From an uncultured Erythrobacter sp. (GTDB lineage Bacteria; Pseudomonadota; Alphaproteobacteria; Sphingomonadales; Sphingomonadaceae): a stretch of 64,000 nucleotides of DNA. The first letter of the stretch is position 1. Every line of letters starts with the position of its first letter. The notes beneath the pieces were generated by a model. The model was not told where the DNA came from. It saw nothing but the letters and a program-made list of their open reading frames with translations, and searched no databases. Position numbers and translations under genes: made by a program. Shown one piece after another: positions 1 to 64,000 of the stretch. The stretch covers positions 440,001 to 504,000 of the forward strand of contig CANKYK010000002.1 of assembly GCA_947488155.1 (NCBI GenBank). Reading direction: 5' to 3'.

Positions 1-3
1 CAT
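1..3 (-). CDS. Start codon of a leftward gene that leaves the window
   Basis: Only the start codon of a minus-strand gene is visible. Reading leftward, the last bases before it are a strong Shine-Dalgarno (GGGAGGA, complement of positions 7-13) followed by a short spacer and an ATG at positions 3-1. Nothing of the protein can be read, so no product is proposed. The gene would be divergent from the small membrane protein at 100-366. Confidence 0.5.
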
Positions 4-99
4 TTTGTCCTCCCTTTGTGGATTTTCTTACTGCCTATCGGATGAGGGCTGGGTATACCAGCGTAATAACGCCAAGGCCGAAGATCGGGAAATGAGCCG

Positions 100-366
100 A
101 TGACAGAGATATTCGAAGCCATCATCGAGTTTTTTGCGACGAATGTGGACCTCGTGTTGGCTCTGGTTATGCTCGCAGCATTTGCCCTGCTTATCGCAGC
201 ATTCGCTTTATGGCGCAGGACGAAATCTTTGGAAAAGCCGACTTTAATGGTCGTCCTTGCCATTGTGGCATTCATTAATGTGCTCATTTGGACTGTGCCG
301 ACGACGAGCGGAGGTGCGCCAATAGATAAGGTGCAACAAGCGCGGGATGAAGCCGGAGCGCAATAG
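100..366 (+). CDS. Small two-helix membrane protein, unknown function
   Basis: An 88-residue protein with two hydrophobic segments, at about residues 17-37 and 48-65, separated by a short basic loop (WRRTKSLEK). The C-terminal tail of about 20 residues is polar and charged. No signal-peptide cleavage site or recognised domain is visible, so it is probably an inner-membrane protein with both helices retained. A weak purine run (GGGAAATGAG) precedes the ATG; an ATG eight bases earlier is in another frame. It ends 21 bases before the convergent end of the TonB-like gene. I do not recognise the family. Confidence 0.6.
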   Translation: MTEIFEAIIEFFATNVDLVLALVMLAAFALLIAAFALWRRTKSLEKPTLMVVLAIVAFINVLIWTVPTTSGGAPIDKVQQARDEAGAQ

Positions 367-386
367 GGCTCCGGCCTCGCACGACC

Positions 387-1079
387 TCAATTCGGCAATT
401 GCCAGTTGATTGCGCTGGTGTAGATCCCTGCTGTCGGTGCGCCGCTTGAATCCATCGCAGGATCAAACCGCGCGCGTTCGGTGATCAGCGAACAGGTCGC
501 CGTGTCGAGCGCGCTGTGCCCTGTGGAGCGTGTGATCGAGCAATTGGTGACCCGGCCAGAGGCGCTGACCTCCAGGCTGAAGCTCGCTTTGCCGGAATAG
601 CCGCGGCGGATCCAAGCCGAGCGGTAGTCACTGTCTATGACCCAGCGCGAGGCATCATTGGCAGGTTTGGCCCCGATCGGATCGAATGTTGGCATGCTGG
701 GCGTTACATCGCCTAGGCCGTTACCCAGCTCTGTTCCCGGAATCGGGCCGAGGTTAATGTCACCGCCAACCGGCGGCAGCTTATCCGTGGTGTTTGTGAA
801 CGTCGGTTCGGTCGGAAAGTTGGTGGGTGTCGGCGGGATATAGACCTCCGGCAGAGTTGGACTCGTTTTCGGTGAGGTATCCGGTTCGGCGGTTGGCTCA
901 GGCGGCGGAGGCGGGACGGTTGGTGTTATCGTGACGGCACCGAAATTGTCAGGCTCCGCCGGGATGACGGCTTTCACTGCCAATCCGATAATTAGCAAGC
1001 CGGCGAACGCGGCAGGAATGCCGATTGCTCCGATTATTGCGACCGGTTGGCCTGTCTGTTTTTGCGTGATGTAACTCAT
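387..1079 (-). CDS. TonB-like energy transducer
   Basis: A 230-residue protein with the classical TonB plan: a single membrane anchor near residues 15-37, a proline-rich spacer of about residues 50-110 (VPPPPPEP, IPPTPTNFP), and a C-terminal domain from about 150 whose core, GYSGKASFSLEVSASGRV then RFDPAMDSSG, is typical of TonB C-terminal modules. TonB proteins carry the energy of the inner-membrane proton gradient to outer-membrane receptors. The start at 1079 is chosen because AGGAG lies just upstream; an in-frame ATG at 1130 lacks a good ribosome site. No exbB or exbD lies next to it in this window. The domain contains two cysteines, which could pair in the periplasm. Confidence 0.8.
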   Translation of the reverse strand: MSYITQKQTGQPVAIIGAIGIPAAFAGLLIIGLAVKAVIPAEPDNFGAVTITPTVPPPPPEPTAEPDTSPKTSPTLPEVYIPPTPTNFPTEPTFTNTTDKLPPVGGDINLGPIPGTELGNGLGDVTPSMPTFDPIGAKPANDASRWVIDSDYRSAWIRRGYSGKASFSLEVSASGRVTNCSITRSTGHSALDTATCSLITERARFDPAMDSSGAPTAGIYTSAINWQLPN

Positions 1080-1394
1080 TGCAAGGCTCCTCTCTTCAAG
1101 GAGCGACAACCTTGAGCGCTTAACCGTCAATGGTGCCGCTCATGAGTCATGTTACAACATTACATTTATGTGACAAGAACTTTCGAGTTGCGTTTCAGAA
1201 CTTTATTGGTTGCGCACCCCATCCGGGGTGCGATTTCCTCGCTCATACGAGCTAAAGCTCGCGTCGCTACGGGCGCGCAGTCGCGCCTTATGGCGCGGAA
1301 GCCAAGCGAACGGATGTGAGCGCCCGGCGTTTGAGGGCGTAACAAAAAACATGGGCGCGCTCACCTGGATCGGCGAGCGCCATACCCATTCAAC
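1080..1394. other. 315-base non-coding interval with repeat element
   Basis: The gap between the TonB-like gene and the alpha/beta hydrolase, both on the minus strand. Its centre holds copy 1 of the two-hairpin repeat (see 1213-1261). Further short palindromes follow it, including GGCGCG-CAGT-CGCGCC around 1269-1284. The part next to the TonB-like gene (about 1130-1200) is relatively AT-rich and is the likely promoter region of that gene, but no clear -35/-10 pair could be assigned. Confidence 0.5.
1213..1261 (+). repeat. Two-hairpin intergenic repeat, copy 1
   Basis: First hairpin 1213-1232: stem CGCACCCC / GGGGTGCG around loop ATCC. Linker ATTTCCTCGC. Second hairpin 1248-1261: stem CGAGCT / AGCTCG around loop AA. 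The same plan, with the same loops and linker but different, base-paired stem bases, recurs at 60541-60590 and, inverted, at 59238-59287. The element sits between two minus-strand genes. Confidence 0.75.
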
Positions 1395-2051
1395 TCACTT
1401 AATCGGGCAATCCGGCGACAGGCGGAAATCGAGATAATTGTCGACTGAGGCCATCAGATCATCGGTCTCGTTCTCAAAGAAGTGGTTCGCGCGCGGGATC
1501 TCTTCGTGGTGGATCGTGATGTGCTTTTGCGTGCGCAGCTTATCGACCAGCTTCTGCACCGCGCTTGGCTGAACCACCGTGTCAGATGCGCCTTGGACAA
1601 AAATGCCGCTGGCCGGACACGGGGCTAGAAACGAAAAGTCATACATATTCGCTGGCGGTGCGACAGAGATGAACCCGCGAACTTCTGGGCGGCGCATCAG
1701 CAATTGCATGCCGATTAGCGCGCCAAAAGAATAGCCAGCAACCCAGGTGGTCTGCGCCTCTGGGTGGATCGATTGCACCCAATCCAGCGCGCTCGCCGCA
1801 TCGGACAATTCACCAATGCCGCTGTCAAAGCTGCCCTGGCTGCGGCCAACGCCGCGAAAGTTGAACCGCAAAACCGCAAAGCCGCGATCCACGAAGGTCT
1901 TGTACATCCGCTGTACAATCCGGTCGTTCATGGTGCCGCCGCCCTCTGGGTGCGGATGCAGAATCATCGCGACCGGAGCGCGCGGACGCGGTGGCGGGGA
2001 AAAACGACCTTCGAGACGGCCTTCTGGACCGGGAAAGATGACTGATGGCAT
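1395..2051 (-). CDS. Alpha/beta hydrolase (short cytosolic type)
   Basis: A 218-residue alpha/beta-fold hydrolase. Visible landmarks are HPHPEGGG near residues 32-39, the FNFRGVGRS oxyanion-side segment near 63-71, the nucleophile elbow G-Y-S-F-G with Ser108, a probable acid Asp157 (GASD) and the catalytic His190 (ANHFF). There is no signal peptide, so it should act in the cytosol. The substrate is unknown; the family resembles dienelactone-hydrolase and serine-aminopeptidase-like enzymes. It is divergent from the cysteine desulfurase operon starting at 2160, leaving about 108 bases for both promoters. Confidence 0.8.
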   Translation of the reverse strand: MPSVIFPGPEGRLEGRFSPPPRPRAPVAMILHPHPEGGGTMNDRIVQRMYKTFVDRGFAVLRFNFRGVGRSQGSFDSGIGELSDAASALDWVQSIHPEAQTTWVAGYSFGALIGMQLLMRRPEVRGFISVAPPANMYDFSFLAPCPASGIFVQGASDTVVQPSAVQKLVDKLRTQKHITIHHEEIPRANHFFENETDDLMASVDNYLDFRLSPDCPIK

Positions 2052-2159
2052 CGGAAACCTTGTGAAATAGTATGTGCGCGTATCACCGGCTGGTGCATGC
2101 GAAGACGGGGCCTATATAGGAAAAGATGCAAGAATCGCAATTTTTTGTGAGGGGTTCTC

Positions 2160-3149
2160 ATTAAGACACGCATTTATCTCGATCATGCGGCCACTACGCC
2201 GCTGAGGCCAGAGGCGCGCGCGGCGATGGAAGAGGGGTTTGCGATTTGGGCAAATCCGTCCTCTCCGCATGGCGAGGGCCGCAAGGCAAAGGCCGCGCTG
2301 GAGGATGCGCGGGCACGGATTAAGCGGGCGCTAAACTGGGACGGAGAAATGATCTTTACCAGCGGCGCGAGTGAGGCGCTGTGGATCGCGCTCAATCGCA
2401 GCAAGGCTGATCGTAGGATAGTGAGCGCTGTGGAGCATGATGCGGTGTTTCGCGCGGCGCCGGATGCAGAAGTGGTCTCTGACGAAACCACCTTTGGCGA
2501 TAATGCGATATTGGCCGTCCAGCATGTGAACTCAGAAACCGGGGTCATCAATCCGGTTGCTCAGATGGCGGAGACGGTAAGGTCTGGTGGCACAGTCGTG
2601 CTGTCGGACTGCTCCCAAAGCGCGGGCAAAATGGCGCTGCCCGATGCGGATATGCTGGTGGTCTCTGCGCATAAATTTGGCGGACCCATTGGGATTGGCG
2701 CGCTGCTGCTGCGCGAATTCAATCTGCTCAATCCCATTGGCGGGCATGAGCGCGGCTATCGCCAAGGCACGGAAAACGTACCTGGCGCGCTGGGCATGGC
2801 CGCGGCGTTGGAAGCAGGCGATTGGCAAACCACTACGGCGCAACGGCGGAGCTTTGCAGAGCGGCTGGGCGAGGGGGTTCTGACGATTGGCGACCAGGCG
2901 GATTACATCTTTGCCGTGACCCATCCGGGCATGAGCGCGCAGGCGCTACTCATCCGGCTCGATGCTATGGGCTTTGCGGTGTCTGCGGGCAGCGCGTGTT
3001 CCTCTGGCACGCTGAAGAAAAGCCGCGTGCTCGATGCGTTTGGTGTCTCTGATGACGTCGCCGCGCGCACTATTCGGGTTAGCCTTGGATGGAATACGAC
3101 ACCGGAGGAGCTTGATGCGTTCGCGGAGGCTTGGAGCAGCCTCGCCTAA
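2160..3149 (+). CDS. Cysteine desulfurase-like class V aminotransferase, ATT start
   Basis: A PLP enzyme of the NifS/IscS type, 329 residues. The first ATG in frame (2226) would remove the conserved N-terminal strand KTRIYLDHAATTPLRPEAR, which is encoded immediately upstream. That frame is closed by TGA at 2148, and the only sensible start is ATT at 2160, preceded by GAGGGG (2149-2154) at normal spacing. Key residues are the PLP lysine in VSAHKFGGP (about residue 172) and the sulfur-accepting cysteine in SAGSACSSG (about 280). It would release sulfur from cysteine for Fe-S clusters or thiolation. A second paralogue and a ferredoxin follow in the same direction. Confidence 0.85.
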   Translation: MKTRIYLDHAATTPLRPEARAAMEEGFAIWANPSSPHGEGRKAKAALEDARARIKRALNWDGEMIFTSGASEALWIALNRSKADRRIVSAVEHDAVFRAAPDAEVVSDETTFGDNAILAVQHVNSETGVINPVAQMAETVRSGGTVVLSDCSQSAGKMALPDADMLVVSAHKFGGPIGIGALLLREFNLLNPIGGHERGYRQGTENVPGALGMAAALEAGDWQTTTAQRRSFAERLGEGVLTIGDQADYIFAVTHPGMSAQALLIRLDAMGFAVSAGSACSSGTLKKSRVLDAFGVSDDVAARTIRVSLGWNTTPEELDAFAEAWSSLA

Positions 3150-3156
3150 TCACAAC

Positions 3157-3232
3157 CGTCATCCCGAATTCATTTCGGGATAACAACTGGAGCAAGTTGA
3201 GAGGGTTATCCTGAAATAAGTTCAGGATGACG
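3157..3232. repeat. Nested palindromic repeat between the two desulfurase genes
   Basis: Two 28-base arms, 3157-3184 and 3205-3232, are inverted repeats matching at 24 of 28 positions, with outer ends CGTCATCC and GGATGACG. Each arm is itself a hairpin (CCCGAA..TTCGGG and CCTGAA..TTCAGG), and the spacer contains CAACT..AGTTG. This type of GTCATCC palindrome is common between genes in alphaproteobacteria. Here it separates two cotranscribed paralogues and could act as an RNA stability or attenuation element. Confidence 0.7.
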
Positions 3233-3263
3233 AGCCAAGTAGAGTGCGCCATAAGACCAACCA

Positions 3264-4337
3264 ATGATCTACCTCGATTACCAAGCTACAACCCCGCTCG
3301 CGCCCGAGGCGCGCGATGCTATGCTGCGCTGGCTCGATGGGCCGGATGGCACCGGCTTTGGCAATCCGCATTCACCGCATCGGATGGGCCGTCAGGCGGC
3401 GGCAGCAATTGAGCTGGCGCGCGACCGGGTGGCGGCCTTGTTTCCCACTGGCGGCAAAGTGATCTTCACCAGCGGGGCGACCGAGGCGCTCAACCTCGCG
3501 ATCCGGGGCACGACGGGCGACGGCGCGGTGGCGTTCTCCGCGATTGAGCATTCCGCGGTTGGCGACACGGCCAAGGCGGCGGGCGAGCATCATATGCTAA
3601 GCGTGGATGATCAGGGGCTGTGCGATCCCATGCAAGATCTGCCTAAGGACACGCGCATGGTCGCGGTGATGCAGGTCAACAATGAGATCGGCACGGTGCA
3701 GCCGGCATCGGAATGGCACGCTCGCGCCAAAGAAGCGAACGCGCTGTTTCTGGTCGATGCCGTGCAGGCTTACGGCAAGACCCAGGTAACCAGTGCGGAT
3801 ATGATCGCGATCAGCGCGCATAAGTTTCACGGTCCGAAGGGCGTGGGCGCTTTGTGGGTGCGTGACGGCGTGGACCTGAACGAAGTGCAGACCGGCGGGG
3901 GGCAGGAGCATGGCATCCGCTCCGGCACTTTGGCGCCGGCCTTGATCGCGGGCATGGGCGCCGCGGCACAACTCGCAGCGGAGCGGATGGCAGAGGACGC
4001 GCAGCATGTCGAAACGCTGTGGAACCGGGTGCGGGAGCTGTTTGCCGATTGGACTGTGAACGGCAGCGAAGAGGCGCGCTGGCACGGCAATCTCAATATC
4101 AGACGTGAGGGGCTGGATGTCGCCCGGCTGATGTCTGATTGCCGCACGATCATGTTCAGCGCCGGGTCCGCCTGCGCCAGCGGGTCGGGACGGCCCAGCC
4201 ATGTGCTGAAAGCCATTGGCCTGAGCGATAAACAGGCGAAATCCTCGATCCGGCTCGGCTTCGGGCGCTATACAACGATGGAACAGATAGAAGCGGCGGC
4301 AGAGGCCATCAATGCGGCCGCTAAGGAGCAGCTTTGA
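3264..4337 (+). CDS. Cysteine desulfurase (IscS/NifS family), second paralogue
   Basis: A 357-residue PLP enzyme starting MIYLDYQATTPL, the usual N terminus of IscS/NifS proteins. Lys187 in ISAHKFHGP should bind PLP, and Cys304 in SAGSACASGSGRP should carry the persulfide. The short insert before the cysteine loop fits the NifS/IscS group rather than SufS. It overlaps the downstream ferredoxin gene by one base (TGATG), so the two are probably translationally coupled. Together with the paralogue at 2160-3149 it suggests a duplicated desulfurase in one operon. No iscU, iscA or hscAB is adjacent. Confidence 0.88.
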   Translation: MIYLDYQATTPLAPEARDAMLRWLDGPDGTGFGNPHSPHRMGRQAAAAIELARDRVAALFPTGGKVIFTSGATEALNLAIRGTTGDGAVAFSAIEHSAVGDTAKAAGEHHMLSVDDQGLCDPMQDLPKDTRMVAVMQVNNEIGTVQPASEWHARAKEANALFLVDAVQAYGKTQVTSADMIAISAHKFHGPKGVGALWVRDGVDLNEVQTGGGQEHGIRSGTLAPALIAGMGAAAQLAAERMAEDAQHVETLWNRVRELFADWTVNGSEEARWHGNLNIRREGLDVARLMSDCRTIMFSAGSACASGSGRPSHVLKAIGLSDKQAKSSIRLGFGRYTTMEQIEAAAEAINAAAKEQL

Positions 4338-4669
4338 TGGGTGTGAAAATCCACTTTACCGATGCCAAAGGCGGATCTGTTGAGGCCGAGGGGGAGGCGG
4401 GTGGCAGCCTGCTGAAGGTCGGACAAGCGCATGGCCTGCCGCTGGAGGGAACGTGCGAGGGGCAAATGGCGTGCTCAACCTGCCATGTGATCGTCGCCGC
4501 GGAATGGTTTGACCGGCTCGACCAGGCGAGCGAAGAAGAAGAGGATATGCTCGACTTTGCCGCCGGTGTGCGCCGTACCAGTCGCCTGTCATGTCAGATC
4601 GAGCTGACCGAAGCGCTGGACGGGTTGGCCGTAACCATCCCGTCCGACGCGCATGATATGTCGGCTTAA
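4337..4669 (+). CDS. fdx: 2Fe-2S ferredoxin, adrenodoxin/ISC type
   Basis: A 110-residue vertebrate-type ferredoxin. The four cluster ligands are visible as Cys40, Cys46 and Cys49 (CEGQMACSTCHV) and Cys86 (RLSCQIEL), the C-x5-C-x2-C...C pattern of ISC ferredoxins. An acidic stretch (SEEEEDML) lies where electron-donor partners dock in this family. The ATG at 4337 is used because AGGAG (4324-4328) is correctly placed; a TTG three bases earlier is less likely. It would supply electrons for Fe-S cluster assembly together with the adjacent desulfurase. Its stop overlaps that of the convergent DUF4349 gene in the shared bases TTAA. Confidence 0.9.
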   Translation: MGVKIHFTDAKGGSVEAEGEAGGSLLKVGQAHGLPLEGTCEGQMACSTCHVIVAAEWFDRLDQASEEEEDMLDFAAGVRRTSRLSCQIELTEALDGLAVTIPSDAHDMSA

Positions 4670-5631
4670 CCCTCGCTGGCGGCTGGCACTTCGCGGCGGA
4701 CGATTGCCCAGCTGTTGATCCGCATGGCGAGCCATACGAGCATACCGATGGGCAGCACCACTGCGCCCAGCATCATCAGCCAGGCAATAACAGTGCCCAT
4801 GATCCCGCCAACATTGCCGAACGCATCGCCAATCGGCTTGGAAAAATTGCCGCCGACAGGCGTGGAGGACTCGTAATCCAACGTCATCCGGCTGAAGGCG
4901 ACGCGCCCGCGCATTTCGGTGAGCCAGCTGCGCGCCTGATCAATCTCTTCGTTGACCTGCGCAACACTGCGCTCTGCCTCCACCAGTTCCGCAACGGTGC
5001 CGCGCCGGGTGCGCAAGGTCTCTAGCAAACGGTCACGCAGGACAGTGCGTGCTTTGAGGCGCGCCTCGGTGTCGATCATCTGTTTCGACAGATCTTCGCC
5101 ATTGATGGCGACCTTGGTTGCCTCGGCCTCGCTTTCGGTCGCGGCGCCGCTCAGCTCAGAGCCAAAGCCGCGCGCGATGTCAGATCGGATCGCGAGTTCC
5201 AGGCGGCCGCTGCCAATGCCATCGGCCACATTTGCGCCTTGCATGGATAAAATGCGGCAGGTGCCCGCGCCTTTCGCCTCGCACATATCGGCGTGGCGCT
5301 GTTGCAGAGGCACGATTTTCTCACCCGGCAGGCTGAAACCATAGTTGTAAGTGTAGGCGATCTTGGGGAGTAGGCCGGGGGTCTCCAATGCCGGGACTGG
5401 GACCGCGTCATCGCCAGTGACGGTGTCGCTCGCCGCTTGATCTGCGGCCACTTCCTCGGCGGCTATGATGCTGGTTGGTGCGATGGCATCTGCGGAGGCC
5501 TCTGCCTCGGCATAATCCACGCTTGCCGCCTCACCATCATATGTTTCGCTGCATGCGGCCAGCGCCATACTGGCTGCGCCAAGGCTCAAAATCACTCCAA
5601 GTCTTTTATCGAATCGCATTGTCACTTTCAT
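4666..5631 (-). CDS. DUF4349-family lipoprotein
   Basis: A 321-residue envelope protein. Its N terminus is a lipoprotein signal (LGAASMALAAC, with the lipidated Cys at the lipobox). A low-complexity Ala/Glu/Asp segment follows, then a beta-rich part, an alpha-helical probably coiled-coil part (LVEAERSVAQVNEEIDQARS) and a C-terminal membrane helix (AWLMMLGAVVLPIGMLVWLA) before a short basic tail. This order is characteristic of DUF4349 proteins, whose function is not established. The start at 5631 follows AGGAGAG; upstream in-frame starts are less plausible. Having both a lipobox and a C-terminal transmembrane helix would anchor it at both ends. It is convergent with the ferredoxin gene. Confidence 0.82.
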   Translation of the reverse strand: MKVTMRFDKRLGVILSLGAASMALAACSETYDGEAASVDYAEAEASADAIAPTSIIAAEEVAADQAASDTVTGDDAVPVPALETPGLLPKIAYTYNYGFSLPGEKIVPLQQRHADMCEAKGAGTCRILSMQGANVADGIGSGRLELAIRSDIARGFGSELSGAATESEAEATKVAINGEDLSKQMIDTEARLKARTVLRDRLLETLRTRRGTVAELVEAERSVAQVNEEIDQARSWLTEMRGRVAFSRMTLDYESSTPVGGNFSKPIGDAFGNVGGIMGTVIAWLMMLGAVVLPIGMLVWLAMRINSWAIVRREVPAASEG

Positions 5632-5841
5632 GATCACTCTCCTGAAAAAGAGGCGAATTGTGGCGGAGTGCCTCATTTGCGCCTAAGTTTCGCCATAATT
5701 GTGCCACATTTTAATTTCGTTGCAAGCCCCTTCTTTTCTGAGCATGGCCCGCGCTGCCTTCTGGCGAGGCGGGAAATGCGGTGTTAAGGCCGCGCTCAAA
5801 GTCACAATTTCATTGCCTTAATTGCCGTTGGAGTAACGCTA

Positions 5842-6618
5842 ATGACGCTGCGAGAGCGCGCCCAAAACTTGGTCGAATCCGCCTCTTTTGAGCGCGTCAT
5901 CATTGCCGTGATCGTGATCAATGCGATCGGTTTGGGGATGGAGACATCGCCCTGGGTCATGTCGAAAGTGGGCGGGATCGTGCACATGCTCGACACGATC
6001 GCTCTGACGATTTTTGTGATCGAATTGTTGATCAAGCTCTTCGCTTACCGCTTTGCCTTTTTCAAAAACGGCTGGAATATCTTTGACTTGGTGATCGTCA
6101 GCGTCGCGCTCGTCCCGGCGAGCCAGCAATTCTCTGTGCTTCGCGCGCTGCGCATCCTGCGGGCGCTGCGCCTGATTTCGGTCGTGCCCAGCATGCGGCG
6201 GGTCATCGTCGGCCTGTTTAAGGCGATCCCCAGCATCGGGACCGTGATCGTCATGCTGTTGCTGCTGTTTTACATCAGCGCGGTGATGGCGACGAAGCTG
6301 TTTGGCGAGAGCTTCCCCGAATGGTTCGGAACGCTCGGCGCCTCGCTCTATTCGCTGTTCCAGATCATGACGCTGGAAAGCTGGTCGATGGGGATCGTGC
6401 GTCCGGTGATGGAGGAATACCCTTACGCCTGGGCGTTCTTCGTGCCGTTCATTTTGATGACGAGCTTTATCGTGCTCAACCTGTTCATTGGTGTGATCGT
6501 CAACGCGATGTCAGAGGCGACGGAAGATGACGCGCATAGCGAACGTGAAGAAATCCTGATCCAATTGCGCGCTTTGCGAGAGGACATGGCGGCGCTGAGG
6601 GACGGCAGCAAACAATGA
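5842..6618 (+). CDS. Voltage-gated sodium channel, NaChBac family
   Basis: A 258-residue six-helix ion channel. S4 carries regularly spaced arginines (R101, R104, R107, R110 in LRALRILRALR), the voltage sensor. The pore loop holds the filter TLESWS at about 177-182, the sodium-selective signature of bacterial Nav channels. S6 (FIVLNLFIGVIVNAM) leads into a charged C-terminal helix (residues 228-256) that forms the tetramer coiled coil in this family. Length and arrangement match NaChBac/NavMs-like proteins, which occur in marine and alkaline-habitat bacteria. The gene stands alone; the upstream 210 bases separate it from the divergent lipoprotein gene. Confidence 0.9.
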   Translation: MTLRERAQNLVESASFERVIIAVIVINAIGLGMETSPWVMSKVGGIVHMLDTIALTIFVIELLIKLFAYRFAFFKNGWNIFDLVIVSVALVPASQQFSVLRALRILRALRLISVVPSMRRVIVGLFKAIPSIGTVIVMLLLLFYISAVMATKLFGESFPEWFGTLGASLYSLFQIMTLESWSMGIVRPVMEEYPYAWAFFVPFILMTSFIVLNLFIGVIVNAMSEATEDDAHSEREEILIQLRALREDMAALRDGSKQ

Positions 6619-6709
6619 ACTGAAGTCTGCTTACCGCAAGATCGCGATTTCGGTTTAATGCGCGTTTTTAGGAGTGGCAGCGGACCTTTTGTTGTCGCTG
6701 CAGATGAGC

Positions 6710-7249
6710 CTACTGCCAACGATCTTCAAGTGATGCGAACTGATCGCAATCCTCACCTCTGCCAATTGGATCGGCGATACAAACTGTGAATCGTCGTGGA
6801 ATATAGCGTTGCACGCACTTAGCAGTACCTAATGGATCGCTCGTAAGTGGGACAACGAAACGGCGACCATGGTATCTAAATTCTTGCAGTATCTCGCTGC
6901 TTGTACACCACTTGAGCGCAGCCTTGGCATAATCAGGGCGTGGGATTGCGGACAAACCAATCCCTCGCAGCATAGCGATCGGGTTTCTTCCCTCTCCATC
7001 AATTCTACCAGGGTGCCCCCTGCGGCCATCGCCGAAGCTGAAATGCATCACCCTTTCGTGCGTGGGTTTTAGCTCGCAAGTACCACCTTCGTTGCAATGA
7101 TCTACATAGAACAAGTGGCTAATGTCACTGCCGTCCGGTTCGTACTTGTAAAAAGGCACTTCGCGAAACGGGTTGCCATATCCAATCCAAGCGGTTGCCA
7201 GGCCCAAGGTCAAAATTAGGGCAAGCACCGCCATTACCAGCCGCTTCAT
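6710..7249 (-). CDS. Hypothetical exported or membrane-anchored protein
   Basis: A 179-residue protein with an N-terminal hydrophobic helix (MKRLVMAVLALILTLGLATAWI), either an uncleaved anchor or a signal peptide, followed by a polar domain. The mature part has six cysteines (CNEGGTC, WCTSS, KCVQ, VCIADP, EDCDQ), consistent with disulfides in the periplasm. No known domain was recognised. It lies between the sodium channel and parC, facing away from parC. A real gene is supported by the signal-like N terminus, but its base composition is less GC-rich than that of its neighbours. Confidence 0.6.
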   Translation of the reverse strand: MKRLVMAVLALILTLGLATAWIGYGNPFREVPFYKYEPDGSDISHLFYVDHCNEGGTCELKPTHERVMHFSFGDGRRGHPGRIDGEGRNPIAMLRGIGLSAIPRPDYAKAALKWCTSSEILQEFRYHGRRFVVPLTSDPLGTAKCVQRYIPRRFTVCIADPIGRGEDCDQFASLEDRWQ

Positions 7250-7417
7250 AGGCGAGGCTCGCAGTTGATTGATTGTTTCATGGTGAACTCAGTTAGGGCG
7301 CGAGTAAGCAAATGCAACGACTGCATGTGGGGCGTGAGCTGAAAGTCCGGTTTTTGCGTCCAACCCTGTGGAAACGCCTCTCCCACGGCGCGTACTTGCT
7401 TGCTAAGCCGTCGAGTG

Positions 7418-9724
7418 ATGGCTGATACCAAAGACACGACTCTAACCGACGAACCCGATCCGTTTGATGCAATCGTCGATGCGCCGTTCGATAGCGCGCT
7501 CGAAGAACGTTATCTCGTATATGCACTGTCGACGATTACGGCACGGTCTTTGCCGGATCTGCGCGATGGCTTGAAACCGGTTCATCGCCGCCTGCTGTGG
7601 ACCATGCGTCAGCTCAAGCTGGACCCAAGCAATACGTTCAAGAAATCCGCCCGCGTTGTGGGCGAGGTGATCGGTAAATATCACCCGCATGGCGACACCG
7701 CCGCGTATGATGCGATGGTCCGGCTCGCTCAGGATTTCTCGCTGCGCTATCCGCTGGTCGAGGGGCAGGGCAATTTCGGCAATGTCGATGGCGATAATGC
7801 CGCCGCCTATCGTTACACTGAGGCGCGCCTAACCAAGACCGCGATGCAATTGATGCAGGGTCTGGACGAGGGCACGGTTGATTTCATCCCGACCTACAAC
7901 GGTGAGGAAGAAGAGCCTGAGCTGATGCCCGGCCTGTTCCCCAATCTGCTGGCCAATGGGGCGAGCGGGATTGCGGTGGGCATGGCGACCAATATCCCAT
8001 CGCACAATGTCGCCGAAGTGATCGATGCCACGCTGGAGCTGATCGACAATCCACATGTCGAGCACGAGCGGCTCATGGAGCTGTTCCATGGCCCCGATTT
8101 TGCCACCGGCGGCCAGGTGGTCGACAGCCGTGAGGCGATCAGTGAGGCCTATGCCACTGGACGGGGCAGCTTCCGCCTGCGCGGGCGGTTTCATGCTGAA
8201 GAAGCAGAAAAGGCTGACGACCGCGATGCCGGGATTGAGCGGCTGGGCGGCGGGCAATGGCAGCTGGTCATTTCGGAAATTCCGTATCAGGTCGCCAAGG
8301 GCAAGCTGATCGAACAGATCGCTCAGGCGATTGCCGATAAGAAGCTGCCGATCCTCGAAGATGTGCGCGACGAAAGCGACGAACAGATCCGCATCGTTCT
8401 GGTCCCGCGCAGCCGCAATGTGGACCCGGAACTGCTCAAGGAATCGCTGTTTAAGCTGACCGATCTTGAGACCCGCTTTGGCCTAAATCTGAACGTTTTG
8501 GATAGCACCCGCACCCCGATGGTGATGGGCCTTAAAGAGCTGCTGGAAAATTGGACGCGGGCGCAGATCGATATCTTGCAGCGCCGCGCTCAACACCGGC
8601 TGGATAAGATCGCCGCCCGGTTGGAACTGGTCGAAGGCTATATCACTGCCTTCCTCAATCTCGACCGTGTGATTGAGATCATCCGTACAGAGGACGAGCC
8701 TAAGCCGGTGATGATCGCCGAGTTTAAGCTTACTGATCGTCAGGTCGAGGCGATCCTCAACATGCGTCTGCGGAGCCTGCGCAAGCTGGAAGAAATGCAG
8801 CTGCGCGATGAGAAGACCGCGCTGCTCGAAGAACAAGACGGGCTTGAGAAATTGCTCGCCTCGCCAGCGCGCCAGCGGACCCTGCTGAAGAAAGACCTGC
8901 GTGCGCTGCGCAAGGAATATGGCGAGGACACACCGCTTGGCAAACGTCGCACGCGGATCGAAGAAGCGGCCCCGGCGGTCGAGTTTTCGATGGATGCGAT
9001 GATCGAGAAAGAGCCGGTGACGATCATCCTGTCGCAAAAGGGCTGGATCCGCGCGGCGAAGGGCCATGTCGATCTGGCGCAAGAGTTCAAATATAAAGAG
9101 GGCGATGCGCTCGCCTATATTTTGCACGCGCAGACGACCGATAAATTGCTGATCGCGGCAGAAAACGGGCGGTTCTACACGCTCGGCTGTGACAAATTGC
9201 CTGGCGCGCGCGGCTTTGGTGAGCCGGTACGGACCATGATCGACCTGGAGGCCGACACCAATATCGCGAAAATGCTGGTGCATAAGGAAGGCGGCCGTCT
9301 GCTGCTCGCCTCCAGCATTGGTAAGGGTTTCGTAGCGGAGACCTCTGAACTGCTGGCCGAGACCAAGAAGGGCAAGCAGGTCGTGAACTTGAAGGGCAAT
9401 GCGCAGCTGCAAGTGATGCGGGAGATTTCGCCAGAGCACGATCACGTTGCCTGTGTCGGTGACAATCGCAAGCTGGTCGTCTTCAACCTGGAAGAAATGC
9501 CAGTGATGGCACGTGGGCAGGGCGTGATGCTTCAGCGGTACCGCGATGGCGGGCTGTCGGACGCGATCACCTTTGTGCTGGGCGAAGGGCTAAGCTGGCA
9601 GATGGGCGGATCGGGAGAGCGGACCCGGACCGAGACGGAGATCCATCTGTGGAAGGTCGCGCGCGGCGGGGCCGGGCGGATGCCGCCGCAAGGCTTCCCG
9701 AAGGATAACAGTTTCGGAGGTTAA
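7418..9724 (+). CDS. parC: DNA topoisomerase IV subunit A
   Basis: A 768-residue type IIA topoisomerase A subunit, which cuts and rejoins DNA to decatenate chromosomes with ParE. The N-terminal core begins at [32 protein letters not shown]. The catalytic tyrosine is Tyr133 in [10 protein letters not shown]. The quinolone-determining segment reads [12 protein letters not shown], with Thr and Asp at the positions equivalent to Ser80 and Glu84 of E. coli ParC. A C-terminal beta-propeller with repeats such as [14 protein letters not shown] follows. The start MADTKD at 7418 is preferred to upstream starts. The gene is followed by a long perfect inverted repeat instead of a normal terminator. Confidence 0.93.
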
Positions 9725-9757
9725 GGGCGTTTCGGGCTCGCTGATGCTCGGTTCCTA

Positions 9758-9838
9758 GCCACCCGCACCCTCCACCCTTCCACCCGGATCCTAGCCCGGT
9801 GTGAAAATCCGGGTGGAAGGGTGGAGGGTGCGGGTGGC
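9758..9838. repeat. Perfect 32-base inverted repeat downstream of parC
   Basis: Left arm 9758-9789 and right arm 9807-9838 are perfect reverse complements over 32 bases, with a 17-base loop. The arms consist of short pyrimidine-rich repeats of CCACCC/ACCCTCC type. No T tract follows on either strand, so it is not a typical intrinsic terminator, though it could still stop transcription or block exonucleases at the parC 3' end. Both arms are intact, which suggests recent origin or selection. Confidence 0.85.
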
Positions 9839-9881
9839 AATGGCCGTTAGACAAAAACAACTCACCTCAATTCCGTTCGCG

Positions 9882-9953
9882 CTGAGCTTGTCGAAGCACT
9901 GCTCTTTTGATTGCTGCGTTGAAGTAAGAAGTGCAGCCCTTCGACAAGCTCAG
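9882..9953. repeat. Inverted repeat of the GAGCTTGTCGAAG type
   Basis: CTGAGCTTGTCGAAG at 9882-9896 is repeated as its exact reverse complement at 9939-9953, 42 bases away. This core is a widespread intergenic palindrome in sphingomonads. It lies between the parC inverted repeat and the end of the CCA transferase gene, so both convergent transcripts end in repeats. The whole gap 9725-9965 holds no gene. Confidence 0.75.
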
Positions 9954-9965
9954 GGCAGGCGGGTA

Positions 9966-11144
9966 TTAGTTCAAATCATCTAGCGCATTGCTAAGCAGCT
10001 CTTGAACGCGGGCCTCGTCCGGGAAGACTTCTGAAACCCAGCGCGCCTCCACCGTTTGCAACAAGCGCGCAACCTCTGGACCAGCCTGCACGCCGCGCGC
10101 GACAACCTCTCCGCCTTTGAGCGGGAATTGCGGCCGCTCCCAATCTTTCACTGCGGTCGCATCCTGGCTCAGCAGCAGCAGGCGGTCAGCTGCGCCTTGT
10201 GTTCCCTCATAATAGGCAAGCGCCAGCGGGTTCGCGCCATCACCTTCAGTCCGCTCTGCCGCGCAGATCAGGCGCGCGCGCTGCGCCCGCGACAATCGCA
10301 GCCGCGCCGCCACAGCCTCCGAAACCTCGCGAATGGGCGGCAGTAGAGCGGCCAAACGTCTCAGCGGATCGGGCGCAAAGCCTTGCGTGATCTCTGCTGC
10401 GATCAGGTGTTGAAGCGAAGCAAGATGGGCTTTGCACGCCTCTGGCAGGATCACGCCCAGCACGCCTTTTGTATGCATGCGTGCGGCGGTGGGGTGCGGA
10501 TCGGGCAGGGCAAGAATGCCGAGCAATTCGCCAGACACCCGTTCCCGGCTGAGGCCCTTGAGCGTCCCGGCGAGTTCCTCGCAGGCTTCCTCTGCCTCCG
10601 CATCCAAGTCCGCGCCAAAGCGCGCCTGAAAACGGTAATAACGCAGGATCCGTAAGTGATCCTCGCGAATGCGGGTGCGGGCATCGCCGATAAAACGCAC
10701 GCGGCGCGCGGCGAGATCATCCAGCCCGCCGAAATAGTCAGAGATTTCGAGTGTTTCCGGGTGAGCGAACAGCGCATTAATCGTAAAATCGCGCCTCGCC
10801 GCATCCTCTTGCCAATCCTGCGCAAAGGCGATGGTCGCGCGCCTGCCGTCGGTTGCGACATCGCGGCGCAGGGTCGTGACCTCAACCGGGCCGCCCTCCA
10901 GCACGGCGGTGATCGTGCCATGGTCTAGCCCAGTGGGGACCGTGCGAATGCCGGCCTCGCGGCAGCGATCGATCACCACGTCGGGCGTCAACTTAGTTGC
11001 GCAATCGACATCGTGGACCGGCATGCTGAGCAACGTGTCGCGCACCGCCCCGCCAACCCAGCGAATATTGTCCGCGCCCAGGGCCTCTGTCAGCGCGCGC
11101 AAATCGGTGCGCTTGGGCCAGTCTGCTGCGGCGAGATCAGACAC
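9966..11144 (-). CDS. cca: CCA tRNA nucleotidyltransferase
   Basis: A 392-residue class II nucleotidyltransferase that adds or repairs the CCA end of tRNAs, or a poly(A) polymerase of the same family. The head domain shows WVGGAVRDTLL near residues 29-39 and the metal-binding DVD at about 45-47; the neck shows RRDFTINALF and the RxxRxxR-like stretch RIREDHLRILRYYRF. It starts inside the end of the NUDIX gene (eight-base overlap), showing translational coupling in the four-gene operon from 12890 leftward. The grouping of a CoA-type NUDIX enzyme, DUF1285 and CCA transferase is common in alphaproteobacteria. Confidence 0.9.
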   Translation of the reverse strand: MSDLAAADWPKRTDLRALTEALGADNIRWVGGAVRDTLLSMPVHDVDCATKLTPDVVIDRCREAGIRTVPTGLDHGTITAVLEGGPVEVTTLRRDVATDGRRATIAFAQDWQEDAARRDFTINALFAHPETLEISDYFGGLDDLAARRVRFIGDARTRIREDHLRILRYYRFQARFGADLDAEAEEACEELAGTLKGLSRERVSGELLGILALPDPHPTAARMHTKGVLGVILPEACKAHLASLQHLIAAEITQGFAPDPLRRLAALLPPIREVSEAVAARLRLSRAQRARLICAAERTEGDGANPLALAYYEGTQGAADRLLLLSQDATAVKDWERPQFPLKGGEVVARGVQAGPEVARLLQTVEARWVSEVFPDEARVQELLSNALDDLN

Positions 11145-11745
11145 CGCTCGCCAGCCTTTCTGGCGTAATACGCCGCGACAGATTGGCGATAATCGCCGCC
11201 GTCACGCCCCAGATGCGAAAGCCATCATAATGCATTTCAAGATAGTGCCGCATTTGCCCGCGCCAGAAAACCTCATGGCTTTTCCAATTGTCCTGTTCCA
11301 GCAAAATTGCCAGAGGCACTTCAAACCATGCCTCAACCTCTGCCGGGCTGGGGGTCAGATCAAGGTCCGGCGGCACCACGGCCAGGACTGGGGTCACTTT
11401 GAAGCCGGTGCCAGTTTGATAGCAATCGGTTTCCCCGATCACTTGCACATCGACTGGGTCAATCGCGAGTTCTTCCTGCGCCTCTCGCAGGGCGGCCGTG
11501 ATCGCGTCTTCGCCGGGGTCCAACTTGCCGCCGGGAAAGGCGACTTGCCCCGGGTGGTCGCGCATATCCTGTGGGCGCTGGGTCAGGATCACGCCCGGTT
11601 CCGCTCGGTCCGTGACCGCAATTAGCACCGCGGCCTCTGCTGTGCGCCCTCCCTCCAGAAAGCTCTTATCGCTCAGCAGGTCGGTGATTTCTTGCCTGTG
11701 CCCGTCTTCGTAAAGGCGGCTGAGGTGAGCGAAGAGCGAGCTCAT
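11137..11745 (-). CDS. NUDIX hydrolase, CoA pyrophosphatase-like
   Basis: A 202-residue NUDIX enzyme. The NUDIX box is complete: GGKLDPGEDAITAALREAQEEL, given as G-x5-E-x7-REx2EE around residues 89-110. It is preceded by LTQRPQDMRDHPGQVAFPGG, the segment typical of YeaB/NudL-like coenzyme A diphosphatases. The start at 11745 (MSSLFAHL) is preferred because upstream in-frame codons overlap the DUF1285 gene. It lies between DUF1285 and cca in one operon. A housekeeping role in cleaving CoA or its derivatives is inferred from family resemblance only. Confidence 0.85.
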   Translation of the reverse strand: MSSLFAHLSRLYEDGHRQEITDLLSDKSFLEGGRTAEAAVLIAVTDRAEPGVILTQRPQDMRDHPGQVAFPGGKLDPGEDAITAALREAQEELAIDPVDVQVIGETDCYQTGTGFKVTPVLAVVPPDLDLTPSPAEVEAWFEVPLAILLEQDNWKSHEVFWRGQMRHYLEMHYDGFRIWGVTAAIIANLSRRITPERLASGV

Positions 11746-11758
11746 CTTGACGGGCGCC

Positions 11759-12304
11759 TCAAGGTAGGAGCGAGAAGGTCTCGCCTCCGCTCGAAACGGT
11801 CCAATCATCGCTGTTTGCAATCGCGATTTCAGCGAGTTGCGCGTAGGTGGAGCGATTGAGCCGCGCCTCACAGCCGCGCCGCACGTGCAGATAAATCGCC
11901 GGGGTTTCCTCGCTGCCCGTGGCGTGCAGGCGATGGTCTGACCCAGCAATCACCAGCTCATCGGTGTTCAGGAGAAAGGCGAGACCGCCCTCACGCTGAG
12001 CGCAATCGGTGGTGATAAAGGCTGCGTCCTCGACCTCGATGCTGAGTTTTTCGAACGGGCTGACCAGGAAGTGTTCGCCCGATGCATCGCGGGTTAGCAG
12101 GCCGGAGAAAGCTCTCACCATCGCCTCGCGCCGGATCGGATCGCCATCGTGATACCACGTGCCATCGGCCGCGATGCGCATTCGGCTGTCGCCCATTTTT
12201 GTGGGTGCCCAGCCTTCAACCGGGGGTAATTTGCGCAGCGCGACCTGCTCAGCGATCTGGGCCAGCGTCAGGTCGGCGAGATAAGGGGGTGGTTCGTAAG
12301 GCAT
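11759..12304 (-). CDS. DUF1285 domain protein
   Basis: A 181-residue cytosolic protein matching DUF1285: LPPVEGWAPT near the N terminus, then a beta-rich core with DGTWYHDGDPIRREAMVRAFSGLL and a C-terminal part EETPAIYLHVRRGCEARLNRSTY. The biochemical role is unknown. It follows the GNAT gene by 28 bases and precedes the NUDIX gene by 13, so all are probably one transcript. Proteins of this family regularly accompany the NUDIX-CCA pair in alphaproteobacteria, hinting at a shared housekeeping function. Confidence 0.85.
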   Translation of the reverse strand: MPYEPPPYLADLTLAQIAEQVALRKLPPVEGWAPTKMGDSRMRIAADGTWYHDGDPIRREAMVRAFSGLLTRDASGEHFLVSPFEKLSIEVEDAAFITTDCAQREGGLAFLLNTDELVIAGSDHRLHATGSEETPAIYLHVRRGCEARLNRSTYAQLAEIAIANSDDWTVSSGGETFSLLP

Positions 12305-12332
12305 TTACGATGTCCGCGATGCCAGATGTCGA

Positions 12333-12890
12333 TCACTTCGCCAAGTCTGAGCTGTTACTTGCCGTCTTAAAAGAACCCCATGGGCCAAGATTGCCCTTGG
12401 TCGGTAACACTGCCGGATTGTCACAGCGCACCAACAGCCGCGCCGGATCATTCGGGCCGGGCGCGCGCCATAGAGCCGTTGGCTCAGCGCTGAAGCCAAA
12501 GAAGCGGCCATAATATTCCGGATCGCCGATCATCACTTGCGGCAGCGCCGGAGCATTCCCGCCCATATTGGCAATCGCCTCCAGACTGGCGAGCATCAGC
12601 GCCTTGCCATACCCCTCGCGCTGATGCTCTGGCAGCACGGCAACCGGGCCGATCATCAGTAGCGGATAGTTGCGCCCGTCGGGATCCGTTAGCGCCACCG
12701 GCCAGACCTGGATCGTGCCGACCAGCAGCTCACTTTCGTCAAGCGCGGCGAAGCTTAGACCGTCCAGCCATTCAACGCCTTCGCGAATACGATAGGCGGT
12801 ACGCGCATGGCGATCCGGGCCAAACGCGCGATCGAGCAATTGCTCGATCATCGCGGTCTCTACCGCGGCAAGGGGGATCAGTGTTGCCAT
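12333..12890 (-). CDS. GNAT-family N-acetyltransferase
   Basis: A 185-residue acetyltransferase. Motif A for acetyl-CoA binding is LMIGPVAVLPEHQREGYGKAL, with the Q-R-E-G-Y-G pyrophosphate loop. The pattern, including MIGDPEYYGRFFGF downstream, resembles the YhbS-like predicted N-acetyltransferases. The substrate is unknown. It is the first gene of the leftward operon GNAT-DUF1285-NUDIX-cca. The 137 bases upstream contain two perfect hairpins near 12954-12971 and 12998-13011. Confidence 0.82.
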   Translation of the reverse strand: MATLIPLAAVETAMIEQLLDRAFGPDRHARTAYRIREGVEWLDGLSFAALDESELLVGTIQVWPVALTDPDGRNYPLLMIGPVAVLPEHQREGYGKALMLASLEAIANMGGNAPALPQVMIGDPEYYGRFFGFSAEPTALWRAPGPNDPARLLVRCDNPAVLPTKGNLGPWGSFKTASNSSDLAK

Positions 12891-12953
12891 CTCGCCGGGC
12901 GCTTAGGGGTTTTGGTTGTCAAAGCCAAGCAAGCAGATGACGCGGCAGAGCAC

Positions 12954-12971
12954 GGTCGGCGATAGCCGACC
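12954..12971. repeat. Short perfect hairpin between GNAT and sugar dehydrogenase genes
   Basis: GGTCGGC, loop GATA, GCCGACC. A second small hairpin AGGAC-CGAT-GTCCT follows about 25 bases later. Both lie in the 137-base gap just past the end of the minus-strand sugar dehydrogenase gene and upstream of the GNAT operon. No T tract is present; a role as a terminator or operator is possible but unproven. Confidence 0.4.
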
Positions 12972-13027
12972 GCAAGGGCACTGGCTGGTTAAGCAAGATG
13001 AGGACCGATGTCCTGATCTAAGTCCGC

Positions 13028-14191
13028 TCAATTAGGCGAAACTTTGAGCAGCTTGCCGCCTTCGCCGTCTTCGATCAGCCAGATCGCACCGTCCGGGCCT
13101 TGCTCAATCCCCCGAATGCGTGCGTCGAAATTGTGGCGCGCAACTTCGTTCGCGGTTTCACCATCAATTTCAACATGCACGATGCCTTGCGCGGCGAGGC
13201 CCACCATCAGCGGATCACCTTTCCACGCTGGGAAGGCGTCACCAGTATAAAATAGGAAGTCACCCGGTGCGATCACCGGGGTCCAACCAATCGCTGCGGT
13301 CTGAAATTCGGGACGGGTCGAGTGGTTCGGGATCGGGTCGCCATTGTAATGCTCGCCGTCGGAAACCGTTGGCCAGCCGTAATTGGTGCCGCGCGTGACC
13401 TTGTTAAACTCATCGCCGCCTGCTGGCCCGTGTTCCAGATCCCACAATTGGCCGTCTGGATCGAACGCCAGACCCAAGACGTTGCGATGGCCATAGGACC
13501 AAATCTGTGATTGCACTTCGCCCTCATCGGCAAAAGGATTGCCCTCTGCTGACGTGCCATCGAGATTGAGGCGCACGACTGTGCCCAAATTGTTGGTTTT
13601 GTCCTGCGCAGGCTCCAGCTCTTGGCGGTCGCCGCTGGAAATAAACAGGAATTGCTCGTCAGGTGAAACAGCAATGCGGTGCGAATAGTGGCCACGTTTG
13701 CCTGTCTTAAGGGACTGCCGCCAGATCACTTCAAGGTCTGAAACTGCGCAGGCCTCCGCCTCGCAAGACAAGGTGCCGCGTCCCACCGCTGCGCCAGTGT
13801 TTCCACCATTGCCCGCTTCGGCCCAGCTCAGATAGATCGTGCGGCTGTCCAGGCCTGTTTCCGATGGCAGGAACGCAATGTCGCCAAGGCCGCCTTGGCC
13901 AGCATAGGCAACCTCTGGCATCCCGGTGACTTCCATCACTTTGCCACTGGCCGTGTCTACCGCGCGCATGGTGCCGGGCTTCTCGGTCAGAAAGATAGTG
14001 TCTGTGCCGGGGGCAAAGGCGACTGCCCAGGGTTCGCTGAATTCACCCATCGGCTCCACGGTGTAGCTGACGTTCGTGGGATCGGCCGCGCCATCAGCGG
14101 CGGTCTCGTCCACGGAATTTGCATTGCCGCAACTTGCGAGCGTGAATGCGGGGAGGGATAGGGCGAAAGCGAGCTTGGAAAATTTCATCAT
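13028..14191 (-). CDS. PQQ-dependent sugar dehydrogenase, lipoprotein
   Basis: A 387-residue protein of the soluble glucose/sorbosone dehydrogenase beta-propeller family. A lipoprotein signal (FALSLPAFTLASC) leads to an Asp/Ala-rich linker and then the propeller. Typical segments are EPWAVAFAPG, EKPGTMRAVD, GGLGDIAFLP, YSHRIAVSPD (with the catalytic-type His), WSYGHRNVLGLAFDP and LWDLEHGPAGGDEFN. These enzymes oxidise sugars with PQQ in the periplasm. No PQQ synthesis genes lie in the window. The double ATG at 14186-14191 overlaps the start codon of the divergent rnhB, leaving no intergenic promoter space. Confidence 0.85.
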   Translation of the reverse strand: MMKFSKLAFALSLPAFTLASCGNANSVDETAADGAADPTNVSYTVEPMGEFSEPWAVAFAPGTDTIFLTEKPGTMRAVDTASGKVMEVTGMPEVAYAGQGGLGDIAFLPSETGLDSRTIYLSWAEAGNGGNTGAAVGRGTLSCEAEACAVSDLEVIWRQSLKTGKRGHYSHRIAVSPDEQFLFISSGDRQELEPAQDKTNNLGTVVRLNLDGTSAEGNPFADEGEVQSQIWSYGHRNVLGLAFDPDGQLWDLEHGPAGGDEFNKVTRGTNYGWPTVSDGEHYNGDPIPNHSTRPEFQTAAIGWTPVIAPGDFLFYTGDAFPAWKGDPLMVGLAAQGIVHVEIDGETANEVARHNFDARIRGIEQGPDGAIWLIEDGEGGKLLKVSPN

Positions 14192-14840
14192 GGTCTCTGG
14201 AACTCCCAAAACAGAATTTGGTGCCCCGGATTTTTTGGAATCAGGGGTCATAATTGGTGTTGATGAGGCGGGGCGGGGCCCGCTGGCTGGGCCGGTAGTG
14301 GCGGGAGCCGTCGTGTTGTGCAAGTCACCACCTGAAGGTTTGGCGGATTCCAAGGTACTTTCGCCGAAAAAACGCGCTCGGCTTGATCTGGAAATCCGCG
14401 AGAGCTGCGCCTGGGCCGTGGGCGTGATTGAGCCGCCTCAGATTGACGAGATCAATATCCTGCAAGCGACCTTTCAGGCGATGACGGATGCGACCGCGCG
14501 GCTGTGCGCGGCGCTGGCTGAGCGCGGGATCGAGACCGTCACCGAGGTGATTATCGATGGCAATATGACGCCAGCGGGCAGGCGCGATGGCTGGCGCTGG
14601 CCCGCGCGCTCCATTGTAGGCGGCGACGGGATAGAGCCCGCGATTTCGGCTGCGTCCATCGTGGCGAAGGAATGGCGCGACCGAATTATGATTGAGGCTG
14701 CGGAAAAATACCCGGAATATGGCTGGGAGCGGAACAAGGGCTACGGCTCGGCTGCGCATATGGAGGCGCTGAGCAAGCACGGGCCTACGCCGCTGCACCG
14801 CTACAGTTTTGCACCTGTTGCTCAGGCTTCTTTGCTTTGA
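14190..14840 (+). CDS. rnhB: Ribonuclease HII
   Basis: A 216-residue RNase HII, which removes ribonucleotides from DNA and RNA from hybrids. The signature is GVDEAGRGPLAGPVVAGAV near the N terminus, then LADSKVLSPKKR, INILQATFQAM, DGNMTPAGR and AASIVAKEWRDR, with a C-terminal YGWERNKGYG..H segment. The catalytic Asp and Glu of DEAGRG and the later Asp are present. The ATG at 14190 overlaps the minus-strand start of the sugar dehydrogenase; an alternative TTG at 14235 exists but lacks a ribosome site. Its promoter must lie inside the divergent gene. Confidence 0.9.
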   Translation: MVSGTPKTEFGAPDFLESGVIIGVDEAGRGPLAGPVVAGAVVLCKSPPEGLADSKVLSPKKRARLDLEIRESCAWAVGVIEPPQIDEINILQATFQAMTDATARLCAALAERGIETVTEVIIDGNMTPAGRRDGWRWPARSIVGGDGIEPAISAASIVAKEWRDRIMIEAAEKYPEYGWERNKGYGSAAHMEALSKHGPTPLHRYSFAPVAQASLL

Positions 14841-14928
14841 GCGCGCTGTTACGCGCGCTGTAGCCACCCGCTCCCTGCAAAATCTCTATTCGCTTTTAAG
14901 TTTCCTGCCGTTCGCTTAAGCGCCGCGG

Positions 14929-15852
14929 ATGTTGAACGCGATTCTTTTGAGCCTTGCGGGCCTGGTTGGTCTGGCAATTGGCGGCGAACTCTTGGTGCGC
15001 GGTGCGGTGGGCATTGCGCAAAAGCTCGGCATCTCCACTCTGGTCACCGGTTTGGTGATCGTTGGTTTTGCCACCAGCATGCCGGAAATGGTCGCCAGCG
15101 TTCAGGCCGCGCTTGAAGGATCGCCGGGCATTGCCTGGGGCAATATCGTTGGCTCCAACCTTGCAAACACCCTGTTGATTCTGGGCGCGACCGCGCTGGT
15201 CATGCCGATTGCGCTGACCGGGGGCGGGCGGCGCGATGCCGTGGTCGCCTTGATCGCCACAATTGGCCTTGCGGCTCTGGCTTATTCGCAGCTTGGCGCA
15301 CGCTGGATTGGCGGCGCGCTGCTGGTCGGCATCGTCAGCTACATCGTCTGGCGCTATCGCTATCCCGGCGCGGCGCAGGAAGACGACGATGATGATGACG
15401 CGCCAGAGAACGGCTATGTCGCCTCTGCTTTGTTCGCCGTTGGCCTCGCGGTCTTGGTGTTCAGCGGTCAGATCTTGGTGACCGGCGCGATTGATTTGGC
15501 GACCCTGTTCGGGGTCAGCGAGACCGCGATTGGTCTCACCGTGGTCGCCTTTGGCACCTCGCTGCCTGAACTCGCGGCCTCCGTTGCGGCGGCGCTGCGC
15601 GGCAAGCCAGGCCTCGCGATTGGCAATGTCGTTGGCTCAAACATCTACAACATTCTGCTGATCGGCGGCGTCACGATGAGTATCGCCCCATTTGCGCTGC
15701 CAGAAAATTTGCTGGGCGTTCAAATGGGCCTGCTGATCGCCAGCGCGGTCGCATTGCTCGGCCTGCTGTGGTTCGCAAAGTCGATCGGGCGGGTCATGGG
15801 CCTGATCCTGCTCGCCGCGTTCCTCGGCAATGTCGTGTTTGTGTTTACGTGA
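14929..15852 (+). CDS. Calcium/sodium antiporter, CaCA (YrbG) family
   Basis: A 307-residue inner-membrane exchanger with about ten helices. The two inverted alpha repeats are clear: GFATSMPEMVASVQAAL with GNIVGSNLANTLLILG in the first half, and AFGTSLPELAASVAAAL with GNVVGSNIYNILLIGG in the second. The acidic glutamates in these repeats bind the cation. A run of six aspartates (about residues 151-156) forms the central cytoplasmic loop. The family exchanges Na+ or H+ for Ca2+. It stands alone between rnhB and ccrM. A link with the sodium channel at 5842 is only thematic. Confidence 0.88.
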   Translation: MLNAILLSLAGLVGLAIGGELLVRGAVGIAQKLGISTLVTGLVIVGFATSMPEMVASVQAALEGSPGIAWGNIVGSNLANTLLILGATALVMPIALTGGGRRDAVVALIATIGLAALAYSQLGARWIGGALLVGIVSYIVWRYRYPGAAQEDDDDDDAPENGYVASALFAVGLAVLVFSGQILVTGAIDLATLFGVSETAIGLTVVAFGTSLPELAASVAAALRGKPGLAIGNVVGSNIYNILLIGGVTMSIAPFALPENLLGVQMGLLIASAVALLGLLWFAKSIGRVMGLILLAAFLGNVVFVFT

Positions 15853-15969
15853 GTTAGTTTGGCGCAAAGACAGGTTTTGAGTCTTTCGCGCCACACCCCC
15901 TCTATTTCGGCCCCCCGTTGCCGCGCGAGACTCCATATCTAGTGGGGCCTTGTTTCGTTCCGCATGTGA

Positions 15970-17265
<1,296 letters not shown>

Positions 17266-17362
17266 AGGCAACTCGCCGCAAGGCACCAGATTTCCGCAGC
17301 TTAGGTTCATGTTTCCAGCGCGATTTTGCGTGTTCGGGGGCGTAACCTAATTTGAGGAAATC

Positions 17363-18151
17363 ATGACAAAGTCCTTTAAATACATCGCTTTTACCGGTGC
17401 GGCAATTGGCGCACTCGCGGTTCCCTCTACGGCTTTGGCCGAGGGGCCTTATGTTGGCGTCAGCGGCGGGATCAGCCTGCCAAGTGACAGCCAAAACTCC
17501 GGAGAATTTGATGCCGATGTCGCGGCCACCGCTGATTTTGACGCGATTGCTGCTGAAACGCCGCTGGAATGGAACACGCAGTTCGACAATGGCCTCGCGC
17601 TGAGCGGGCAGGTTGGATACGCCTTTGAAAATGGCTTCCGCGTGGAGCTCGAAGGGGCCTATTCCGAATATGACGTATCGGGCCATTCCGGCCTGACGGT
17701 GAACGGCACAGACATTGACGGCGTTGACGTTGCTGTTCTGACCCGCGCCGCCGCCGATCCGGCAAACCCAACCGTTGGCGCAGTGATCGCCGATGGCCAG
17801 GGCGATGTCAGCAATTTCGGTGTGTTCGGTAATGTCTTTTACGACATCAGCACCGGCGGGTCGTTCAAGCCCTATATTGGCGCAGGCCTTGGCTACCAAT
17901 GGGTCGATGCAGAATTCTCACCCTCAGGCGTGGACGTTGCCAATGATGACGATGGCGGCTTTGCCTATCAGCTGATGGCTGGCGCGAGCTTTGCGCTCTC
18001 ACCGCGCGCCGAGGTTTTCGGCCAATATACCTACCGCGCCACCACAGAGGACAGCGATGTGGAGCTGAACCTGGTTCCAGCAACCCTGGGTATCGAGTCA
18101 GAGCAATCCATTGTCTCGGCCGGCGTGAGGTTTAAGTTCGGCGGCGAATAA
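17363..18151 (+). CDS. Outer-membrane beta-barrel protein
   Basis: A 262-residue exported protein. The signal peptide ends at PSTALA, and the mature protein begins EGPYVGVSGGIS, a typical first barrel strand. Alternating hydrophobic/polar strands with aromatic girdles follow (GLALSGQVGYAFENGFRVELEG; FGVFGNVFYDIS; KPYIGAGLGYQW; FGQYTYRAT). The last strand, IVSAGVRFKFGGE, places a phenylalanine near, but not at, the C terminus. It belongs to the eight-stranded OmpA/Opa-like porin superfamily. A GAGG ribosome site precedes the start and a strong terminator follows. A similar protein is encoded at 19502-20275, on the other side of folP. Confidence 0.82.
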   Translation: MTKSFKYIAFTGAAIGALAVPSTALAEGPYVGVSGGISLPSDSQNSGEFDADVAATADFDAIAAETPLEWNTQFDNGLALSGQVGYAFENGFRVELEGAYSEYDVSGHSGLTVNGTDIDGVDVAVLTRAAADPANPTVGAVIADGQGDVSNFGVFGNVFYDISTGGSFKPYIGAGLGYQWVDAEFSPSGVDVANDDDGGFAYQLMAGASFALSPRAEVFGQYTYRATTEDSDVELNLVPATLGIESEQSIVSAGVRFKFGGE

Positions 18152-18172
18152 TCGTCAATCATTCTCGGGAGA

Positions 18173-18204
18173 GGGGCCGTGCCAGCAGGCATGGCCCCTT
18201 TTTT
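18173..18204 (+). terminator. Rho-independent terminator of the barrel gene
   Basis: Stem GGGGCCGTGCC (18173-18183) and GGCATGGCCCC (18188-18198), with one G-T wobble, around loop AGCA, followed by six T. It lies about 20 bases after the stop codon of the outer-membrane protein and should insulate folP from it. Confidence 0.9.
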
Positions 18205-18264
18205 GTGTGCTGGGGACGCGCAAAGGCTTCCCGCTAAGCGATTTGCCGCCTAGTCCTGCTGGCT

Positions 18265-19380
18265 ATGAGTGAGAGCGTTTATATCTGCCCGATCGGCTTT
18301 GCGCCGGGTCCTCAGCACAATGATGGGGCCGCGATCCAGCTTGCCGGTTCGATGGTCTATGCCAGCCGTTTTGCCTGCGTCGTGCGCCAGGACGGCAGGG
18401 TCACGGCGCGGCATCTGTTCGGCATGCGAGAGGCGGAGGAAGCCTTTACGCAGCTCGGCGGTGAGCTGGAGACTGAGGCGCGCGGGCAATGGGCAAACCT
18501 GCAAAAGGTTCATGCGCCCTTGGAGTTGGGCGAGCGTACAATCCGCCTCGATCAGCCGCAGGTTATGGGCATTCTCAATGTTACGCCGGACAGTTTTTCA
18601 GATGGCGGCGAGTTTCTGGAAAAGCCGGATGTGGGCCGCGCCCATGCCTCCGCTATGCTCGAAGCGGGTGCGAGCATCATCGATATTGGCGGGGAAAGCA
18701 CCCGCCCAGGCGCCGCCGCGACGTGGGAGGGGGACGAGAAAGACCGCGTCCTGCCCGCGGTGGAATATTGCGCCAGTATGGGCGCGGCGATCACCGTTGA
18801 TACACGCAGAGCGGGCGTGCTGGAGGCGGCGCTGGCCGCTGGCGCACATGCCGCGAACGACGTCTCGGCCATGCGCTATGACCCGCGCACCGCCGAATTG
18901 GTGGCGGGCGCGCGCTGTCCAGTGATCTTGATGCATGCACCCGGCAGCGGCGAGGATTTACACGAAGGCGGCACTTACACGGATGTCGTTTTTGATGTGT
19001 TCGATTTCCTCTACGAAGTGCGCTCAAACGCCATTGCAGCTGGTATTGCGGAGGATAAGATCATCCTCGATCCCGGCATCGGGTTTGGCAAAAGCCTGGC
19101 TGAAAATCTCGCTTTGCTGAATGCGTTACCACTGTTCCATGCGCTGGGTTCGCCAATCTTGCTGGGGGTCAGCCGCAAGCGGATGATCGGCGCATTGTCT
19201 AATGAGGCAGCCGCTCATGAGCGGCTTGGTGGATCGATTGCGCTGGCGACGCTGGGCATGAATGCGGGTGTGCATATCCTACGCGTTCATGATGTTGCTG
19301 AGACGGTTCAAGCGCGCAACGCCTGGCGCGGGATGCGCGATGCGGCGCTGACGGATTTTGCGCATTTACCGCCGTTGTAA
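18265..19380 (+). CDS. folP: Dihydropteroate synthase with N-terminal extension
   Basis: A 371-residue protein. The catalytic barrel starts near residue 95 with QVMGILNVTPDSFSDGG, the pterin-binding signature, followed by IDIGGESTRPGA, the sulfonamide-site loop, and later segments LDPGIGFGKS and PILLGVSRKRMIG. It joins dihydropterin pyrophosphate to p-aminobenzoate in folate synthesis. The first 90 or so residues (MSESVYICPIGFAPG...) are not part of the classical enzyme and have no recognised domain, though similar extensions occur in sphingomonad homologues as I recall. No other folate gene is adjacent. Confidence 0.9.
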   Translation: MSESVYICPIGFAPGPQHNDGAAIQLAGSMVYASRFACVVRQDGRVTARHLFGMREAEEAFTQLGGELETEARGQWANLQKVHAPLELGERTIRLDQPQVMGILNVTPDSFSDGGEFLEKPDVGRAHASAMLEAGASIIDIGGESTRPGAAATWEGDEKDRVLPAVEYCASMGAAITVDTRRAGVLEAALAAGAHAANDVSAMRYDPRTAELVAGARCPVILMHAPGSGEDLHEGGTYTDVVFDVFDFLYEVRSNAIAAGIAEDKIILDPGIGFGKSLAENLALLNALPLFHALGSPILLGVSRKRMIGALSNEAAAHERLGGSIALATLGMNAGVHILRVHDVAETVQARNAWRGMRDAALTDFAHLPPL

Positions 19381-19501
19381 CGGCCCGTTGCAGGCATGAA
19401 AATTTGCCAGCTACGGAATAAAATTCCTGGGTTTGTGTAACCACTTAAGGAAGGGGCGCGAAAGGGCCGGTATCCCCTTTGATAAATGGATGCCCCCGAA
19501 A

Positions 19502-20275
19502 ATGACGCTCTTAACCGCCCCCCGCACGCTTGCCATTGCGCTGGCTCTTCCCGTTTTTGTGCTTGCTGCACCCGCTGCCGCTCAGTCGAATGATTTCGAT
19601 CCAGAAGGGGGTCCATATGTGTCACTTCAAGCTGGCGTGACCTCGCCGAGTGATGAAACGTTCACCGGTATCCAGGACCCGCAAGGCGCCTCGCCGGGTG
19701 TTGCTGGCGCGCCCGCCAGTGTAGAGGTGGAATCCGACGAAGGCTTTGTTGGCACGGTTGCTGTTGGTTACCGCATTCCAAGGCGTATTTTCGGTCTTTT
19801 CCAACCAAGCGTTGAAGTTGAATATTCCTATGCCGAAGCCGATGTGAGCGGCGGCAGCTTCAACGGTGGCAGCCAGACCTTCGGAGGCGAGACCGAGGTC
19901 AACACCTTCTCTATCAATTACCAGTCAGATGTTCGGTGGTCAGATAACCAGAAGGTTATCCCGTTCTGGGGCGGCGGCATCGGCGTTGCTGAAGTGGACT
20001 CCAATGCCACCTATTTCCCGAACAATGGCGTTGCGACCGCGCCGACATTCGCGGTGACAGGTTCAGACACAGGCCTCTCATTGCAAAGCAATTTGGGCGT
20101 TCAGTTTGTCCTCACTGACAATATCGAACTTCAGACACGCCTGCGTTATCAGCGCGTATCCGGCCTCGATTTTGAGCGGACCTTTGTTGCTGGCGGCGCG
20201 AACGATTTTAACTCTGATGTGAGTGGCCGTTTTGAAACGGTCAGCCTGCTCGCTGGTATCCGCTACCGTTTCTGA
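19502..20275 (+). CDS. Outer-membrane beta-barrel protein, second copy
   Basis: A 257-residue exported protein with a signal peptide ending at APAAAQS, followed by GGPYVSLQAGVTSPSDE, a first barrel strand much like that of the protein at 17363-18151 (PYVGVSGGISLPSDS). Further strands include FVGTVAVGYRIP, PSVEVEYSYAEADVSGG and VIPFWGGGIGVAEV, and the C terminus is SLLAGIRYRF with a final phenylalanine, the insertion signal for the BAM machinery. The pair probably arose by duplication, now well diverged. The start is uncertain: ATG at 19490 is also in frame and neither has a strong ribosome site. Confidence 0.78.
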   Translation: MTLLTAPRTLAIALALPVFVLAAPAAAQSNDFDPEGGPYVSLQAGVTSPSDETFTGIQDPQGASPGVAGAPASVEVESDEGFVGTVAVGYRIPRRIFGLFQPSVEVEYSYAEADVSGGSFNGGSQTFGGETEVNTFSINYQSDVRWSDNQKVIPFWGGGIGVAEVDSNATYFPNNGVATAPTFAVTGSDTGLSLQSNLGVQFVLTDNIELQTRLRYQRVSGLDFERTFVAGGANDFNSDVSGRFETVSLLAGIRYRF

Positions 20276-20316
20276 GCGTTGACCCCTTCGCCATTTGTTG
20301 GCGAACCAAACACCAT

Positions 20317-20356
20317 AAAATCCCTCTCTGGCCCTGGCTGGAGGGGGATTTTGTTT
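20317..20356 (+). terminator. Terminator after second barrel gene
   Basis: AAAATCCCTCTC (20317-20328) pairs with GAGGGGGATTTT (20341-20352) with one wobble, across a 12-base loop, then GTTT. It is A/T-flanked on both sides and could act on either strand, though only the rightward gene ends here. Confidence 0.7.
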
Positions 20357-20423
20357 GCGTGTCATAGAAAGGTCATGGCAAGCGCCCATTTGACGATTCA
20401 GATTGCCATTGTGGAGCTTACCT

Positions 20424-21596
20424 ATGCGCGTATTCTCGCCCTTCATCGCCGGATTGCTTGTTTCAGTGGCCACGCCCGCGCTGGCTGACGGAAATGGCCA
20501 CGCTGACGGAGAGACCGAAGTCGCTCTGAGCGCGGATGAGCTGCTTGCGCCATATTACGCGAAACTCCAGTCGAAGATCGATCTGCCCGTGGCGCCCGCG
20601 AATGTGTCGCTCTTGCCGGACAGCGTGATTACGCGGATCGCCTTTGGTAGCTGCAATCACCAATCGCGCAGTCAACATATGTGGGCGCAAATTGCGGCGG
20701 CGAACCCCGATCTGTTTCTGTTTATTGGCGACAATAATTACGGCGATCAATTTTGGAAAGGTGACGCTTCGCTCAGCACTCTGCGCGCTGCCTATCAATT
20801 ACAGGCAGAGACACCTGAGCTGACTGAGTTTCGCACCAAGGTGCCGATGATGATCACCTGGGATGATCATGATTTTGGCTTCAACGATGGCGGCGCAAAC
20901 TTTGCGTTCCGCGGTTGGTCAGAGACGATTTTCGAAACCTTTTGGGGATCCTCCGATGAAGTGAAATCGCGCCCAGGGATCTATGAAAGCCGCATGTTTG
21001 GCGCAGATGGCAAGCGCGTGCAGATCTTAATGCTCGATACGCGCTTTTTCCGGTCAGACTTTGACGCGATGGCCTATTCGCCAGAGCGCCCGCCACTTGG
21101 CCCCTATGTGCCGGGCAATGATGCCAGCAAGACCATGCTTGGCGATGCGCAGTGGCAATGGCTCGCCGCAGAGCTTGCCAAGCCAGCCGACCTGCGGGTG
21201 GTGGTATCTTCGATCCAAGTGATCACCGATGCGCACAATTACGAAAGCTGGGAGGCGCTACCGCTGGAGCGAGCCAAGCTCTATTCCATGCTGGCGAACC
21301 GCGAAGAAAGCGGCGTTGTGATGCTGTCTGGTGATCGGCATGCAGGCGGTATTTACCGCGACACTCCGGCGGAAGCGGGTGAGCAATTGTGGGAGCTGAC
21401 CAGCTCCTCGATGAACTATTCGTTCTCCAGCACGGAGCGCAATACCGCGCGTGAACCCGATGCGAAGCGTATCACGGACTTCATCTCTGAAGAGAACTTC
21501 GGCCTGGTCGAGATCGACTGGGACGCGAAGAGCTTCACCATGAGCATGCGCGGCAGCGAGGGTGAGACCCGCGTGACGCAGACGGTCAGCTGGTAG
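20424..21596 (+). CDS. phoD: PhoD-type alkaline phosphatase/phosphodiesterase
   Basis: A 390-residue exported metallophosphatase. The signal peptide ends at ATPALA. Metal-binding motifs are IAFGSCNHQ, DLFLFIGDNNYGD (GDN), MMITWDDHDFGFNDGG (DDHDFG) and VMLSGDRHAGGIY (GDRH), the order seen in PhoD-family enzymes. These use Ca/Fe at the active site to release phosphate from esters in the periplasm. The start at 20424 has GGAG upstream. No Pho-box could be assigned. A twin-arginine signal, usual in classical PhoD, is not visible, so Sec export is more likely. Convergent with the SDR gene. Confidence 0.85.
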   Translation: MRVFSPFIAGLLVSVATPALADGNGHADGETEVALSADELLAPYYAKLQSKIDLPVAPANVSLLPDSVITRIAFGSCNHQSRSQHMWAQIAAANPDLFLFIGDNNYGDQFWKGDASLSTLRAAYQLQAETPELTEFRTKVPMMITWDDHDFGFNDGGANFAFRGWSETIFETFWGSSDEVKSRPGIYESRMFGADGKRVQILMLDTRFFRSDFDAMAYSPERPPLGPYVPGNDASKTMLGDAQWQWLAAELAKPADLRVVVSSIQVITDAHNYESWEALPLERAKLYSMLANREESGVVMLSGDRHAGGIYRDTPAEAGEQLWELTSSSMNYSFSSTERNTAREPDAKRITDFISEENFGLVEIDWDAKSFTMSMRGSEGETRVTQTVSW

Positions 21597-21635
21597 TCAG
21601 CGTACTGCCTGCATCACGGCTATGGGACCTCTTTT

Positions 21636-22415
21636 TTAGCCCGGAGAGGCGGCGGATCCAGCGAGCAATCCGCCGTCGAGCGTAAGCTCTGCGCCAGTCA
21701 TATAGGCGCTGTCATCGCTGGCTAGAAAGACGCATATGGCCGCGACTTCCTCTGGCGTGCCGAAGCGTTTGAGCGGGGTGTCAGCGACCAATGCCGCCAT
21801 CTTCGCATCGCGATCTGGTCCATCGCCCAGCATTGGCTCCCAAATCGGAGTGAGGATCGCGGCAGGATGGATGGAATTGCAGCGGATCTGCCAGTCATTT
21901 TGCGCCGCATAGAGCGCCACTGATTTGCTGTGGTTACGGATCGCAGCCTTCGACGCAGCATAGGCCGATGCGCCGGGAATGCCGACCAGGCCCGATCGCG
22001 ATGACATATTGATGATTGAGCCACGCGCCGCAGCCTTCATTGCCCGCAAGGCGTAGCGGCAGCCAAGGAATGTGCCGTCAGTGTTGACGGCATGTACCGC
22101 ACGCCAGTCCGCAAGTGAGGCATTTTCGGGATCGTGTGGGTTTGCGCTTTCTTCAAAGCCAGTGATCCCGGCATTGTTGACCAGCACATCGATCTGCGGC
22201 CAGCTTTGTTCGAGCGCCGCCCAATCGCCCTCTTCGCGCACATCCAGCACAGCAAAGTCACAGCCAATCTTGGTTGCTGCGGCCCTGCCTTTTGCTTCGT
22301 CAATATCGGTTAGCAGCACAGCTGCACCTTCCGCTTTGAATGCAGCGCAAACAGCATAGCCGATACCTTGAGCTCCGCCAGTTACGACGCAGCGCATATT
22401 CTTCAATTTTTGCAT
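21636..22415 (-). CDS. SDR-family NAD(P)-dependent oxidoreductase
   Basis: A 259-residue classical short-chain dehydrogenase. The cofactor motif is [10 protein letters not shown] (about 13-22), Asp in TDID favours NAD(H), the NNAG motif is at about 89-92, and the catalytic Ser, Tyr and Lys are in NMSSRSG and YAASKAAI. The C-terminal tail [27 protein letters not shown] is typical. It is most like cyclohexanol- or hydroxysteroid-dehydrogenase-like members, but the substrate cannot be read. It faces the PhoD gene and shares no operon with it. Confidence 0.85.
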
Positions 22416-22487
22416 GAGTTACCTCAGGGTAGATAATATATGGGCGCAGGCTCAGCCACTGGCCGCCTGTCTCGTGTCGCATATTTG

Positions 22488-22501
22488 CCGCTAGTTAGCG
22501 G
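22488..22501. repeat. Short hairpin upstream of the SDR gene
   Basis: CCGCTA, GT, TAGCGG: a six-base perfect inverted repeat in the 138-base gap between the SDR start and the end of the response regulator gene. Its position about 75 bases upstream of the SDR start is suitable for an operator, or it may be a weak terminator of the regulator transcript. Confidence 0.35.
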
Positions 22502-22553
22502 TTGCGCTTGCCCATGTATCTTACTCCCAATTGGTGGACGACTTGTAGGCCGA

Positions 22554-23972
22554 TTAAGCGGCGTTGTCGATCCCAAGGTCGGACAGCTTGCGATACAATG
22601 TAGAGCGGCCAATCCCGAGCCGGCGCGCAACCTCGGTCATGCGGCCGCGATAATGGCCGATGGCGAGGCGAATAACGTCAGCCTCAATTTCTTCGAGTGG
22701 CCGCAGATTGCCGTCCTCGGTATAGAGCATCACGCCTACGCCTTCATGCTGAGGCGAGGTGAGTTGTTCCAGCTCGCCCAGCATTTCGGACAGCTGAGGG
22801 AAGCTGTCAGCGGTGAGTGTTTGATCTTCGCAATAGACCGCCGCGCGGAATAGGACGGATTGCAATTGCCGGACGTTACCAGGCCAATCGAACGCCGCGA
22901 GTAAAGTTAGCGCGCTGTCACTAATCGAGAGGTGGTTGAGGCCGGGCTGTTCGCCAATGCGGGTCAGGAAATGCCGGGTCAGGGCTGAAATATCACCCGT
23001 CCGCTCGCGCAGCGGCGGCAGTTCGATCTTGGTCCCGCCCAACTTATTGGCCAGTTTCTGGTCAAAATGCTTGGTCTTGGTCAACCGCTCGAGCGAATAA
23101 TTGCTTGCTGACAGCAGGCGGACATCGACGTGGAAACCGTGGGCTGCGCCAACCGGGCGGACGATCCCACTTTCCAGCGTTTCAGCTAAGCGGGCCTGCA
23201 TTTCATTGGGCAGGCGGTCGACCTCATCGAGCAGCAGCGTGCCTCCGTCGCAATGCTGCATCGCGCCGATCTGGCGATCAAACGCGCCGGGAAAGGCGTC
23301 TGGCTCATGCCCGAACAGGACAGATTCGACCGAATTGGGCGGCACACTGCCGATGTTGATTACGCGCAGTGGCGCTTTGCTGCGCGGGCTGGCGGCGTGC
23401 ATCGCGCGCATCAGCATTTCCTTGCCGGTGCCGCTTTCGCCTTCGATCAGGACATGGCCATGGCCGCGCGCGGCCTTGGCAGCCTGAGCCAAAGCGGTGC
23501 GGAATTTTGGCGCTGTGCCGATCATCGCATCGAAGTCGAGCGTTGCCGACATTTTCTCGGTCAGCGGGGCGAGTTCTTTTTTAGGAGTTTCGCGGGTGGT
23601 GACGCTGCGCAGCGCCTCCATCAGGCGGTCAGGTGAAACCGGTTTGACCAGATAATCGCTCGCGCCTGCACGCATGGCCTCCACGGCCAGCAGCGGCGAG
23701 GCGCTGGTCGTTAACATCAGGATCGGTAGGGCGGGGCGGCGCGACTTCAACTCTTGGATAAGAGCGCAGGCATCATCGCCGGGTACCCACTGATCCAGCA
23801 GAATTGCGGACAATTGCATGCCCTCACGCGTGCCCAGAATGGCGATCGCTTCTTCCGCGTCGCTCGCAACGATAATCCGCCAGCCTTCACGCGCTGCAAT
23901 AGCTGAGATCAAGCGGCTTTGCGCCGGCTCGTCATCAATCAGCATTACCAGGCGCGTTTCCAGTTCGGACAT
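22554..23972 (-). CDS. AAA+ Fis-type response regulator with degenerate GAFTGA loop
   Basis: A 472-residue NtrC-architecture regulator: receiver (1-120; acid pair Asp13/14, phosphoacceptor Asp60, Thr89, Lys110), AAA+ domain (145-385; Walker A GESGTGKE 178-185, Walker B GGTLLLDE 243-250) and a Fis-type helix-turn-helix (434-468; TEVARRLGIGRSTLYRKLSDLGI). The loop that contacts sigma-54, GAFTGA in true enhancer-binding proteins, here reads DAFPGA (225-230), losing the first Gly and the essential Thr. It may therefore regulate without sigma-54, as some NtrC relatives do. No sensor kinase is adjacent. The nearby targets are unknown. Confidence 0.85.
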   Translation of the reverse strand: MSELETRLVMLIDDEPAQSRLISAIAAREGWRIIVASDAEEAIAILGTREGMQLSAILLDQWVPGDDACALIQELKSRRPALPILMLTTSASPLLAVEAMRAGASDYLVKPVSPDRLMEALRSVTTRETPKKELAPLTEKMSATLDFDAMIGTAPKFRTALAQAAKAARGHGHVLIEGESGTGKEMLMRAMHAASPRSKAPLRVINIGSVPPNSVESVLFGHEPDAFPGAFDRQIGAMQHCDGGTLLLDEVDRLPNEMQARLAETLESGIVRPVGAAHGFHVDVRLLSASNYSLERLTKTKHFDQKLANKLGGTKIELPPLRERTGDISALTRHFLTRIGEQPGLNHLSISDSALTLLAAFDWPGNVRQLQSVLFRAAVYCEDQTLTADSFPQLSEMLGELEQLTSPQHEGVGVMLYTEDGNLRPLEEIEADVIRLAIGHYRGRMTEVARRLGIGRSTLYRKLSDLGIDNAA

Positions 23973-24182
23973 CGACGTTTACCATCCCAAAACGCCTTGA
24001 GAGCCTTCCCCCAAGGTCAATTGAGCAACCGCCATAGCGAGCAGGGGTAAAGACCCGATTAAGGCTGTTCGATGTTCCTTTCGCAAATTCCCTAACCATA
24101 GCGTTCAATCGTGCTTTTCCCGCCCCCCGCAATTGCGCGGGCTTGAGCTTGCCCCCGCGCTTCGATAGGGCATATTCAGAAT

Positions 24183-24209
24183 GTCTCACGCAGTGGGTTT
24201 TTGTGAGAC
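24183..24209. promoter_or_regulatory. Inverted repeat ahead of the coxIV-pnt genes
   Basis: GTCTCAC at 24183-24189 and GTGAGAC at 24203-24209 are exact inverted repeats with a 13-base spacer that contains five T. They lie 29 bases before the coxIV-like start. It may be an operator or a leader hairpin. The rest of the 265-base gap from 23973 holds no gene; CTAACCAT near 24092 resembles a CtrA half-site with one mismatch. Confidence 0.4.
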
Positions 24210-24237
24210 TAGACAAAGATTTGAAGGAATATGCGCG

Positions 24238-24360
24238 ATGGCAACCAACGATATGGACCATGCTAAATCAACCTATGACAGCTTCATTGCTTCGCTGAAA
24301 TGGACCGTTCCCCTGATTTGCGTGATTACTCTGTTCGTCATCTTGATGATCGCTGAATAG
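24238..24360 (+). CDS. aa3-type cytochrome c oxidase subunit IV-like small protein
   Basis: A 40-residue protein with a polar N terminus (MATNDMDHAKSTYDSF) and one membrane helix (KWTVPLICVITLFVILMIA). The motif Y-x-x-F-I-x-x-x-K-W-T before the helix is the hallmark of bacterial aa3 oxidase subunit IV (COX4_pro_2 family), a one-helix accessory subunit. AAGGA lies upstream at normal spacing. The gene precedes pntAA by nine bases, an order I know from other sphingomonads. The main oxidase genes are not in the window. Confidence 0.8.
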   Translation: MATNDMDHAKSTYDSFIASLKWTVPLICVITLFVILMIAE

Positions 24361-24369
24361 GACGCCTGC

Positions 24370-25491
24370 ATGAAGATCGCTGTTCTTAAGGAGCAAGCCG
24401 CCGGTGAAACGCGTGTTGCCGCGACACCGGAAACAGTCAAAAAGTTCATTGGCTTAGGCAACGAAGTGGCGATCGAAAGCGGGGCGGGACTGCACGCGTC
24501 CATCACGGACGAGGCGTTTGCAGAAGCCGGCGCCAGTGTCGGCAGTGCGGCTGCTACCATAAAAGATGCGGACATCGTTCTGGGCATTCAAGCGCCCGAT
24601 GTAAAAGCGCTTAAAGGCGCGAAAGGCGGCGCATGGGTCGCGGCCCTGTTTGATCCGTTCAGCGATAAAGCGCGGGTAGAGGCCTATGCGAGCGCGGGGC
24701 TCGAGGCGCTGAGCATGGAGTTCATGCCGCGCATCACCCGCGCGCAGAGCATGGATGTGCTCTCCAGCCAATCGAACCTGTCCGGCTATAAGGCGGTGCT
24801 GGCTGCGGCGGACACCTATGGCCGCGCTTTTCCCATGATGATGACGGCCGCTGGTACGGTTCAAGCCGCGAAAGCTTTCGTAATGGGCGTCGGCGTTGCT
24901 GGCCTCCAAGCGATTGCCACCGCGCGGCGGCTGGGCGCCCAAGTTTCCGCGACCGACGTCAGATCCGCTACCAAGGAACAGATCGAAAGCCTTGGCGCAA
25001 AAGCGATTTTTGTTGAGGATGTGGCTGGAATTGAGGGCGAAGGCTCGGGCGGATACGCTACGGAAATGAGCGATGAGTATAAGGCGGCTCAGGCCAAGCT
25101 TGTCTCAGAGCACATCGCGAAACAGGACATTGTCATCACCACCGCGCTGATCCCCGGACGCGCTGCGCCGGTGCTGATCACCGATGCGCAAATCGCGACG
25201 ATGAAGCCGGGCAGCGTGATCTTCGACCTTGCAGTGGCGCAAGTCGGCAATGTCGAGGGCTCCAAGCCCGATGAGACGGTTGAGAAGCACGGCGTCAAAA
25301 TCATCGGCTATGCCAACACGCCCGCGCAATTGCCCGCCGATGCCTCGGCCCTGTTTGCGCGCAACCACTTCAACTTCCTAAGCGCGTTCTGGGACAAGGA
25401 AGCGGGCAAGCCCGAACTCGACGAAGAGATCGGCGATGCGATCCGCCTGACGCGGGGCGGCAAGGTGGTGAACGAGAGGCTGAAGGGTTGA
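24370..25491 (+). CDS. pntAA: NAD(P) transhydrogenase subunit alpha part 1
   Basis: A 373-residue NAD(H)-binding domain I of proton-translocating transhydrogenase, which moves hydride from NADH to NADP+ at the expense of the proton gradient. It begins MKIAVLKEQAAGETRVAATPE and contains the RAQSMDVLSSQSNLSGYKAV segment and the nucleotide fold with GVGVAGLQAIATARRLGA. Domain I, part of domain II (pntAB) and the rest (pntB) are separate proteins, as in Rhodospirillum rubrum. Normally pntAB follows closely; here a DUF559 gene with terminal repeats intervenes. Confidence 0.93.
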   Translation: MKIAVLKEQAAGETRVAATPETVKKFIGLGNEVAIESGAGLHASITDEAFAEAGASVGSAAATIKDADIVLGIQAPDVKALKGAKGGAWVAALFDPFSDKARVEAYASAGLEALSMEFMPRITRAQSMDVLSSQSNLSGYKAVLAAADTYGRAFPMMMTAAGTVQAAKAFVMGVGVAGLQAIATARRLGAQVSATDVRSATKEQIESLGAKAIFVEDVAGIEGEGSGGYATEMSDEYKAAQAKLVSEHIAKQDIVITTALIPGRAAPVLITDAQIATMKPGSVIFDLAVAQVGNVEGSKPDETVEKHGVKIIGYANTPAQLPADASALFARNHFNFLSAFWDKEAGKPELDEEIGDAIRLTRGGKVVNERLKG

Positions 25492-25958
25492 GTTTGAGCA
25501 TCCCAAATCCTCCCCGCTACGGGGAGGGGGACCGCGCGCAGCGCGGTGGAGGGGGCGCGCGGTTCGTCGCCAGACCGGAAGTCATGCGCGCCCGTGAACT
25601 CCGAAAAAAGATGACGATGCCCGAACGTATGCTGTGGCAGCGCCTTCGCGCTCGTCCACAGGGCTTCAAGTTCCGCAGACAGCATCCGATAGGCCCATAT
25701 GTCGCTGATTTCTGCTGCATGTCCGAAAAGCTGGTCGTCGAAGTCGATGGCAGCACACACGATTCACTTGATCGCGCCAAGTTTGACGACAGGCGTATCG
25801 CATTCATGAAAGAAAACGGGTTCAGGGTTTTGCGGGTGGCTGCGCGCCGCGTGTTGGCGGATGCCGATGCGACCGCAGAGGCAATCGTCGCGCGTGCGGC
25901 GGGTCCCCTCCACCAGCCTGCGGCTGGTCCCCCTCCCCGTGCCGGGGAGGTTACATAG
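25488..25958 (+). CDS. DUF559 endonuclease-like protein inserted in the pnt operon
   Basis: Up to 156 residues. The core from about residue 33 (MRARELRKKMTMPERMLWQRLRA) is DUF559, a small nuclease-fold domain related to Vsr/restriction endonucleases; the catalytic-type residues are in GPYVADFCC and LVVEVDGSTHD (D...ExD), followed by FRVLRVAARRVL. The TTG at 25488 overlaps the pntAA stop, but the ATG at 25584 may be the true start. Both ends of the frame run through 46-base inverted double-hairpin repeats, giving the low-complexity termini PPRYGEGDRAQRGGGG and QPAAGPPPRAGEV. It is probably an insertion that became translationally embedded in the operon. Confidence 0.8.
   Translation: MSLSIPNPPRYGEGDRAQRGGGGARFVARPEVMRARELRKKMTMPERMLWQRLRARPQGFKFRRQHPIGPYVADFCCMSEKLVVEVDGSTHDSLDRAKFDDRRIAFMKENGFRVLRVAARRVLADADATAEAIVARAAGPLHQPAAGPPPRAGEVT
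25509..25554 (+). repeat. Left double-hairpin repeat of the DUF559 module
   Basis: Hairpin A: CCTCCCCG, loop CTA, CGGGGAGG. Hairpin B: ACCGCGC, loop GCA, GCGCGGT. Then GGAGGGG. It matches the inverse of 25905-25950 at 38 of 46 positions; all eight differences are in the hairpin A loop or are paired changes in the hairpin B stem. Confidence 0.85.
25905..25950 (-). repeat. Right double-hairpin repeat of the DUF559 module
   Basis: Inverted relative to the left copy. Read on the minus strand: CCTCCCCG, GCA, CGGGGAGG, then ACCAGCC, GCA, GGCTGGT, then GGAGGGG. Its inner edge encodes the tail of the DUF559 protein, and its outer GGGGAGG (25944-25950) is the only Shine-Dalgarno-like sequence before pntAB, 11 bases from the ATG, so the repeat may have supplied that gene's ribosome site. 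Confidence 0.85.
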
Positions 25959-25961
25959 CCA

Positions 25962-26243
25962 ATGGACTTTATCTCAATCCTATCGATTTTCGTACTGGCC
26001 TGTTTCGTAGGCTATTACGTTGTCTGGTCGGTCACCCCGGCGCTGCACACGCCGCTGATGGCGGTGACCAATGCGATCTCCTCGGTGATCATCGTCGGCG
26101 CGCTGATCGCGGCGGCTGAGGCGGGCAGTCCTACGGCGAAATATCTCGGCCTGTTCGGCGTTGTGCTGGCTAGTATCAACATCTTCGGCGGCTTTGCCGT
26201 GACGGAGCGAATGCTCGCCATGTACAAGAAGAAGGAGAAGTAA
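25962..26243 (+). CDS. pntAB: NAD(P) transhydrogenase subunit alpha part 2
   Basis: A 93-residue membrane subunit with three hydrophobic helices (about residues 5-27, 32-51 and 59-78) and a lysine-rich tail MYKKKEK. The segment LGLFGVVLASINIFGGFAVTERML is strongly typical of PntAB. It forms part of the proton channel with PntB. It begins four bases after the DUF559 stop; the preceding GGGGAGG belongs to the repeat. Its stop is followed after two bases by the pntB start, whose ribosome site AAGGAG lies in this gene's last codons. Confidence 0.92.
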   Translation: MDFISILSIFVLACFVGYYVVWSVTPALHTPLMAVTNAISSVIIVGALIAAAEAGSPTAKYLGLFGVVLASINIFGGFAVTERMLAMYKKKEK

Positions 26244-26245
26244 GG

Positions 26246-27832
26246 ATGTACACTTCAACTCCTTTTTCGTCATTGCGAGGCGACGCAGTCGCTGCGGCAA
26301 TCCATCACCTGCTCTTACGGCTTTTCGGTCGGTCGATGGATCGCTTCGTCACTTCGCTCCTCGCGATGACGATGTTCTTTTCTGCGACCCCGGCGCACGC
26401 GGCCACAGGCGACACCGGAACTCCCGCATGGGCGATGCTCGCCTATCTTATCTCCGGCGTGTTCTTCATCCTCGCATTGCGCGGGCTTTCCTCGCCGGCG
26501 ACCAGCCGCGCGGGCAACCGTTATGGCATGCTCGGCATGTTGATCGCCGTGGTCACCACTTTGGTGACGCACAGCATCGCGACCCTGCCAGAGATCGGCA
26601 TTGCGATGTTCCTGGGCGGGATTGTCGGCGTCACCGTCGCTCGCAAAATCGCCATGACGGCGATGCCAGAACTGGTCGCGGGTTTTCACTCGCTGGTCGG
26701 TTTGACCGCCGTTGTCGTGGGCCTCGCCGCATGGCTAGACCCGGCAAGTTTCGGGATCACGGACGCCGCCGGGCAAATCCTGGTCGTCAGCCGGATTGAG
26801 CTGGGCCTGGGCATCGCGATTGGTGCGATCACCTTCTCCGGCTCGGTCATAGCCTTCCTCAAACTGTCTGGCCGGATGAGTGGATCGCCGATCATGCTGC
26901 CCGGGCGGCACGTGATCAATCTCGGCACTTTGGCCGCGATCCTTGGCCTGATTGCCTATTACGCGATGTCGACCGAGGCTGGCGCCGGCGAAGGGCAGTT
27001 GATCCTCGCCGTCACGATCCTCGCCTTCATCATCGGCTTCCTGCTGATCATCCCAATCGGCGGCGCGGACATGCCGGTCGTCGTTTCCATGCTGAACAGC
27101 TATTCCGGCTGGGCGGCGGCGGCGATGGGCTTCACATTGGGCAACACGGCGATGATCATCACCGGCGCTTTGGTTGGCTCGTCCGGCGCAATCCTTAGCT
27201 ACATCATGTGCAAGGCCATGAACCGCAGCTTCATCAGCGTGATCGCGGGCGGCTTTGGCGCGGACAGCTCAGGCGGCGGCGATGGTGAGGCGCGCGAGCA
27301 GCGCCCCTATAAGCAAGGCAGCGCAGACGACGCGGCCTTCATGCTGGAGCAGGCGGAAAAGGTCATCATCATTCCTGGTTACGGCATGGCGGTGGCTCAG
27401 GCACAGCACGTGCTGCGCGAGATGGCCGACACGCTCAAGGAAAAGGGCGTCGAGGTGAAATACGCCATCCACCCGGTTGCCGGGCGGATGCCGGGGCACA
27501 TGAATGTGCTGCTGGCCGAGGCGAACGTCCCCTATGATGAAGTGTTCGAACTGGAAGACATCAATAGCGAATTTGCGCAGGCCGATGTCGCCTTCATCAT
27601 CGGGGCGAATGATGTGGTGAATCCGGCGGCGAAGACGGACAAGAGTTCACCGATCTATGGCATGCCTGTGTTTGACGTCGACAAGGCGAAGCAGGTGTTC
27701 TTCATCAAGCGGAGCATGGGCGGGGTCGGTTATGCCGGGGTCGACAATGATGTATTCTATATGGATCAGACGATGATGCTGCTCAGCGACGCGAAGAAGA
27801 TGGTCGAAGAGATCGTGAAGGCGCTGGACTAG
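26246..27832 (+). CDS. pntB: NAD(P) transhydrogenase subunit beta with palindrome-encoded N terminus
   Basis: A 528-residue subunit. The conserved protein starts only near residue 60 (AWAMLAYLISGVFFILALRGLSSPATSRAGNRYGM) with eight or more helices, followed by the NADP(H)-binding domain III from about 350 (IIPGYGMAVAQAQHVLREMAD, RMPGHMNVLLAEANVPYDEV, INSEFAQADV). Typical PntB proteins are about 460-480 residues. The extra 50-60 residues are encoded largely by a palindromic repeat (26268-26371, residues 8-42). The upstream start is kept because AAGGAG precedes it and the internal ATG at 26336 has none. Residues 31-52 look like a signal peptide ending in PAHA. Confidence 0.92.
   Translation: MYTSTPFSSLRGDAVAAAIHHLLLRLFGRSMDRFVTSLLAMTMFFSATPAHAATGDTGTPAWAMLAYLISGVFFILALRGLSSPATSRAGNRYGMLGMLIAVVTTLVTHSIATLPEIGIAMFLGGIVGVTVARKIAMTAMPELVAGFHSLVGLTAVVVGLAAWLDPASFGITDAAGQILVVSRIELGLGIAIGAITFSGSVIAFLKLSGRMSGSPIMLPGRHVINLGTLAAILGLIAYYAMSTEAGAGEGQLILAVTILAFIIGFLLIIPIGGADMPVVVSMLNSYSGWAAAAMGFTLGNTAMIITGALVGSSGAILSYIMCKAMNRSFISVIAGGFGADSSGGGDGEAREQRPYKQGSADDAAFMLEQAEKVIIIPGYGMAVAQAQHVLREMADTLKEKGVEVKYAIHPVAGRMPGHMNVLLAEANVPYDEVFELEDINSEFAQADVAFIIGANDVVNPAAKTDKSSPIYGMPVFDVDKAKQVFFIKRSMGGVGYAGVDNDVFYMDQTMMLLSDAKKMVEEIVKALD
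26268..26371. repeat. Palindromic element inserted in frame in pntB
   Basis: Left arm 26268-26306 begins CGTCATTGCGAGG and ends GCAATCCATC; right arm 26335-26371 begins GATGGATCGC and ends CTCGCGATGACG. The arms are imperfect inverted repeats, best conserved at both ends. The whole 104 bases stay open in the pntB frame. The sequence type resembles the intergenic CGTCATTGCGAGG palindromes of many alphaproteobacteria, and its position inside a gene recalls Rickettsia palindromic elements. Confidence 0.8.
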
Positions 27833-27838
27833 GCCGCG

Positions 27839-28216
27839 ATGAAACGGATCATTGTTCTCTTGCTTGTGCTCGCTAGCGGCGTTGGCACCTATTTCGTGCT
27901 GCGCGAAGACGGCTTGCTTGAACAGGTGACCGAGGAGCGGGTGGAGCAAGCGCTGCTCGATAATCGCGTTCCTGCAAGCCTTGCTTCATGCATGGCTCCG
28001 AAAATGACAGACCGGCTGAGCATAAGTCAGCTGAGAAAGCTGGAACTTCTGGCACCTGAAGAGGGCGAGGGGAGTTTGCCCACCAGTCCGGCCGAGGCGT
28101 TGGCGCGGCTGCGTCGGGTCGACGATGATGAAGCTGTGCGGGTGCTGGTTGGAACCGGCACGACATGCGGTCTCAGCTCCCTGCGTGATACGATTGGTGC
28201 AGAGCTGGGCCTTTAA
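27839..28216 (+). CDS. Hypothetical protein with N-terminal signal anchor
   Basis: A 125-residue protein beginning MKRIIVLLLVLASGVGTYFVL, a signal anchor or signal peptide, followed by a helical polar domain with three regions: EQVTEERVEQALLDNRVPASLASCMAPKM, ISQLRKLELL and ALARLRRVDDDEAVRVL. Two cysteines (ASCMA and TTCGL) could form a disulfide. No family is recognised. It starts six bases after pntB and may be carried on the pnt transcript, but the sequence gives no reason to link it with transhydrogenase function. Confidence 0.6.
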   Translation: MKRIIVLLLVLASGVGTYFVLREDGLLEQVTEERVEQALLDNRVPASLASCMAPKMTDRLSISQLRKLELLAPEEGEGSLPTSPAEALARLRRVDDDEAVRVLVGTGTTCGLSSLRDTIGAELGL

Positions 28217-28287
28217 CTCCGCACAATTCTCCCGCTTGCAATAACGCCCCCTCTTGCGCCACACTGCGCGATATAGGGAGACCACAT

Positions 28288-29478
28288 ATGATCAGATTGA
28301 CCGCTGCGGCATTGCTGCTTGCATCAGCTGCGCCAGCTTGGGCAGAGACGCACACTATTGAGCCTGGCGAGGGCGTTCAGGAGCGCTTGCAAGAGGCGCT
28401 GATCCTAGCTGAACCGGGCGATGAGATTGTGCTTGCCGCAGGCCGCTATGCGCTGACCGATGGCCTCAGTCTGGATGTCGATGGAGTAACTTTGCGCGGT
28501 GCAGGGATGGATGCATCCGTGCTCGATTTCACGACGCAAGAGGGTGCGGGTGAAGGCCTTCTGGTGACGTCTGACGATGTCACCTTGCGTGATTTCGGGA
28601 TCGAGAACGCCAAGGGAGACGGGATCAAATCCAAGGGCGCGGATCAGATCATCTACCACGCGATCCGGGTGGAATGGACGAATGGCCCGGACGCCAGCAA
28701 TGGCGCCTATGGCATTTATCCGGTCGAGGCGAGCAATGTACTGGTGCAAGACAGCTATATTCGCGGGGCATCGGATGCGGGCATTTATGTCGGGCAATCT
28801 GAAAACATCATCGTGCGCCGCAACCGCGTGGTGGAAAATGTCGCCGGGATCGAGATCGAGAACAGCAATTTCGCTGAGGTGACTGAGAACCTCGCGACCA
28901 GGAACACCGGCGGCATTCTGGTGTTTGATCTGCCTGGCCTACCTAAGGTCGGCGGCGGCAATGTGCTGGTCGCGCGCAATGCGGTGATCGACAACAACAC
29001 CGATAATTTTGCGCCCGAAGGCAATATCGTCGCGAACGTCCCTGCGGGCACGGGAGTGATGGTGATGGCAAATACCAAGGTGCAAGTGCTCGACAATGCA
29101 CTCGTCAACAATTCGACCAGCCATGTGATGTTGGTCGCTTATACGCAAGAATTTGATGACGACCGTTACCAACCGCGCCCTGTGCAGGTGGAGGTACGAG
29201 GTAACATCTATGGATCGGGCGGCAATGCACCAGATTTCGCCGGGGGTGATTTGATAGCTGCAGCCATGGGGGGCACGTTACCTCCGATACTCACTGATGG
29301 CCTGCATCAGGGCCTGGGAAGAGGCGATAATGTGCCGATCCTGACCCTGGGCCTTACCAAAGTTGGTCAACCCTTCAGTGAAGCTCAACCGAGTTTGCTA
29401 CCTCCCGTTCCAATCACCTCCACATGGACGAATGATCCGGTTGCTCTGCCTGAAGGCATGGAGGCCCGGCTTAAGTGA
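28288..29478 (+). CDS. Exported parallel beta-helix protein (TIGR03805-like)
   Basis: A 396-residue protein with a cleavable signal peptide (ending APAWA) and a right-handed beta-helix built from NosD-like repeats, e.g. DVDGVTLRGAGMDASVLDF, DDVTLRDFGIENAKGDGI, NVLVQDSYIRGASDAGIYVG, NIIVRRNRVVENVAGIEIENS and FAEVTENLATRNTGGILVFD. The asparagine-rich turns stack as in pectate-lyase folds. The sequence and its partner fit the pair I know as TIGR03805 (this) and TIGR03806 (next gene), which regularly occur together and have no established function. It overlaps the following cytochrome gene by four bases, implying a common job in the periplasm. Confidence 0.82.
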   Translation: MIRLTAAALLLASAAPAWAETHTIEPGEGVQERLQEALILAEPGDEIVLAAGRYALTDGLSLDVDGVTLRGAGMDASVLDFTTQEGAGEGLLVTSDDVTLRDFGIENAKGDGIKSKGADQIIYHAIRVEWTNGPDASNGAYGIYPVEASNVLVQDSYIRGASDAGIYVGQSENIIVRRNRVVENVAGIEIENSNFAEVTENLATRNTGGILVFDLPGLPKVGGGNVLVARNAVIDNNTDNFAPEGNIVANVPAGTGVMVMANTKVQVLDNALVNNSTSHVMLVAYTQEFDDDRYQPRPVQVEVRGNIYGSGGNAPDFAGGDLIAAAMGGTLPPILTDGLHQGLGRGDNVPILTLGLTKVGQPFSEAQPSLLPPVPITSTWTNDPVALPEGMEARLK

Positions 29479-30527
29479 TCCGCGGGGGCATCCTTTTAGG
29501 TCTGGCTTCACTTGCGCTGGCGGGCGCGGTCTCTCATTCGGAGGCACGCACGCCGGTGTCAGTCAATGATCTGGCGATCATGGAAGGGATGCCAAAGAAG
29601 CTCTCCGAGTTTGGCTTTTTCTACCGCCCCCGGTCGCAGGAATCGCTGAGCGCAGTCGCTTATGAACTCAACACTCCGCTCTATTCTGACGGCGCGGATA
29701 AGCTGCGCTTTGCCTATGTCCCCCACGGCGAAACGATTCAGGCGAACGGCGATGGGCTGCTCGAATTTCCCGTGGGCAGCGCGCTGATCAAAACCTTCGC
29801 CTTTGGTGAGGGCGGGGACCGCCGTCTTATTGAAACGCGCGTGTTGCTGCACCGGGCAGAGGGCTGGGTCGCGCTCCCTTATGTTTGGAACGAGGAACAG
29901 ACCGATGCGCGGTTGGCGGTGGCGGGTGCGCGTATCCCGGTGATGACACCGGCTGGCGAGAATATCTCATACCGTGTGCCCAACAAGAACCAATGCAAGC
30001 AATGTCATGTGAAAGATGGCGAGGTCACGCCGATCGGTCCGAAGGTGCGAAACCTTCCGCTAAGTTGGCTAGCTATTGCCATACGCACCGGTGATCTTGG
30101 CCTTGATACAGCAGATTTACCGTTCGGTCCGGCTGTTGCCGGCGGCCGGCGTATGCCCGACTGGAATGACATCGAACATTCGAGTGTCGATGCGCGTGCC
30201 CGCGCCTATCTCGATGTGAACTGCGCGCATTGCCATCAGCCTGGCGGCATGGCGTCAAATTCCGGGCTCGATCTGCGCTGGGAACAAGACGACAGCCACG
30301 CTCTGGGTATCCGTAAGCCGCCGGTCGCGGCGGGACGCGGGGCAGGGGGGCTACTGGTTTCGATTGAGCCGGGCGCACCGGATAAATCGATCCTCGTCCA
30401 CCGGATGAACTCGGTCGATCCCGGCGTTGCCATGCCGGAGCTGGGCAAATCGACCATTGATGCCGAAGGTCTTGCCGTGATCCGCCAATGGATCGAAGAG
30501 ATGCCCGCGCCGCCGTCCGCGCAATAA
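29475..30527 (+). CDS. SO2930-family diheme c-type cytochrome (TIGR03806-like)
   Basis: A 350-residue periplasmic cytochrome. A GTG start overlaps the beta-helix stop (GTGA). After a signal peptide (ending HSEA), it has two heme-c sites: NQCKQCHVKDGEVTPIG near 175 and NCAHCHQPGGMASNSG near 250, with possible Met ligands later (VAMPELGKS). The N-terminal half contains FFYRPRSQESLSAVAYELNTPLYSDGADKLRFAYVP, a conserved block of this family. It presumably moves electrons for an oxidation that involves the beta-helix protein, but neither substrate nor acceptor is known. Confidence 0.85.
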   Translation: MIRGGILLGLASLALAGAVSHSEARTPVSVNDLAIMEGMPKKLSEFGFFYRPRSQESLSAVAYELNTPLYSDGADKLRFAYVPHGETIQANGDGLLEFPVGSALIKTFAFGEGGDRRLIETRVLLHRAEGWVALPYVWNEEQTDARLAVAGARIPVMTPAGENISYRVPNKNQCKQCHVKDGEVTPIGPKVRNLPLSWLAIAIRTGDLGLDTADLPFGPAVAGGRRMPDWNDIEHSSVDARARAYLDVNCAHCHQPGGMASNSGLDLRWEQDDSHALGIRKPPVAAGRGAGGLLVSIEPGAPDKSILVHRMNSVDPGVAMPELGKSTIDAEGLAVIRQWIEEMPAPPSAQ

Positions 30528-30553
30528 GCCGCTCACAACATAGGAATTCGACA

Positions 30554-31516
30554 ATGAAGCGCCTGTTTAAAGTTCTGGCCGTGCTGATCGCGCTGCTGAT
30601 GCTGGCATTTGTGGTGTTTCGTACGCCGGATACCGATCCGACGGAGATGCGCGCTAAATATGCCGCTGAACCCTCGCAGTTTGTCGAGATTGGCGATGGG
30701 GTAAATGTGCATTTGCGCGATGAGGGACCGCGGGACGCGCCTGCGATCATCCTGCTGCATGGCTCCAATGCCGATCTGCACACTTGGGGGCCATGGGTGG
30801 ATGGCCTTAAAGAGACCTACCGGGTCATCCGCTTTGACCAGGTCGGACATGGGCTGACCGGGGCGGCACCCGATGGCGACTATTCCACCGATGCGTTTGT
30901 GGCCGACATTGATGAGGTCGCCGATGCTTTGGGCCTTGATCGGTTCATTCTCGGCGGCAATTCAATGGGCGGATCGCACACGGTTGCCTATGCGATGAAA
31001 CATGCCGCACGGCTCGATGGGATTATCCTGGTCGATGCGGGCGGGGCGGACATCAAGAAAGAAGGCGGCGGCAATATCGGATTCTCGATTGCGCGCACGC
31101 CCGTGCTTAACTTGCTCATGGAGCACATCACCCCGCGATCTTTGGTCAAACAGTCGTTTGAGCAAAGCGTTTTCAACCAATCCATCGTGACTGAAGACGC
31201 GGTTGATCGCTATTGGGAGATGCTGCGTTACCCCGGAAATCGCAGAGCAACCATCGCGCGTTTCTCGCGAGGTTGGGCCGGTTTCGATGCGCAAAGCGTA
31301 AGCGCCATCGACGTGCCAGCTCTGATTATCTGGGGCACCGAAGATGCGCTGATTCCGCCGGAGGCAGGGCGCTGGTATGATGAGCAGCTGCCCAATTCCA
31401 CGCTGGTCGAATATGAAGAGATCGGCCATTTGCCGCATGAAGAAGCCGCGCAGCCAACGCTGTCCGATCTCAAAAGCTGGCTGCTCAACCTGCCATCTAT
31501 CCGGCCCCAACCTTAA
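30554..31516 (+). CDS. Membrane-anchored alpha/beta hydrolase
   Basis: A 320-residue alpha/beta hydrolase with an N-terminal anchor (FKVLAVLIALLMLAFVVF). Landmarks are LLHGSNADLHTWGPW (oxyanion loop), RFDQVGHGLTG, the nucleophile elbow GGNSMGGSH with the serine, a probable acid in GTEDALIPPE, and the histidine of EEIGHLPHEE. The start at 30554 follows GGAA; earlier starts overlap the cytochrome frame. The gene is 26 bases downstream of the cytochrome and probably in its operon, so an ester or lactone substrate related to the beta-helix/cytochrome pair is conceivable. Confidence 0.82.
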   Translation: MKRLFKVLAVLIALLMLAFVVFRTPDTDPTEMRAKYAAEPSQFVEIGDGVNVHLRDEGPRDAPAIILLHGSNADLHTWGPWVDGLKETYRVIRFDQVGHGLTGAAPDGDYSTDAFVADIDEVADALGLDRFILGGNSMGGSHTVAYAMKHAARLDGIILVDAGGADIKKEGGGNIGFSIARTPVLNLLMEHITPRSLVKQSFEQSVFNQSIVTEDAVDRYWEMLRYPGNRRATIARFSRGWAGFDAQSVSAIDVPALIIWGTEDALIPPEAGRWYDEQLPNSTLVEYEEIGHLPHEEAAQPTLSDLKSWLLNLPSIRPQP

Positions 31517-31608
31517 ACCATCAATTGTTGTAAAGTCTGTAGACGCCCCGCGATGCCGCTCGCTAAGAACGGCGGCAACAGGGCTCTATTCGGATTCGGA
31601 GATATTGA

Positions 31609-32325
31609 TTGCGTAAATTGGGCCTGATTGGCGGCATGAGCTGGGTTTCGACCGCCATGTATTACGACCGCATCAATCGCATCATCCAAAAGGACGGGCA
31701 AAAGCATGGCCGCCCTATGGCGAGCGCGCCGCTGCTGATCGAAAGCCTTGACTTTTGCGAGCTATATGGCCTGCGCGAAGAGGCTGATTGGAAACGCGCA
31801 GCAGGCGTGCTGTCTGAAAGTGCAAAGCGATTGGAGGGCGCGGGTGCCGGGGCGCTGATCATCTGCGCGAATTCAATGCATAAGCTTTATGAGGATGTTG
31901 CGAGCGCGGTGGGCATTCCGATCCTGCATATTGCAGAGACGGTTGGTGCGGCAATGCAAGCGGCTGGTTGCAAGAATGCGGCGCTGATTGGCACCCGCAA
32001 TGTGATGACCGAGAGCTTTTATCGCAAACGGCTGGTCGCGCATGGGGTCGATCTGCTTCCGCCGAATATGGACAATGTAGAGCTGCTCGACCGGATCATT
32101 TATGAACAATTGATGGTCGGCAAGGCGACCCGCGATGCCGAGCGTTCCATCCGCACCATCATCACGAATAAAGAGCAAGAGGGCGCTAAAGCGATTGTTT
32201 TGGCCTGCACTGAGATGAATCTGGTCGTGGATGCCGACGCTAACATCTTGCCAGTGTTCGATTCGACGCGAATTCACTGCGAAGCGGCGGCGAACTGGCT
32301 GCTTAGCGCGGATTTACCGGGATAA
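31609..32325 (+). CDS. Aspartate/glutamate racemase family protein
   Basis: A 238-residue PLP-independent racemase fold. The N terminus MRKLGLIGGMSWVSTAMYYDRIN matches the RacX/YgeA group. The two catalytic cysteines are in LIICANSMHKL and IVLACTEMNLV, each on one domain. A TTG start at 31609 is supported by GGAG seven bases upstream. It should interconvert L- and D-aspartate or a related amino acid for wall or cell-surface use. It stands alone between the hydrolase and dgt. Confidence 0.85.
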   Translation: MRKLGLIGGMSWVSTAMYYDRINRIIQKDGQKHGRPMASAPLLIESLDFCELYGLREEADWKRAAGVLSESAKRLEGAGAGALIICANSMHKLYEDVASAVGIPILHIAETVGAAMQAAGCKNAALIGTRNVMTESFYRKRLVAHGVDLLPPNMDNVELLDRIIYEQLMVGKATRDAERSIRTIITNKEQEGAKAIVLACTEMNLVVDADANILPVFDSTRIHCEAAANWLLSADLPG

Positions 32326-32610
32326 GCGGCAGCCGACCCCGCCTCACCCACGATTTGTCGCGTTCTTACAAGTCGCGCACTATTCACATCGATGTAAGTT
32401 CTTACCACTGTCGATGACGCGCTGCCGTCCGAGCCATCGGGTCGCTAACCGACAGGCTGAGGGGCTGCTCAGTTGAAACAACGAGCGGCCCCACGAGCTT
32501 AGTGGGTCCTGACCCTAACATGTCTGGCGAATATCTATCTTTATGAATGCGTTCGCTCTCTGTTCAGGTTGTGGTGAACGGTGTGCTGACTTAAGCGCAC
32601 GGGGATCGAT
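32326..32610. ncRNA. Structured 285-base intergenic region upstream of dgt (candidate RNA)
   Basis: Three successive hairpins: AGCC..[GTCG-CTAAC-CGAC]..GGCT around 32432-32458; a long stem 32461-32492 (GGGGCTGCTC, bulged A, GTTG, loop AAA, CAAC, GAGCGGCCCC, one wobble); and TTAG-T-GGGTC-CT-GACCC-TAA at 32499-32518. A smaller GTAAG-TT-CTTAC lies at 32394-32405. No open frame spans the region. It could be a small RNA, a leader of dgt, or the remains of an insertion-sequence end. Strand is undetermined and no Rfam family was recognised. Confidence 0.35.
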
Positions 32611-33783
32611 ATGACACGCGCCCCTTACGCCGCTGACCCCGCCGCACCGCGCGGCCGCGAATTTGACAATCGCTCTGGCTCTGCGCGCGCTGAGGTGAGG
32701 GGGCCGCGCAGCGAGTTTCAACGCGACCGCGACCGAATCATCCACTCGATGAGTTTTCGCAGGCTCAAATCGAAAACCCAGGTCTTTATCGCGCCAGAGG
32801 GCGATCATTACCGCACGCGGCTCACCCACAGCCTTGAAGTGGCGCAGATTGGCCGCGTTTTGGCCCGCGCTCTGGGCTTGGACGAAGATCTGACCGAGGC
32901 GCTGTGTCTGGCGCATGACATGGGTCATCCGCCCTTTGGCCATGCCGGTGAGGCGGCGCTGTCAGAGGCGATGCAGCGGCACGGCGGGTTTTGCCACAAT
33001 GCGCAATCGATGCGCACGCTGATGCGCCTGGAATCGCCCTATCCCGATTATGATGGGCTCAATCTGACATGGGATCTGCTGGAGGGGCTGGCCAAGCACA
33101 ACGGCCCGGTCGAGGCGCCCAATTGGGCCTTGGCAGAGCTCGACGCGGCATTCCCATTTGATCTGGGCGCGTGGCCATCATTGGAGGCGCAGATCGCGGC
33201 CGTCGCCGACGACATCGCCTATGACAATCACGATATTGATGACGGTTTGCGCGCCGGGTTTTTGGGCCTTGATGACCTACTGGAATTGGATTTCCTCGAA
33301 CATCAGTGGCGTGCGGTCGAAAAACGCTTTCCCAATGCTCCGCGAGAGCGGCAATTGCGCGAACTGGTGCGCGATCAGATCGGCCTGATGGTCAATGATG
33401 TGTTAGAGCACACGCGCGCCAATATCGCCGGTATTGCCTCGGTGGACGAGGTGCGTGCGGCGGGAACTCAGCTGGCCGGGTTCTCTCCCGGTTTCGCTGT
33501 TCAGGAACGATCGCTAAAGACCTTCATGTACGACAAGCTCTATTACCACCCGGAACAAGTTGCCGCCGCAGGCCGCGCGCGCGATGTGGTGGCGCGCTTG
33601 TTCGCCGCCTATTCTCAGGATCACCGCCTGATGCCAGCAGAATGGCAGGCGCGGCTGCCCAAAGACGATCCGCAGCGCGCCCGCTCCATAGCAGATTTCA
33701 TCGCCGGGATGAGCGACCGCTTTGCGATGGAGGCCTGCACCAAAATCTATGGCGAAGCGCCGCAGGGGCTTTCTAATGTTTGA
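32611..33783 (+). CDS. dgt: Deoxyguanosinetriphosphate triphosphohydrolase-like protein
   Basis: A 390-residue HD-domain enzyme that cleaves dNTPs to nucleosides and triphosphate. Visible are FQRDRDRIIHSMSFRRLKSKTQVF near residues 36-59, HYRTRLTHSLEVAQIGR (metal His), CLAHDMGHPPFGHAGE (the HD pair) and DDIAYDNHDIDDGL (metal Asp). The short form without insertions is typical of alphaproteobacteria. It shares a two-gene unit with the following NAD(P)-binding protein, nine bases away. The 285-base upstream region is strongly structured. Confidence 0.92.
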   Translation: MTRAPYAADPAAPRGREFDNRSGSARAEVRGPRSEFQRDRDRIIHSMSFRRLKSKTQVFIAPEGDHYRTRLTHSLEVAQIGRVLARALGLDEDLTEALCLAHDMGHPPFGHAGEAALSEAMQRHGGFCHNAQSMRTLMRLESPYPDYDGLNLTWDLLEGLAKHNGPVEAPNWALAELDAAFPFDLGAWPSLEAQIAAVADDIAYDNHDIDDGLRAGFLGLDDLLELDFLEHQWRAVEKRFPNAPRERQLRELVRDQIGLMVNDVLEHTRANIAGIASVDEVRAAGTQLAGFSPGFAVQERSLKTFMYDKLYYHPEQVAAAGRARDVVARLFAAYSQDHRLMPAEWQARLPKDDPQRARSIADFIAGMSDRFAMEACTKIYGEAPQGLSNV

Positions 33784-33791
33784 GGTGGCCA

Positions 33792-34511
33792 ATGTCTGAC
33801 CTGTGCCGCATTGCCCTTGTCGGTGCGACCGGCCTGATTGGTCGGCGCGTGATCGAGACCAGCAATGATGTCGATGACGTTCGCATCATTGGCGTCTCGC
33901 GGCGCGAGGCTCCATTGCCCGATGGCGCCCGCATGGAAATGTATGTCGCCACGCCGGACAAATGGGGCGAGGTGTTTGAAACGATCAAGCCGCGAACTCT
34001 GATCTGTTCCTTGGGTACCACCTGGAAGAAGTCAGGCCGCGATGAAGAAGCGTTTCGCAAGGTCGATCATGACTTGGTGCTCGCCACCGCAGAGGCGGCG
34101 GTTGAGGCCGGCATTCCCAATATGGTGATGGTCAGCTCAGCAGGGGCCGACTGGCGCTCCAAAACCTTCTATCTCAAAGTCAAAGGCGAGACCGAGACGG
34201 CGCTATCCAAAGTTGGGTTTAAGCGGCTCGATATTCTGCGTCCCGGTCTGCTGCGCGGACCGCGCACCAATGATCTGAGGGTCGGGGAGAAGCTGGCGAT
34301 GATCGCCAGCCCCGTGCTCGATCCGATGCTGGGCGGGAAATGGGCGTCCTATCGTTCCATTGATGCGCGAGTGGTGTCAGAGGCGGCCCTTGGTCTGGCG
34401 ATGCGCAAGGCCGCCGGGCGGTTCATTCATGATAATGACGCGATGAAACGGGCTGCGCGCGAATGGCGCCAGCGTCTGGAGCGGCTGGAGCAGCAGGCCG
34501 AGCAAGACTGA
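33792..34511 (+). CDS. NAD(P)-binding atypical SDR protein
   Basis: A 239-residue Rossmann protein like the YbjT/HTATIP2 group. The N-terminal GATGLIGRRVIE is the dinucleotide-binding loop; ICSLGTTWKKSG, VMVSSAGADWRS and FYLKVKGETE (a YxxxK-like pair) follow, then DILRPGLLRGPR. It lacks a clear catalytic tetrad of classical SDRs, so it may be a reductase or a redox-sensing scaffold. The start at 33792 is preceded by GAGGTGG. It directly follows dgt. Confidence 0.82.
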   Translation: MSDLCRIALVGATGLIGRRVIETSNDVDDVRIIGVSRREAPLPDGARMEMYVATPDKWGEVFETIKPRTLICSLGTTWKKSGRDEEAFRKVDHDLVLATAEAAVEAGIPNMVMVSSAGADWRSKTFYLKVKGETETALSKVGFKRLDILRPGLLRGPRTNDLRVGEKLAMIASPVLDPMLGGKWASYRSIDARVVSEAALGLAMRKAAGRFIHDNDAMKRAAREWRQRLERLEQQAEQD

Positions 34512-34544
34512 TCTGGCCCGCGCGGGTTTAAGGGAGCATTGGCG

Positions 34545-34994
34545 ATGGATTGGAATGCAGTTTTTGGTGCGGTGAACCTGCTGGCCATTGTCGCTTGGAT
34601 CGCGCTCGCTTTCCTGCCGCGTAGCCCAGCAATCCTGGCCGCTGTGATGTATGTGGGCGTTGGGATATTGTGCCTCGTCTACGGCGCGTCGCTGATCGGG
34701 GTGCTGACCGGATTGCTGCCGAATGAAAGCGGTGCGGGCGCGAATTTCAACACCATTGAGGGCGTGCGCGCGATCTTTGCGAGCGATGCGGGCGTGACGA
34801 TTGGCTGGACGCATTATCTCGCCTTTGACCTGTTCGTCGGCCTGTGGATTGCCCGCGATGCCGATGCAAAGAGCATTTCCCGCATTGTCCAAGTGCCGAT
34901 CCTATTCGCGACTTTGATGGCGGGGCCGCTGGGTCTGCTGATCTGGCTGATCGTGCGAGAGCCGGCAGCGCGCGCCAATGGCCGTTGGAGCTGA
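34545..34994 (+). CDS. ABA4-like (DUF4281) membrane protein
   Basis: A 149-residue protein with four hydrophobic segments. The signature GWTHYLAFDLFVGLWIARDA and the preceding GANFNTIEGVRAIFASDAG are hallmarks of DUF4281, the family of the plant neoxanthin-synthesis factor ABA4. Bacterial members are found in carotenoid-making alphaproteobacteria, but their role is not established. GGGAG lies eight bases before the chosen ATG. No carotenoid gene is adjacent in this window. Confidence 0.8.
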   Translation: MDWNAVFGAVNLLAIVAWIALAFLPRSPAILAAVMYVGVGILCLVYGASLIGVLTGLLPNESGAGANFNTIEGVRAIFASDAGVTIGWTHYLAFDLFVGLWIARDADAKSISRIVQVPILFATLMAGPLGLLIWLIVREPAARANGRWS

Positions 34995-35084
34995 TCCCAG
35001 CCAATCCCGCAATCTGCTTGGCAAATGCGCGCTGCCGTGCGTAAACTGCGCGATAAACAAAACAGATAAATCGGAGAGAGATTG

Positions 35085-36635
35085 GTGACCGCACAGGCGC
35101 ATTGCACCTTTGATGCATTCGTTTCCCATTGGGCCAGCGAACGCCCAAACCAGACCGCCTTTGAACAGGACGGCGATACGGTAACATTTGCTGAGCTGGA
35201 TGATCTGACCCGGCGGATGATCAGCGTGTTTGAAGCGAACGGCATCTCCAAGGGAGACCGGATCGCGTGGCTGGGTAAAAACCGTACGATCTATTACGCG
35301 ATGTTTCTGGCTGCGGCGCGCATGGGCGCGGTGATGGCGCCGATTGGCTGGCGGCTTGCCCCGCCAGAGGTTGCCTATATTCTGAAAGACACCGGCGCGA
35401 AGCTGATGATCACAGGCACTGGCTTTTCCGATGTTGTTGCGAAGCTCGCGCCAGAAATCGCCGCGACAGTGAAAATTATCGAAGAGCCTGAGATGTACGC
35501 CGCGATTGAGGCGGCCGCTCCTGCCAATTTCACACCATCCGGGCCCGATGATGCGGTGCTTCAGCTGTACACCAGTGGCACGACCGGCAATCCCAAGGGA
35601 GCCGAGCTGAGCAATGCCGCGCTGGTTGCTTTGCGCAATGCCTCCAAAGAAGCGGGTGACCCATGGAACAGCCCTGGTCCGAGTGATTGCATGCTGGTTG
35701 CAATGCCATGCGCCCATATTGGCGGCACAGGCATTGTAATCGCCTCGATCGCTAACGGTATCCGCGCGCTGATCCAGGAAGAGTTTGACCCCGGCGAGTT
35801 CTTGAAAGGGATTTCGGCGGGTGCCACGCAGGCTTTTATTGTGCCTGCCGCCCTGCAAATGGTGATCCAGCATCCGCATGCGAAAGACACCGATTTCAGC
35901 GGCGTCAAATACATTATGTATGGTGCCGCGCCGATGCCGCTCGAGTTGCTAAAAGAGGCTGTGCGCACCATGCCGCAGGCGGGTTTCCTGCAAGTGTTCG
36001 GCATGACGGAAACATCCGGCACGGTGACCATGCTGAGGCCAGAGGATCACTCGATTGAAGGCAACGACCGTATGCGCTCCGTCGGGTGCGCCATGCCTGG
36101 CACGGAAATTCGCATTTTTGACGAGAACAGCAACGAAGTGCCGCGTGGCACAATTGGCGAGATCGTCGTCAAATCGCCGTCGAACATGCTCGGTTATTGG
36201 AACTTGCCAGATGCGACCGAAAAGACGATCCGCGATGGCTGGCTCTACACCGGCGATGCTGCGATTATGGATGATGATGGCTACATCTACATTCAGGACC
36301 GCATCAAAGACATGATCATCTCTGGCGGGGAAAACGTCTATCCTGCGCAGGTTGAAAGCGCGATTTACGGCCACCCTGCCGTTGGCGAGGTCGCAGTGAT
36401 CGGCGTGCCGGATGACAAGTGGGGCGAGGCGGTGAAGGCCTGCATCGTTCCCAAGCCCGGGCAGACAGTCGATCCCGATGATGTGATCGCCTATGCGCGC
36501 GAGCAGTTGGCCGGTTTCAAAGTGCCCAAGAGCATTGATGTGATCGAAGTTATGCCGCGCAATCCAACTGGCAAGATCCTGCGTCGCCATTTGCGCGCGC
36601 CTTATTGGGAGGGGCAAGACCGGCAGGTCAACTGA
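35085..36635 (+). CDS. Fatty-acyl-CoA synthetase family AMP-dependent ligase
   Basis: A 516-residue ANL-superfamily enzyme that activates a carboxylate with ATP and joins it to CoA. Core motifs: LQLYTSGTTGNPKGAE (P-loop, about 158-173), FLQVFGMTETSGTVTML (A5), DGWLYTGDAAIMDDDGYIYI (A7), QDRIKDMIISGGENVYPAQVE (A8 hinge) and the catalytic lysine in NPTGKILRRHLR. The substrate is probably a medium or long fatty acid, judged only from overall likeness. A GTG start at 35085 fits GGAGAGAG eight bases upstream better than the TTG before it. The DUF938 gene follows three bases later. Confidence 0.88.
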   Translation: MTAQAHCTFDAFVSHWASERPNQTAFEQDGDTVTFAELDDLTRRMISVFEANGISKGDRIAWLGKNRTIYYAMFLAAARMGAVMAPIGWRLAPPEVAYILKDTGAKLMITGTGFSDVVAKLAPEIAATVKIIEEPEMYAAIEAAAPANFTPSGPDDAVLQLYTSGTTGNPKGAELSNAALVALRNASKEAGDPWNSPGPSDCMLVAMPCAHIGGTGIVIASIANGIRALIQEEFDPGEFLKGISAGATQAFIVPAALQMVIQHPHAKDTDFSGVKYIMYGAAPMPLELLKEAVRTMPQAGFLQVFGMTETSGTVTMLRPEDHSIEGNDRMRSVGCAMPGTEIRIFDENSNEVPRGTIGEIVVKSPSNMLGYWNLPDATEKTIRDGWLYTGDAAIMDDDGYIYIQDRIKDMIISGGENVYPAQVESAIYGHPAVGEVAVIGVPDDKWGEAVKACIVPKPGQTVDPDDVIAYAREQLAGFKVPKSIDVIEVMPRNPTGKILRRHLRAPYWEGQDRQVN

Positions 36636-36638
36636 TCG

Positions 36639-37235
36639 GTGAAGAAGCATGCGCCCGCGACCTTGCGCAATCGAGAGGCGATTGCCGGCGTGCTTGCTCG
36701 CGAACTGCCTTCGGCAGGAACGGTGGTGGAGGTGGCCAGTGGTAGCGGCGAACATGCGGTCCATTTCGCCGAGGCGTTTCCGCAGCTGATCTGGCAACCC
36801 AGCGATCCTTCGCCAGAGGCTTTGGAATCGATCACCGCCTATGGCTCGGAATATGAGGCCGAAAACCTGCGCATGTCGATGCATCTCGATGCCAGCGCGC
36901 CTGCGGATTGGCCGGTTGAGAGTGCCGATGCGATGCTGTGCATCAATATGGTCCACATCAGCCCTTGGGCGGCCACACTTGGGCTGTTTGCAGGTGCCAC
37001 GCACATTCTGGGCGAGGGCGCACCACTGATCCTCTACGGACCGTATTTCGAAGCGGATAGGGAACCATCCCCGTCAAATCTGGCGTTTGATGCGAGCCTT
37101 CGCGAGCGCAATCCGGAGTGGGGGCTTCGCGAAGTCCCTAATGTTGATAAGGCCGCCAGCGATAACGGATTTGCGCGGTCAGGCCGTTATGAAATGCCCG
37201 CGAACAATCTGATGTTGATTTATCGAAGAGGCTGA
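36639..37235 (+). CDS. DUF938 SAM-dependent methyltransferase-like protein
   Basis: A 198-residue protein of the DUF938 group. The N-terminal KHAPATLRNREAIAGVLARELP, then VVEVASGSGEHAVHFAEAFP (SAM motif I), WQPSDPSPEALESI, DAMLCINMVHISPW and LILYGPYFE are characteristic. The substrate is unknown. It starts with GTG three bases after the acyl-CoA ligase, so the two are cotranscribed, though no functional link is evident. Confidence 0.85.
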   Translation: MKKHAPATLRNREAIAGVLARELPSAGTVVEVASGSGEHAVHFAEAFPQLIWQPSDPSPEALESITAYGSEYEAENLRMSMHLDASAPADWPVESADAMLCINMVHISPWAATLGLFAGATHILGEGAPLILYGPYFEADREPSPSNLAFDASLRERNPEWGLREVPNVDKAASDNGFARSGRYEMPANNLMLIYRRG

Positions 37236-37264
37236 GGCTCAGCTTCGAACCATCAATCGCCCAA

Positions 37265-37396
37265 TCAATCGATGGCGTCTTCGCCTGCCTGGCCGACTGA
37301 TTGGATGTCCTCACCCAAGCCTTTCACGGTGTTGCAGGCGGCGGAGGTGAGTGTGAGCGCGGCCATCGCAGCGGCAATCAAAGTTTTGCGGACCAT
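37265..37396 (-). CDS. Entericidin A/B family lipoprotein
   Basis: A 43-residue lipoprotein: signal MVRKTLIAAAMAALTLTSAAC with lipidated Cys21, then NTVKGLGEDIQSVGQAGEDAID. The motif CNTxxGxGEDI after the lipid cysteine is that of entericidins, small envelope lipoproteins whose E. coli members form a toxin-antidote pair. Only one such gene is present here. It lies between the convergent DUF938 gene and the DMT transporter gene on the same strand. Confidence 0.82.
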   Translation of the reverse strand: MVRKTLIAAAMAALTLTSAACNTVKGLGEDIQSVGQAGEDAID

Positions 37397-37429
37397 TATG
37401 TCTGCCTTTCGTGTGGTTTCGTCGTCTCA

Positions 37430-38341
37430 CTAGCTCGCGGCAGATGAACCTGTCTTGCCACTTGCCAGCTTTCGTTCGCGATATGCGATGAGCAGCCCCG
37501 CAGTAATGATAAGTGGAGCGCCGAGCCACAAATTGGCTGAGGGCGCACTCGCAAAGATCAGCGTGCCATATAGCGTCGCCCACAGCAGCGAGGTGTAGTC
37601 CATCACTATGATCACCGCCGCAGAGCCGAAGCGCAGCGATGTGGTGAGCAGGATCTGTCCGAGCGCTCCCGCCGCCGCCATGGCAAAGATGATGGCCCAG
37701 GTTTCGCCGTCATGCGGTGCGATGACAAATGGCATAAACAGCGCCATGAATGGGGCTGTGATGGCGGTGAACCAGAACACAATCGTCCAGGGATTTTCGC
37801 TCTTGTTGAGGTCTTGAATCTGGAACGAAATCAAAGCGACGAGCAAGGCCGCGACTAGGCCAACTGCTGCGCCAATGGGGTCGATCATGCCCGATGCACC
37901 CGGCTGAACGATCACCAGCACTCCGGCAAAGCCAAGGATCACCGCGCCCCAGCGATATTTGCCCACTGTCTCACCAAACAGGATCACGGACATCATCACC
38001 GCGAAAAACGGTGTGGTGAAGCTGATCGCGGTTGCTTCTGCCAGCGGCAATAATGTCACCGCGCCATAAACGCAGAACATGCCAGTAAGCCCGGCAATAG
38101 CGCGGCGGATATGGGCGCCCATTCGTTTGGTCTTGGTCTGTGTAAGCCGCCCAGTCGCCCATAGAATGGCGGCCACCGCGATAAAGGTCAGCGCCTGACG
38201 CCAAAATATAAGCTCGGCCAGATGCACGCCTTTTTCACTGGCCAGCTTCACCAGCATCGCCATGGTTGCCAGTGCTGCTGCTGCTAGCAAGCGCACTCCA
38301 AGAGCAAGCATCGGGCGAGGGCGGGCAATCGAACCATCCAT
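37430..38341 (-). CDS. DMT-superfamily (EamA) transporter
   Basis: A 303-residue inner-membrane protein with about ten helices in two EamA halves. The first half shows AELIFWRQALTFIAVAAIL and EATAISFTTPFFAVMMSVILFGETVG, a typical EamA helix pair, and the second ALGQILLTTSLRFGSAAVIIVMDYTSLLWATLYG. It would export or import a small metabolite. The entericidin-like gene lies 33 bases downstream. A second, distinct EamA transporter is encoded at 49368. Confidence 0.85.
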   Translation of the reverse strand: MDGSIARPRPMLALGVRLLAAAALATMAMLVKLASEKGVHLAELIFWRQALTFIAVAAILWATGRLTQTKTKRMGAHIRRAIAGLTGMFCVYGAVTLLPLAEATAISFTTPFFAVMMSVILFGETVGKYRWGAVILGFAGVLVIVQPGASGMIDPIGAAVGLVAALLVALISFQIQDLNKSENPWTIVFWFTAITAPFMALFMPFVIAPHDGETWAIIFAMAAAGALGQILLTTSLRFGSAAVIIVMDYTSLLWATLYGTLIFASAPSANLWLGAPLIITAGLLIAYRERKLASGKTGSSAAS

Positions 38342-38390
38342 AGGGCCTGCGTGTAAGCGGATCGCCGCGTTTCACAAGCATAGCATTGCC

Positions 38391-38666
38391 ATGAAGCGCA
38401 CCGCGGCTATAGCCGCGCCCGCTATGATGGAGTTTGTACACGATCTGCTGTTCGCCAGCGATGCGCTGATCCTCGCGCTTACGGGCGGTGCATTGATGGT
38501 GTTTGCCGGGTTTGCATCGTGGATGGACCGGCGGCGCAGCAAGGAGCGCCCAATCGATCAGCTCGAAAGAGTGGGCTGGGTGCCGTGGACGACCGTGTTT
38601 GTGCTGTCTGCGATTATGGGCATGGGACTGCTGACGCTGTCGCTGCCCGTCTTGCTGAATAGCTAG
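38391..38666 (+). CDS. Small two-helix membrane protein, unknown function
   Basis: Up to 91 residues, with two hydrophobic segments (ALILALTGGALMVFAGFASWM and WTTVFVLSAIMGMGLLTLSLPVLL) around a basic loop (DRRRSKERPIDQLERVG). The start is uncertain: ATG at 38391, 38424 and 38427 are all possible and none has a good ribosome site. No family recognised. It lies divergent from the DMT transporter and convergent with cpaF. Confidence 0.5.
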   Translation: MKRTAAIAAPAMMEFVHDLLFASDALILALTGGALMVFAGFASWMDRRRSKERPIDQLERVGWVPWTTVFVLSAIMGMGLLTLSLPVLLNS

Positions 38667-38702
38667 AGAGTTTCGCGGCTGTAAGGAGCCGCGAGCACCC
38701 GA

Positions 38703-40229
38703 CTACAAACAAGCTTCCAAATACGCCTGGTCAAAGCCGTACTGACGCGCTTTTTCAAGCGTGTAAGGACGCAGGCCAGAGGCGCGGAATTCGCCCAGGA
38801 TCTTACCGTCTTCGCTCTCGTCGAGATACTCGAACTTGAACAGGTTCTGGGTCACGATCACATCGCCTTCCATCCCGATAACCTCCGTGATGTCGGTGGT
38901 GCGGCGTGAACCATCACGCAGACGTTTTACCTGAACGATAAGGTCGACCGATTCGGCGATCTGGGTGGAGATCGCTTGTTTCGGGATCTTGATGTCGCCC
39001 ATCAGGATCATGTTTTCCATACGGCCCAGGCACTCACGCGGTGAGTTGGCGTGAAGCGTACACATAGAGCCATCGTGGCCGGTGTTCATGGCGGCGAGAA
39101 GGTCGAAACATTCCGCGCCACGAATCTCACCCAGGATAATGCGGTCTGGACGCATACGCAGGGCGTTCTTAACAAGGTCACCGATGGTAATCGCGCCTTG
39201 ACCTTCAAGGTTAGGCGGACGTGTTTCCAGCGGGAGCCAGTGCGGCTGCTGCAAGCGAAGCTCGGCGGCATCCTCGATGGTCAGCACGCGTTCGCCCGGA
39301 TCGATCATTTTCGACAGGGCGTTGAGCATGGTGGTTTTACCCGAACCCGTACCGCCAGAGATCACGATGTTCATCCGGCATGCACCAGCGATTTTCAACG
39401 CCGTACACATCTTCTCATCCATCGAACCGAAGTCCTTGAGCATGTCCAAGGTGATTGGCTTCTCGGAGAACTTACGAATGGAGATTGCGGTGCCTTTGAG
39501 GCTCAAAGGCGGCACGATCACGTTAACACGTGAGCCATCTTTCAAGCGAGCATCGGCCAGCGGCGTGGTTTGGTCGACGCGGCGGCCAACCTGGTTCACG
39601 ATGCGCTGAGCAATCTGGAATAGGTGCTGTTCATCGCGGAACCGGATCGGTGCAATGGTCAGCTTACCGCCTTTTTCAATATAGGTCTGATCAGGGCCGT
39701 TGACCATGATATCAGACACGTCTGGATCGTTCAGCAGCTCTTCGAGCGGGCCGAAGCCGAGCAGCTCGTCGATCAGAACTTTTTCCAGCGCGAATTGCTC
39801 GCGGCGGTTCAGTGTGACCTTAAGTTCGGCCAACACTTCCATGATAATAGGGCGGAATTCTTCCGACAGCTCTTCTTTGGAAAGCGTCGCGGCCGCTTCT
39901 GGGTCGACACGTTCCAGCAGGCGCGGAAGCACTTGTTCTTTGATTTTGTGAACGCTGGCTTCAAAACCGCCAGCTTCGCCTGGACCATCGTTGATGCTTG
40001 CGGCCCGCTCTGCGAGCCGGTTCATTGCATCTTCGGTGGCATTGCCAGAACTTACAGGAGCAGCCTTTGGCTCTTCCTTTTTCTCAGGCTCTTCGTCGGG
40101 CAGAGGTGGGAATTGCTCACCACCTTGATCCGCGCTTCCGCCCGTTTTCATCGGCCGGGCAACTCCAAACGCGGGACGCCCACCGGCTCCCCCTCCGCCT
40201 GCGCCACCTTTTTTACCGAATGCGCTCAT
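38703..40229 (-). CDS. cpaF: CpaF/TadA-type secretion ATPase, lone gene
   Basis: A 508-residue ATPase of Tad pilus or type II/IV secretion systems. A Gly-rich and acidic disordered N terminus (about 1-90) precedes a helical domain and the RecA-like core: ISGGTGSGKTTMLNAL (Walker A), LTIEDAAELRLQQPHWLPLETRP (Asp box), RMRPDRIILGEIRGAECFDLLAAMNTGHDGS (Walker B) and CTLHANSPRECLGRME (His box). The start at 40229 follows AGGGGG. The neighbours are not tad/cpa genes, so it is either a detached part of a Tad locus elsewhere or serves another machine. Confidence 0.9.
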   Translation of the reverse strand: MSAFGKKGGAGGGGAGGRPAFGVARPMKTGGSADQGGEQFPPLPDEEPEKKEEPKAAPVSSGNATEDAMNRLAERAASINDGPGEAGGFEASVHKIKEQVLPRLLERVDPEAAATLSKEELSEEFRPIIMEVLAELKVTLNRREQFALEKVLIDELLGFGPLEELLNDPDVSDIMVNGPDQTYIEKGGKLTIAPIRFRDEQHLFQIAQRIVNQVGRRVDQTTPLADARLKDGSRVNVIVPPLSLKGTAISIRKFSEKPITLDMLKDFGSMDEKMCTALKIAGACRMNIVISGGTGSGKTTMLNALSKMIDPGERVLTIEDAAELRLQQPHWLPLETRPPNLEGQGAITIGDLVKNALRMRPDRIILGEIRGAECFDLLAAMNTGHDGSMCTLHANSPRECLGRMENMILMGDIKIPKQAISTQIAESVDLIVQVKRLRDGSRRTTDITEVIGMEGDVIVTQNLFKFEYLDESEDGKILGEFRASGLRPYTLEKARQYGFDQAYLEACL

Positions 40230-40316
40230 CGCAAGCCCCCTAGGCTCAAAAACATACACTGCAGATCAACGTAAGATAACGAAGACTGCCTCTCTCAAAA
40301 TGGTGAATAGTCTGGA

Positions 40317-40339
40317 AACCTTATTTTTTCCCTAAGGTT
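40317..40339. repeat. Hairpin between the PAP2 and cpaF genes
   Basis: AACCTTA, nine-base loop TTTTTTCCC, TAAGGTT. It lies 19 bases past the end of the minus-strand PAP2 gene and 88 bases before the cpaF start. It may end the glycan transcript or shape the cpaF leader. Confidence 0.4.
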
Positions 40340-40357
40340 GGCGATGCAAAAAATGAT

Positions 40358-41449
40358 CTATGTTGCAGCGCTGGCCTCAGGGGATTTCCCGATATTCAAA
40401 ATGAAGTTGGCCACCGGCTTTGTCGCGGCCCAAATCACGGCGACCATGACCAAGGCAACATAGCCATCGACCGCATAGTGATAGGCAAGATGGACGGAGC
40501 CGAGCATAATCAAAAGCCAGAAAATGCCGAAGGCAGCCCACAGGCGTTTATCGATCTTCCAGGTGGCGAATACGTATAGAGACGTTAGTGCAACGTGCAT
40601 GGATGGCATGGCGGTGATCCCGCGGCCAAGTCCGTAATCACCGCTCTTATACCACTCGAGCAGCAATTGCTGGACCTCGATAACTGGGATTGTCTGTACG
40701 GCATTGGCGGCATGCAGATAGGCCATTTGCTCAGCGAAGTGATCCCCGCCCAGCAAGGGTTCCAGAAATACCGGACCGACCGAAGCAAGCGAAATCGCTC
40801 CAATCATGCCGACAATTGTCCAGGTCAGGAAATAGCCAAGGAAGAAACGCAAACGCAGCTGCTTATCGGTGACGTAGAGTGCAAAGCACAGCGGACCAAT
40901 ATAGATCAGCGCAAACCAGAAATGATAAAGATAACCCAGCGCGGCCGAGACCTCAGGATAGCCAAGCACAGGTTGCAATAGGCGCCATGGGTCGGTGCCA
41001 TGAATGGCGATGTCCCAGGCGATAAAGGTCTGGTCCCAGGTGTAGTCATTGAGCAAAGGAATAGCGCTCTTGATACGGCTGAACGCAGGCATCAGCGTGC
41101 CAAGCGCGATGATGATGCACAGCGCCGGTAATAGACGCGCATAGGCCGGATGGGCGCGGGCGTCCTTTAAGAAAAATCCGACCGGGCTACTTGGGCGATG
41201 GCGCATCAGCAGCATCGAGAATTCTGCGGCGAGGAACATAATCAATACAAGCGCCAGAAAGCGGCTGTTGAGGATGATTGCGCTGAGCCAGTCGACCGTT
41301 ACACCGACGCTGTTCAAGGTGATATTCGCAAACAAGCAAATGATCAGCGCCAACCCAAGCACCGTTATCTCGGTTCGGCCCACCTTATCTATGAAGACCG
41401 CACTGAACTTGCCCAGAATGGGAGGGTTTGAAGCGAGCGAATTAGACAT
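40358..41449 (-). CDS. PAP2-family phosphatase or phospho-transferase, membrane
   Basis: A 363-residue polytopic protein with about eight helices. Two PAP2 catalytic blocks are clear: GITAMPSMHVALTSLY (block 2, His) and GSVHLAYHYAVDGYVA (block 3, His and Asp); block 1 is not obvious, as in the inositol-phosphoceramide-synthase-like branch. It could dephosphorylate a polyprenyl or lipid phosphate or transfer a phospho group to a glycan or lipid. The start at 41449 overlaps the O-antigen ligase gene by eight bases, so the two proteins are made from one transcript. Confidence 0.82.
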   Translation of the reverse strand: MSNSLASNPPILGKFSAVFIDKVGRTEITVLGLALIICLFANITLNSVGVTVDWLSAIILNSRFLALVLIMFLAAEFSMLLMRHRPSSPVGFFLKDARAHPAYARLLPALCIIIALGTLMPAFSRIKSAIPLLNDYTWDQTFIAWDIAIHGTDPWRLLQPVLGYPEVSAALGYLYHFWFALIYIGPLCFALYVTDKQLRLRFFLGYFLTWTIVGMIGAISLASVGPVFLEPLLGGDHFAEQMAYLHAANAVQTIPVIEVQQLLLEWYKSGDYGLGRGITAMPSMHVALTSLYVFATWKIDKRLWAAFGIFWLLIMLGSVHLAYHYAVDGYVALVMVAVIWAATKPVANFILNIGKSPEASAAT

Positions 41450-42758
41450 TTTTAGTCTGCTTGGAGTCAATGGTAAACAGAACCGCGCAGGCGCATAAAA
41501 TTACGGTGATCGGATATGCGTAATAGAGTGCGCCATCGAGCATGGACATCGTTAGCAAGCCAGCCAACACCCCTATACAAGGCAGTGCAAGATTAGGGTT
41601 TGACGGTGAGTGAATCCAGATTTTTTTCCAGATGACCCAGGCGAAAAATGCAATACAGACTAGCCCGAGCACGCCCCAATCGAAAAGAATTTGAAGGGCG
41701 GAGTTATGTGGGTGGTTCAACACCTCTCCGGCTGCTTCGACTGTGAATCGAAATTGGCCCTGGCCGTGACCAAGAATTGGCTTCTGCAGGCTCCAATTTG
41801 CTGTTTCCCACCATATGGTGAGCCGTCCAGATGTATACTCTGATCCATGATCGTTGGTTATCAATCGGCCAATTATCGATTGTAGGCCCCACAAGGGACC
41901 GGGGACAAAGATTATAGAAAGAAGTGCAGCAGAAAACAGGTTTGCGAATAGGTTCAAAGCGTACCGCGGCAATTCGCTGTATCGCTTATATAGCGCGACG
42001 ATAAGAGCAGTTGCCAAAAGCCCCAAGAAAGCAGCTCGACCGCCACTCCAAAAGATGCACCACGCACCCAAGATCAAAAGCAGGTGAGCAAAGACGGTTT
42101 CAGAGCGTTTTTGTGCATTTGCGAGAAGGCCAATCGCGATACCGGCGGTTGCCAAACCATAATATCCGATCTGGCGAACGTTGGAGACCCCTGCACTAAA
42201 TTGTTTCCAGTTAAAGTCTGGCTTATCAATGACGCTAAGGGCCAAGCTGAAGGCGAGCACAAAATAGATCGCCCCGCCTGCGGCAATAGAGGCCAGCAAG
42301 TTCCTCTGCATACCGCGCCATGCATTCGAGAACCGTTCGCATAGAACGCCCAGGAACAGCATATGGATAAAGGTCGATAATGCGAATGGACGTGCCATGC
42401 CCGGAGCTGCATCAGCAAGTACGGTTGACGCAAGGACAACGAAGACAAAGGTGGCGAGTGACAGTTTGCCTGCCAAGCCAAATGCGCCAACAAACTTGCG
42501 TAAATCCGCGCCAGACGTGAGCCCTAAGAAAATGACAATTAGCTCGGCGACTATGATCGGAACCGAAAAATGCCGTATTGCCAGAAAGCTGTAATCGACT
42601 TGCCAAGTCGTCAGTGCGAATACCGGCGCAGCGAGTATTAGTGCGAAGCAGGCTAGCTTCGCGGCTAATTGAGGTGATAATGCAGGCTCAGTCCCGCGCG
42701 GTTCTGACTGCGCAGCAGCGGGCGCAGTTGCGCCGCCTTTTCCCTCATTTAGATCCAT
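41442..42758 (-). CDS. O-antigen ligase/polymerase family protein (Wzy_C)
   Basis: A 438-residue membrane protein with 10-12 helices and the periplasmic loop of WaaL/Wzy_C proteins: SGRLTIWWETANWSLQKPILGHGQGQF ending in NHPHNSALQILFDWGVLGL. The arginine after SG and the His-containing NHPHN are typical ligase features. It would join or polymerise glycan on a lipid carrier at the periplasmic face. AAGGG precedes the start at 42758. A 20-base motif containing TTAACCAT lies 31-50 bases upstream and recurs upstream of the GT2 gene at 49167. Confidence 0.85.
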   Translation of the reverse strand: MDLNEGKGGATAPAAAQSEPRGTEPALSPQLAAKLACFALILAAPVFALTTWQVDYSFLAIRHFSVPIIVAELIVIFLGLTSGADLRKFVGAFGLAGKLSLATFVFVVLASTVLADAAPGMARPFALSTFIHMLFLGVLCERFSNAWRGMQRNLLASIAAGGAIYFVLAFSLALSVIDKPDFNWKQFSAGVSNVRQIGYYGLATAGIAIGLLANAQKRSETVFAHLLLILGAWCIFWSGGRAAFLGLLATALIVALYKRYSELPRYALNLFANLFSAALLSIIFVPGPLWGLQSIIGRLITNDHGSEYTSGRLTIWWETANWSLQKPILGHGQGQFRFTVEAAGEVLNHPHNSALQILFDWGVLGLVCIAFFAWVIWKKIWIHSPSNPNLALPCIGVLAGLLTMSMLDGALYYAYPITVILCACAVLFTIDSKQTKNV

Positions 42759-42788
42759 TATCAGCCCTTCTTCGCGAAGCGTACAGTT

Positions 42789-42808
42789 CATGGCCAATAA
42801 TGGTTAAT
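42789..42808 (-). promoter_or_regulatory. Shared 20-base upstream motif, copy 1 (TTAACCAT half-site)
   Basis: CATGGCCAATAATGGTTAAT on the plus strand; the minus strand, in the direction of the O-antigen ligase gene, reads TTAACCATTATT. It matches 49197-49216 at 19 of 20 positions and sits at the same distance (31 versus 30 bases) from the start codon. TTAACCAT also occurs in the ccrM upstream box. Confidence 0.6.
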
Positions 42809-42923
42809 TTTCCTTCAACCCTACCGATTGCTCAGAGCGATTTTGGATGCCAAAGAAACCCAGGTTTGAGCGGTTTTCTCGTATCATTTCCCAGGCCCAA
42901 TACGCTTCGAAGATGTGAGTGTG

Positions 42924-42937
42924 CATGACTAGTCATG
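42924..42937. promoter_or_regulatory. 14-base perfect palindrome in divergent glycan promoter region
   Basis: CATGACTAGTCATG is its own reverse complement and lies 75 bases before the GT-C gene and 166 before the O-antigen ligase start. A dimeric repressor or activator site is the natural reading. The rest of the 253-base gap has no gene. Confidence 0.45.
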
Positions 42938-43011
42938 ACGCCATCACTTTGGCGGTATAGACGAGGCAATGGGGGTTTGGTTTGTCTGACTGAGTGTCTA
43001 AAGCATGAGGC

Positions 43012-44700
43012 ATGACATTAAGCGGCTCAGGCAGTTTCAGAAAACCCTTACTGGTATCGGCGATTGTCCTGGTGGTGATGGTCGGCTTTGCGTCCATCCA
43101 AAGTTTCTACAGCCTGTCGCGCTATTACTTTGTGAGCCACGATGTTTTTGCGGCGCTGGCCATTCTGATCGGTTGGGGTGCCGTGCTGGTTGTGAAGCCG
43201 CGTTTCACGCTGCCTGATAATCAGCCCTCACTGCTGAAGGTATGCATTATCGCGGGGTTTATCTCGGCACTGCTGTGGGCAGGTACCTATGCGGTGATGT
43301 TCAACTATCCCGTGTCCCGCGACGAGCACATGGCCGTGTTTGACAGCGGGATTTTTGCCAAGGGATTGCTGGCTGAACCTTTGCCTGAGCAATGGGCGGG
43401 ATTTGCAGACAGTTTTGCCGCTTCATTTCTGCTCCAAACCCCTGATCAATCGCTGATGGTGTCGAGCTATCTGCCTGTAAATGCCGCGATCAGGGGCGGC
43501 GTTAGCTTGATCGCAGATCCTGCGCTTACGGGGCCGATCTTGGCGGCGATTGGCTGCTGCGCACTCTATTTCTGCGCGCGTCATTTGCTGTCAGAGATGC
43601 CAAGTGCTATCTTGGTGGTGCTGGCCGCTTACCTGCTTTCGGCTCAAGTGCTTGTCACCGCAATGACAGCCTATGCAATGACCGCTCATCTGGCGCTCAA
43701 TCTCGTCTGGTTGGCGCTGTTCCTGAAGGATCGCTGGTGGAGCCATGGGTTGGCTATGCTGGTAGGCGTTGCGGCCATGGGCCTTCACCAATTTGTGTTT
43801 CATCCTCTGTTTGCGGGGCCATTTATTCTGTTGCTCGCATGGCGCAGGCAATGGCTCATGTTCCTCGGCTACGGCGCAGTCTATGCGGCGGGCACACTGC
43901 TGTGGATCAGCTGGGGCGCGATTGTCATGAGTTGGGCTGGGATTGACCCAGGCGCGGGGCCGGCTGGATCTGGCGGGTTGGCTGATTTCGTGTCGGAGCG
44001 AATTCTGCCATTGATAGTGAATGGCCACCCGCATGGCTTCGCGTTGATGGTGTTTAACCTGCTTCGCACGCTGACCTGGAACGCTGTTTTTGTGCTGCCG
44101 CTGATGGGCTGTGCGTGGGTATTGGTGCGGCGCAGAGACCCCGCTGAGACGCCCATCGTGCTGGCGCTATTTGGTGGCATCATCCTCACCATCCTCGCGA
44201 TGGCGGTGCTGCTGCCATATCAGGGGCACGGATGGGGCTATCGCTATCTACACGGGCTGTTGGGCAGTGCGGCATTGCTGGCAGGTTATGGCTACCGAGA
44301 GATTGCGAAACAGGATCGCAAAGAGGCCGATGGCGCGGTTGTAGTTCTTGGCGCGATCACGGCTTTCATAATGCTTCCGGCCTCGCTGTGGTCGGCATAC
44401 AATTTCGTAAAGCCGCATGCGGAGCTGCACGCGATCATCACGGACCAGGCAACCGATTTCGTTATCGTCGATAATGTCAGCGTGCCCTTGGCGGTTGATG
44501 AGGCGCGCAACCGCGCTGATCTGTCCAACACGCCATTGGTGTTTGCCCGCAGCAAGCTCAGCGACAATCAAATCGCATTACTATGCGAGCGGGGCACGGT
44601 GTCTGTTGTAGGGCCTGAGGAAACACAGAGCGTGAATTTGCGCGGGCCAGTGCGAACTGATGGGCTGTTACCAAAAGATCCGTGCAGCGGGGCAAATTAA
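43012..44700 (+). CDS. Polytopic GT-C-type glycosyltransferase-like membrane protein
   Basis: A 562-residue protein with about 11-12 helices, the first at residues 12-31. The periplasmic loop after the third helix has YPVSRDEHMAVFDSG, with the Asp-Glu pair typical of GT-C transferases that use polyprenyl-phosphate sugars. A mostly soluble C-terminal part of about 90 residues (from HAELHAIITDQATDF) ends in a Cys-containing tail. The family is weakly conserved, and assignment rests on topology and the DE motif. It heads a rightward unit with two methyltransferases, opposite the O-antigen ligase. Confidence 0.7.
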   Translation: MTLSGSGSFRKPLLVSAIVLVVMVGFASIQSFYSLSRYYFVSHDVFAALAILIGWGAVLVVKPRFTLPDNQPSLLKVCIIAGFISALLWAGTYAVMFNYPVSRDEHMAVFDSGIFAKGLLAEPLPEQWAGFADSFAASFLLQTPDQSLMVSSYLPVNAAIRGGVSLIADPALTGPILAAIGCCALYFCARHLLSEMPSAILVVLAAYLLSAQVLVTAMTAYAMTAHLALNLVWLALFLKDRWWSHGLAMLVGVAAMGLHQFVFHPLFAGPFILLLAWRRQWLMFLGYGAVYAAGTLLWISWGAIVMSWAGIDPGAGPAGSGGLADFVSERILPLIVNGHPHGFALMVFNLLRTLTWNAVFVLPLMGCAWVLVRRRDPAETPIVLALFGGIILTILAMAVLLPYQGHGWGYRYLHGLLGSAALLAGYGYREIAKQDRKEADGAVVVLGAITAFIMLPASLWSAYNFVKPHAELHAIITDQATDFVIVDNVSVPLAVDEARNRADLSNTPLVFARSKLSDNQIALLCERGTVSVVGPEETQSVNLRGPVRTDGLLPKDPCSGAN

Positions 44701-44711
44701 CGCTTTCTTAG
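44697..44711 (+). promoter_or_regulatory. CtrA-box-like sequence at the end of the GT-C gene
   Basis: TTAA, seven bases, TTAG: a 7-of-8 match to TTAA-N7-TTAA, overlapping the stop codon of the GT-C gene and 163 bases before the methyltransferase start. A single near-match could be chance; its presence in a cluster with TTAACCAT sites raises its interest. Confidence 0.35.
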
Positions 44712-44873
44712 CCATAAATCGTCACATCGGGTGGGCTACAGAGGGTCATTTTGCAGGCGGGCGCGCCAATGGGTTCAACCAAGAACCTCAATTGAGCGCG
44801 CGTTACTCGGCTTCGATCTTGAGATTTCCTTCTTAAGCGGCTGTTTTATGGATCTCAGGGAAGGTGCCTCGAA

Positions 44874-45656
44874 ATGAATGCGACAAATTTGAACGAGGCC
44901 GAGGTCGCCCGTCAAAAGGAACTCTTCGAGGCGATCCATGATCGTTATTCAGAGGCCACCACGGATAAATACGCAGAGGCGTACAAAGAAGAATTCATCT
45001 ACAACCCGATTCTGGCAGAGCTGGAAAGCGCAAGTTCGCTGATGGAGCTGGCCAGCGGAGTGGGTTCAGCATCCGGTTGGATGAGGGATCACCACCCAGG
45101 TTTGGAAATTTCCGGCTGTGATATTTCAGAATCGGCGACCCGCGATTTCACCGCGCGCCATGACCGCCCGTGCTATGTTTGGGATCTGACCAAGCCAATT
45201 GAGCCGGAAGAGACCTATGATGCAGTATTGGTTATGGGCGGGATCCACCATCTGGTTGCGGATTTGCCAACGGCCTTTGCCAATATTTCGCGCATGCTCA
45301 ATCCGGGCGGTAAGCTGATTATGACAGAGCCAAATTCGGACTTCATTCTCGAGCCAATCCGCAAGCTTTGGTACAAGCTCGACACTGACCATTTCGATGC
45401 CGAAAATGAGCATGCTTTGTCGCATCCAAAATTGGCGAAAGAGCATGCTGGTTCACTGGTTCCGACCAGCCTCAGATATGTTGGCGGTCCGGCTTACTTT
45501 TTGTTGCTGCAAAATTGGGTTTTGCGGGTGCCAAACGGCGCCAAGAAATTTATCGCCCCGGCGCTGATGGTGATGGAGCGGCTCTACCATATGCTGCCAG
45601 GCAAGATGCCGTTTTCTACCTTCGTTGCGTGCTGGGAAAAGCCGCTCGACAAATGA
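44874..45656 (+). CDS. SAM-dependent methyltransferase in the glycan cluster (first)
   Basis: A 260-residue class I methyltransferase. SAM motif I is SLMELASGVGSASGWMRDHH, followed by LEISGCDISE (acidic loop) and TYDAVLVMGGIHHLVADLP (motif IV); GGKLIMTEPNSDF is motif VI. It may methylate a sugar of the surface glycan, inferred from location only. The next gene overlaps its stop by ATGA. A purine-rich AGGGAAGG precedes the start. Confidence 0.82.
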   Translation: MNATNLNEAEVARQKELFEAIHDRYSEATTDKYAEAYKEEFIYNPILAELESASSLMELASGVGSASGWMRDHHPGLEISGCDISESATRDFTARHDRPCYVWDLTKPIEPEETYDAVLVMGGIHHLVADLPTAFANISRMLNPGGKLIMTEPNSDFILEPIRKLWYKLDTDHFDAENEHALSHPKLAKEHAGSLVPTSLRYVGGPAYFLLLQNWVLRVPNGAKKFIAPALMVMERLYHMLPGKMPFSTFVACWEKPLDK

Positions 45657-46597
45657 GCGCTTCGCTGAGTTCTGATTGTTCCATGGATGAGATGACGCCG
45701 CACGACACGGGGCTTAGCCCCTATGCGCAGTGTCCATCCGGCACGCCGGGGGAATGCCGCTTCTCAGCCTTTCCAGAAGTGACCGAGCCCGATGTGCCCG
45801 GCCCTTACAATGATTGCAGCGTTTTCCGCTGCGGGCGATGTGGGCATGGCGTATCGCGGCCCGCAATGCCGAATGTCGGCGTCTTGTATGAGGGACGCGA
45901 GAGCCAGGATTATCAGGGCAAAGACGGCGCAGTTGCGACATTCATTAAGAAGACGGCATTCCTACGCCAGACCAAGAAATTGATGGCCCAAACTCGCTTT
46001 TGCGGCGGTGTGATCGCCGATTTTGGGTGCGGCAGCGGCCTTTATACAAATGCTATTGCTGCCGCCGCACCAGCAGGATCGCAGGTGCATGCGCTCGATT
46101 TCTTTGAAGACCCGCCAGAGCTGCTTGAGAATGTGACCTACGTGCCATTTGAGCAAAAAGAGCGTCTGGCCGGATCGGCCGATTTGGTGACGTGCTTTCA
46201 CGCCGTGGAGCATGATGATAATCCGCAGGCATTCCTGGCAAGGTTGCTCGAAATGCTGAAACCTGGAGGCACTTTGGTGATCGAAGTGCCAAATGCCAAT
46301 TGCGGCTGGCGCAAGGTGTTTGGCCGCTTTTGGGACAATTGGTATTTGCCCTATCACCGCCTGCATTTCACGCGCGGCTCTTTGCGCGCACTGTTAGAGC
46401 AGGCCGGGATGACGGTGCAATCAGAGCATGCCAATCACGTGCCAGTGATGGGGCGTTCGGTCGCTCGGTTATTGGGCCAGCCCAACAGCCTGATCTTTGT
46501 CGGATTGTCGGCCGCGCTTCAGCCGCTGCAATGGATTGGTGAGGTGCTGACCGGGGAGCCATCGGCGCTTCGGATCATCGCGCGAAAGCCTGATTGA
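45653..46597 (+). CDS. SAM-dependent methyltransferase in the glycan cluster (second), zinc-ribbon N terminus
   Basis: A 314-residue class I methyltransferase. Near residue 57 is VFRCGRCGHGVSRP, a CxxC pair as in C-methyltransferases and other sugar methylases with a zinc ribbon, though the second CxxC is not clear. SAM motif I is GGVIADFGCGSGLYTNAI, then VHALDFFEDP, DLVTCFHAVEHDDNP and LKPGGTLVIEVPNANCG. A C-terminal part (about 225-314) reads like the membrane-associated tail of glycan methyltransferases. It overlaps the first methyltransferase gene by four bases and is convergent with gtrA-like. Confidence 0.82.
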   Translation: MSASLSSDCSMDEMTPHDTGLSPYAQCPSGTPGECRFSAFPEVTEPDVPGPYNDCSVFRCGRCGHGVSRPAMPNVGVLYEGRESQDYQGKDGAVATFIKKTAFLRQTKKLMAQTRFCGGVIADFGCGSGLYTNAIAAAAPAGSQVHALDFFEDPPELLENVTYVPFEQKERLAGSADLVTCFHAVEHDDNPQAFLARLLEMLKPGGTLVIEVPNANCGWRKVFGRFWDNWYLPYHRLHFTRGSLRALLEQAGMTVQSEHANHVPVMGRSVARLLGQPNSLIFVGLSAALQPLQWIGEVLTGEPSALRIIARKPD

Positions 46598-46618
46598 GCA
46601 GAACCCTTGACCGGGTGC

Positions 46619-47011
46619 TTATTGCCCTTGGCGCGCGCCAACGGCCCAACGTGTCGCCAGAAACTGATAGATGAACATGATGATCGTAACGGTAGGCGCT
46701 GCGATCCAGATCGATAGTCCCAATCCATCGCTCAGCACGAACAGGATCGCCAGCGTCAGCACCAGGCCCAAGGTTTGCGTGCCGAGGAACCGGCCATAGC
46801 CAAGCCATGAGCGACCTGCCTCGAAGGTGTAATCGGCATGCGTTGCATAGGCGAGGCCGCCCACAAAAAAGAAGCAGATGACCGTCGCGATTGCATAGTG
46901 AATGCCCATGGCCTCACCGCCGATCAGAATCACATTGTTCAGCGCAACACATACCAATCCGACGATTGTGTAGCGCGAAATGGTGCGCAGAAAGGGCAAC
47001 TGAACGCTCAC
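46619..47011 (-). CDS. GtrA-family membrane protein
   Basis: A 130-residue protein with four helices. The N-terminal block LRTISRYTIVGLVCVALNNVILIG and the later YATHADYTFEAG (in GtrA often NxxWTF) and helix 3 FLGTQTLGLVLTLAILFVLSD mark the GtrA family, proposed flippases for undecaprenyl-phosphate-linked sugars in glycan decoration. It overlaps the upstream GT2 gene by four bases. With the GT2 enzymes and a GT-C protein nearby, it makes up a Gtr-like module. Confidence 0.85.
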   Translation of the reverse strand: MSVQLPFLRTISRYTIVGLVCVALNNVILIGGEAMGIHYAIATVICFFFVGGLAYATHADYTFEAGRSWLGYGRFLGTQTLGLVLTLAILFVLSDGLGLSIWIAAPTVTIIMFIYQFLATRWAVGARQGQ

Positions 47012-47934
47012 ATCGCTCCTTTCAGGCGCAGCCGGAGGCGCGGCAAGAGACGCTCAATTAGCCTTGAATAGCGCAGGTAACGTACAGCGCCCAGTGGGCC
47101 TAGCTTGGTCAATGCCTTTACGGCAGGCCACAACGCGCTGCCTTCGCCCGTAGAGGCCTGAGCCAGCGCAGTGTTGATGCTAACCGAGGCGCGGCTGAGC
47201 GGCTCTAGCTCGCGGTCTGCCGAGGCATAGCGCGTGAGAATTTGCTCCAGCTCGCGTTCCATCTCAACCTTGTCTCCGGTCATGGTCAGCGAATTGGCGT
47301 GAATGCGGAATGCGGCGCTTGCTTGCGGTTCAAAGACAACTGGCCCCTGCTCGGAGAGCTTCAGCCACAGGTCCCAGTCGGTTGCGTACCACAAGCTATC
47401 GTCCATCCCGCCAGCGGCCAGATAGGCATCGCGGCGCCACACCGGGCTGGGCATGGCGATGGAGTTTTGGACCAGCAGACGGTCGAGGTAGGTGCTCCGA
47501 TCTTGTTCACCGCGCGGGAAGGGCGGTTGCCATTGGCCGAGCGTCTCACCGTGGCCATCAATGATCTGTGCGCCGGTCAGGTAAAGCGCGGCGTCCGGAT
47601 GCTCGGCGATCATGCTTCGAATGAGCTCAGCTCGTCCAGGCAGCCAGATATCATCCTGATGCAAGGTGCACACGTGCTCGCTTTGTGCGGCTTCGACCCC
47701 GGCATTGGTCTTGCCGGGCCAGCTCGGCATTTCAGGCCAATATTCGTAATCTATGTCCAAGCGATCACGGTGACGGGCAATCGGTGCCTCGCACGGCCCC
47801 TCTGGGGTCGAATCGCGAATGATAACGGCAATAGAGCCTGCTTCGTCAGCCGCCGGGATGCTGGCCAAGGCCTCATCCAGCCAGTCGCCGCCGCGATGCA
47901 CAGGCATCACGACTGTCAGCCACGGCTTAGTCAC
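47008..47934 (-). CDS. Glycosyltransferase family 2
   Basis: A 308-residue soluble GT-A enzyme. It begins WLTVVMPVHRGGDWLDEALAS; the nucleotide-sugar acid motif is CTLHQDDIWLPGRAEL, and the acceptor-side block GGMDDSLWYATDWDLWLKL has the ED-like motif. A helical C-terminal tail (about 230-308) follows. It probably adds a sugar to the surface glycan. It lies six bases after the larger GT2 gene, in the operon GT2-GT2-gtrA. Confidence 0.85.
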   Translation of the reverse strand: MTKPWLTVVMPVHRGGDWLDEALASIPAADEAGSIAVIIRDSTPEGPCEAPIARHRDRLDIDYEYWPEMPSWPGKTNAGVEAAQSEHVCTLHQDDIWLPGRAELIRSMIAEHPDAALYLTGAQIIDGHGETLGQWQPPFPRGEQDRSTYLDRLLVQNSIAMPSPVWRRDAYLAAGGMDDSLWYATDWDLWLKLSEQGPVVFEPQASAAFRIHANSLTMTGDKVEMERELEQILTRYASADRELEPLSRASVSINTALAQASTGEGSALWPAVKALTKLGPLGAVRYLRYSRLIERLLPRLRLRLKGAM

Positions 47935-47940
47935 GGGGGA

Positions 47941-49167
47941 TCACCCTTCCTTAGGCGCGAGCTGGCTGTCGTTGCCAGCAATCACTGATAGCAGGAATCC
48001 GCCAAAGATGTTTTGCAAGCCTAGCGCGCCAATCGTTGCAGACAGGATCAATGGCAGCGGATTGTCGAGCGCGGCAAATCCGCCTTGGCTCCAATCAATA
48101 CCAACCGCCGTGAGGCCGCCAATGCCGAGCAGAACCAGCGCGATGCCGGTGATCAGCATGGTTTCCAGCGTTAGCCAACTGGCGTTTTTCTTAAGCACAG
48201 GACGCAGCAGGCGATACCCCTTGCTGACCCCGTGAAAGTGTGCCGCGAGCGCCATGATCAAAGCAAAGTGACCGGTTGTGGCGAGGAAACCGCCAACGAT
48301 GCTCCAGCTGACGCCGAAGAAAGACGGGCCGGAAATCAGGCCAGTGTAATGCGCAAGGCCCGAGCCGAAGATGATGCTGGCGAGCATCAATGCGGCGAGC
48401 GCTGGTAGGCCAAACACCCAAGTCGGGCTGAGCATGAAGAGATAGCGCAAATGGCGCCAGCCATCGCGCAGCGGGCGCAGGTGCGGCGCACGGTCGCGCA
48501 GATCGGCAGAAAGCGTCGCGGGGATTTCGGTCATGCGCACTTTTAGCAGCGCCGCCTTGATCACCATTTCGCTGGCGAATTCCATGCCAGAACCGCTCAG
48601 CTTGAGCTGCTCAAAGGTTTCCTTACGGATGGCCCTCAGCCCGCAATGCGCATCTCCGATCCCTGAACGGAACAGGATGTTGAGCACGCCGGTGAGGCCG
48701 GGATTGCCGATATGTTTGTTTTTCCAAGGCATCGCGCCGGGTTCGATCCCGCCTTTGAAGCGGTTGCCCATGCACAGGTCATAGCCTTCCTCGAGCTTGG
48801 CAACCATCGCCACGCCTTCGGTAAAGTTATAGCTGCCATCGCAGTCGCCCATGACGATATAGCGACCAAACGCTGCCCGGCATCCACCGATCAGCGCCGC
48901 GCCATAACCGCGGTCTTCAACATCGACGACGCGCGCGCCCAATTCTGTGGCCATTTTCTGGCTGCCGTCGGTGGAGCCATTGTCGGCAATCACGATCTCG
49001 CCAGACAGGCCCAGCTCGGACTGCATCCGGGCCAGTGCATCCAGCGCATTTGCAATGCAATGTTCCAGACTTTCGGTCTCGTTCAAACACGGCATGACAA
49101 TCGTCACGTCCGGATCAAGCTCGCGGCCTTCGACAAATGCTGAATATTTGGACTGTGTAAGGTCCAT
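47941..49167 (-). CDS. Membrane-anchored GT2 transferase, polyprenyl-phosphate sugar synthase-like
   Basis: A 408-residue protein. The GT-A part (about 20-235) shows VTIVMPCLNETESLEHC, EIVIADNGSTDGSQKMA, GRYIVMGDCDGSYNF (DxD) and IGDAHCGLRAIRKETFEQL, as in dolichol-phosphate mannose synthases and GtrB/ArnC-like enzymes. The C-terminal half has four to six helices. It would load a sugar on undecaprenyl phosphate, supplying GtrA and the GT-C transferase. The start MDLTQSKYSAF at 49167 is preferred over a longer frame. The shared 20-base motif lies 30-49 bases upstream. Confidence 0.85.
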   Translation of the reverse strand: MDLTQSKYSAFVEGRELDPDVTIVMPCLNETESLEHCIANALDALARMQSELGLSGEIVIADNGSTDGSQKMATELGARVVDVEDRGYGAALIGGCRAAFGRYIVMGDCDGSYNFTEGVAMVAKLEEGYDLCMGNRFKGGIEPGAMPWKNKHIGNPGLTGVLNILFRSGIGDAHCGLRAIRKETFEQLKLSGSGMEFASEMVIKAALLKVRMTEIPATLSADLRDRAPHLRPLRDGWRHLRYLFMLSPTWVFGLPALAALMLASIIFGSGLAHYTGLISGPSFFGVSWSIVGGFLATTGHFALIMALAAHFHGVSKGYRLLRPVLKKNASWLTLETMLITGIALVLLGIGGLTAVGIDWSQGGFAALDNPLPLILSATIGALGLQNIFGGFLLSVIAGNDSQLAPKEG

Positions 49168-49196
49168 TGGTGCCCCCGATAATTCCTTGGATTGGG

Positions 49197-49216
49197 CATG
49201 GCGAATAATGGTTAAT
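49197..49216 (-). promoter_or_regulatory. Shared 20-base upstream motif, copy 2 (TTAACCAT half-site)
   Basis: CATGGCGAATAATGGTTAAT, reading TTAACCATTATT toward the GT2 operon. One base differs from the copy at 42789-42808, and the distance to the start codon is the same within one base. Together they suggest a common promoter or regulator for the two leftward glycan operons. Confidence 0.6.
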
Positions 49217-49367
49217 GATTGATCAAGAGCTGAGTATTTGTCGCAGGGATGGTGCGCGCCAAGTGCGGCTGTATTTTGCGGCCCCTTACCAAACGACAAT
49301 CGCCTTTCCATTCTGGCCATAAGGGCCTAGCGCGGCGGCTTTGTTGGATAAGTGAGGCCTCTGGGCA

Positions 49368-50276
49368 ATGCAGCACGATCAAAGAGCTGGACTGGCCTAT
49401 GCGGCGACCGGCTTTGTCATTTTGTCGATTGGCGATGCTGTGATCAAAAGCATGGCGGATGAATGGCCCGCTGTTGCGGTCGCCGCCTTGCGCTTTTCCA
49501 TCGGGGCATTGGGCCTGTCGGTTCTGCTGTGGCGCAGCGAGGGGGCGAGTGCATTCGTACCGCAAAAACCCTGGCTTCAGGCGGCGCGCGGGCTGTGTCT
49601 GGCCTTGGCGAGCCTGTGTTTCTTTTCAGCGATTTACATCATGCCCTTGGCCGAGGCGATGGCGATTGGTTTTCTCGCGCCGGTGCTAACTCAAGTTCTG
49701 GGCGGTCTGATTCTAGGAGAGAAAATTCGTCCCGCTGCATGGGCCGTCTCAGTCATCGCTTTTGCCGGTGTGGTGATGATCTTGCGGCCTAATCTGGCCG
49801 AGCTTGGGCTTGGCGCTTTGCTGCCTCTGGTATCGGCGACATTCTTTGCCCTGATGATGGTCGCCAATCGCGCCAGCGCCGGCCAAGGCAGCGCCTTGTC
49901 CATGCAAGTGTTCGTGGCTGGCCTTGCATCCCCGATCCTGATCCTGGCGGCGATCGGAGCAAAATTCTCTGGCATTCCAGAGCTCGATTTCGGCTGGCCC
50001 AGCTGGGATGTTGCCTTGCGCTGCACTATTGTGGCCATAACCGCCAGCGCCGCCCATTGGCTCGCCTATATTGGCACATCGAAAGCAGGCGCGTCGCAAG
50101 TGGCCCCGGCGATTTATGTCCAGATGCTGGTCGCTATTGCGCTGGGCTGGTGGTGGTTCGGCGATGTGCCTGATCTCTTAACATTGGGCGGTGCAGGGAT
50201 GATAATCGCGGCTGGATTGTTCCTGTGGCGGGACAGCCAAAGCGCGCCCGCGCAAACAGCCAAACGGCCGCACTGA
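49368..50276 (+). CDS. DMT-superfamily (EamA) transporter
   Basis: A 302-residue inner-membrane protein with ten helices in two EamA halves. FCL-type segments are visible: LCFFSAIYIMPLAEAMAIGFLAPVLTQVLGGLILGEKI (first half) and HWLAYIGTSKAGASQVAPAIYVQMLVAIALGWWWFGD (second half), the usual helix 4-5 pattern. The substrate is unknown. The sequence differs from the transporter at 37430 and is not a recent copy. It is divergent from the GT2 operon. Confidence 0.85.
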   Translation: MQHDQRAGLAYAATGFVILSIGDAVIKSMADEWPAVAVAALRFSIGALGLSVLLWRSEGASAFVPQKPWLQAARGLCLALASLCFFSAIYIMPLAEAMAIGFLAPVLTQVLGGLILGEKIRPAAWAVSVIAFAGVVMILRPNLAELGLGALLPLVSATFFALMMVANRASAGQGSALSMQVFVAGLASPILILAAIGAKFSGIPELDFGWPSWDVALRCTIVAITASAAHWLAYIGTSKAGASQVAPAIYVQMLVAIALGWWWFGDVPDLLTLGGAGMIIAAGLFLWRDSQSAPAQTAKRPH

Positions 50277-50455
50277 GCAGACAAGCTCTTGAAGCTGAGC
50301 CATGACCCGTTACAGGAGCGAGGCAAGCAGCAGATACTGGCCAGATGCATCAATGCTTTTGGCAAGACGATATTCATCCACTGCCGCCTAGTTCCTGCGC
50401 CCGGTAGAGCGCGCGATGTGGGCCGGGCGCGCCAGCAGGGGTAAGAGACAAGATT

Positions 50456-52291
50456 ATGTGCGGAATCATCGGAATTGTTGGGAATGAGCCGGTCGCTGAC
50501 CGGTTGGTCGATGGCCTCAAACGCATGGAATATCGCGGCTATGACAGCTCCGGTGTCTGTACCATCGATGATGGCCAGTTGGTGCGCCGCCGCGCGGAAG
50601 GCAAGCTCGCCAATCTCGTTGGAGTTTTGAACGGCGATCCTGCACCGGGCAATGTCGGCATCGCACACACACGCTGGGCCACACATGGCGCCCCAACCGC
50701 CAGCAATGCACACCCCCATGCCACCGCCGAGGTTGCAATCGTGCACAATGGCATCATCGAGAATTTCAAGGAATTGCGCGCCGAACTCGCAGGCGAAGGC
50801 CGGGTGTTCGAAAGCGAAACCGACAGCGAAGTCGTCGCGCATCTGGTTTCCTCGCGGATTGAAGCGGGCCTTTCACCAGAGGACGCCGTCAAAGATGCCT
50901 TGCCGCGTCTGCGCGGAGCCTTCGCACTGGCGATGACATTCCGCCAGCACCCAGACATGCTGATCGGTGCACGCCTCGGCTCTCCGCTGGTGGTCGGTTA
51001 CGGGCCAGAGGGTGATGATGCAGAAATGTATCTGGGGTCAGATGCGCTTGCGCTGGCCCCGCTGACGCAGCGGATCGCCTATCTCGAAGAGGGCGACTGG
51101 GTGGTGATTAAGCGCGACAGTGCGCAGGTCTATAACGTAGAGAATAAGCCCGTTACCCGCGATATCCAAGCATCCGGCGCGACGGCGGCGGCGGTTGAAA
51201 AGGGCAATTTCCACCACTTCATGCAGAAAGAGATTTTTGAGCAGCCAACCGTGGTGGCGCAAACGCTCAGCTCTTACCTGCGCCAAGCGGACAACACCGT
51301 AGCTCTGCCTCAGCTTGATTTCGACATTTCGAAGATTAAGCGCCTGACCATCGTTGCCTGCGGCACCTCTTTTTACGCCGGTATGGTAGCGAAATATTGG
51401 TTTGAGCAATTTGCCCGCGTACCGGTTGATATCGATGTGGCCAGCGAATTTCGCTATCGCAATCCGGTGCTGGAGGAAGGCGGCCTGGCGCTGTTTATCT
51501 CGCAAAGCGGGGAAACCGCCGATACGCTCGCGGCTCTGCGCCATTGCAAGGCCGAGGGGCAGACTATTGGCGTCGTCGTCAACGTACCGACCAGCTCAAT
51601 GGCGCGTGAGGCGGACTTGCTGTTGCCCAGTCACGCCGGGCCGGAAATCGGGGTTGCCTCGACCAAGGCCTTCACCTGTCAGCTCGCTGTATTGGCCGCG
51701 CTGGCCGCGCATATGGCGGTGAAGAAGGGCCTGATGAGCCGCGAGGAAGAGGCCGAGGTGGTGACCCATCTGCTGGAAGCTCCCGCAGCGCTCAATGAGG
51801 CGCTGGATCATGACCAAGACATTGCCAGCATGGCGCATTTGATCGCGCCAGCACGCGATGTGCTTTATCTGGGGCGCGGACAGGACTATCCGCTTGCACT
51901 AGAAGGCGCGCTAAAACTCAAAGAAATCAGCTATATTCATGCTGAAGGCTATGCCTCGGGTGAGATGAAGCACGGCCCAATCGCGCTCATCGACAAAGAC
52001 GTTCCGGTGGTGGTGATTGCCCCATCCGGCCCGCTGTTTGAAAAAACGGTTTCCAATATGGAGGAAGTGCGCGCACGCGGCGGGCAAGTGGTGCTGATCT
52101 CTGATGCGGAGGGCCTGGCGCAGGCGGGCGAGGGCTGCATCGCCACGATCGAAATGCCGGTTGTTCACCCGCTGATCGCGCCTTTGGTTTACGCCATTCC
52201 GGTGCAATTGCTGGCTTATCACGTCGCCGTGGTGAAGGGCACTGACGTTGATCAACCTCGCAATTTGGCCAAATCCGTGACGGTTGAGTGA
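50456..52291 (+). CDS. glmS: Glucosamine-fructose-6-phosphate aminotransferase
   Basis: A 611-residue enzyme that makes glucosamine-6-phosphate from fructose-6-phosphate and glutamine, the entry to UDP-GlcNAc, wall and LPS sugars. The N-terminal nucleophile is Cys2 (MCGIIGIVGN), with RMEYRGYDSSGV and HTRWATHG typical of the glutaminase domain. Two SIS domains follow: CGTSFYAGMVAKYW, ISQSGETADTLAALR and GRGQDYPLALEGALKLKEISYIHAEG. It ends DQPRNLAKSVTVE as expected. The upstream 179 bases show no ribozyme-like sequence. The GFA gene overlaps its stop. Confidence 0.95.
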   Translation: MCGIIGIVGNEPVADRLVDGLKRMEYRGYDSSGVCTIDDGQLVRRRAEGKLANLVGVLNGDPAPGNVGIAHTRWATHGAPTASNAHPHATAEVAIVHNGIIENFKELRAELAGEGRVFESETDSEVVAHLVSSRIEAGLSPEDAVKDALPRLRGAFALAMTFRQHPDMLIGARLGSPLVVGYGPEGDDAEMYLGSDALALAPLTQRIAYLEEGDWVVIKRDSAQVYNVENKPVTRDIQASGATAAAVEKGNFHHFMQKEIFEQPTVVAQTLSSYLRQADNTVALPQLDFDISKIKRLTIVACGTSFYAGMVAKYWFEQFARVPVDIDVASEFRYRNPVLEEGGLALFISQSGETADTLAALRHCKAEGQTIGVVVNVPTSSMAREADLLLPSHAGPEIGVASTKAFTCQLAVLAALAAHMAVKKGLMSREEEAEVVTHLLEAPAALNEALDHDQDIASMAHLIAPARDVLYLGRGQDYPLALEGALKLKEISYIHAEGYASGEMKHGPIALIDKDVPVVVIAPSGPLFEKTVSNMEEVRARGGQVVLISDAEGLAQAGEGCIATIEMPVVHPLIAPLVYAIPVQLLAYHVAVVKGTDVDQPRNLAKSVTVE

Positions 52292-52683
52292 TGGCGGCGG
52301 GCGCTGATGATAGCCAAGACCTCGTAACCGTCGAGGGCGGCTGTCATTGCCGCGCCGTCCGCTTCCGGGTGCAATCCGAGCGCGCGCCCAAAATGCTGCG
52401 CTGCAATTGCTCGATCTGCGCGGTGTCCGGCTATCTCCACCTTTTCATCCCGCATGGCCGGTTCACCCTTCTATCCGGCGAAGAGGCGCTCACCTCATAC
52501 CGCTTTGGCTCCGGCGAAGCAGAGCATTTGTTTTGCAAGATTTGCGGTACGAAGAGCTTCTATCAACCTCGATCTCATCCCGAGGCGTGGAGCGTGCATC
52601 TTGCCTGCCTTGACGACAGCAGCGAATTAACACCCGAAATTCGTGATTTTGATGGCCGAAATTGGGACCGAAGCAAGCTGTAA
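52291..52683 (+). CDS. GFA family protein (CENP-V/GFA zinc fold)
   Basis: A 130-residue protein of the glutathione-dependent formaldehyde-activating enzyme family. The zinc cysteines are in GGCHCRAVRF, LRCNCSICAVSGY and FCKICGTKSFY, the standard order. The actual substrate is unknown for most members. Its ATG shares a base with the glmS stop (TGATG), so it is cotranslated with glmS. Confidence 0.87.
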   Translation: MAAGADDSQDLVTVEGGCHCRAVRFRVQSERAPKMLRCNCSICAVSGYLHLFIPHGRFTLLSGEEALTSYRFGSGEAEHLFCKICGTKSFYQPRSHPEAWSVHLACLDDSSELTPEIRDFDGRNWDRSKL

Positions 52684-52767
52684 CAAGCATTTGCAGTTCA
52701 TAGCGCATCCGGCTCGTCAGGCCGCAATTCTCCCTGAGCTGGCGAGTAATTTACGTCATACTAACCT

Positions 52768-55152
52768 TTGCTGGATAGCCGCGGGGGTGTGATTGAAGAT
52801 GATGTCCCTCCGCAGCCTGCCAATCGCCGGTTGTCTATGCTCGCTGTGCTGGGATTAACCGGTGCAGGCGATAATGATTGGGCGCGGCTTCGCGGTCTGC
52901 AATATTCGGGATTGTCGGCGCTAACCTTCTTCAGAACTTACATTCATGCGATTATGGGCTTGTTCACGGTCCATATTTACTCGAGCAGCATCAGCCTTGT
53001 GTGGCTGGCGTTTTGGCTGGTCGCATTGGTGCTGCTCCAGATCCGCGGTGTGCGGTTTGACCGCACGCTGGCCGATGCTGAACACCGCAAGCTGTCACGC
53101 AAGGAATTTTACGGACAGGCTCTGACGCCGCTGCTCTCTGGGGTGCTGTGGGCGGTGCCGGTCCTGGTGTTTGCGCCATATGGTTCGCTGCCAGACCTAA
53201 TGACGCTGCTCGTGGTGTTGGCGACATTGGCGGCGGCCTCAATCTATTTTTACGCTGCCGCCCCGCTCGGGATCTTCGTCTTTACACTCACAGTGGGCGT
53301 GGCAGCGGTCACGCATCTGGCGCTGCAAGAGCTGTGGACGGTTGCGCTGGCAGGCGCGTTTTACGGCATTAGCTGCCTGTTTGGCACGATCGAGGTGGCG
53401 CGCACCTATCTGACTGCACGGATCGCGGAAAGCAGCGTTGCTGAAAAAGAGCAGGTCGTCTCCTTGTTGCTGCGCGAGTTTGAGGAAAACGAGGCCGATT
53501 GGTTGTGGGAGGTCGATACCGCGCGGCGTCTGCGCGGTGTTAGCCCGCGTTTCGCCTATGCACTTGGCTGTCCGCAGTCGGAGGCGGAGCGCCGCCCATT
53601 GCTCGAATTGATCGCTGGTGACAGTTGGGAAAGCGGCAAGTTTCCTACCAGCCTGCATGATTTGGCAGAGCGGCTGAAGCATTGCGAGAACTTCTCTAAC
53701 CTTCTGGTTCATGTCACGATCCGGGGTGAGAAGCGCTGGTGGGAGCTGTCTGGCACGCCAATGCGCGACGATCAGAACCGCTTCGTTGGTTTCCGCGGGG
53801 TTGGCTCCGATGTGACTGAGGCGCGCGCTTCGTCTGAGAAAATTGCTTACCTGGCGCGCTATGACACGCTCACCTCTTTGCCCAACCGCTTACAGTTGAC
53901 CGAGGCGCTGGGCGATGCGCTGGTCTTTGCCGAGCAATGGCGCACGCGCTGCGCGCTGCTGATGGTGGATCTCGACCGATTTAAATCGGTGAACGATTCG
54001 CTCGGCCATATGGTTGGTGACAAGCTGCTGGCGCAGGTGTCCGCGCGTCTGCAGGCCCTAATGGGTCAAGATCAGATGTGCGGCCGTTTGGGCGGCGATG
54101 AATTTGCGATTGTGCTGCGCGATGTCAGCGATCGTGAAATTATTCGCACAACAGCCAACCGCGTGATTGAGGCGCTGACAGAACCGTATCAGGTCGATCA
54201 GCACACGCTCTATGTCGGCGCCAGCGTCGGGTCAGCGCTGGGCCCGCGCGACGGAAAGTCGGTCGAAGAACTGATGCGCAATGCTGACCTTGCGCTCTAC
54301 CGCGCGAAAGATGCCGGCGGCGGCGAGCACTTTGACTTTGAGCCTGTGCTCCATGCCTCTGCCGAAGAACGCCGCCAGCTTGAGGTAAGCCTGCGCAAAG
54401 CGCTCGACCGTGATGAGATGGTGCTGCACTATCAGCCGGTCGTCGATGCCAACAGCGAGAACATCGTCAGTTTTGAGGCTCTGGTTCGCTGGGACAGCGC
54501 AGACCATGGGTTTGTGAGTCCAGGCAAGTTCATTCCACTGGCTGAGGAAACACGCCTGATCGTGCCGATAGGCAAATGGGTCCTGCGCGAGGCATGCCGT
54601 GAGGCGTGCAATTGGCCCAAGCATGTGCGGGTCAATGTGAACGTATCGCCTGAGCAATTGCTGGAGCCGGACTTCTATGAGGATGTTGTCGCGGTTCTTG
54701 CCGAGACGGGGCTGCACGCAGACCGGCTCGAGGTCGAGGTGACCGAGAGCATCTTCCTGCGTGATGCCTCGATTGCTCGCAAGGCTCTGGAGCAAATCAT
54801 GGCGCTGGGCTGCAGCGTTGCGCTCGATGACTTTGGCACGGGCTACTCATCGCTGGGATACATCCGCAAGCTCAGCTTCTCCACCATCAAGGTCGACCGC
54901 ACCTTTGTGCAAGGTGCGGCGCAAAACAGCTCCGAAAGCTTGGCGATCATCAATGCCGTGGTGGCGATGGCGAAAAGCCTCGATATGACGACGACGGCGG
55001 AAGGCGTTGAGACTATTGAGGAAGCCAAGCTCATTCGCGAGATGGGCTGTGACAAGATCCAGGGGTTTTACTTTGGCCGCCCAATGCCGAAGCACGAGGC
55101 GCTGCGCCTGTTCGATGCAAGCGGTGGCAGCGGCGAACGCCAGATCGCCTAA
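52768..55152 (+). CDS. Membrane GGDEF-EAL protein with PAS domain
   Basis: Up to 794 residues. Five or six helices at about 45-215 form the membrane sensor; a PAS-like domain follows (about 235-350; LWEVDTARRLRGVSPRFAYALG, FVGFRGVGSDVTE). The GGDEF domain is intact (RLGGDEFAIVL near 441), but no RxxD inhibitory site precedes it. The EAL domain has FEALVRW (near 570) and DDFGTGYSS (near 687), so both synthesis and breakdown of cyclic di-GMP are possible. The start is unsure: TTG 52768, GTG 52789 or ATG 52837. It stands alone. Confidence 0.87.
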   Translation: MLDSRGGVIEDDVPPQPANRRLSMLAVLGLTGAGDNDWARLRGLQYSGLSALTFFRTYIHAIMGLFTVHIYSSSISLVWLAFWLVALVLLQIRGVRFDRTLADAEHRKLSRKEFYGQALTPLLSGVLWAVPVLVFAPYGSLPDLMTLLVVLATLAAASIYFYAAAPLGIFVFTLTVGVAAVTHLALQELWTVALAGAFYGISCLFGTIEVARTYLTARIAESSVAEKEQVVSLLLREFEENEADWLWEVDTARRLRGVSPRFAYALGCPQSEAERRPLLELIAGDSWESGKFPTSLHDLAERLKHCENFSNLLVHVTIRGEKRWWELSGTPMRDDQNRFVGFRGVGSDVTEARASSEKIAYLARYDTLTSLPNRLQLTEALGDALVFAEQWRTRCALLMVDLDRFKSVNDSLGHMVGDKLLAQVSARLQALMGQDQMCGRLGGDEFAIVLRDVSDREIIRTTANRVIEALTEPYQVDQHTLYVGASVGSALGPRDGKSVEELMRNADLALYRAKDAGGGEHFDFEPVLHASAEERRQLEVSLRKALDRDEMVLHYQPVVDANSENIVSFEALVRWDSADHGFVSPGKFIPLAEETRLIVPIGKWVLREACREACNWPKHVRVNVNVSPEQLLEPDFYEDVVAVLAETGLHADRLEVEVTESIFLRDASIARKALEQIMALGCSVALDDFGTGYSSLGYIRKLSFSTIKVDRTFVQGAAQNSSESLAIINAVVAMAKSLDMTTTAEGVETIEEAKLIREMGCDKIQGFYFGRPMPKHEALRLFDASGGSGERQIA

Positions 55153-55172
55153 GCGGTTTTAGGTGCCTGACT

Positions 55173-55844
55173 CTAAACGAGCGCGGCGATAGCGCTTTCA
55201 AAAAGAAAACGACCATCGGTGCCGCCTTGGGCGTCTTCAACCGCGCGCTCTGGGTGCGGCATCATGCCCAGCACATTGCCGCCTGCGCTGAGGACACCAG
55301 CGATATCGCGGCGTGAGCCATTGCAGGGTTCTGTATAGCGAAACGCGACCCGGCCATCGCCTTCGATCCGGTCGAGCGTTTCTTCATCAGCGAAGTAATT
55401 GCCATCGTGATGCGCCACGGGAATGTGGACGGTGCCTTTACCAGCATAGGCGTGTGTAAAGGTGGACTGCGTGTTCTCCGCGATCAGCGGCACGGTGCGA
55501 CAGATGAAATTCTGGCTGGCGTTGCGCATCAATGCGCCGGGCAAGAGGCCGCTCTCGGTCAGCACCTGAAAGCCGTTGCACACGCCCAGTACGGGTACGC
55601 CGCGCGTCGCCGCAGCAATCACGCTGCGCATGATCGGGCTGTTTGCGGCCATCGCGCCAGAGCGCAGATAGTCGCCATAGGAAAACCCGCCGGGCAAGGC
55701 GATAAAGTCGAGATTTTCAGGCAGCTCTGCATCACCGTGCCACACCCGGATCGGCGCGGTGCCCGATACGAGTTCCAAAGCGCAGGCCATATCCCGGTCG
55801 CAATTGGAACCTGGGAAAGTGATCACAGCGGCGCGGAAACCCAT
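55173..55844 (-). CDS. purQ: Phosphoribosylformylglycinamidine synthase subunit PurQ
   Basis: A 223-residue glutamine amidotransferase subunit that feeds ammonia to PurL in purine synthesis. The start is [19 protein letters not shown], the class I nucleophile is Cys89 in [13 protein letters not shown], and the His/Glu pair is in [11 protein letters not shown]. It overlaps the end of purS by one base. The two form the split FGAM synthase found in alphaproteobacteria and Gram-positives; purL is not in the window. Confidence 0.93.
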
Positions 55845-56092
55845 CAGGCTGCTCCTGCTGTTTCCAGCTTCTCAATCGTGAAGTTCTCGATCACCATATT
55901 GGCGAGTAGTTTTTCACACATCGAATTGAGCGCTTCGTCGCTGGTGCCGTCGGCCACGTCCATTTCGATCATCCGGCCAATGCGAACGTCTTCGACCCCT
56001 TCAAAGCCCATGCCATCCAATGAATGGTGAACGGCGCGGCCCTGTGGGTCGAGCACTCCGGGTTTAAGGCGGACGAGAATACGGACTTTCAT
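55844..56092 (-). CDS. purS: Phosphoribosylformylglycinamidine synthase subunit PurS
   Basis: An 82-residue subunit that bridges PurL and PurQ. The sequence [24 protein letters not shown] and [11 protein letters not shown] are typical of PurS; the C-terminal helix [15 protein letters not shown] completes the small alpha/beta fold. It directly precedes purQ. The M16 protease gene ends 135 bases upstream, and purC lies beyond that, so the purine genes are on the same strand but not contiguous. Confidence 0.93.
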
Positions 56093-56220
56093 GGGCGGCT
56101 CACCTGATTAAGCGCGTGGATGGGCGATGTGACCGCAGCCTATAGCGCAGCCGCATGCAGGTGCAATCATTGCAGGGCGGCTTGCCCACTATCGTGAGTG
56201 CCTTTGTTGGCAGGTTGAAG

Positions 56221-56235
56221 GCGCCGTTACGGCGC
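56221..56235. repeat. Hairpin around the stop codon of the M16 protease gene
   Basis: GCGCCG, TTA, CGGCGC. The three loop bases are the complement of the TAA stop codon (56227-56229). The 134-base gap to purS contains no other clear structure. It may be a weak terminator; no T tract follows. Confidence 0.4.
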
Positions 56236-59127
56236 GATTCTACCGGGTGGTTCGGCGTCCTCATGTACGACCAGCACCTCGACCGCCTCATCAGCCCCGA
56301 GGTACTTTGCAGCCGCCGCCTGAATATCAGCCGGTGTGATGGCTTTCAGAGCATCGGGCGCATCGAGGAAACGCTGCAAGCGGCCAGACTGACTTTGCGC
56401 GTTGTCCGCCAGCCCCATCCAACCGCCGAGCGATTTCAACGCATTGTCATAGCCTTCCAGCATCGGCTGACGCGCACGGTCGATGAAATCCAATTCCAGC
56501 GGTGCTGCGGCGAGTTCGCTTAGCATGGTGCGGATCGCCGCGCGGGTTGGCTCCAGCTCAGCAAAATCGACCGACGCCGTCACACTGAAAGTGCCATAGC
56601 CTTCGTAAATGCGACTGGTCGAGCTGCCTGCAGAGGGTGAATAGGCCTTGCCCAATTCTTCGCGCAGCCGCTCCTGCAATTGGATGCGCACCACGCGGCT
56701 CAGAAGGGACAGCCGCAGCGCCTCGGACAAGTCGCTGTCATCGGTTGTCGGCCAGACCATACGGACCAGCGCCTGGTCGGTTTCACCAGTATGAGTAAGC
56801 GTATGCAGGCCGCGTATTTGCGTGAAGCTGCGCTTACGAGCCTCAGCGCGTGACTGGAATTCAGCCTCACGCGGCGGCAAAGCGCCCAGGGTGCTGGCCA
56901 CCGCTGCGATTGCTGCGTCCGGATCAAAATCGCCCACCAGCGCAATCTCAATCGCGCCGCTTTCCAGGCGGTCGCCAATATCCGCTTTCAACTGCGCGAA
57001 ACTGCGTGAGAGAAACGCCTCTTGCGGCTGCAGGCTGAAACGCGGATCGCCATCAGACAAAATTCCGCCCAGCCGATTGCTCAGCGAACGCCCGGGTGTC
57101 GCATCCAGATTGGCAAAGTAATTCTCGATATTCTTGGCATAGCGCTCTTCGCCCTCGCGTCGGTAACCCGGATCGGTCAGCGCAGCGGCGAGCAATTGCA
57201 TCTGTAATTGCAGGTCGCGCGGCGTGGTGCTGCCCGACATGCGGAATGCGTCCGCGCTTGATCCGATATTGAAGCCGACGCTTCGTCCGGCGAGCACGCT
57301 TTGCAATTCGTCTTGGCTGTGCTGGCCAAGGCCGCCGGTTGCCAGCACGCTGACCATTGCGGTGCGCAGCGGATCGTCTGCCGTGTCGAGCAAGGTGCCG
57401 CCATCCAGGCTGACGCGGTAACTCACGCGGTCCTTGCGAATATCGGTTGTTTTCAGGTTCAACCGTACGCCATTGGCAAAGCGGACCAGGCGGAAATCGA
57501 ACCGATCATCGACTGTGTCGGAGACGATCTCTCCCGGGGCGCCAAAATCACTGTAGGCAAAGCTCAGCTCGCCAGCGTCTTCGGGCGCGGCAATTGGTGC
57601 CGCCATACCTTCGGCAAGGGCTGCGCGAAGGGCCTCTTCGCCGCCCTCAGGCGCGCTGCGCCCTTGGAACCGGATCAGCAGATCCTTAAAGCCGAGCGTG
57701 TCTAGGAACAGTGCAACGCCCACTCGCTCTTGCGTTATATGCGGCAAAAGCGCTTCAAACCGCTCCAGCCGGTATTGGGGATCGGTGGGAATGCGTTCAG
57801 AGCCTACCAGTCGCAAGGCAGCGCTGGCGAAGGCACCATTGCCGCGCGTATCAGCGGATGCCACGCCGTTTTCCAGTGCGGTGCGTACATTTGCGATCTG
57901 TTCATTAATCTCAGCCTGGGTGAAGCCAAATTCAATGGCCTGACGCACTTCGCGCAAGGCCGCAATCATGCCTTTGCGCCATTCCCCATCGGCGCTGCTG
58001 ATGGAAAGGCTGGTAGAGCGCGCGTCTTCAAACAGATCGCTGCTGTTGAACCCCGCACCGCGAAACGGCGCATTTTCACCGCGCGCGAGACGGGACAATC
58101 GGCGCCCGATAATTTGGTAGCCAATGCTCCGTAGCAGAGCGATATCGCGATTTTCAGCGGTATCAGGCCGATCTTCCCACTCAGAAAAATTGGTCAGGGT
58201 CACGCTCTCTGACAGAGCGGGGTCGGTGTAGATGTCCACCTCTGATGGTCGTTCAATTGCGACCGGACCGGTGACGGGTTCGGTCGGGGCTGGCCCGCCT
58301 TGCCAATTGGCGAACACCTCGCGCACCTTGGCCTCCATCATTGCCGCGGGAAAATCGCCTACGATCACGACGACGGTGTTGGCGGGCACATAAGTGCGTT
58401 TATAAAAGCTGCGCAGATCATCCGCGCTGGCATTTTCAAGCACATCGAGTGTCCCAATCGGCAAGCGGTCCACAAATCGCGCGCCGGGGGCAAAGAACGC
58501 CAACTGATCTTCTGTTGCCCTTTGCTGGAAGCCGCGCCGGTCGCGCCGCTCCGCCAAGATAACGCCGCGCTCGCGGTCCACGGCATCCTGCGCAATGGTC
58601 AACTCGCTCGCGGTTTCGCGCATCAGCATCAATGCTGTGTCGAGCAGGTCTTCCTCGTTCTTGGGCAGGTTGAGCATGTAGGTGGTGGTCTCAAACCCGG
58701 TCGAGGCATTGGTGTCCGCGCCAAAGGCAAGACCCTTGCGCTCCAGCAATTTGATCATCTCGCCTTCGGGAATGTTGGTCGATCCGTTGAAGGCCATATG
58801 CTCAATGAAGTGCGCAAGGCCGCGCTCGCTGTCGGTCTCATCGAGCGAGCCAGAGCCGATCTGCATCCGCACCAAAGCGGTGCCTTCGGGCGTGGAGTTT
58901 TCTCGGATGATATAGCGCATGCCGTTGTCCAGCACGCCGAATACAAATCCAGGGTCGACGGGAACGTCGCTGGTTTCGAACGCCCAATGAATGTCTTGGG
59001 CCTCAGCTGTGTCAGCTGTTATTTCTGCTTGCGATCCAGTGTCTTGCGCAGCAAGCGCCTGAACCAGAACAAGGTTGGGAAGCGCAAGCAGCGCTCCTGC
59101 GATGAGCGCGCGTGAGGTGAGATTCAT
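56227..59127 (-). CDS. M16-family zinc protease (insulinase type), exported
   Basis: A 966-residue pitrilysin/insulinase-like protease with a signal peptide (LIAGALLALPNLVLVQALAAQ). The inverted zinc motif HFIEH is at about 106-110 (GLAHFIEHMAFNGS), with the third ligand expected at the Glu in LIxxDAVDRERGVIL. Two M16 halves are present; the second, inactive-type half begins near 500. It should degrade peptides in the periplasm. The start at 59127 is preferred because the signal peptide then sits at the N terminus; 59169 is possible. A two-hairpin repeat lies between it and purC. Confidence 0.87.
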   Translation of the reverse strand: MNLTSRALIAGALLALPNLVLVQALAAQDTGSQAEITADTAEAQDIHWAFETSDVPVDPGFVFGVLDNGMRYIIRENSTPEGTALVRMQIGSGSLDETDSERGLAHFIEHMAFNGSTNIPEGEMIKLLERKGLAFGADTNASTGFETTTYMLNLPKNEEDLLDTALMLMRETASELTIAQDAVDRERGVILAERRDRRGFQQRATEDQLAFFAPGARFVDRLPIGTLDVLENASADDLRSFYKRTYVPANTVVVIVGDFPAAMMEAKVREVFANWQGGPAPTEPVTGPVAIERPSEVDIYTDPALSESVTLTNFSEWEDRPDTAENRDIALLRSIGYQIIGRRLSRLARGENAPFRGAGFNSSDLFEDARSTSLSISSADGEWRKGMIAALREVRQAIEFGFTQAEINEQIANVRTALENGVASADTRGNGAFASAALRLVGSERIPTDPQYRLERFEALLPHITQERVGVALFLDTLGFKDLLIRFQGRSAPEGGEEALRAALAEGMAAPIAAPEDAGELSFAYSDFGAPGEIVSDTVDDRFDFRLVRFANGVRLNLKTTDIRKDRVSYRVSLDGGTLLDTADDPLRTAMVSVLATGGLGQHSQDELQSVLAGRSVGFNIGSSADAFRMSGSTTPRDLQLQMQLLAAALTDPGYRREGEERYAKNIENYFANLDATPGRSLSNRLGGILSDGDPRFSLQPQEAFLSRSFAQLKADIGDRLESGAIEIALVGDFDPDAAIAAVASTLGALPPREAEFQSRAEARKRSFTQIRGLHTLTHTGETDQALVRMVWPTTDDSDLSEALRLSLLSRVVRIQLQERLREELGKAYSPSAGSSTSRIYEGYGTFSVTASVDFAELEPTRAAIRTMLSELAAAPLELDFIDRARQPMLEGYDNALKSLGGWMGLADNAQSQSGRLQRFLDAPDALKAITPADIQAAAAKYLGADEAVEVLVVHEDAEPPGRIAP

Positions 59128-59237
59128 ATGCTGAAGGTGTGCCCTGTAATCATTTAATGATAGCTTCATAGCGCATTGAAACTGAACGTGGCATTTTAAT
59201 CGGCGCCGCAAGGGCCTCGTGCCCGCCCGCACCGGTT

Positions 59238-59287
59238 CGGGCTTGCCCGTAAACCGCGAGGAAATCGCATGCCCGGATGGGCGTGCG
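59238..59287 (-). repeat. Two-hairpin intergenic repeat, copy 3 (inverted)
   Basis: On the plus strand the first hairpin is CGCATGCCC-GGAT-GGGCGTGCG at 59266-59287, with one wobble; the second is CGGGC-TT-GCCCG at 59238-59249. Read on the minus strand, loop ATCC, linker ATTTCCTCGC and loop AA are the same as in copies 1 and 2. It begins 14 bases past the purC stop. Confidence 0.75.
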
Positions 59288-59300
59288 GAAAGCCGAATGC

Positions 59301-60104
59301 TTACTTTTTTGGCGAGGTTTTGCCGCGCAGCCGGTTGCGATGGCTCGACAGGTCCAGAACTTCACCAGGGCCATTGTCTTCGTCTTGCAACAGACCCAGA
59401 CGCCGGGCAACCTCGCGGTAAGCGTCCTCTTCGCCGCCCAGATCGCGGCGGAAGCGGTCCTTATCCAACTTCTCACCTGTCTTCATGTCCCACAGGCGGC
59501 AGCCATCCGGGCTGACTTCATCGGCCAGAATAACACGGCTGAAATCACCATCGAACAGGCGGCCAAATTCCAGTTTGAAATCGACCAGGCGAATGTCGAT
59601 CCCAGCGAACATCCCGCATAGGAAATCATTCACACGGATCGCCATGGACGACATGTCGTGCATCTCTTCGATGCTGGCCCAGTTGAAGCACGCAATGTGT
59701 TCCTCTGAGATCAGCGGATCGCCCAGCGCATCATCCTTGTAATAATACTCGATCAAGGTGTGCGGTAGTGGTTCGCCTTCTTCCAGGCCCAAACGCTTGC
59801 AAATCGAACCGGCGGCGACATTGCGCACCACAACTTCGATTGGGATGATTTCGACCTGACGCACCAATTGCTCGCGCATGTTCAGGCGGCGGATGAAATG
59901 CGTTGGAATGCCGATATGGGCAAGCCGGGTAAAAACATGCTCGCTGATGCGATTGTTGATCACGCCTTTGCCGTTGATGCTGCCCTTTTTCTCCGCATTG
60001 AATGCGGTCGCATCATCCTTGAAATATTGGATAATCGTGCCCGGTTCTGGACCCTCATAAAGGATCTTGGCCTTGCCTTCATAGATTTGGCGGCGACGGG
60101 TCAT
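59301..60104 (-). CDS. purC: SAICAR synthase
   Basis: A 267-residue enzyme joining aspartate to CAIR in purine synthesis. It begins [38 protein letters not shown], followed by [50 protein letters not shown] and [15 protein letters not shown], the full set of PurC blocks. The C-terminal extension after residue 235 ([16 protein letters not shown]) is slightly longer than in many homologues. It is on the same strand as purS/purQ, separated by the M16 protease. Confidence 0.94.
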
Positions 60105-60148
60105 GCTGGGCCTCCTGGCTCGCGGGGATAAACCGCTGCTTAAGCGAA

Positions 60149-60223
60149 TGGTGCCCGGGGGCGGATTTGAACCACCGACACGCGGATTTTCAATCCGCTG
60201 CTCTACCCCTGAGCTACCCGGGC
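60149..60223 (-). tRNA. tRNA-Phe (GAA)
   Basis: On the minus strand: acceptor GCCCGGG pairs with CCCGGGC, D arm GCTC/GAGC, anticodon stem GCGGA/TCCGC with loop TTGAAAA (anticodon GAA, Phe), T arm GGTGG/CCGCC with one wobble and loop TTCAAAT, discriminator A. The 72-base body is at 60152-60223 and the CCA end is encoded at 60149-60151. It lies between yacG and purC. Confidence 0.96.
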
Positions 60224-60348
60224 ATTCGCTGCGGCGACGGGTTTGCGTTCAATACGCTTTGACCGGCGAGCAAATGAGAGCGGGCCTATGGCGCGGGCGG
60301 CGATGTTTGGCAAGAGGGAAATAGCGTCAGGCACAGGTTCTTTTGGGC

Positions 60349-60531
60349 TTAGCTGTGTTGTTCCCAATCTTCGCGCGCAATCTCTTCTGGGGACGCTGGA
60401 CGGCTGGGCAGGGCGTAGCCATCGCCAAACCACTTAGCGAGGTCGAGATCTTTGCAGCGCTGAGAGCAAAACGGAGTGAAGTCTTCAGCGCGGGTATTCT
60501 TACAAATGGGGCAAGCTTTGGTTTTGGTCAT
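60349..60531 (-). CDS. yacG: DNA gyrase inhibitor YacG, zinc ribbon
   Basis: A 60-residue protein with one zinc site, CPICKN (CxxC) and FCSQRCKDLDLAKW (CxxxC), followed by the family tail ALPSRPASPEEI. In E. coli YacG binds and inhibits GyrB. The gene has its usual alphaproteobacterial place between an RNase E/G-like gene and tRNA-Phe. The repeat at 60541-60590 lies directly upstream. Confidence 0.9.
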   Translation of the reverse strand: MTKTKACPICKNTRAEDFTPFCSQRCKDLDLAKWFGDGYALPSRPASPEEIAREDWEQHS

Positions 60532-60540
60532 TTAGTTTTC

Positions 60541-60590
60541 CGCACACCATCCGGTGTGCGATATCCTCGCAGTTTGCGGGCAAGCCCGCA
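60541..60590 (+). repeat. Two-hairpin intergenic repeat, copy 2
   Basis: First hairpin 60541-60560: CGCACACC / GGTGTGCG around ATCC. Linker ATATCCTCGC. Second hairpin 60575-60590: TGCGGGC / GCCCGCA around AA. Compared with copy 1 at 1213, one C-G pair is a T-A/A-T pair, so stem changes are compensated. It lies between the RNase E/G-like and yacG genes. Confidence 0.75.
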
Positions 60591-60646
60591 CTGCTGCAGA
60601 CGCCCGGTCGGGCTTGCGGCCACACGGTGGCCGATTGATGCCAGTG

Positions 60647-61615
60647 TTAAGCGCTTATGATTTGGGCGTGCGGGGCTTCAAGTGCAAGCTTGGGATCGGT
60701 CTCAATCCGCACTTCTTTGCCTGTGCGCCTTGCGAGTTCCACCAACCATTCTTCCTTGAGCTTTGATTTGAGCGCCGGGTGGACGGTAAGCAGCAATATA
60801 ACGCCCGATCCCTCAGCGTTTTCCGCCCCGCGCAAGGCCATCCGAGCACATGCCCCGACCCGCGAGGTCGAGAATCGGTGGAGCAGCGATGGCCCTTCGA
60901 GCCGCGCAACGATCTGCACAAAGCCAAAGCCATTCATCGCCGTGCGCTCATGCGGCCAATCGTCGAGTGCTTCTTCCAAGGCCGCATCCACTGCCTTACG
61001 GCCCGCTTTGTCCTGAATGGTCGGGAAATCGATCCCGATATTCCCTGCCAGATCGAACCAGCGCAGCGCCTGCGCGATGGCAGGAACAGCGGCCAATGAC
61101 AGCTCCAGAGGGCTGCCTTCACCGTCAATATCGATCAGGGTCATAGCAGGCGTAACACTTATGATCAGCGAGCCGCTGGCGAAATCGATTTGGCCAGAAC
61201 TGGCCGTATCCCAGATCTCGTCCCAAAGGCCTGAGGGGAAACAGCGCACATGCTTGCCCGTCGCAAACACGGAAGGTGGCGGGATATGCGGATTGTCATC
61301 GGCGAAATATCGCGCCTGAGCCCGTTTCAGACGGCCCCGTTCCGCCATCGCCTCGCGGGTTATGATCAAGCGGACCTCGCTGCCCTCGCTTACATCGCGC
61401 GGAAGGCCGTCTGCGTTGATTTCAACCCCGCGCGGGCTGACGCACAAGGCGCGCGATGATCCGGCCTTGCGAGAGACAATTTTGGCCAACAAAATCGTTC
61501 GCGCGCAATCTTTGCTCAGCCAAAACAGCTTAGCCGCTAGAATTTGATCGTTCTCGACCAAGAGCGCGCGGGTCTCGCCAATACCTTCTTCGACAAGCCA
61601 CTCAGCCAATGGCAA
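60647..61615 (-). CDS. Short RNase E/G-family protein
   Basis: A 322-residue protein resembling the catalytic part of RNase E/G but shorter. The metal site AMTLIDIDGEG and the second aspartate in GNIGIDFPTI follow the RNase E pattern, and the ordering of AIAQALRWFDLAG between them agrees. The S1 domain is reduced, and the zinc-link cysteines and C-terminal scaffold of RNase E are absent. A TTG start overlaps the end of maf by 14 bases. In alphaproteobacteria such a gene sits between maf and yacG. Activity seems likely, but the RNA target is unknown. Confidence 0.82.
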   Translation of the reverse strand: MPLAEWLVEEGIGETRALLVENDQILAAKLFWLSKDCARTILLAKIVSRKAGSSRALCVSPRGVEINADGLPRDVSEGSEVRLIITREAMAERGRLKRAQARYFADDNPHIPPPSVFATGKHVRCFPSGLWDEIWDTASSGQIDFASGSLIISVTPAMTLIDIDGEGSPLELSLAAVPAIAQALRWFDLAGNIGIDFPTIQDKAGRKAVDAALEEALDDWPHERTAMNGFGFVQIVARLEGPSLLHRFSTSRVGACARMALRGAENAEGSGVILLLTVHPALKSKLKEEWLVELARRTGKEVRIETDPKLALEAPHAQIISA

Positions 61616-62180
61616 ACCCTGCCGATTTCAGCAGCGCCCGTGCCTCATAAAGCGGCAGGCCCATCACGCTGGAATGGCTGCCCTTGATCCATTGGATCAG
61701 CCCTTCGGCTGCGCCTTGGATCGCGTATCCGCCTGCTTTGCCGCGCCATTCGCCGCCGGCCAGATAGCTTGCGATTTCCTCTTCAGACAGGACTTTGAAA
61801 CGCACAACATTCTCGCTTAACCGCGTGCGGATGTTGCCATCGGGCGAGCGCAGGGCAATCGCGGAAAGGACGACATGCCGCCGCCCGCTCATCAGCTTGA
61901 GGCAAGTGCGCGCTTCGTCTTCAGTTTCGGTCTTGGGCAGGATGCGGCGACCAACGGCCACAACGGTGTCGCCAGCGAGAATGTGGGCATCATCATGGGC
62001 GCTGACCGCCTGTGCCTTTTCAAGGGCCATGCGTGCAGCATACTCGCGCGGAAGCTCGCCTTTATGCGGTGTTTCATCGATGTCAGCCGGGGCCACATCA
62101 TCGGGCGCAATACCGAGACGCGCGAGCAGATCGCGCCTGCGCGGACTGGCCGAAGCTAAAATGAGTTTGGGCGCGCTCAT
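61602..62180 (-). CDS. maf: Maf-family nucleotide pyrophosphatase
   Basis: A 192-residue Maf protein. LILASASPRRRDLLARLGI is the signature, followed by DETPHKGE, ILAGDTVVAVGRRILPKTE (the active-site Asp), RTCLKLMSGRRHVVLSAIAL and GGEWRGKAGGYAIQGAAEGLIQWIKGSHSSVMGLPLYE. Maf proteins hydrolyse non-canonical NTPs to monophosphates. It follows infA by 19 bases and overlaps the RNase E/G-like gene, giving the operon infA-maf-RNase-yacG. Confidence 0.93.
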   Translation of the reverse strand: MSAPKLILASASPRRRDLLARLGIAPDDVAPADIDETPHKGELPREYAARMALEKAQAVSAHDDAHILAGDTVVAVGRRILPKTETEDEARTCLKLMSGRRHVVLSAIALRSPDGNIRTRLSENVVRFKVLSEEEIASYLAGGEWRGKAGGYAIQGAAEGLIQWIKGSHSSVMGLPLYEARALLKSAGFAIG

Positions 62181-62199
62181 GCGAGGGACCCGCTAGGCG

Positions 62200-62457
62200 T
62201 TATGCTGGGCCGGGGCCTTGGCCGGGGCCGCCGCGTCCTGGCATAAAGCGATAGGTGATGCGGGCCTTGGTGAGGTCATACGGCGTCAGCTCGCACAACA
62301 CTTCATCGCCCACCAGCACGCGGATACGGTTCTTACGCATTTTGCCAGCTGTGTGGCCCAACACTTCGTGACCGTTTTCAAGCTCGACCCGGAACATCGC
62401 ATTGGGAAGCAGTTCGACGACCTTCCCGCGCATTTCGAGGAGTTCTTCTTTGGCCAT
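62200..62457 (-). CDS. infA: Translation initiation factor IF-1
   Basis: An 85-residue S1/OB-fold protein. [51 protein letters not shown] is almost the universal IF-1 sequence. It binds the ribosomal A site during initiation. The C-terminal tail [13 protein letters not shown] extends it beyond the usual 72 residues, with a Gly/Pro-rich end. The start at 62457 is clear; longer frames are not used. It leads the operon and is divergent from the receptor-like gene at 62664. Confidence 0.96.
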
Positions 62458-62622
62458 GTATATCCTTATGCAAACAGCTTTTCTGAGTAAAATCACTCGT
62501 TCAGGCGCGCGCTTTAACCCCGCCGAGAACAAAATGGAAGTCTCGTGCGTTAGGGGCGGCAAGAGGATGCCCGCTGTGTGCGTCTTTTACGCGACACATT
62601 GTGATGCAAATCGATACAATTC

Positions 62623-62644
62623 AGGTGCTTGTTCAATAGCACCT
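62623..62644. promoter_or_regulatory. Inverted repeat just upstream of the receptor-like gene
   Basis: AGGTGCT and AGCACCT separated by eight bases, ending two bases before the ATG at 62646 and 19 before the preferred GTG. It could be an operator or a leader hairpin. The rest of the 206-base gap to infA contains no gene. Confidence 0.45.
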
Positions 62645-62663
62645 TATGCCTGAAGAGGTCCTT

Positions 62664-64000
62664 GTGAAATTCTCCCAATTCCTTTCGTCCGGGGCTAGTC
62701 TTGCCGGACTGGCCAGTTTGGCGGCCTCTCCCGCATTGGCTCAGCAGCAGCGTGATGTTCCTGAGCGCGAACAGTCCGATATTGAGCTTGGCACGACCAG
62801 CGGCACGCCGACTGGTGGTGAAATCCTGGTTCAAGGGCGGCGGCTGCGCGGTCAATTGGATGTTGAACAAGCCCCGCTGTTGGAACTGAACACGGAGGAC
62901 ATCGCTGGCGAGGGTGTGACCTCAGTCGCCGATCTGGTGACGCAGGTTAGCAATCAGACTGGTTCCGCGCGCGGGCGCGGCGGGGGCGGGCGTCCGATCA
63001 TCCTGGTGAATGGGATCCGTATCGGCAGCTTCCGCGAGCTGCGATCCTATCCGCCAGAGGCGCTGGAAAAGGTTGAGGTATTCCCAGAGGAAGTGGCGCA
63101 GCGATTTGGCTTTTCGCCAGATCGCCGGGTCATCAATCTGATCCTGAAAGAGAACTACTCTAGCCGCGAGATTGAGCTGGAATTTGAAGGGCCTTCTAGC
63201 GGTGGATATATCGCTCTGGAGCAAGAGTTTGGCTATCTGAAGATTGCCGATGGCGGGCGGTTCAATGCCAATTTTGAAGCGCGCGATCTGTCGCTACTTA
63301 CAGAAAGTGAACGCGATATTATCCAAACGCCGGGCTCTAGCTCAGAGCTGGCGAGCGATCCTGATCAGGCCGAGTTTCGTTCTTTGATTGCGGACAGCCT
63401 GCAACTGGAGGGCAGCCTCAGCTGGGCCAAAGCCATCGTGGGTAGCGGCACGTCGCTCAGCGCCAATATCAACTACACCCGCAATCAGAACCGCAGCCTG
63501 TTTGGTCTCAACATCGTAGAGCTGGATGATGGGGCCGGGGGCAGTTTGCTGCGAACCTTTGGTGAAGATGATCCGCTGGAACAGCGAAACTCGACTGATA
63601 CCCATTCGGCCTCTGGCTCCTTGACCCGCCCGCTTGGCGCATTCCGCCTGACCGCGACATTCGATGGCAGCCGCATTGATAACGAGACGGAGATCGACCA
63701 GCGCTTTGACACACAGGCGCTTCAGGACGCTGCTTTGGCAGGTGCGCTGGCGCTCGATGGAGCCTTGCCAACTTCGGCAGAGGCGGGTTTTGAAACGGCC
63801 AGGTCACGCAATTGGGCTGCGACATCGAAAGTGACCGCGCGCGGTCCGTTGGCGGATTTGCCCGGCGGCGAATTGCTCGCGACCTTCGACGCCGGATACA
63901 GCTGGAACCGCATTGAAAGCAGTGACACTCGTTCGCTAGTGGATAGCCGCCTGACGCGCGGCGATCTGGAGGGCGGACTCAATCTCGTCATCCCACTTAC
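62664..64000 (+). CDS. TonB-dependent receptor-like outer-membrane protein, 3' part outside window
   Basis: The first 445 codons of a gene that continues beyond position 64000. A signal peptide (LAGLASLAASPALAQ) is followed by GEILVQGRRLRGQLDVEQ and a plug-like domain (LLELNTEDIAGEGVTSVADLV, IILVNGIRIGSFRELRSYPPEALEKVEVF), then barrel strands. The plug is typical of TonB-dependent receptors and some related proteins. GTG at 62664 has GAAGAGG upstream; ATG at 62646 is in frame but lacks a ribosome site. It is divergent from infA. The ligand is unknown. Confidence 0.82.
   Translation, partial: MKFSQFLSSGASLAGLASLAASPALAQQQRDVPEREQSDIELGTTSGTPTGGEILVQGRRLRGQLDVEQAPLLELNTEDIAGEGVTSVADLVTQVSNQTGSARGRGGGGRPIILVNGIRIGSFRELRSYPPEALEKVEVFPEEVAQRFGFSPDRRVINLILKENYSSREIELEFEGPSSGGYIALEQEFGYLKIADGGRFNANFEARDLSLLTESERDIIQTPGSSSELASDPDQAEFRSLIADSLQLEGSLSWAKAIVGSGTSLSANINYTRNQNRSLFGLNIVELDDGAGGSLLRTFGEDDPLEQRNSTDTHSASGSLTRPLGAFRLTATFDGSRIDNETEIDQRFDTQALQDAALAGALALDGALPTSAEAGFETARSRNWAATSKVTARGPLADLPGGELLATFDAGYSWNRIESSDTRSLVDSRLTRGDLEGGLNLVIPL

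Follow-up and report, generated by a model that had tools for sequence, protein, structure and literature searches.

DUF559 nuclease genes between triplex-capable repeats: a candidate small insertion element of bacteria

Introduction

What is a single nuclease gene doing between two genes of one operon, with the same inverted repeat at each of its ends? We present the case of an uncultured Erythrobacter sp., in which a DUF559 gene parts pntAA from pntAB within a window of 64,000 nts (positions 440,001 to 504,000 of contig CANKYK010000002.1; the window is the whole stretch of DNA analysed). A sequence-only reading of this DNA had proposed that the gene and its two flanking repeats make up a small mobile module, comparable in principle to REP/RAYT pairs. 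In REPIN/RAYT systems, a gene lies amid inverted palindromic repeats, the same genomes carry dispersed doublets of the repeats without the gene, and the sites are intergenic. A PD-(D/E)XK nuclease that works at the ends of a mobile element is also known, in TnsA of Tn7. Here we ask whether the arrangement in the window is general, what the repeats have in common, and which explanation fits them best.

Results

The locus in the window

The features of the interrupted operon are collected in Table 1. The frame found between the two pnt genes scores 109.5 bits with the PF04480 (DUF559) model, against a curated cut-off of 20.6, and DUF559 and MTES_1575 are the only Pfam matches within it. As the sequence-only reading had stated, the frame extends through both arms; its start is ambiguous, either the upstream TTG or an ATG at 25584.

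Table 1. Coordinates of the features at the interrupted pnt operon, in window positions
Feature	Coordinates	Strand	Basis and remarks
pntAA	24370-25491	+	Pfam PF01262/PF05222; upstream partner of the interrupted operon
DUF559 frame	25488-25958	+	156 codons counted from TTG; whole-genome search and Pfam
DUF559 domain	25584-25892	+	Pfam PF04480
pntAB	25962-26243	+	Pfam PF12769; downstream partner of the interrupted operon
Left arm	25509-25554	+	Hairpin A 25509-25527, hairpin B 25531-25547, third strand GGAGGGG 25548-25554
Right arm	25905-25950	-	Read on the minus strand: hairpin A 25950-25932, hairpin B 25928-25912, third strand 25911-25905
Third strand, left arm	25548-25554	+	Exact mirror of the G-arm GGGGAGG (25521-25527)
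Third strand, right arm	25905-25911	-	Exact mirror of the right arm's own G-arm
Outer end of right arm, CGGGGAGG	25943-25950	+	Likely ribosome site for pntAB (ATG 25962), as judged from the sequence

The two arms are convergent and 46 nts long each, and they differ at 8 positions, two in the loop of hairpin A and six in hairpin B, the latter making up three compensated pairs; on all these counts the earlier description was exact. The inverted repeat stretches to 52 nts at 81%. Both arms fold as DNA into two hairpins, with energies of -18 and -16 kcal/mol (z of -3.5 and -3.0), and for each arm one shuffle in 200 folds as well. Hairpin A is CCTCCCCG/CGGGGAGG, and we refer to the window arms as of the CCTCCCCG type. 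In the window genome, CCTCCCCGNNNCGGGGAGG, the exact pattern of hairpin A, is confined to two places, both of them the window arms, and the doublets without a gene that we describe below are seen in relatives. The terminal 7 nts of each arm (GGAGGGG) mirror the G-arm GGGGAGG, a feature absent from the earlier reading. On the outer side of the right arm, GGGGAGG lies 11 nts upstream of the pntAB ATG and is, as had been suggested, a likely ribosome site for pntAB.

By inspection, no T-run adjoins the window arms. Their outer bases end in AAAT and GTAA, with no GTAG/CGTC tag. Rfam reports nothing at gathering score across 25300-26100, and the window protein has no match up to an E-value of 0.01 amongst the PADLOC defence models. 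A second palindromic sequence that resembles a dispersed repeat (CGTCATTGCGAGG ... CCTCGCGATGACG) is visible by eye at 26259-26375, within the 5' end of the pntB frame, to which it gives an unusual N-terminal extension.

The structural model of the window protein has a pLDDT of 87. A fold search with this model finds 3hrl, a DUF559-type structure from Neisseria (E-value 1.5e-5), the homing endonuclease I-Bth0305I (5.7e-5) and Vsr (1cw0, 0.015); a profile search finds 3hrl and I-Bth0305I again, the latter as 3r3p with an E-value of 2.2e-4. The DUF559 protein is thus predicted to be a PD-(D/E)XK nuclease with the Vsr/homing-endonuclease fold. The window nuclease domain resembles I-Bth0305I, an EDxHD homing endonuclease, both in fold and in profile; the window gene differs in that it lies between genes and not in an intron and is bounded by repeats, and genes of its kind have many different insertion sites. 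Despite the fold match to Vsr, the window protein falls under the cut-off of the vsr family (17.5 bits with TIGR00632, cut-off 97.85).

Arms accompany DUF559 genes across bacteria

DUF559 matches are present in 102 of the 119 genomes of the window's family, weak and fused matches included, with up to 10 in one genome. We assembled 178 DUF559 loci: 31 from the family (the window and the best hits), 80 named loci from many phyla, 27 from a phylum sample and 40 from multi-copy genomes. One locus that appeared twice (L122, the same as L009) was counted once, and 175 loci have full flanks. An arm is here a pyrimidine-arm hairpin within 260 nts of the gene. Amongst these 175 loci, picked by protein score so that weak DUF559 hits are under-sampled, 135 have an arm on both sides, 37 on one side, and three (L073, L110 and L139) have none. 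An arm turns up in 3.4% of 1743 control windows taken from the same loci. The repeats are therefore far commoner near DUF559 genes than elsewhere, as the module proposal had predicted.

The inverted-repeat score between one arm and the other exceeds the maximum (31) of 215 same-locus controls in 30/31 family loci and in 60/79 named loci; it falls short in 19 of the named loci, and L103, whose score stems from runs of N, is scored as a miss. The observation in the window is correct and general, and the link of DUF559 with triplex-type repeats is well supported. The literal motif that the sequence-only reading had put forward does not generalise, because arm sequences vary. Amongst 33 family loci it is found exact on both sides only at the window locus (L003), with a few others matching partially at one or two mismatches; it describes one subtype and was rejected as a general rule.

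Ten extra, mostly lower-scoring loci are divided: arms are found at six (L300-L305), on both sides in three of these, and at none of the other four (L296-L299). The window genome has two more DUF559 relatives, L004 and the fused L005, at which we find no arms. The E-x-D-G motif is missing from the printed stretch of L004 and of L296-L299, and it is kept in the armless, fused L005. Relatives without E-x-D-G, being armless (L004, L296-L299), were discarded as carriers of the element. This variant (L004, L296, L297 and L298), present in several family genomes, may be a domesticated descendant.

The third strand mirrors the G-arm

The arms share a rule that stands out when sequences are compared: a C-arm, a G-arm, and then a strand that mirrors the G-arm, with A either kept or replaced by T, as a purine intrastrand triplex would need. 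It is established triplex chemistry that a purine-motif triplex needs a third strand in mirror order to the G-arm. A strand in this order is unable to base-pair with the C-arm, and to a protein that binds duplex DNA it is a different site.

The test set has 285 arms with a purine core of at least 7 nts, 241 of them asymmetric, and T is allowed for A. In the asymmetric arms, the tail fits its own G-arm better as a mirror than as a direct copy in 145 cases and worse in 19, and perfect tails number 142 for the mirror versus 30 for the direct copy. A tail that simply repeats the G-arm was rejected on this comparison. When each distinct core is taken once (66 cores), the mirror is better in 46 and the direct copy in 5. 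The observed mirror fit is 0.888, compared to a mean of 0.780 and a maximum of 0.791 when tails are dealt among loci. In the 196 arms where the mirror can be placed by G alone, A is faced by A in 217 cases, T in 159, C in 17 and G in 8, that is, mostly the A and T whose triads a purine triplex accepts. Placement of a direct copy by G alone is possible for 84 arms, and the bases facing A are then similarly distributed (A 99, T 53, G 16, C 9). Counted over 305 arms, 176 carry a perfect third strand solely on the gene side and 43 solely on the outer side; 5 have one on each side and 81 have none. The comparison of sequences is evidence that the arms have the capacity to form triplexes; formation in cells is a separate matter.

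Insertion between operon genes

We have looked at two operon junctions in relatives of the window genome. For the pnt operon, pntAB was matched in 56 of 61 genomes, and we took the best 30 matches, all from the window's genus and including the window. Two of these pntAA-pntAB junctions have a DUF559 gene and 12 are at most 5 nts long, two of which have the genes overlapping by 1 nt. These are the empty sites that the earlier reading had asked for, and the gene is thus not common to all pnt operons. The second DUF559-filled junction (G140) has a protein with 100/130 residues identical to the window protein and similar arms, and its element sits between pntAA and the gene that elsewhere (for instance L050 and L058) is directly 3' of pntAA. 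The junction (L036-L065) is also a hot spot of gain, with other sequence of 85 to 991 nts in the remaining 16 of the 30 genomes.

The second junction, which we label pdhC-lpd, lies between an E2 acyltransferase gene and a dihydrolipoamide-dehydrogenase-type gene as identified by Pfam, in another genus of the window's family. Thirty junctions (L266-L295) were taken from 40 genomes with a match: 10 have a DUF559 gene, 7 are empty, reading TAAC-ATG or TAAAC-ATG, and 13 have other sequence. The DUF559 insertions at this junction belong to two distinct element families, present in 3 and 7 genomes within the one genus. In one of the two families, the inserted end provides a ribosome-site-like GAAGGAG ahead of lpd.

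At these two hot spots together, arms at both ends are found in 11/12 of the DUF559 inserts and in 0/29 of the other inserts, three of which have an arm at one end. The arms therefore go with the gene and not with the site. By eye, we find no clear target duplication at either junction, at best an ATG, which selection for a start codon may explain. The neighbours of the insertions are varied (an E2 acyltransferase/lipoamide-dehydrogenase-type pair, trpA, dnaG and a 2-hydroxyacid dehydrogenase, from Pfam matches of six flanking proteins at four loci), and no common target sequence is seen among the sites. That the DUF559 gene and its arms form an insertion element is well supported.

Copy number, doublets, and the pairing of repeat and protein

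Across the 119 family genomes, the count of the motif correlates with the count of DUF559 genes (rho of 0.60, kinship ignored). All 42 genomes with at least 5 motif copies have a DUF559 match, and the 17 genomes without DUF559 hold 0-3 copies; the window genome itself has zero copies of the motif type counted across the family. In a sample of 150 genomes of the phylum, DUF559 above 50 bits is present in 17/22 genomes with at least 10 copies, compared to 14/128 of the others, again ignoring kinship; one of the 17 genes (in G266) is broken, and the five high-copy genomes without DUF559 are G195, G208, G225, G230 and G313.

Convergent doublets without the gene do exist in some relatives of the window genome, and there the REP/RAYT likeness holds in this respect. 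In G091 and G028, 100 motif copies form 17 neighbouring pairs closer than 150 bp, of which 16 are convergent and 60-90 bp apart, compared to two DUF559 pairs of the same motif type. Among the 30 copies that head the lists of these two genomes (15 from each), 20 have a convergent partner (23 less three poly-G artefacts), and one is by a DUF559 gene. The same pattern has no match in G081. The orientation can also be the reverse: all 8 listed doublets under 150 bp in G185 are divergent, as is one of two in G312. Amongst 11 listed repeat pairs 250-600 bp apart, examined by eye, 8 enclose a DUF559 gene (the broken one of G266 included), and the remaining three are another gene (G053), low-quality sequence (G028) and a same-strand pair beside a DUF559 gene (G286).

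The type of repeat and the protein are also paired. The two arms of a locus agree in type in 108/135 loci, against 29 expected by dealing. We compared each of 68 family loci with the locus of its closest protein from a different genome: the repeat types agree in 50 cases, against 18.7 in shuffles. When homologous sites are excluded the agreement is 36/68, while 500 shuffles have a mean of 18.6 and a maximum of 31. The agreement is lower for repeat types other than GGGAGAGG, only 14/36. In multi-copy genomes, the repeat type agrees with that of the nearest protein in 33/44 cases (21 after exclusion), versus 6.9 when the comparison is with DUF559 loci of the own genome. Repeat and nuclease travel together, and part of this agreement, as the drop from 50 to 36 of 68 indicates, is common descent in place.

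BoxC/PIT/TMECO repeats and E. coli ycjD

We found no link of DUF559 with repeats in the literature searched, where coverage of subscription papers and preprints is limited and a prior description is possible. The class of repeats is already known in E. coli as BoxC/PIT/TMECO. According to Holder et al. (PMC4666352), these repeats, described in the 1990s and unclear in origin, number 23 in E. coli K-12, where five inverted pairs occur, and 3610 across 262 proteobacterial genomes, and no mobility genes were found nearby.

By inspection, the C-arm, the G-arm and the mirrored purine third strand of BoxC/PIT/TMECO are also in the window arms, which differ in their sequence and in carrying a hairpin within loop 2. 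A further difference is that BoxC/PIT/TMECO was published as an orphan repeat without mobility genes, while here the repeats bound a DUF559 gene. The published consensus CCCTCNCCCN3-6GGGNGAGGGN3GGGNGAGGG is found on at least one side of 26/178 DUF559 loci, and a looser form in 58/178. The window genome has no match to this consensus, even with the looser pattern.

E. coli K-12 has a gene annotated as DUF559, ycjD (b1289), and TMECO number 9, with an intact motif, lies between fabI and ycjD, 168 nts from the latter. Visual inspection shows a degenerate arm that overlaps the 3' end of ycjD; at the 5' end we see none. PMC1189080 assigns YcjD to PD-(D/E)XK, and PMC12817139 reports ycjD from phylogroups A, B1 and C and from two sequence types, lineages that lack eefRABCD. 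We sampled 60 E. coli records spread along a ranking of 5411 and dropped one small record (H160). The 37 genomes with ycjD have 14-33 motif places (median 22), and the 22 without it have 2-19 (median 7.5), a contrast with a p-value of 9e-10 that ignores kinship and counts in ycjD's own place.

Discussion

What the window carries is probably one copy of a small, widespread insertion element, with DUF559 as its enzyme and a REP/RAYT-like way of working. The element would consist of a single DUF559 gene between two convergent triplex-capable repeats. The conserved unit of the repeat would be a C-arm hairpinned to a G-arm, followed by the mirror third strand, with an optional second hairpin between. 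We infer that the nuclease cuts at the repeat and moves the element: it would nick or cut at or near the repeat once this is extruded or single-stranded, and repair from this cut would copy or transfer into intergenic DNA whatever has a repeat at either end. On this view the doublets would travel as non-autonomous passengers, and BoxC/PIT/TMECO with ycjD in E. coli would be a surviving case. The element has in common with REPIN/RAYT the repeat-flanked gene, the gene-less doublets (in some relatives, with G185 showing the reverse orientation) and the intergenic sites. It differs in the enzyme, a predicted PD-(D/E)XK nuclease and not HUH-Y1, and in its ends, which are of triplex type with a mirror third strand and, in the window, lack the GTAG/CGTC tag that REP/RAYT palindromes have at one end. 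From TnsA of Tn7 it differs in having a single gene, with no DDE partner between the arms.

Other explanations have to be weighed against this one. The gene may be selfish in the manner of homing endonucleases, cutting empty intergenic sites, with the arms as structural ends that aid repair or protection and the doublets as deletions of the gene. That I-Bth0305I is the closest solved relative after 3hrl, by profile and by fold, and that the pnt and pdhC-lpd junctions are used recurrently both point this way; we regard it as possible and somewhat doubtful, given the diverse insertion sites without a common target sequence and the 16 convergent doublets versus two DUF559 pairs of one motif type in G091 and G028. 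Passive hitchhiking, in which GC-rich hairpins are hot spots of recombination or replication slippage and DUF559 is mere cargo caught between two of them, is unlikely: 8 of the 11 listed gene-sized repeat pairs enclose DUF559 and one another gene, none of the 29 other inserts at the shared hot spots has arms at both ends, and the repeat type tracks the protein. It would account for the repeat pair of G053 that encloses another gene (1116572-1117043) and for the hrpB-mrcB junction of E. coli (L244-L249), where a BoxC doublet occurs as full, collapsed-to-single-hairpin and empty alleles; BoxC sites in E. coli are prone to rearrangement, as PMC4666352 reports.

Two further readings are less likely still. 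One is mismatch repair of the Vsr kind on behalf of a solitary methyltransferase, as proposed for Caulobacter VsrA, with the repeats incidental. VsrA contains a DUF559 domain, and the SOS response of cells without ScmA depends on it (PMC12907096). For the window protein we find this improbable, as it scores far under the vsr cut-off, and up to 10 DUF559 matches per genome, most of those examined being flanked by arms, are more readily explained by an element than by a repair gene. Least credible, and in our view very improbable, is that the arms terminate transcription in both directions or regulate the inserted gene as RNA. They are indeed strong hairpins adjoining genes; no T-run accompanies them in the window, and Rfam has no match across the locus. 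PMC4666352 cites earlier work in which PIT elements had neither promoter nor terminator activity, and states that RNA is unable to form purine-motif triplexes; the arms nevertheless keep to the mirror rule.

Beyond the window, we lean slightly towards a wider reading of the element, in which DUF559 proteins are the enzymes of a bacteria-wide mobile class with intrastrand-triplex ends, YcjD is the missing partner of BoxC/PIT, and the doublets are REPIN-like satellites. If so, an orphan class of repeats, BoxC/PIT/TMECO, would gain a candidate enzyme and DUF559 a candidate role, and the origin of the BoxC/PIT repeats would become directly testable in E. coli K-12 with ycjD. If the element reading is true, the mirror rule would be comparative evidence for selection on triplex-capable DNA in bacteria, and the REP/RAYT way of life would have been invented twice and independently, here with a nuclease of unrelated fold.
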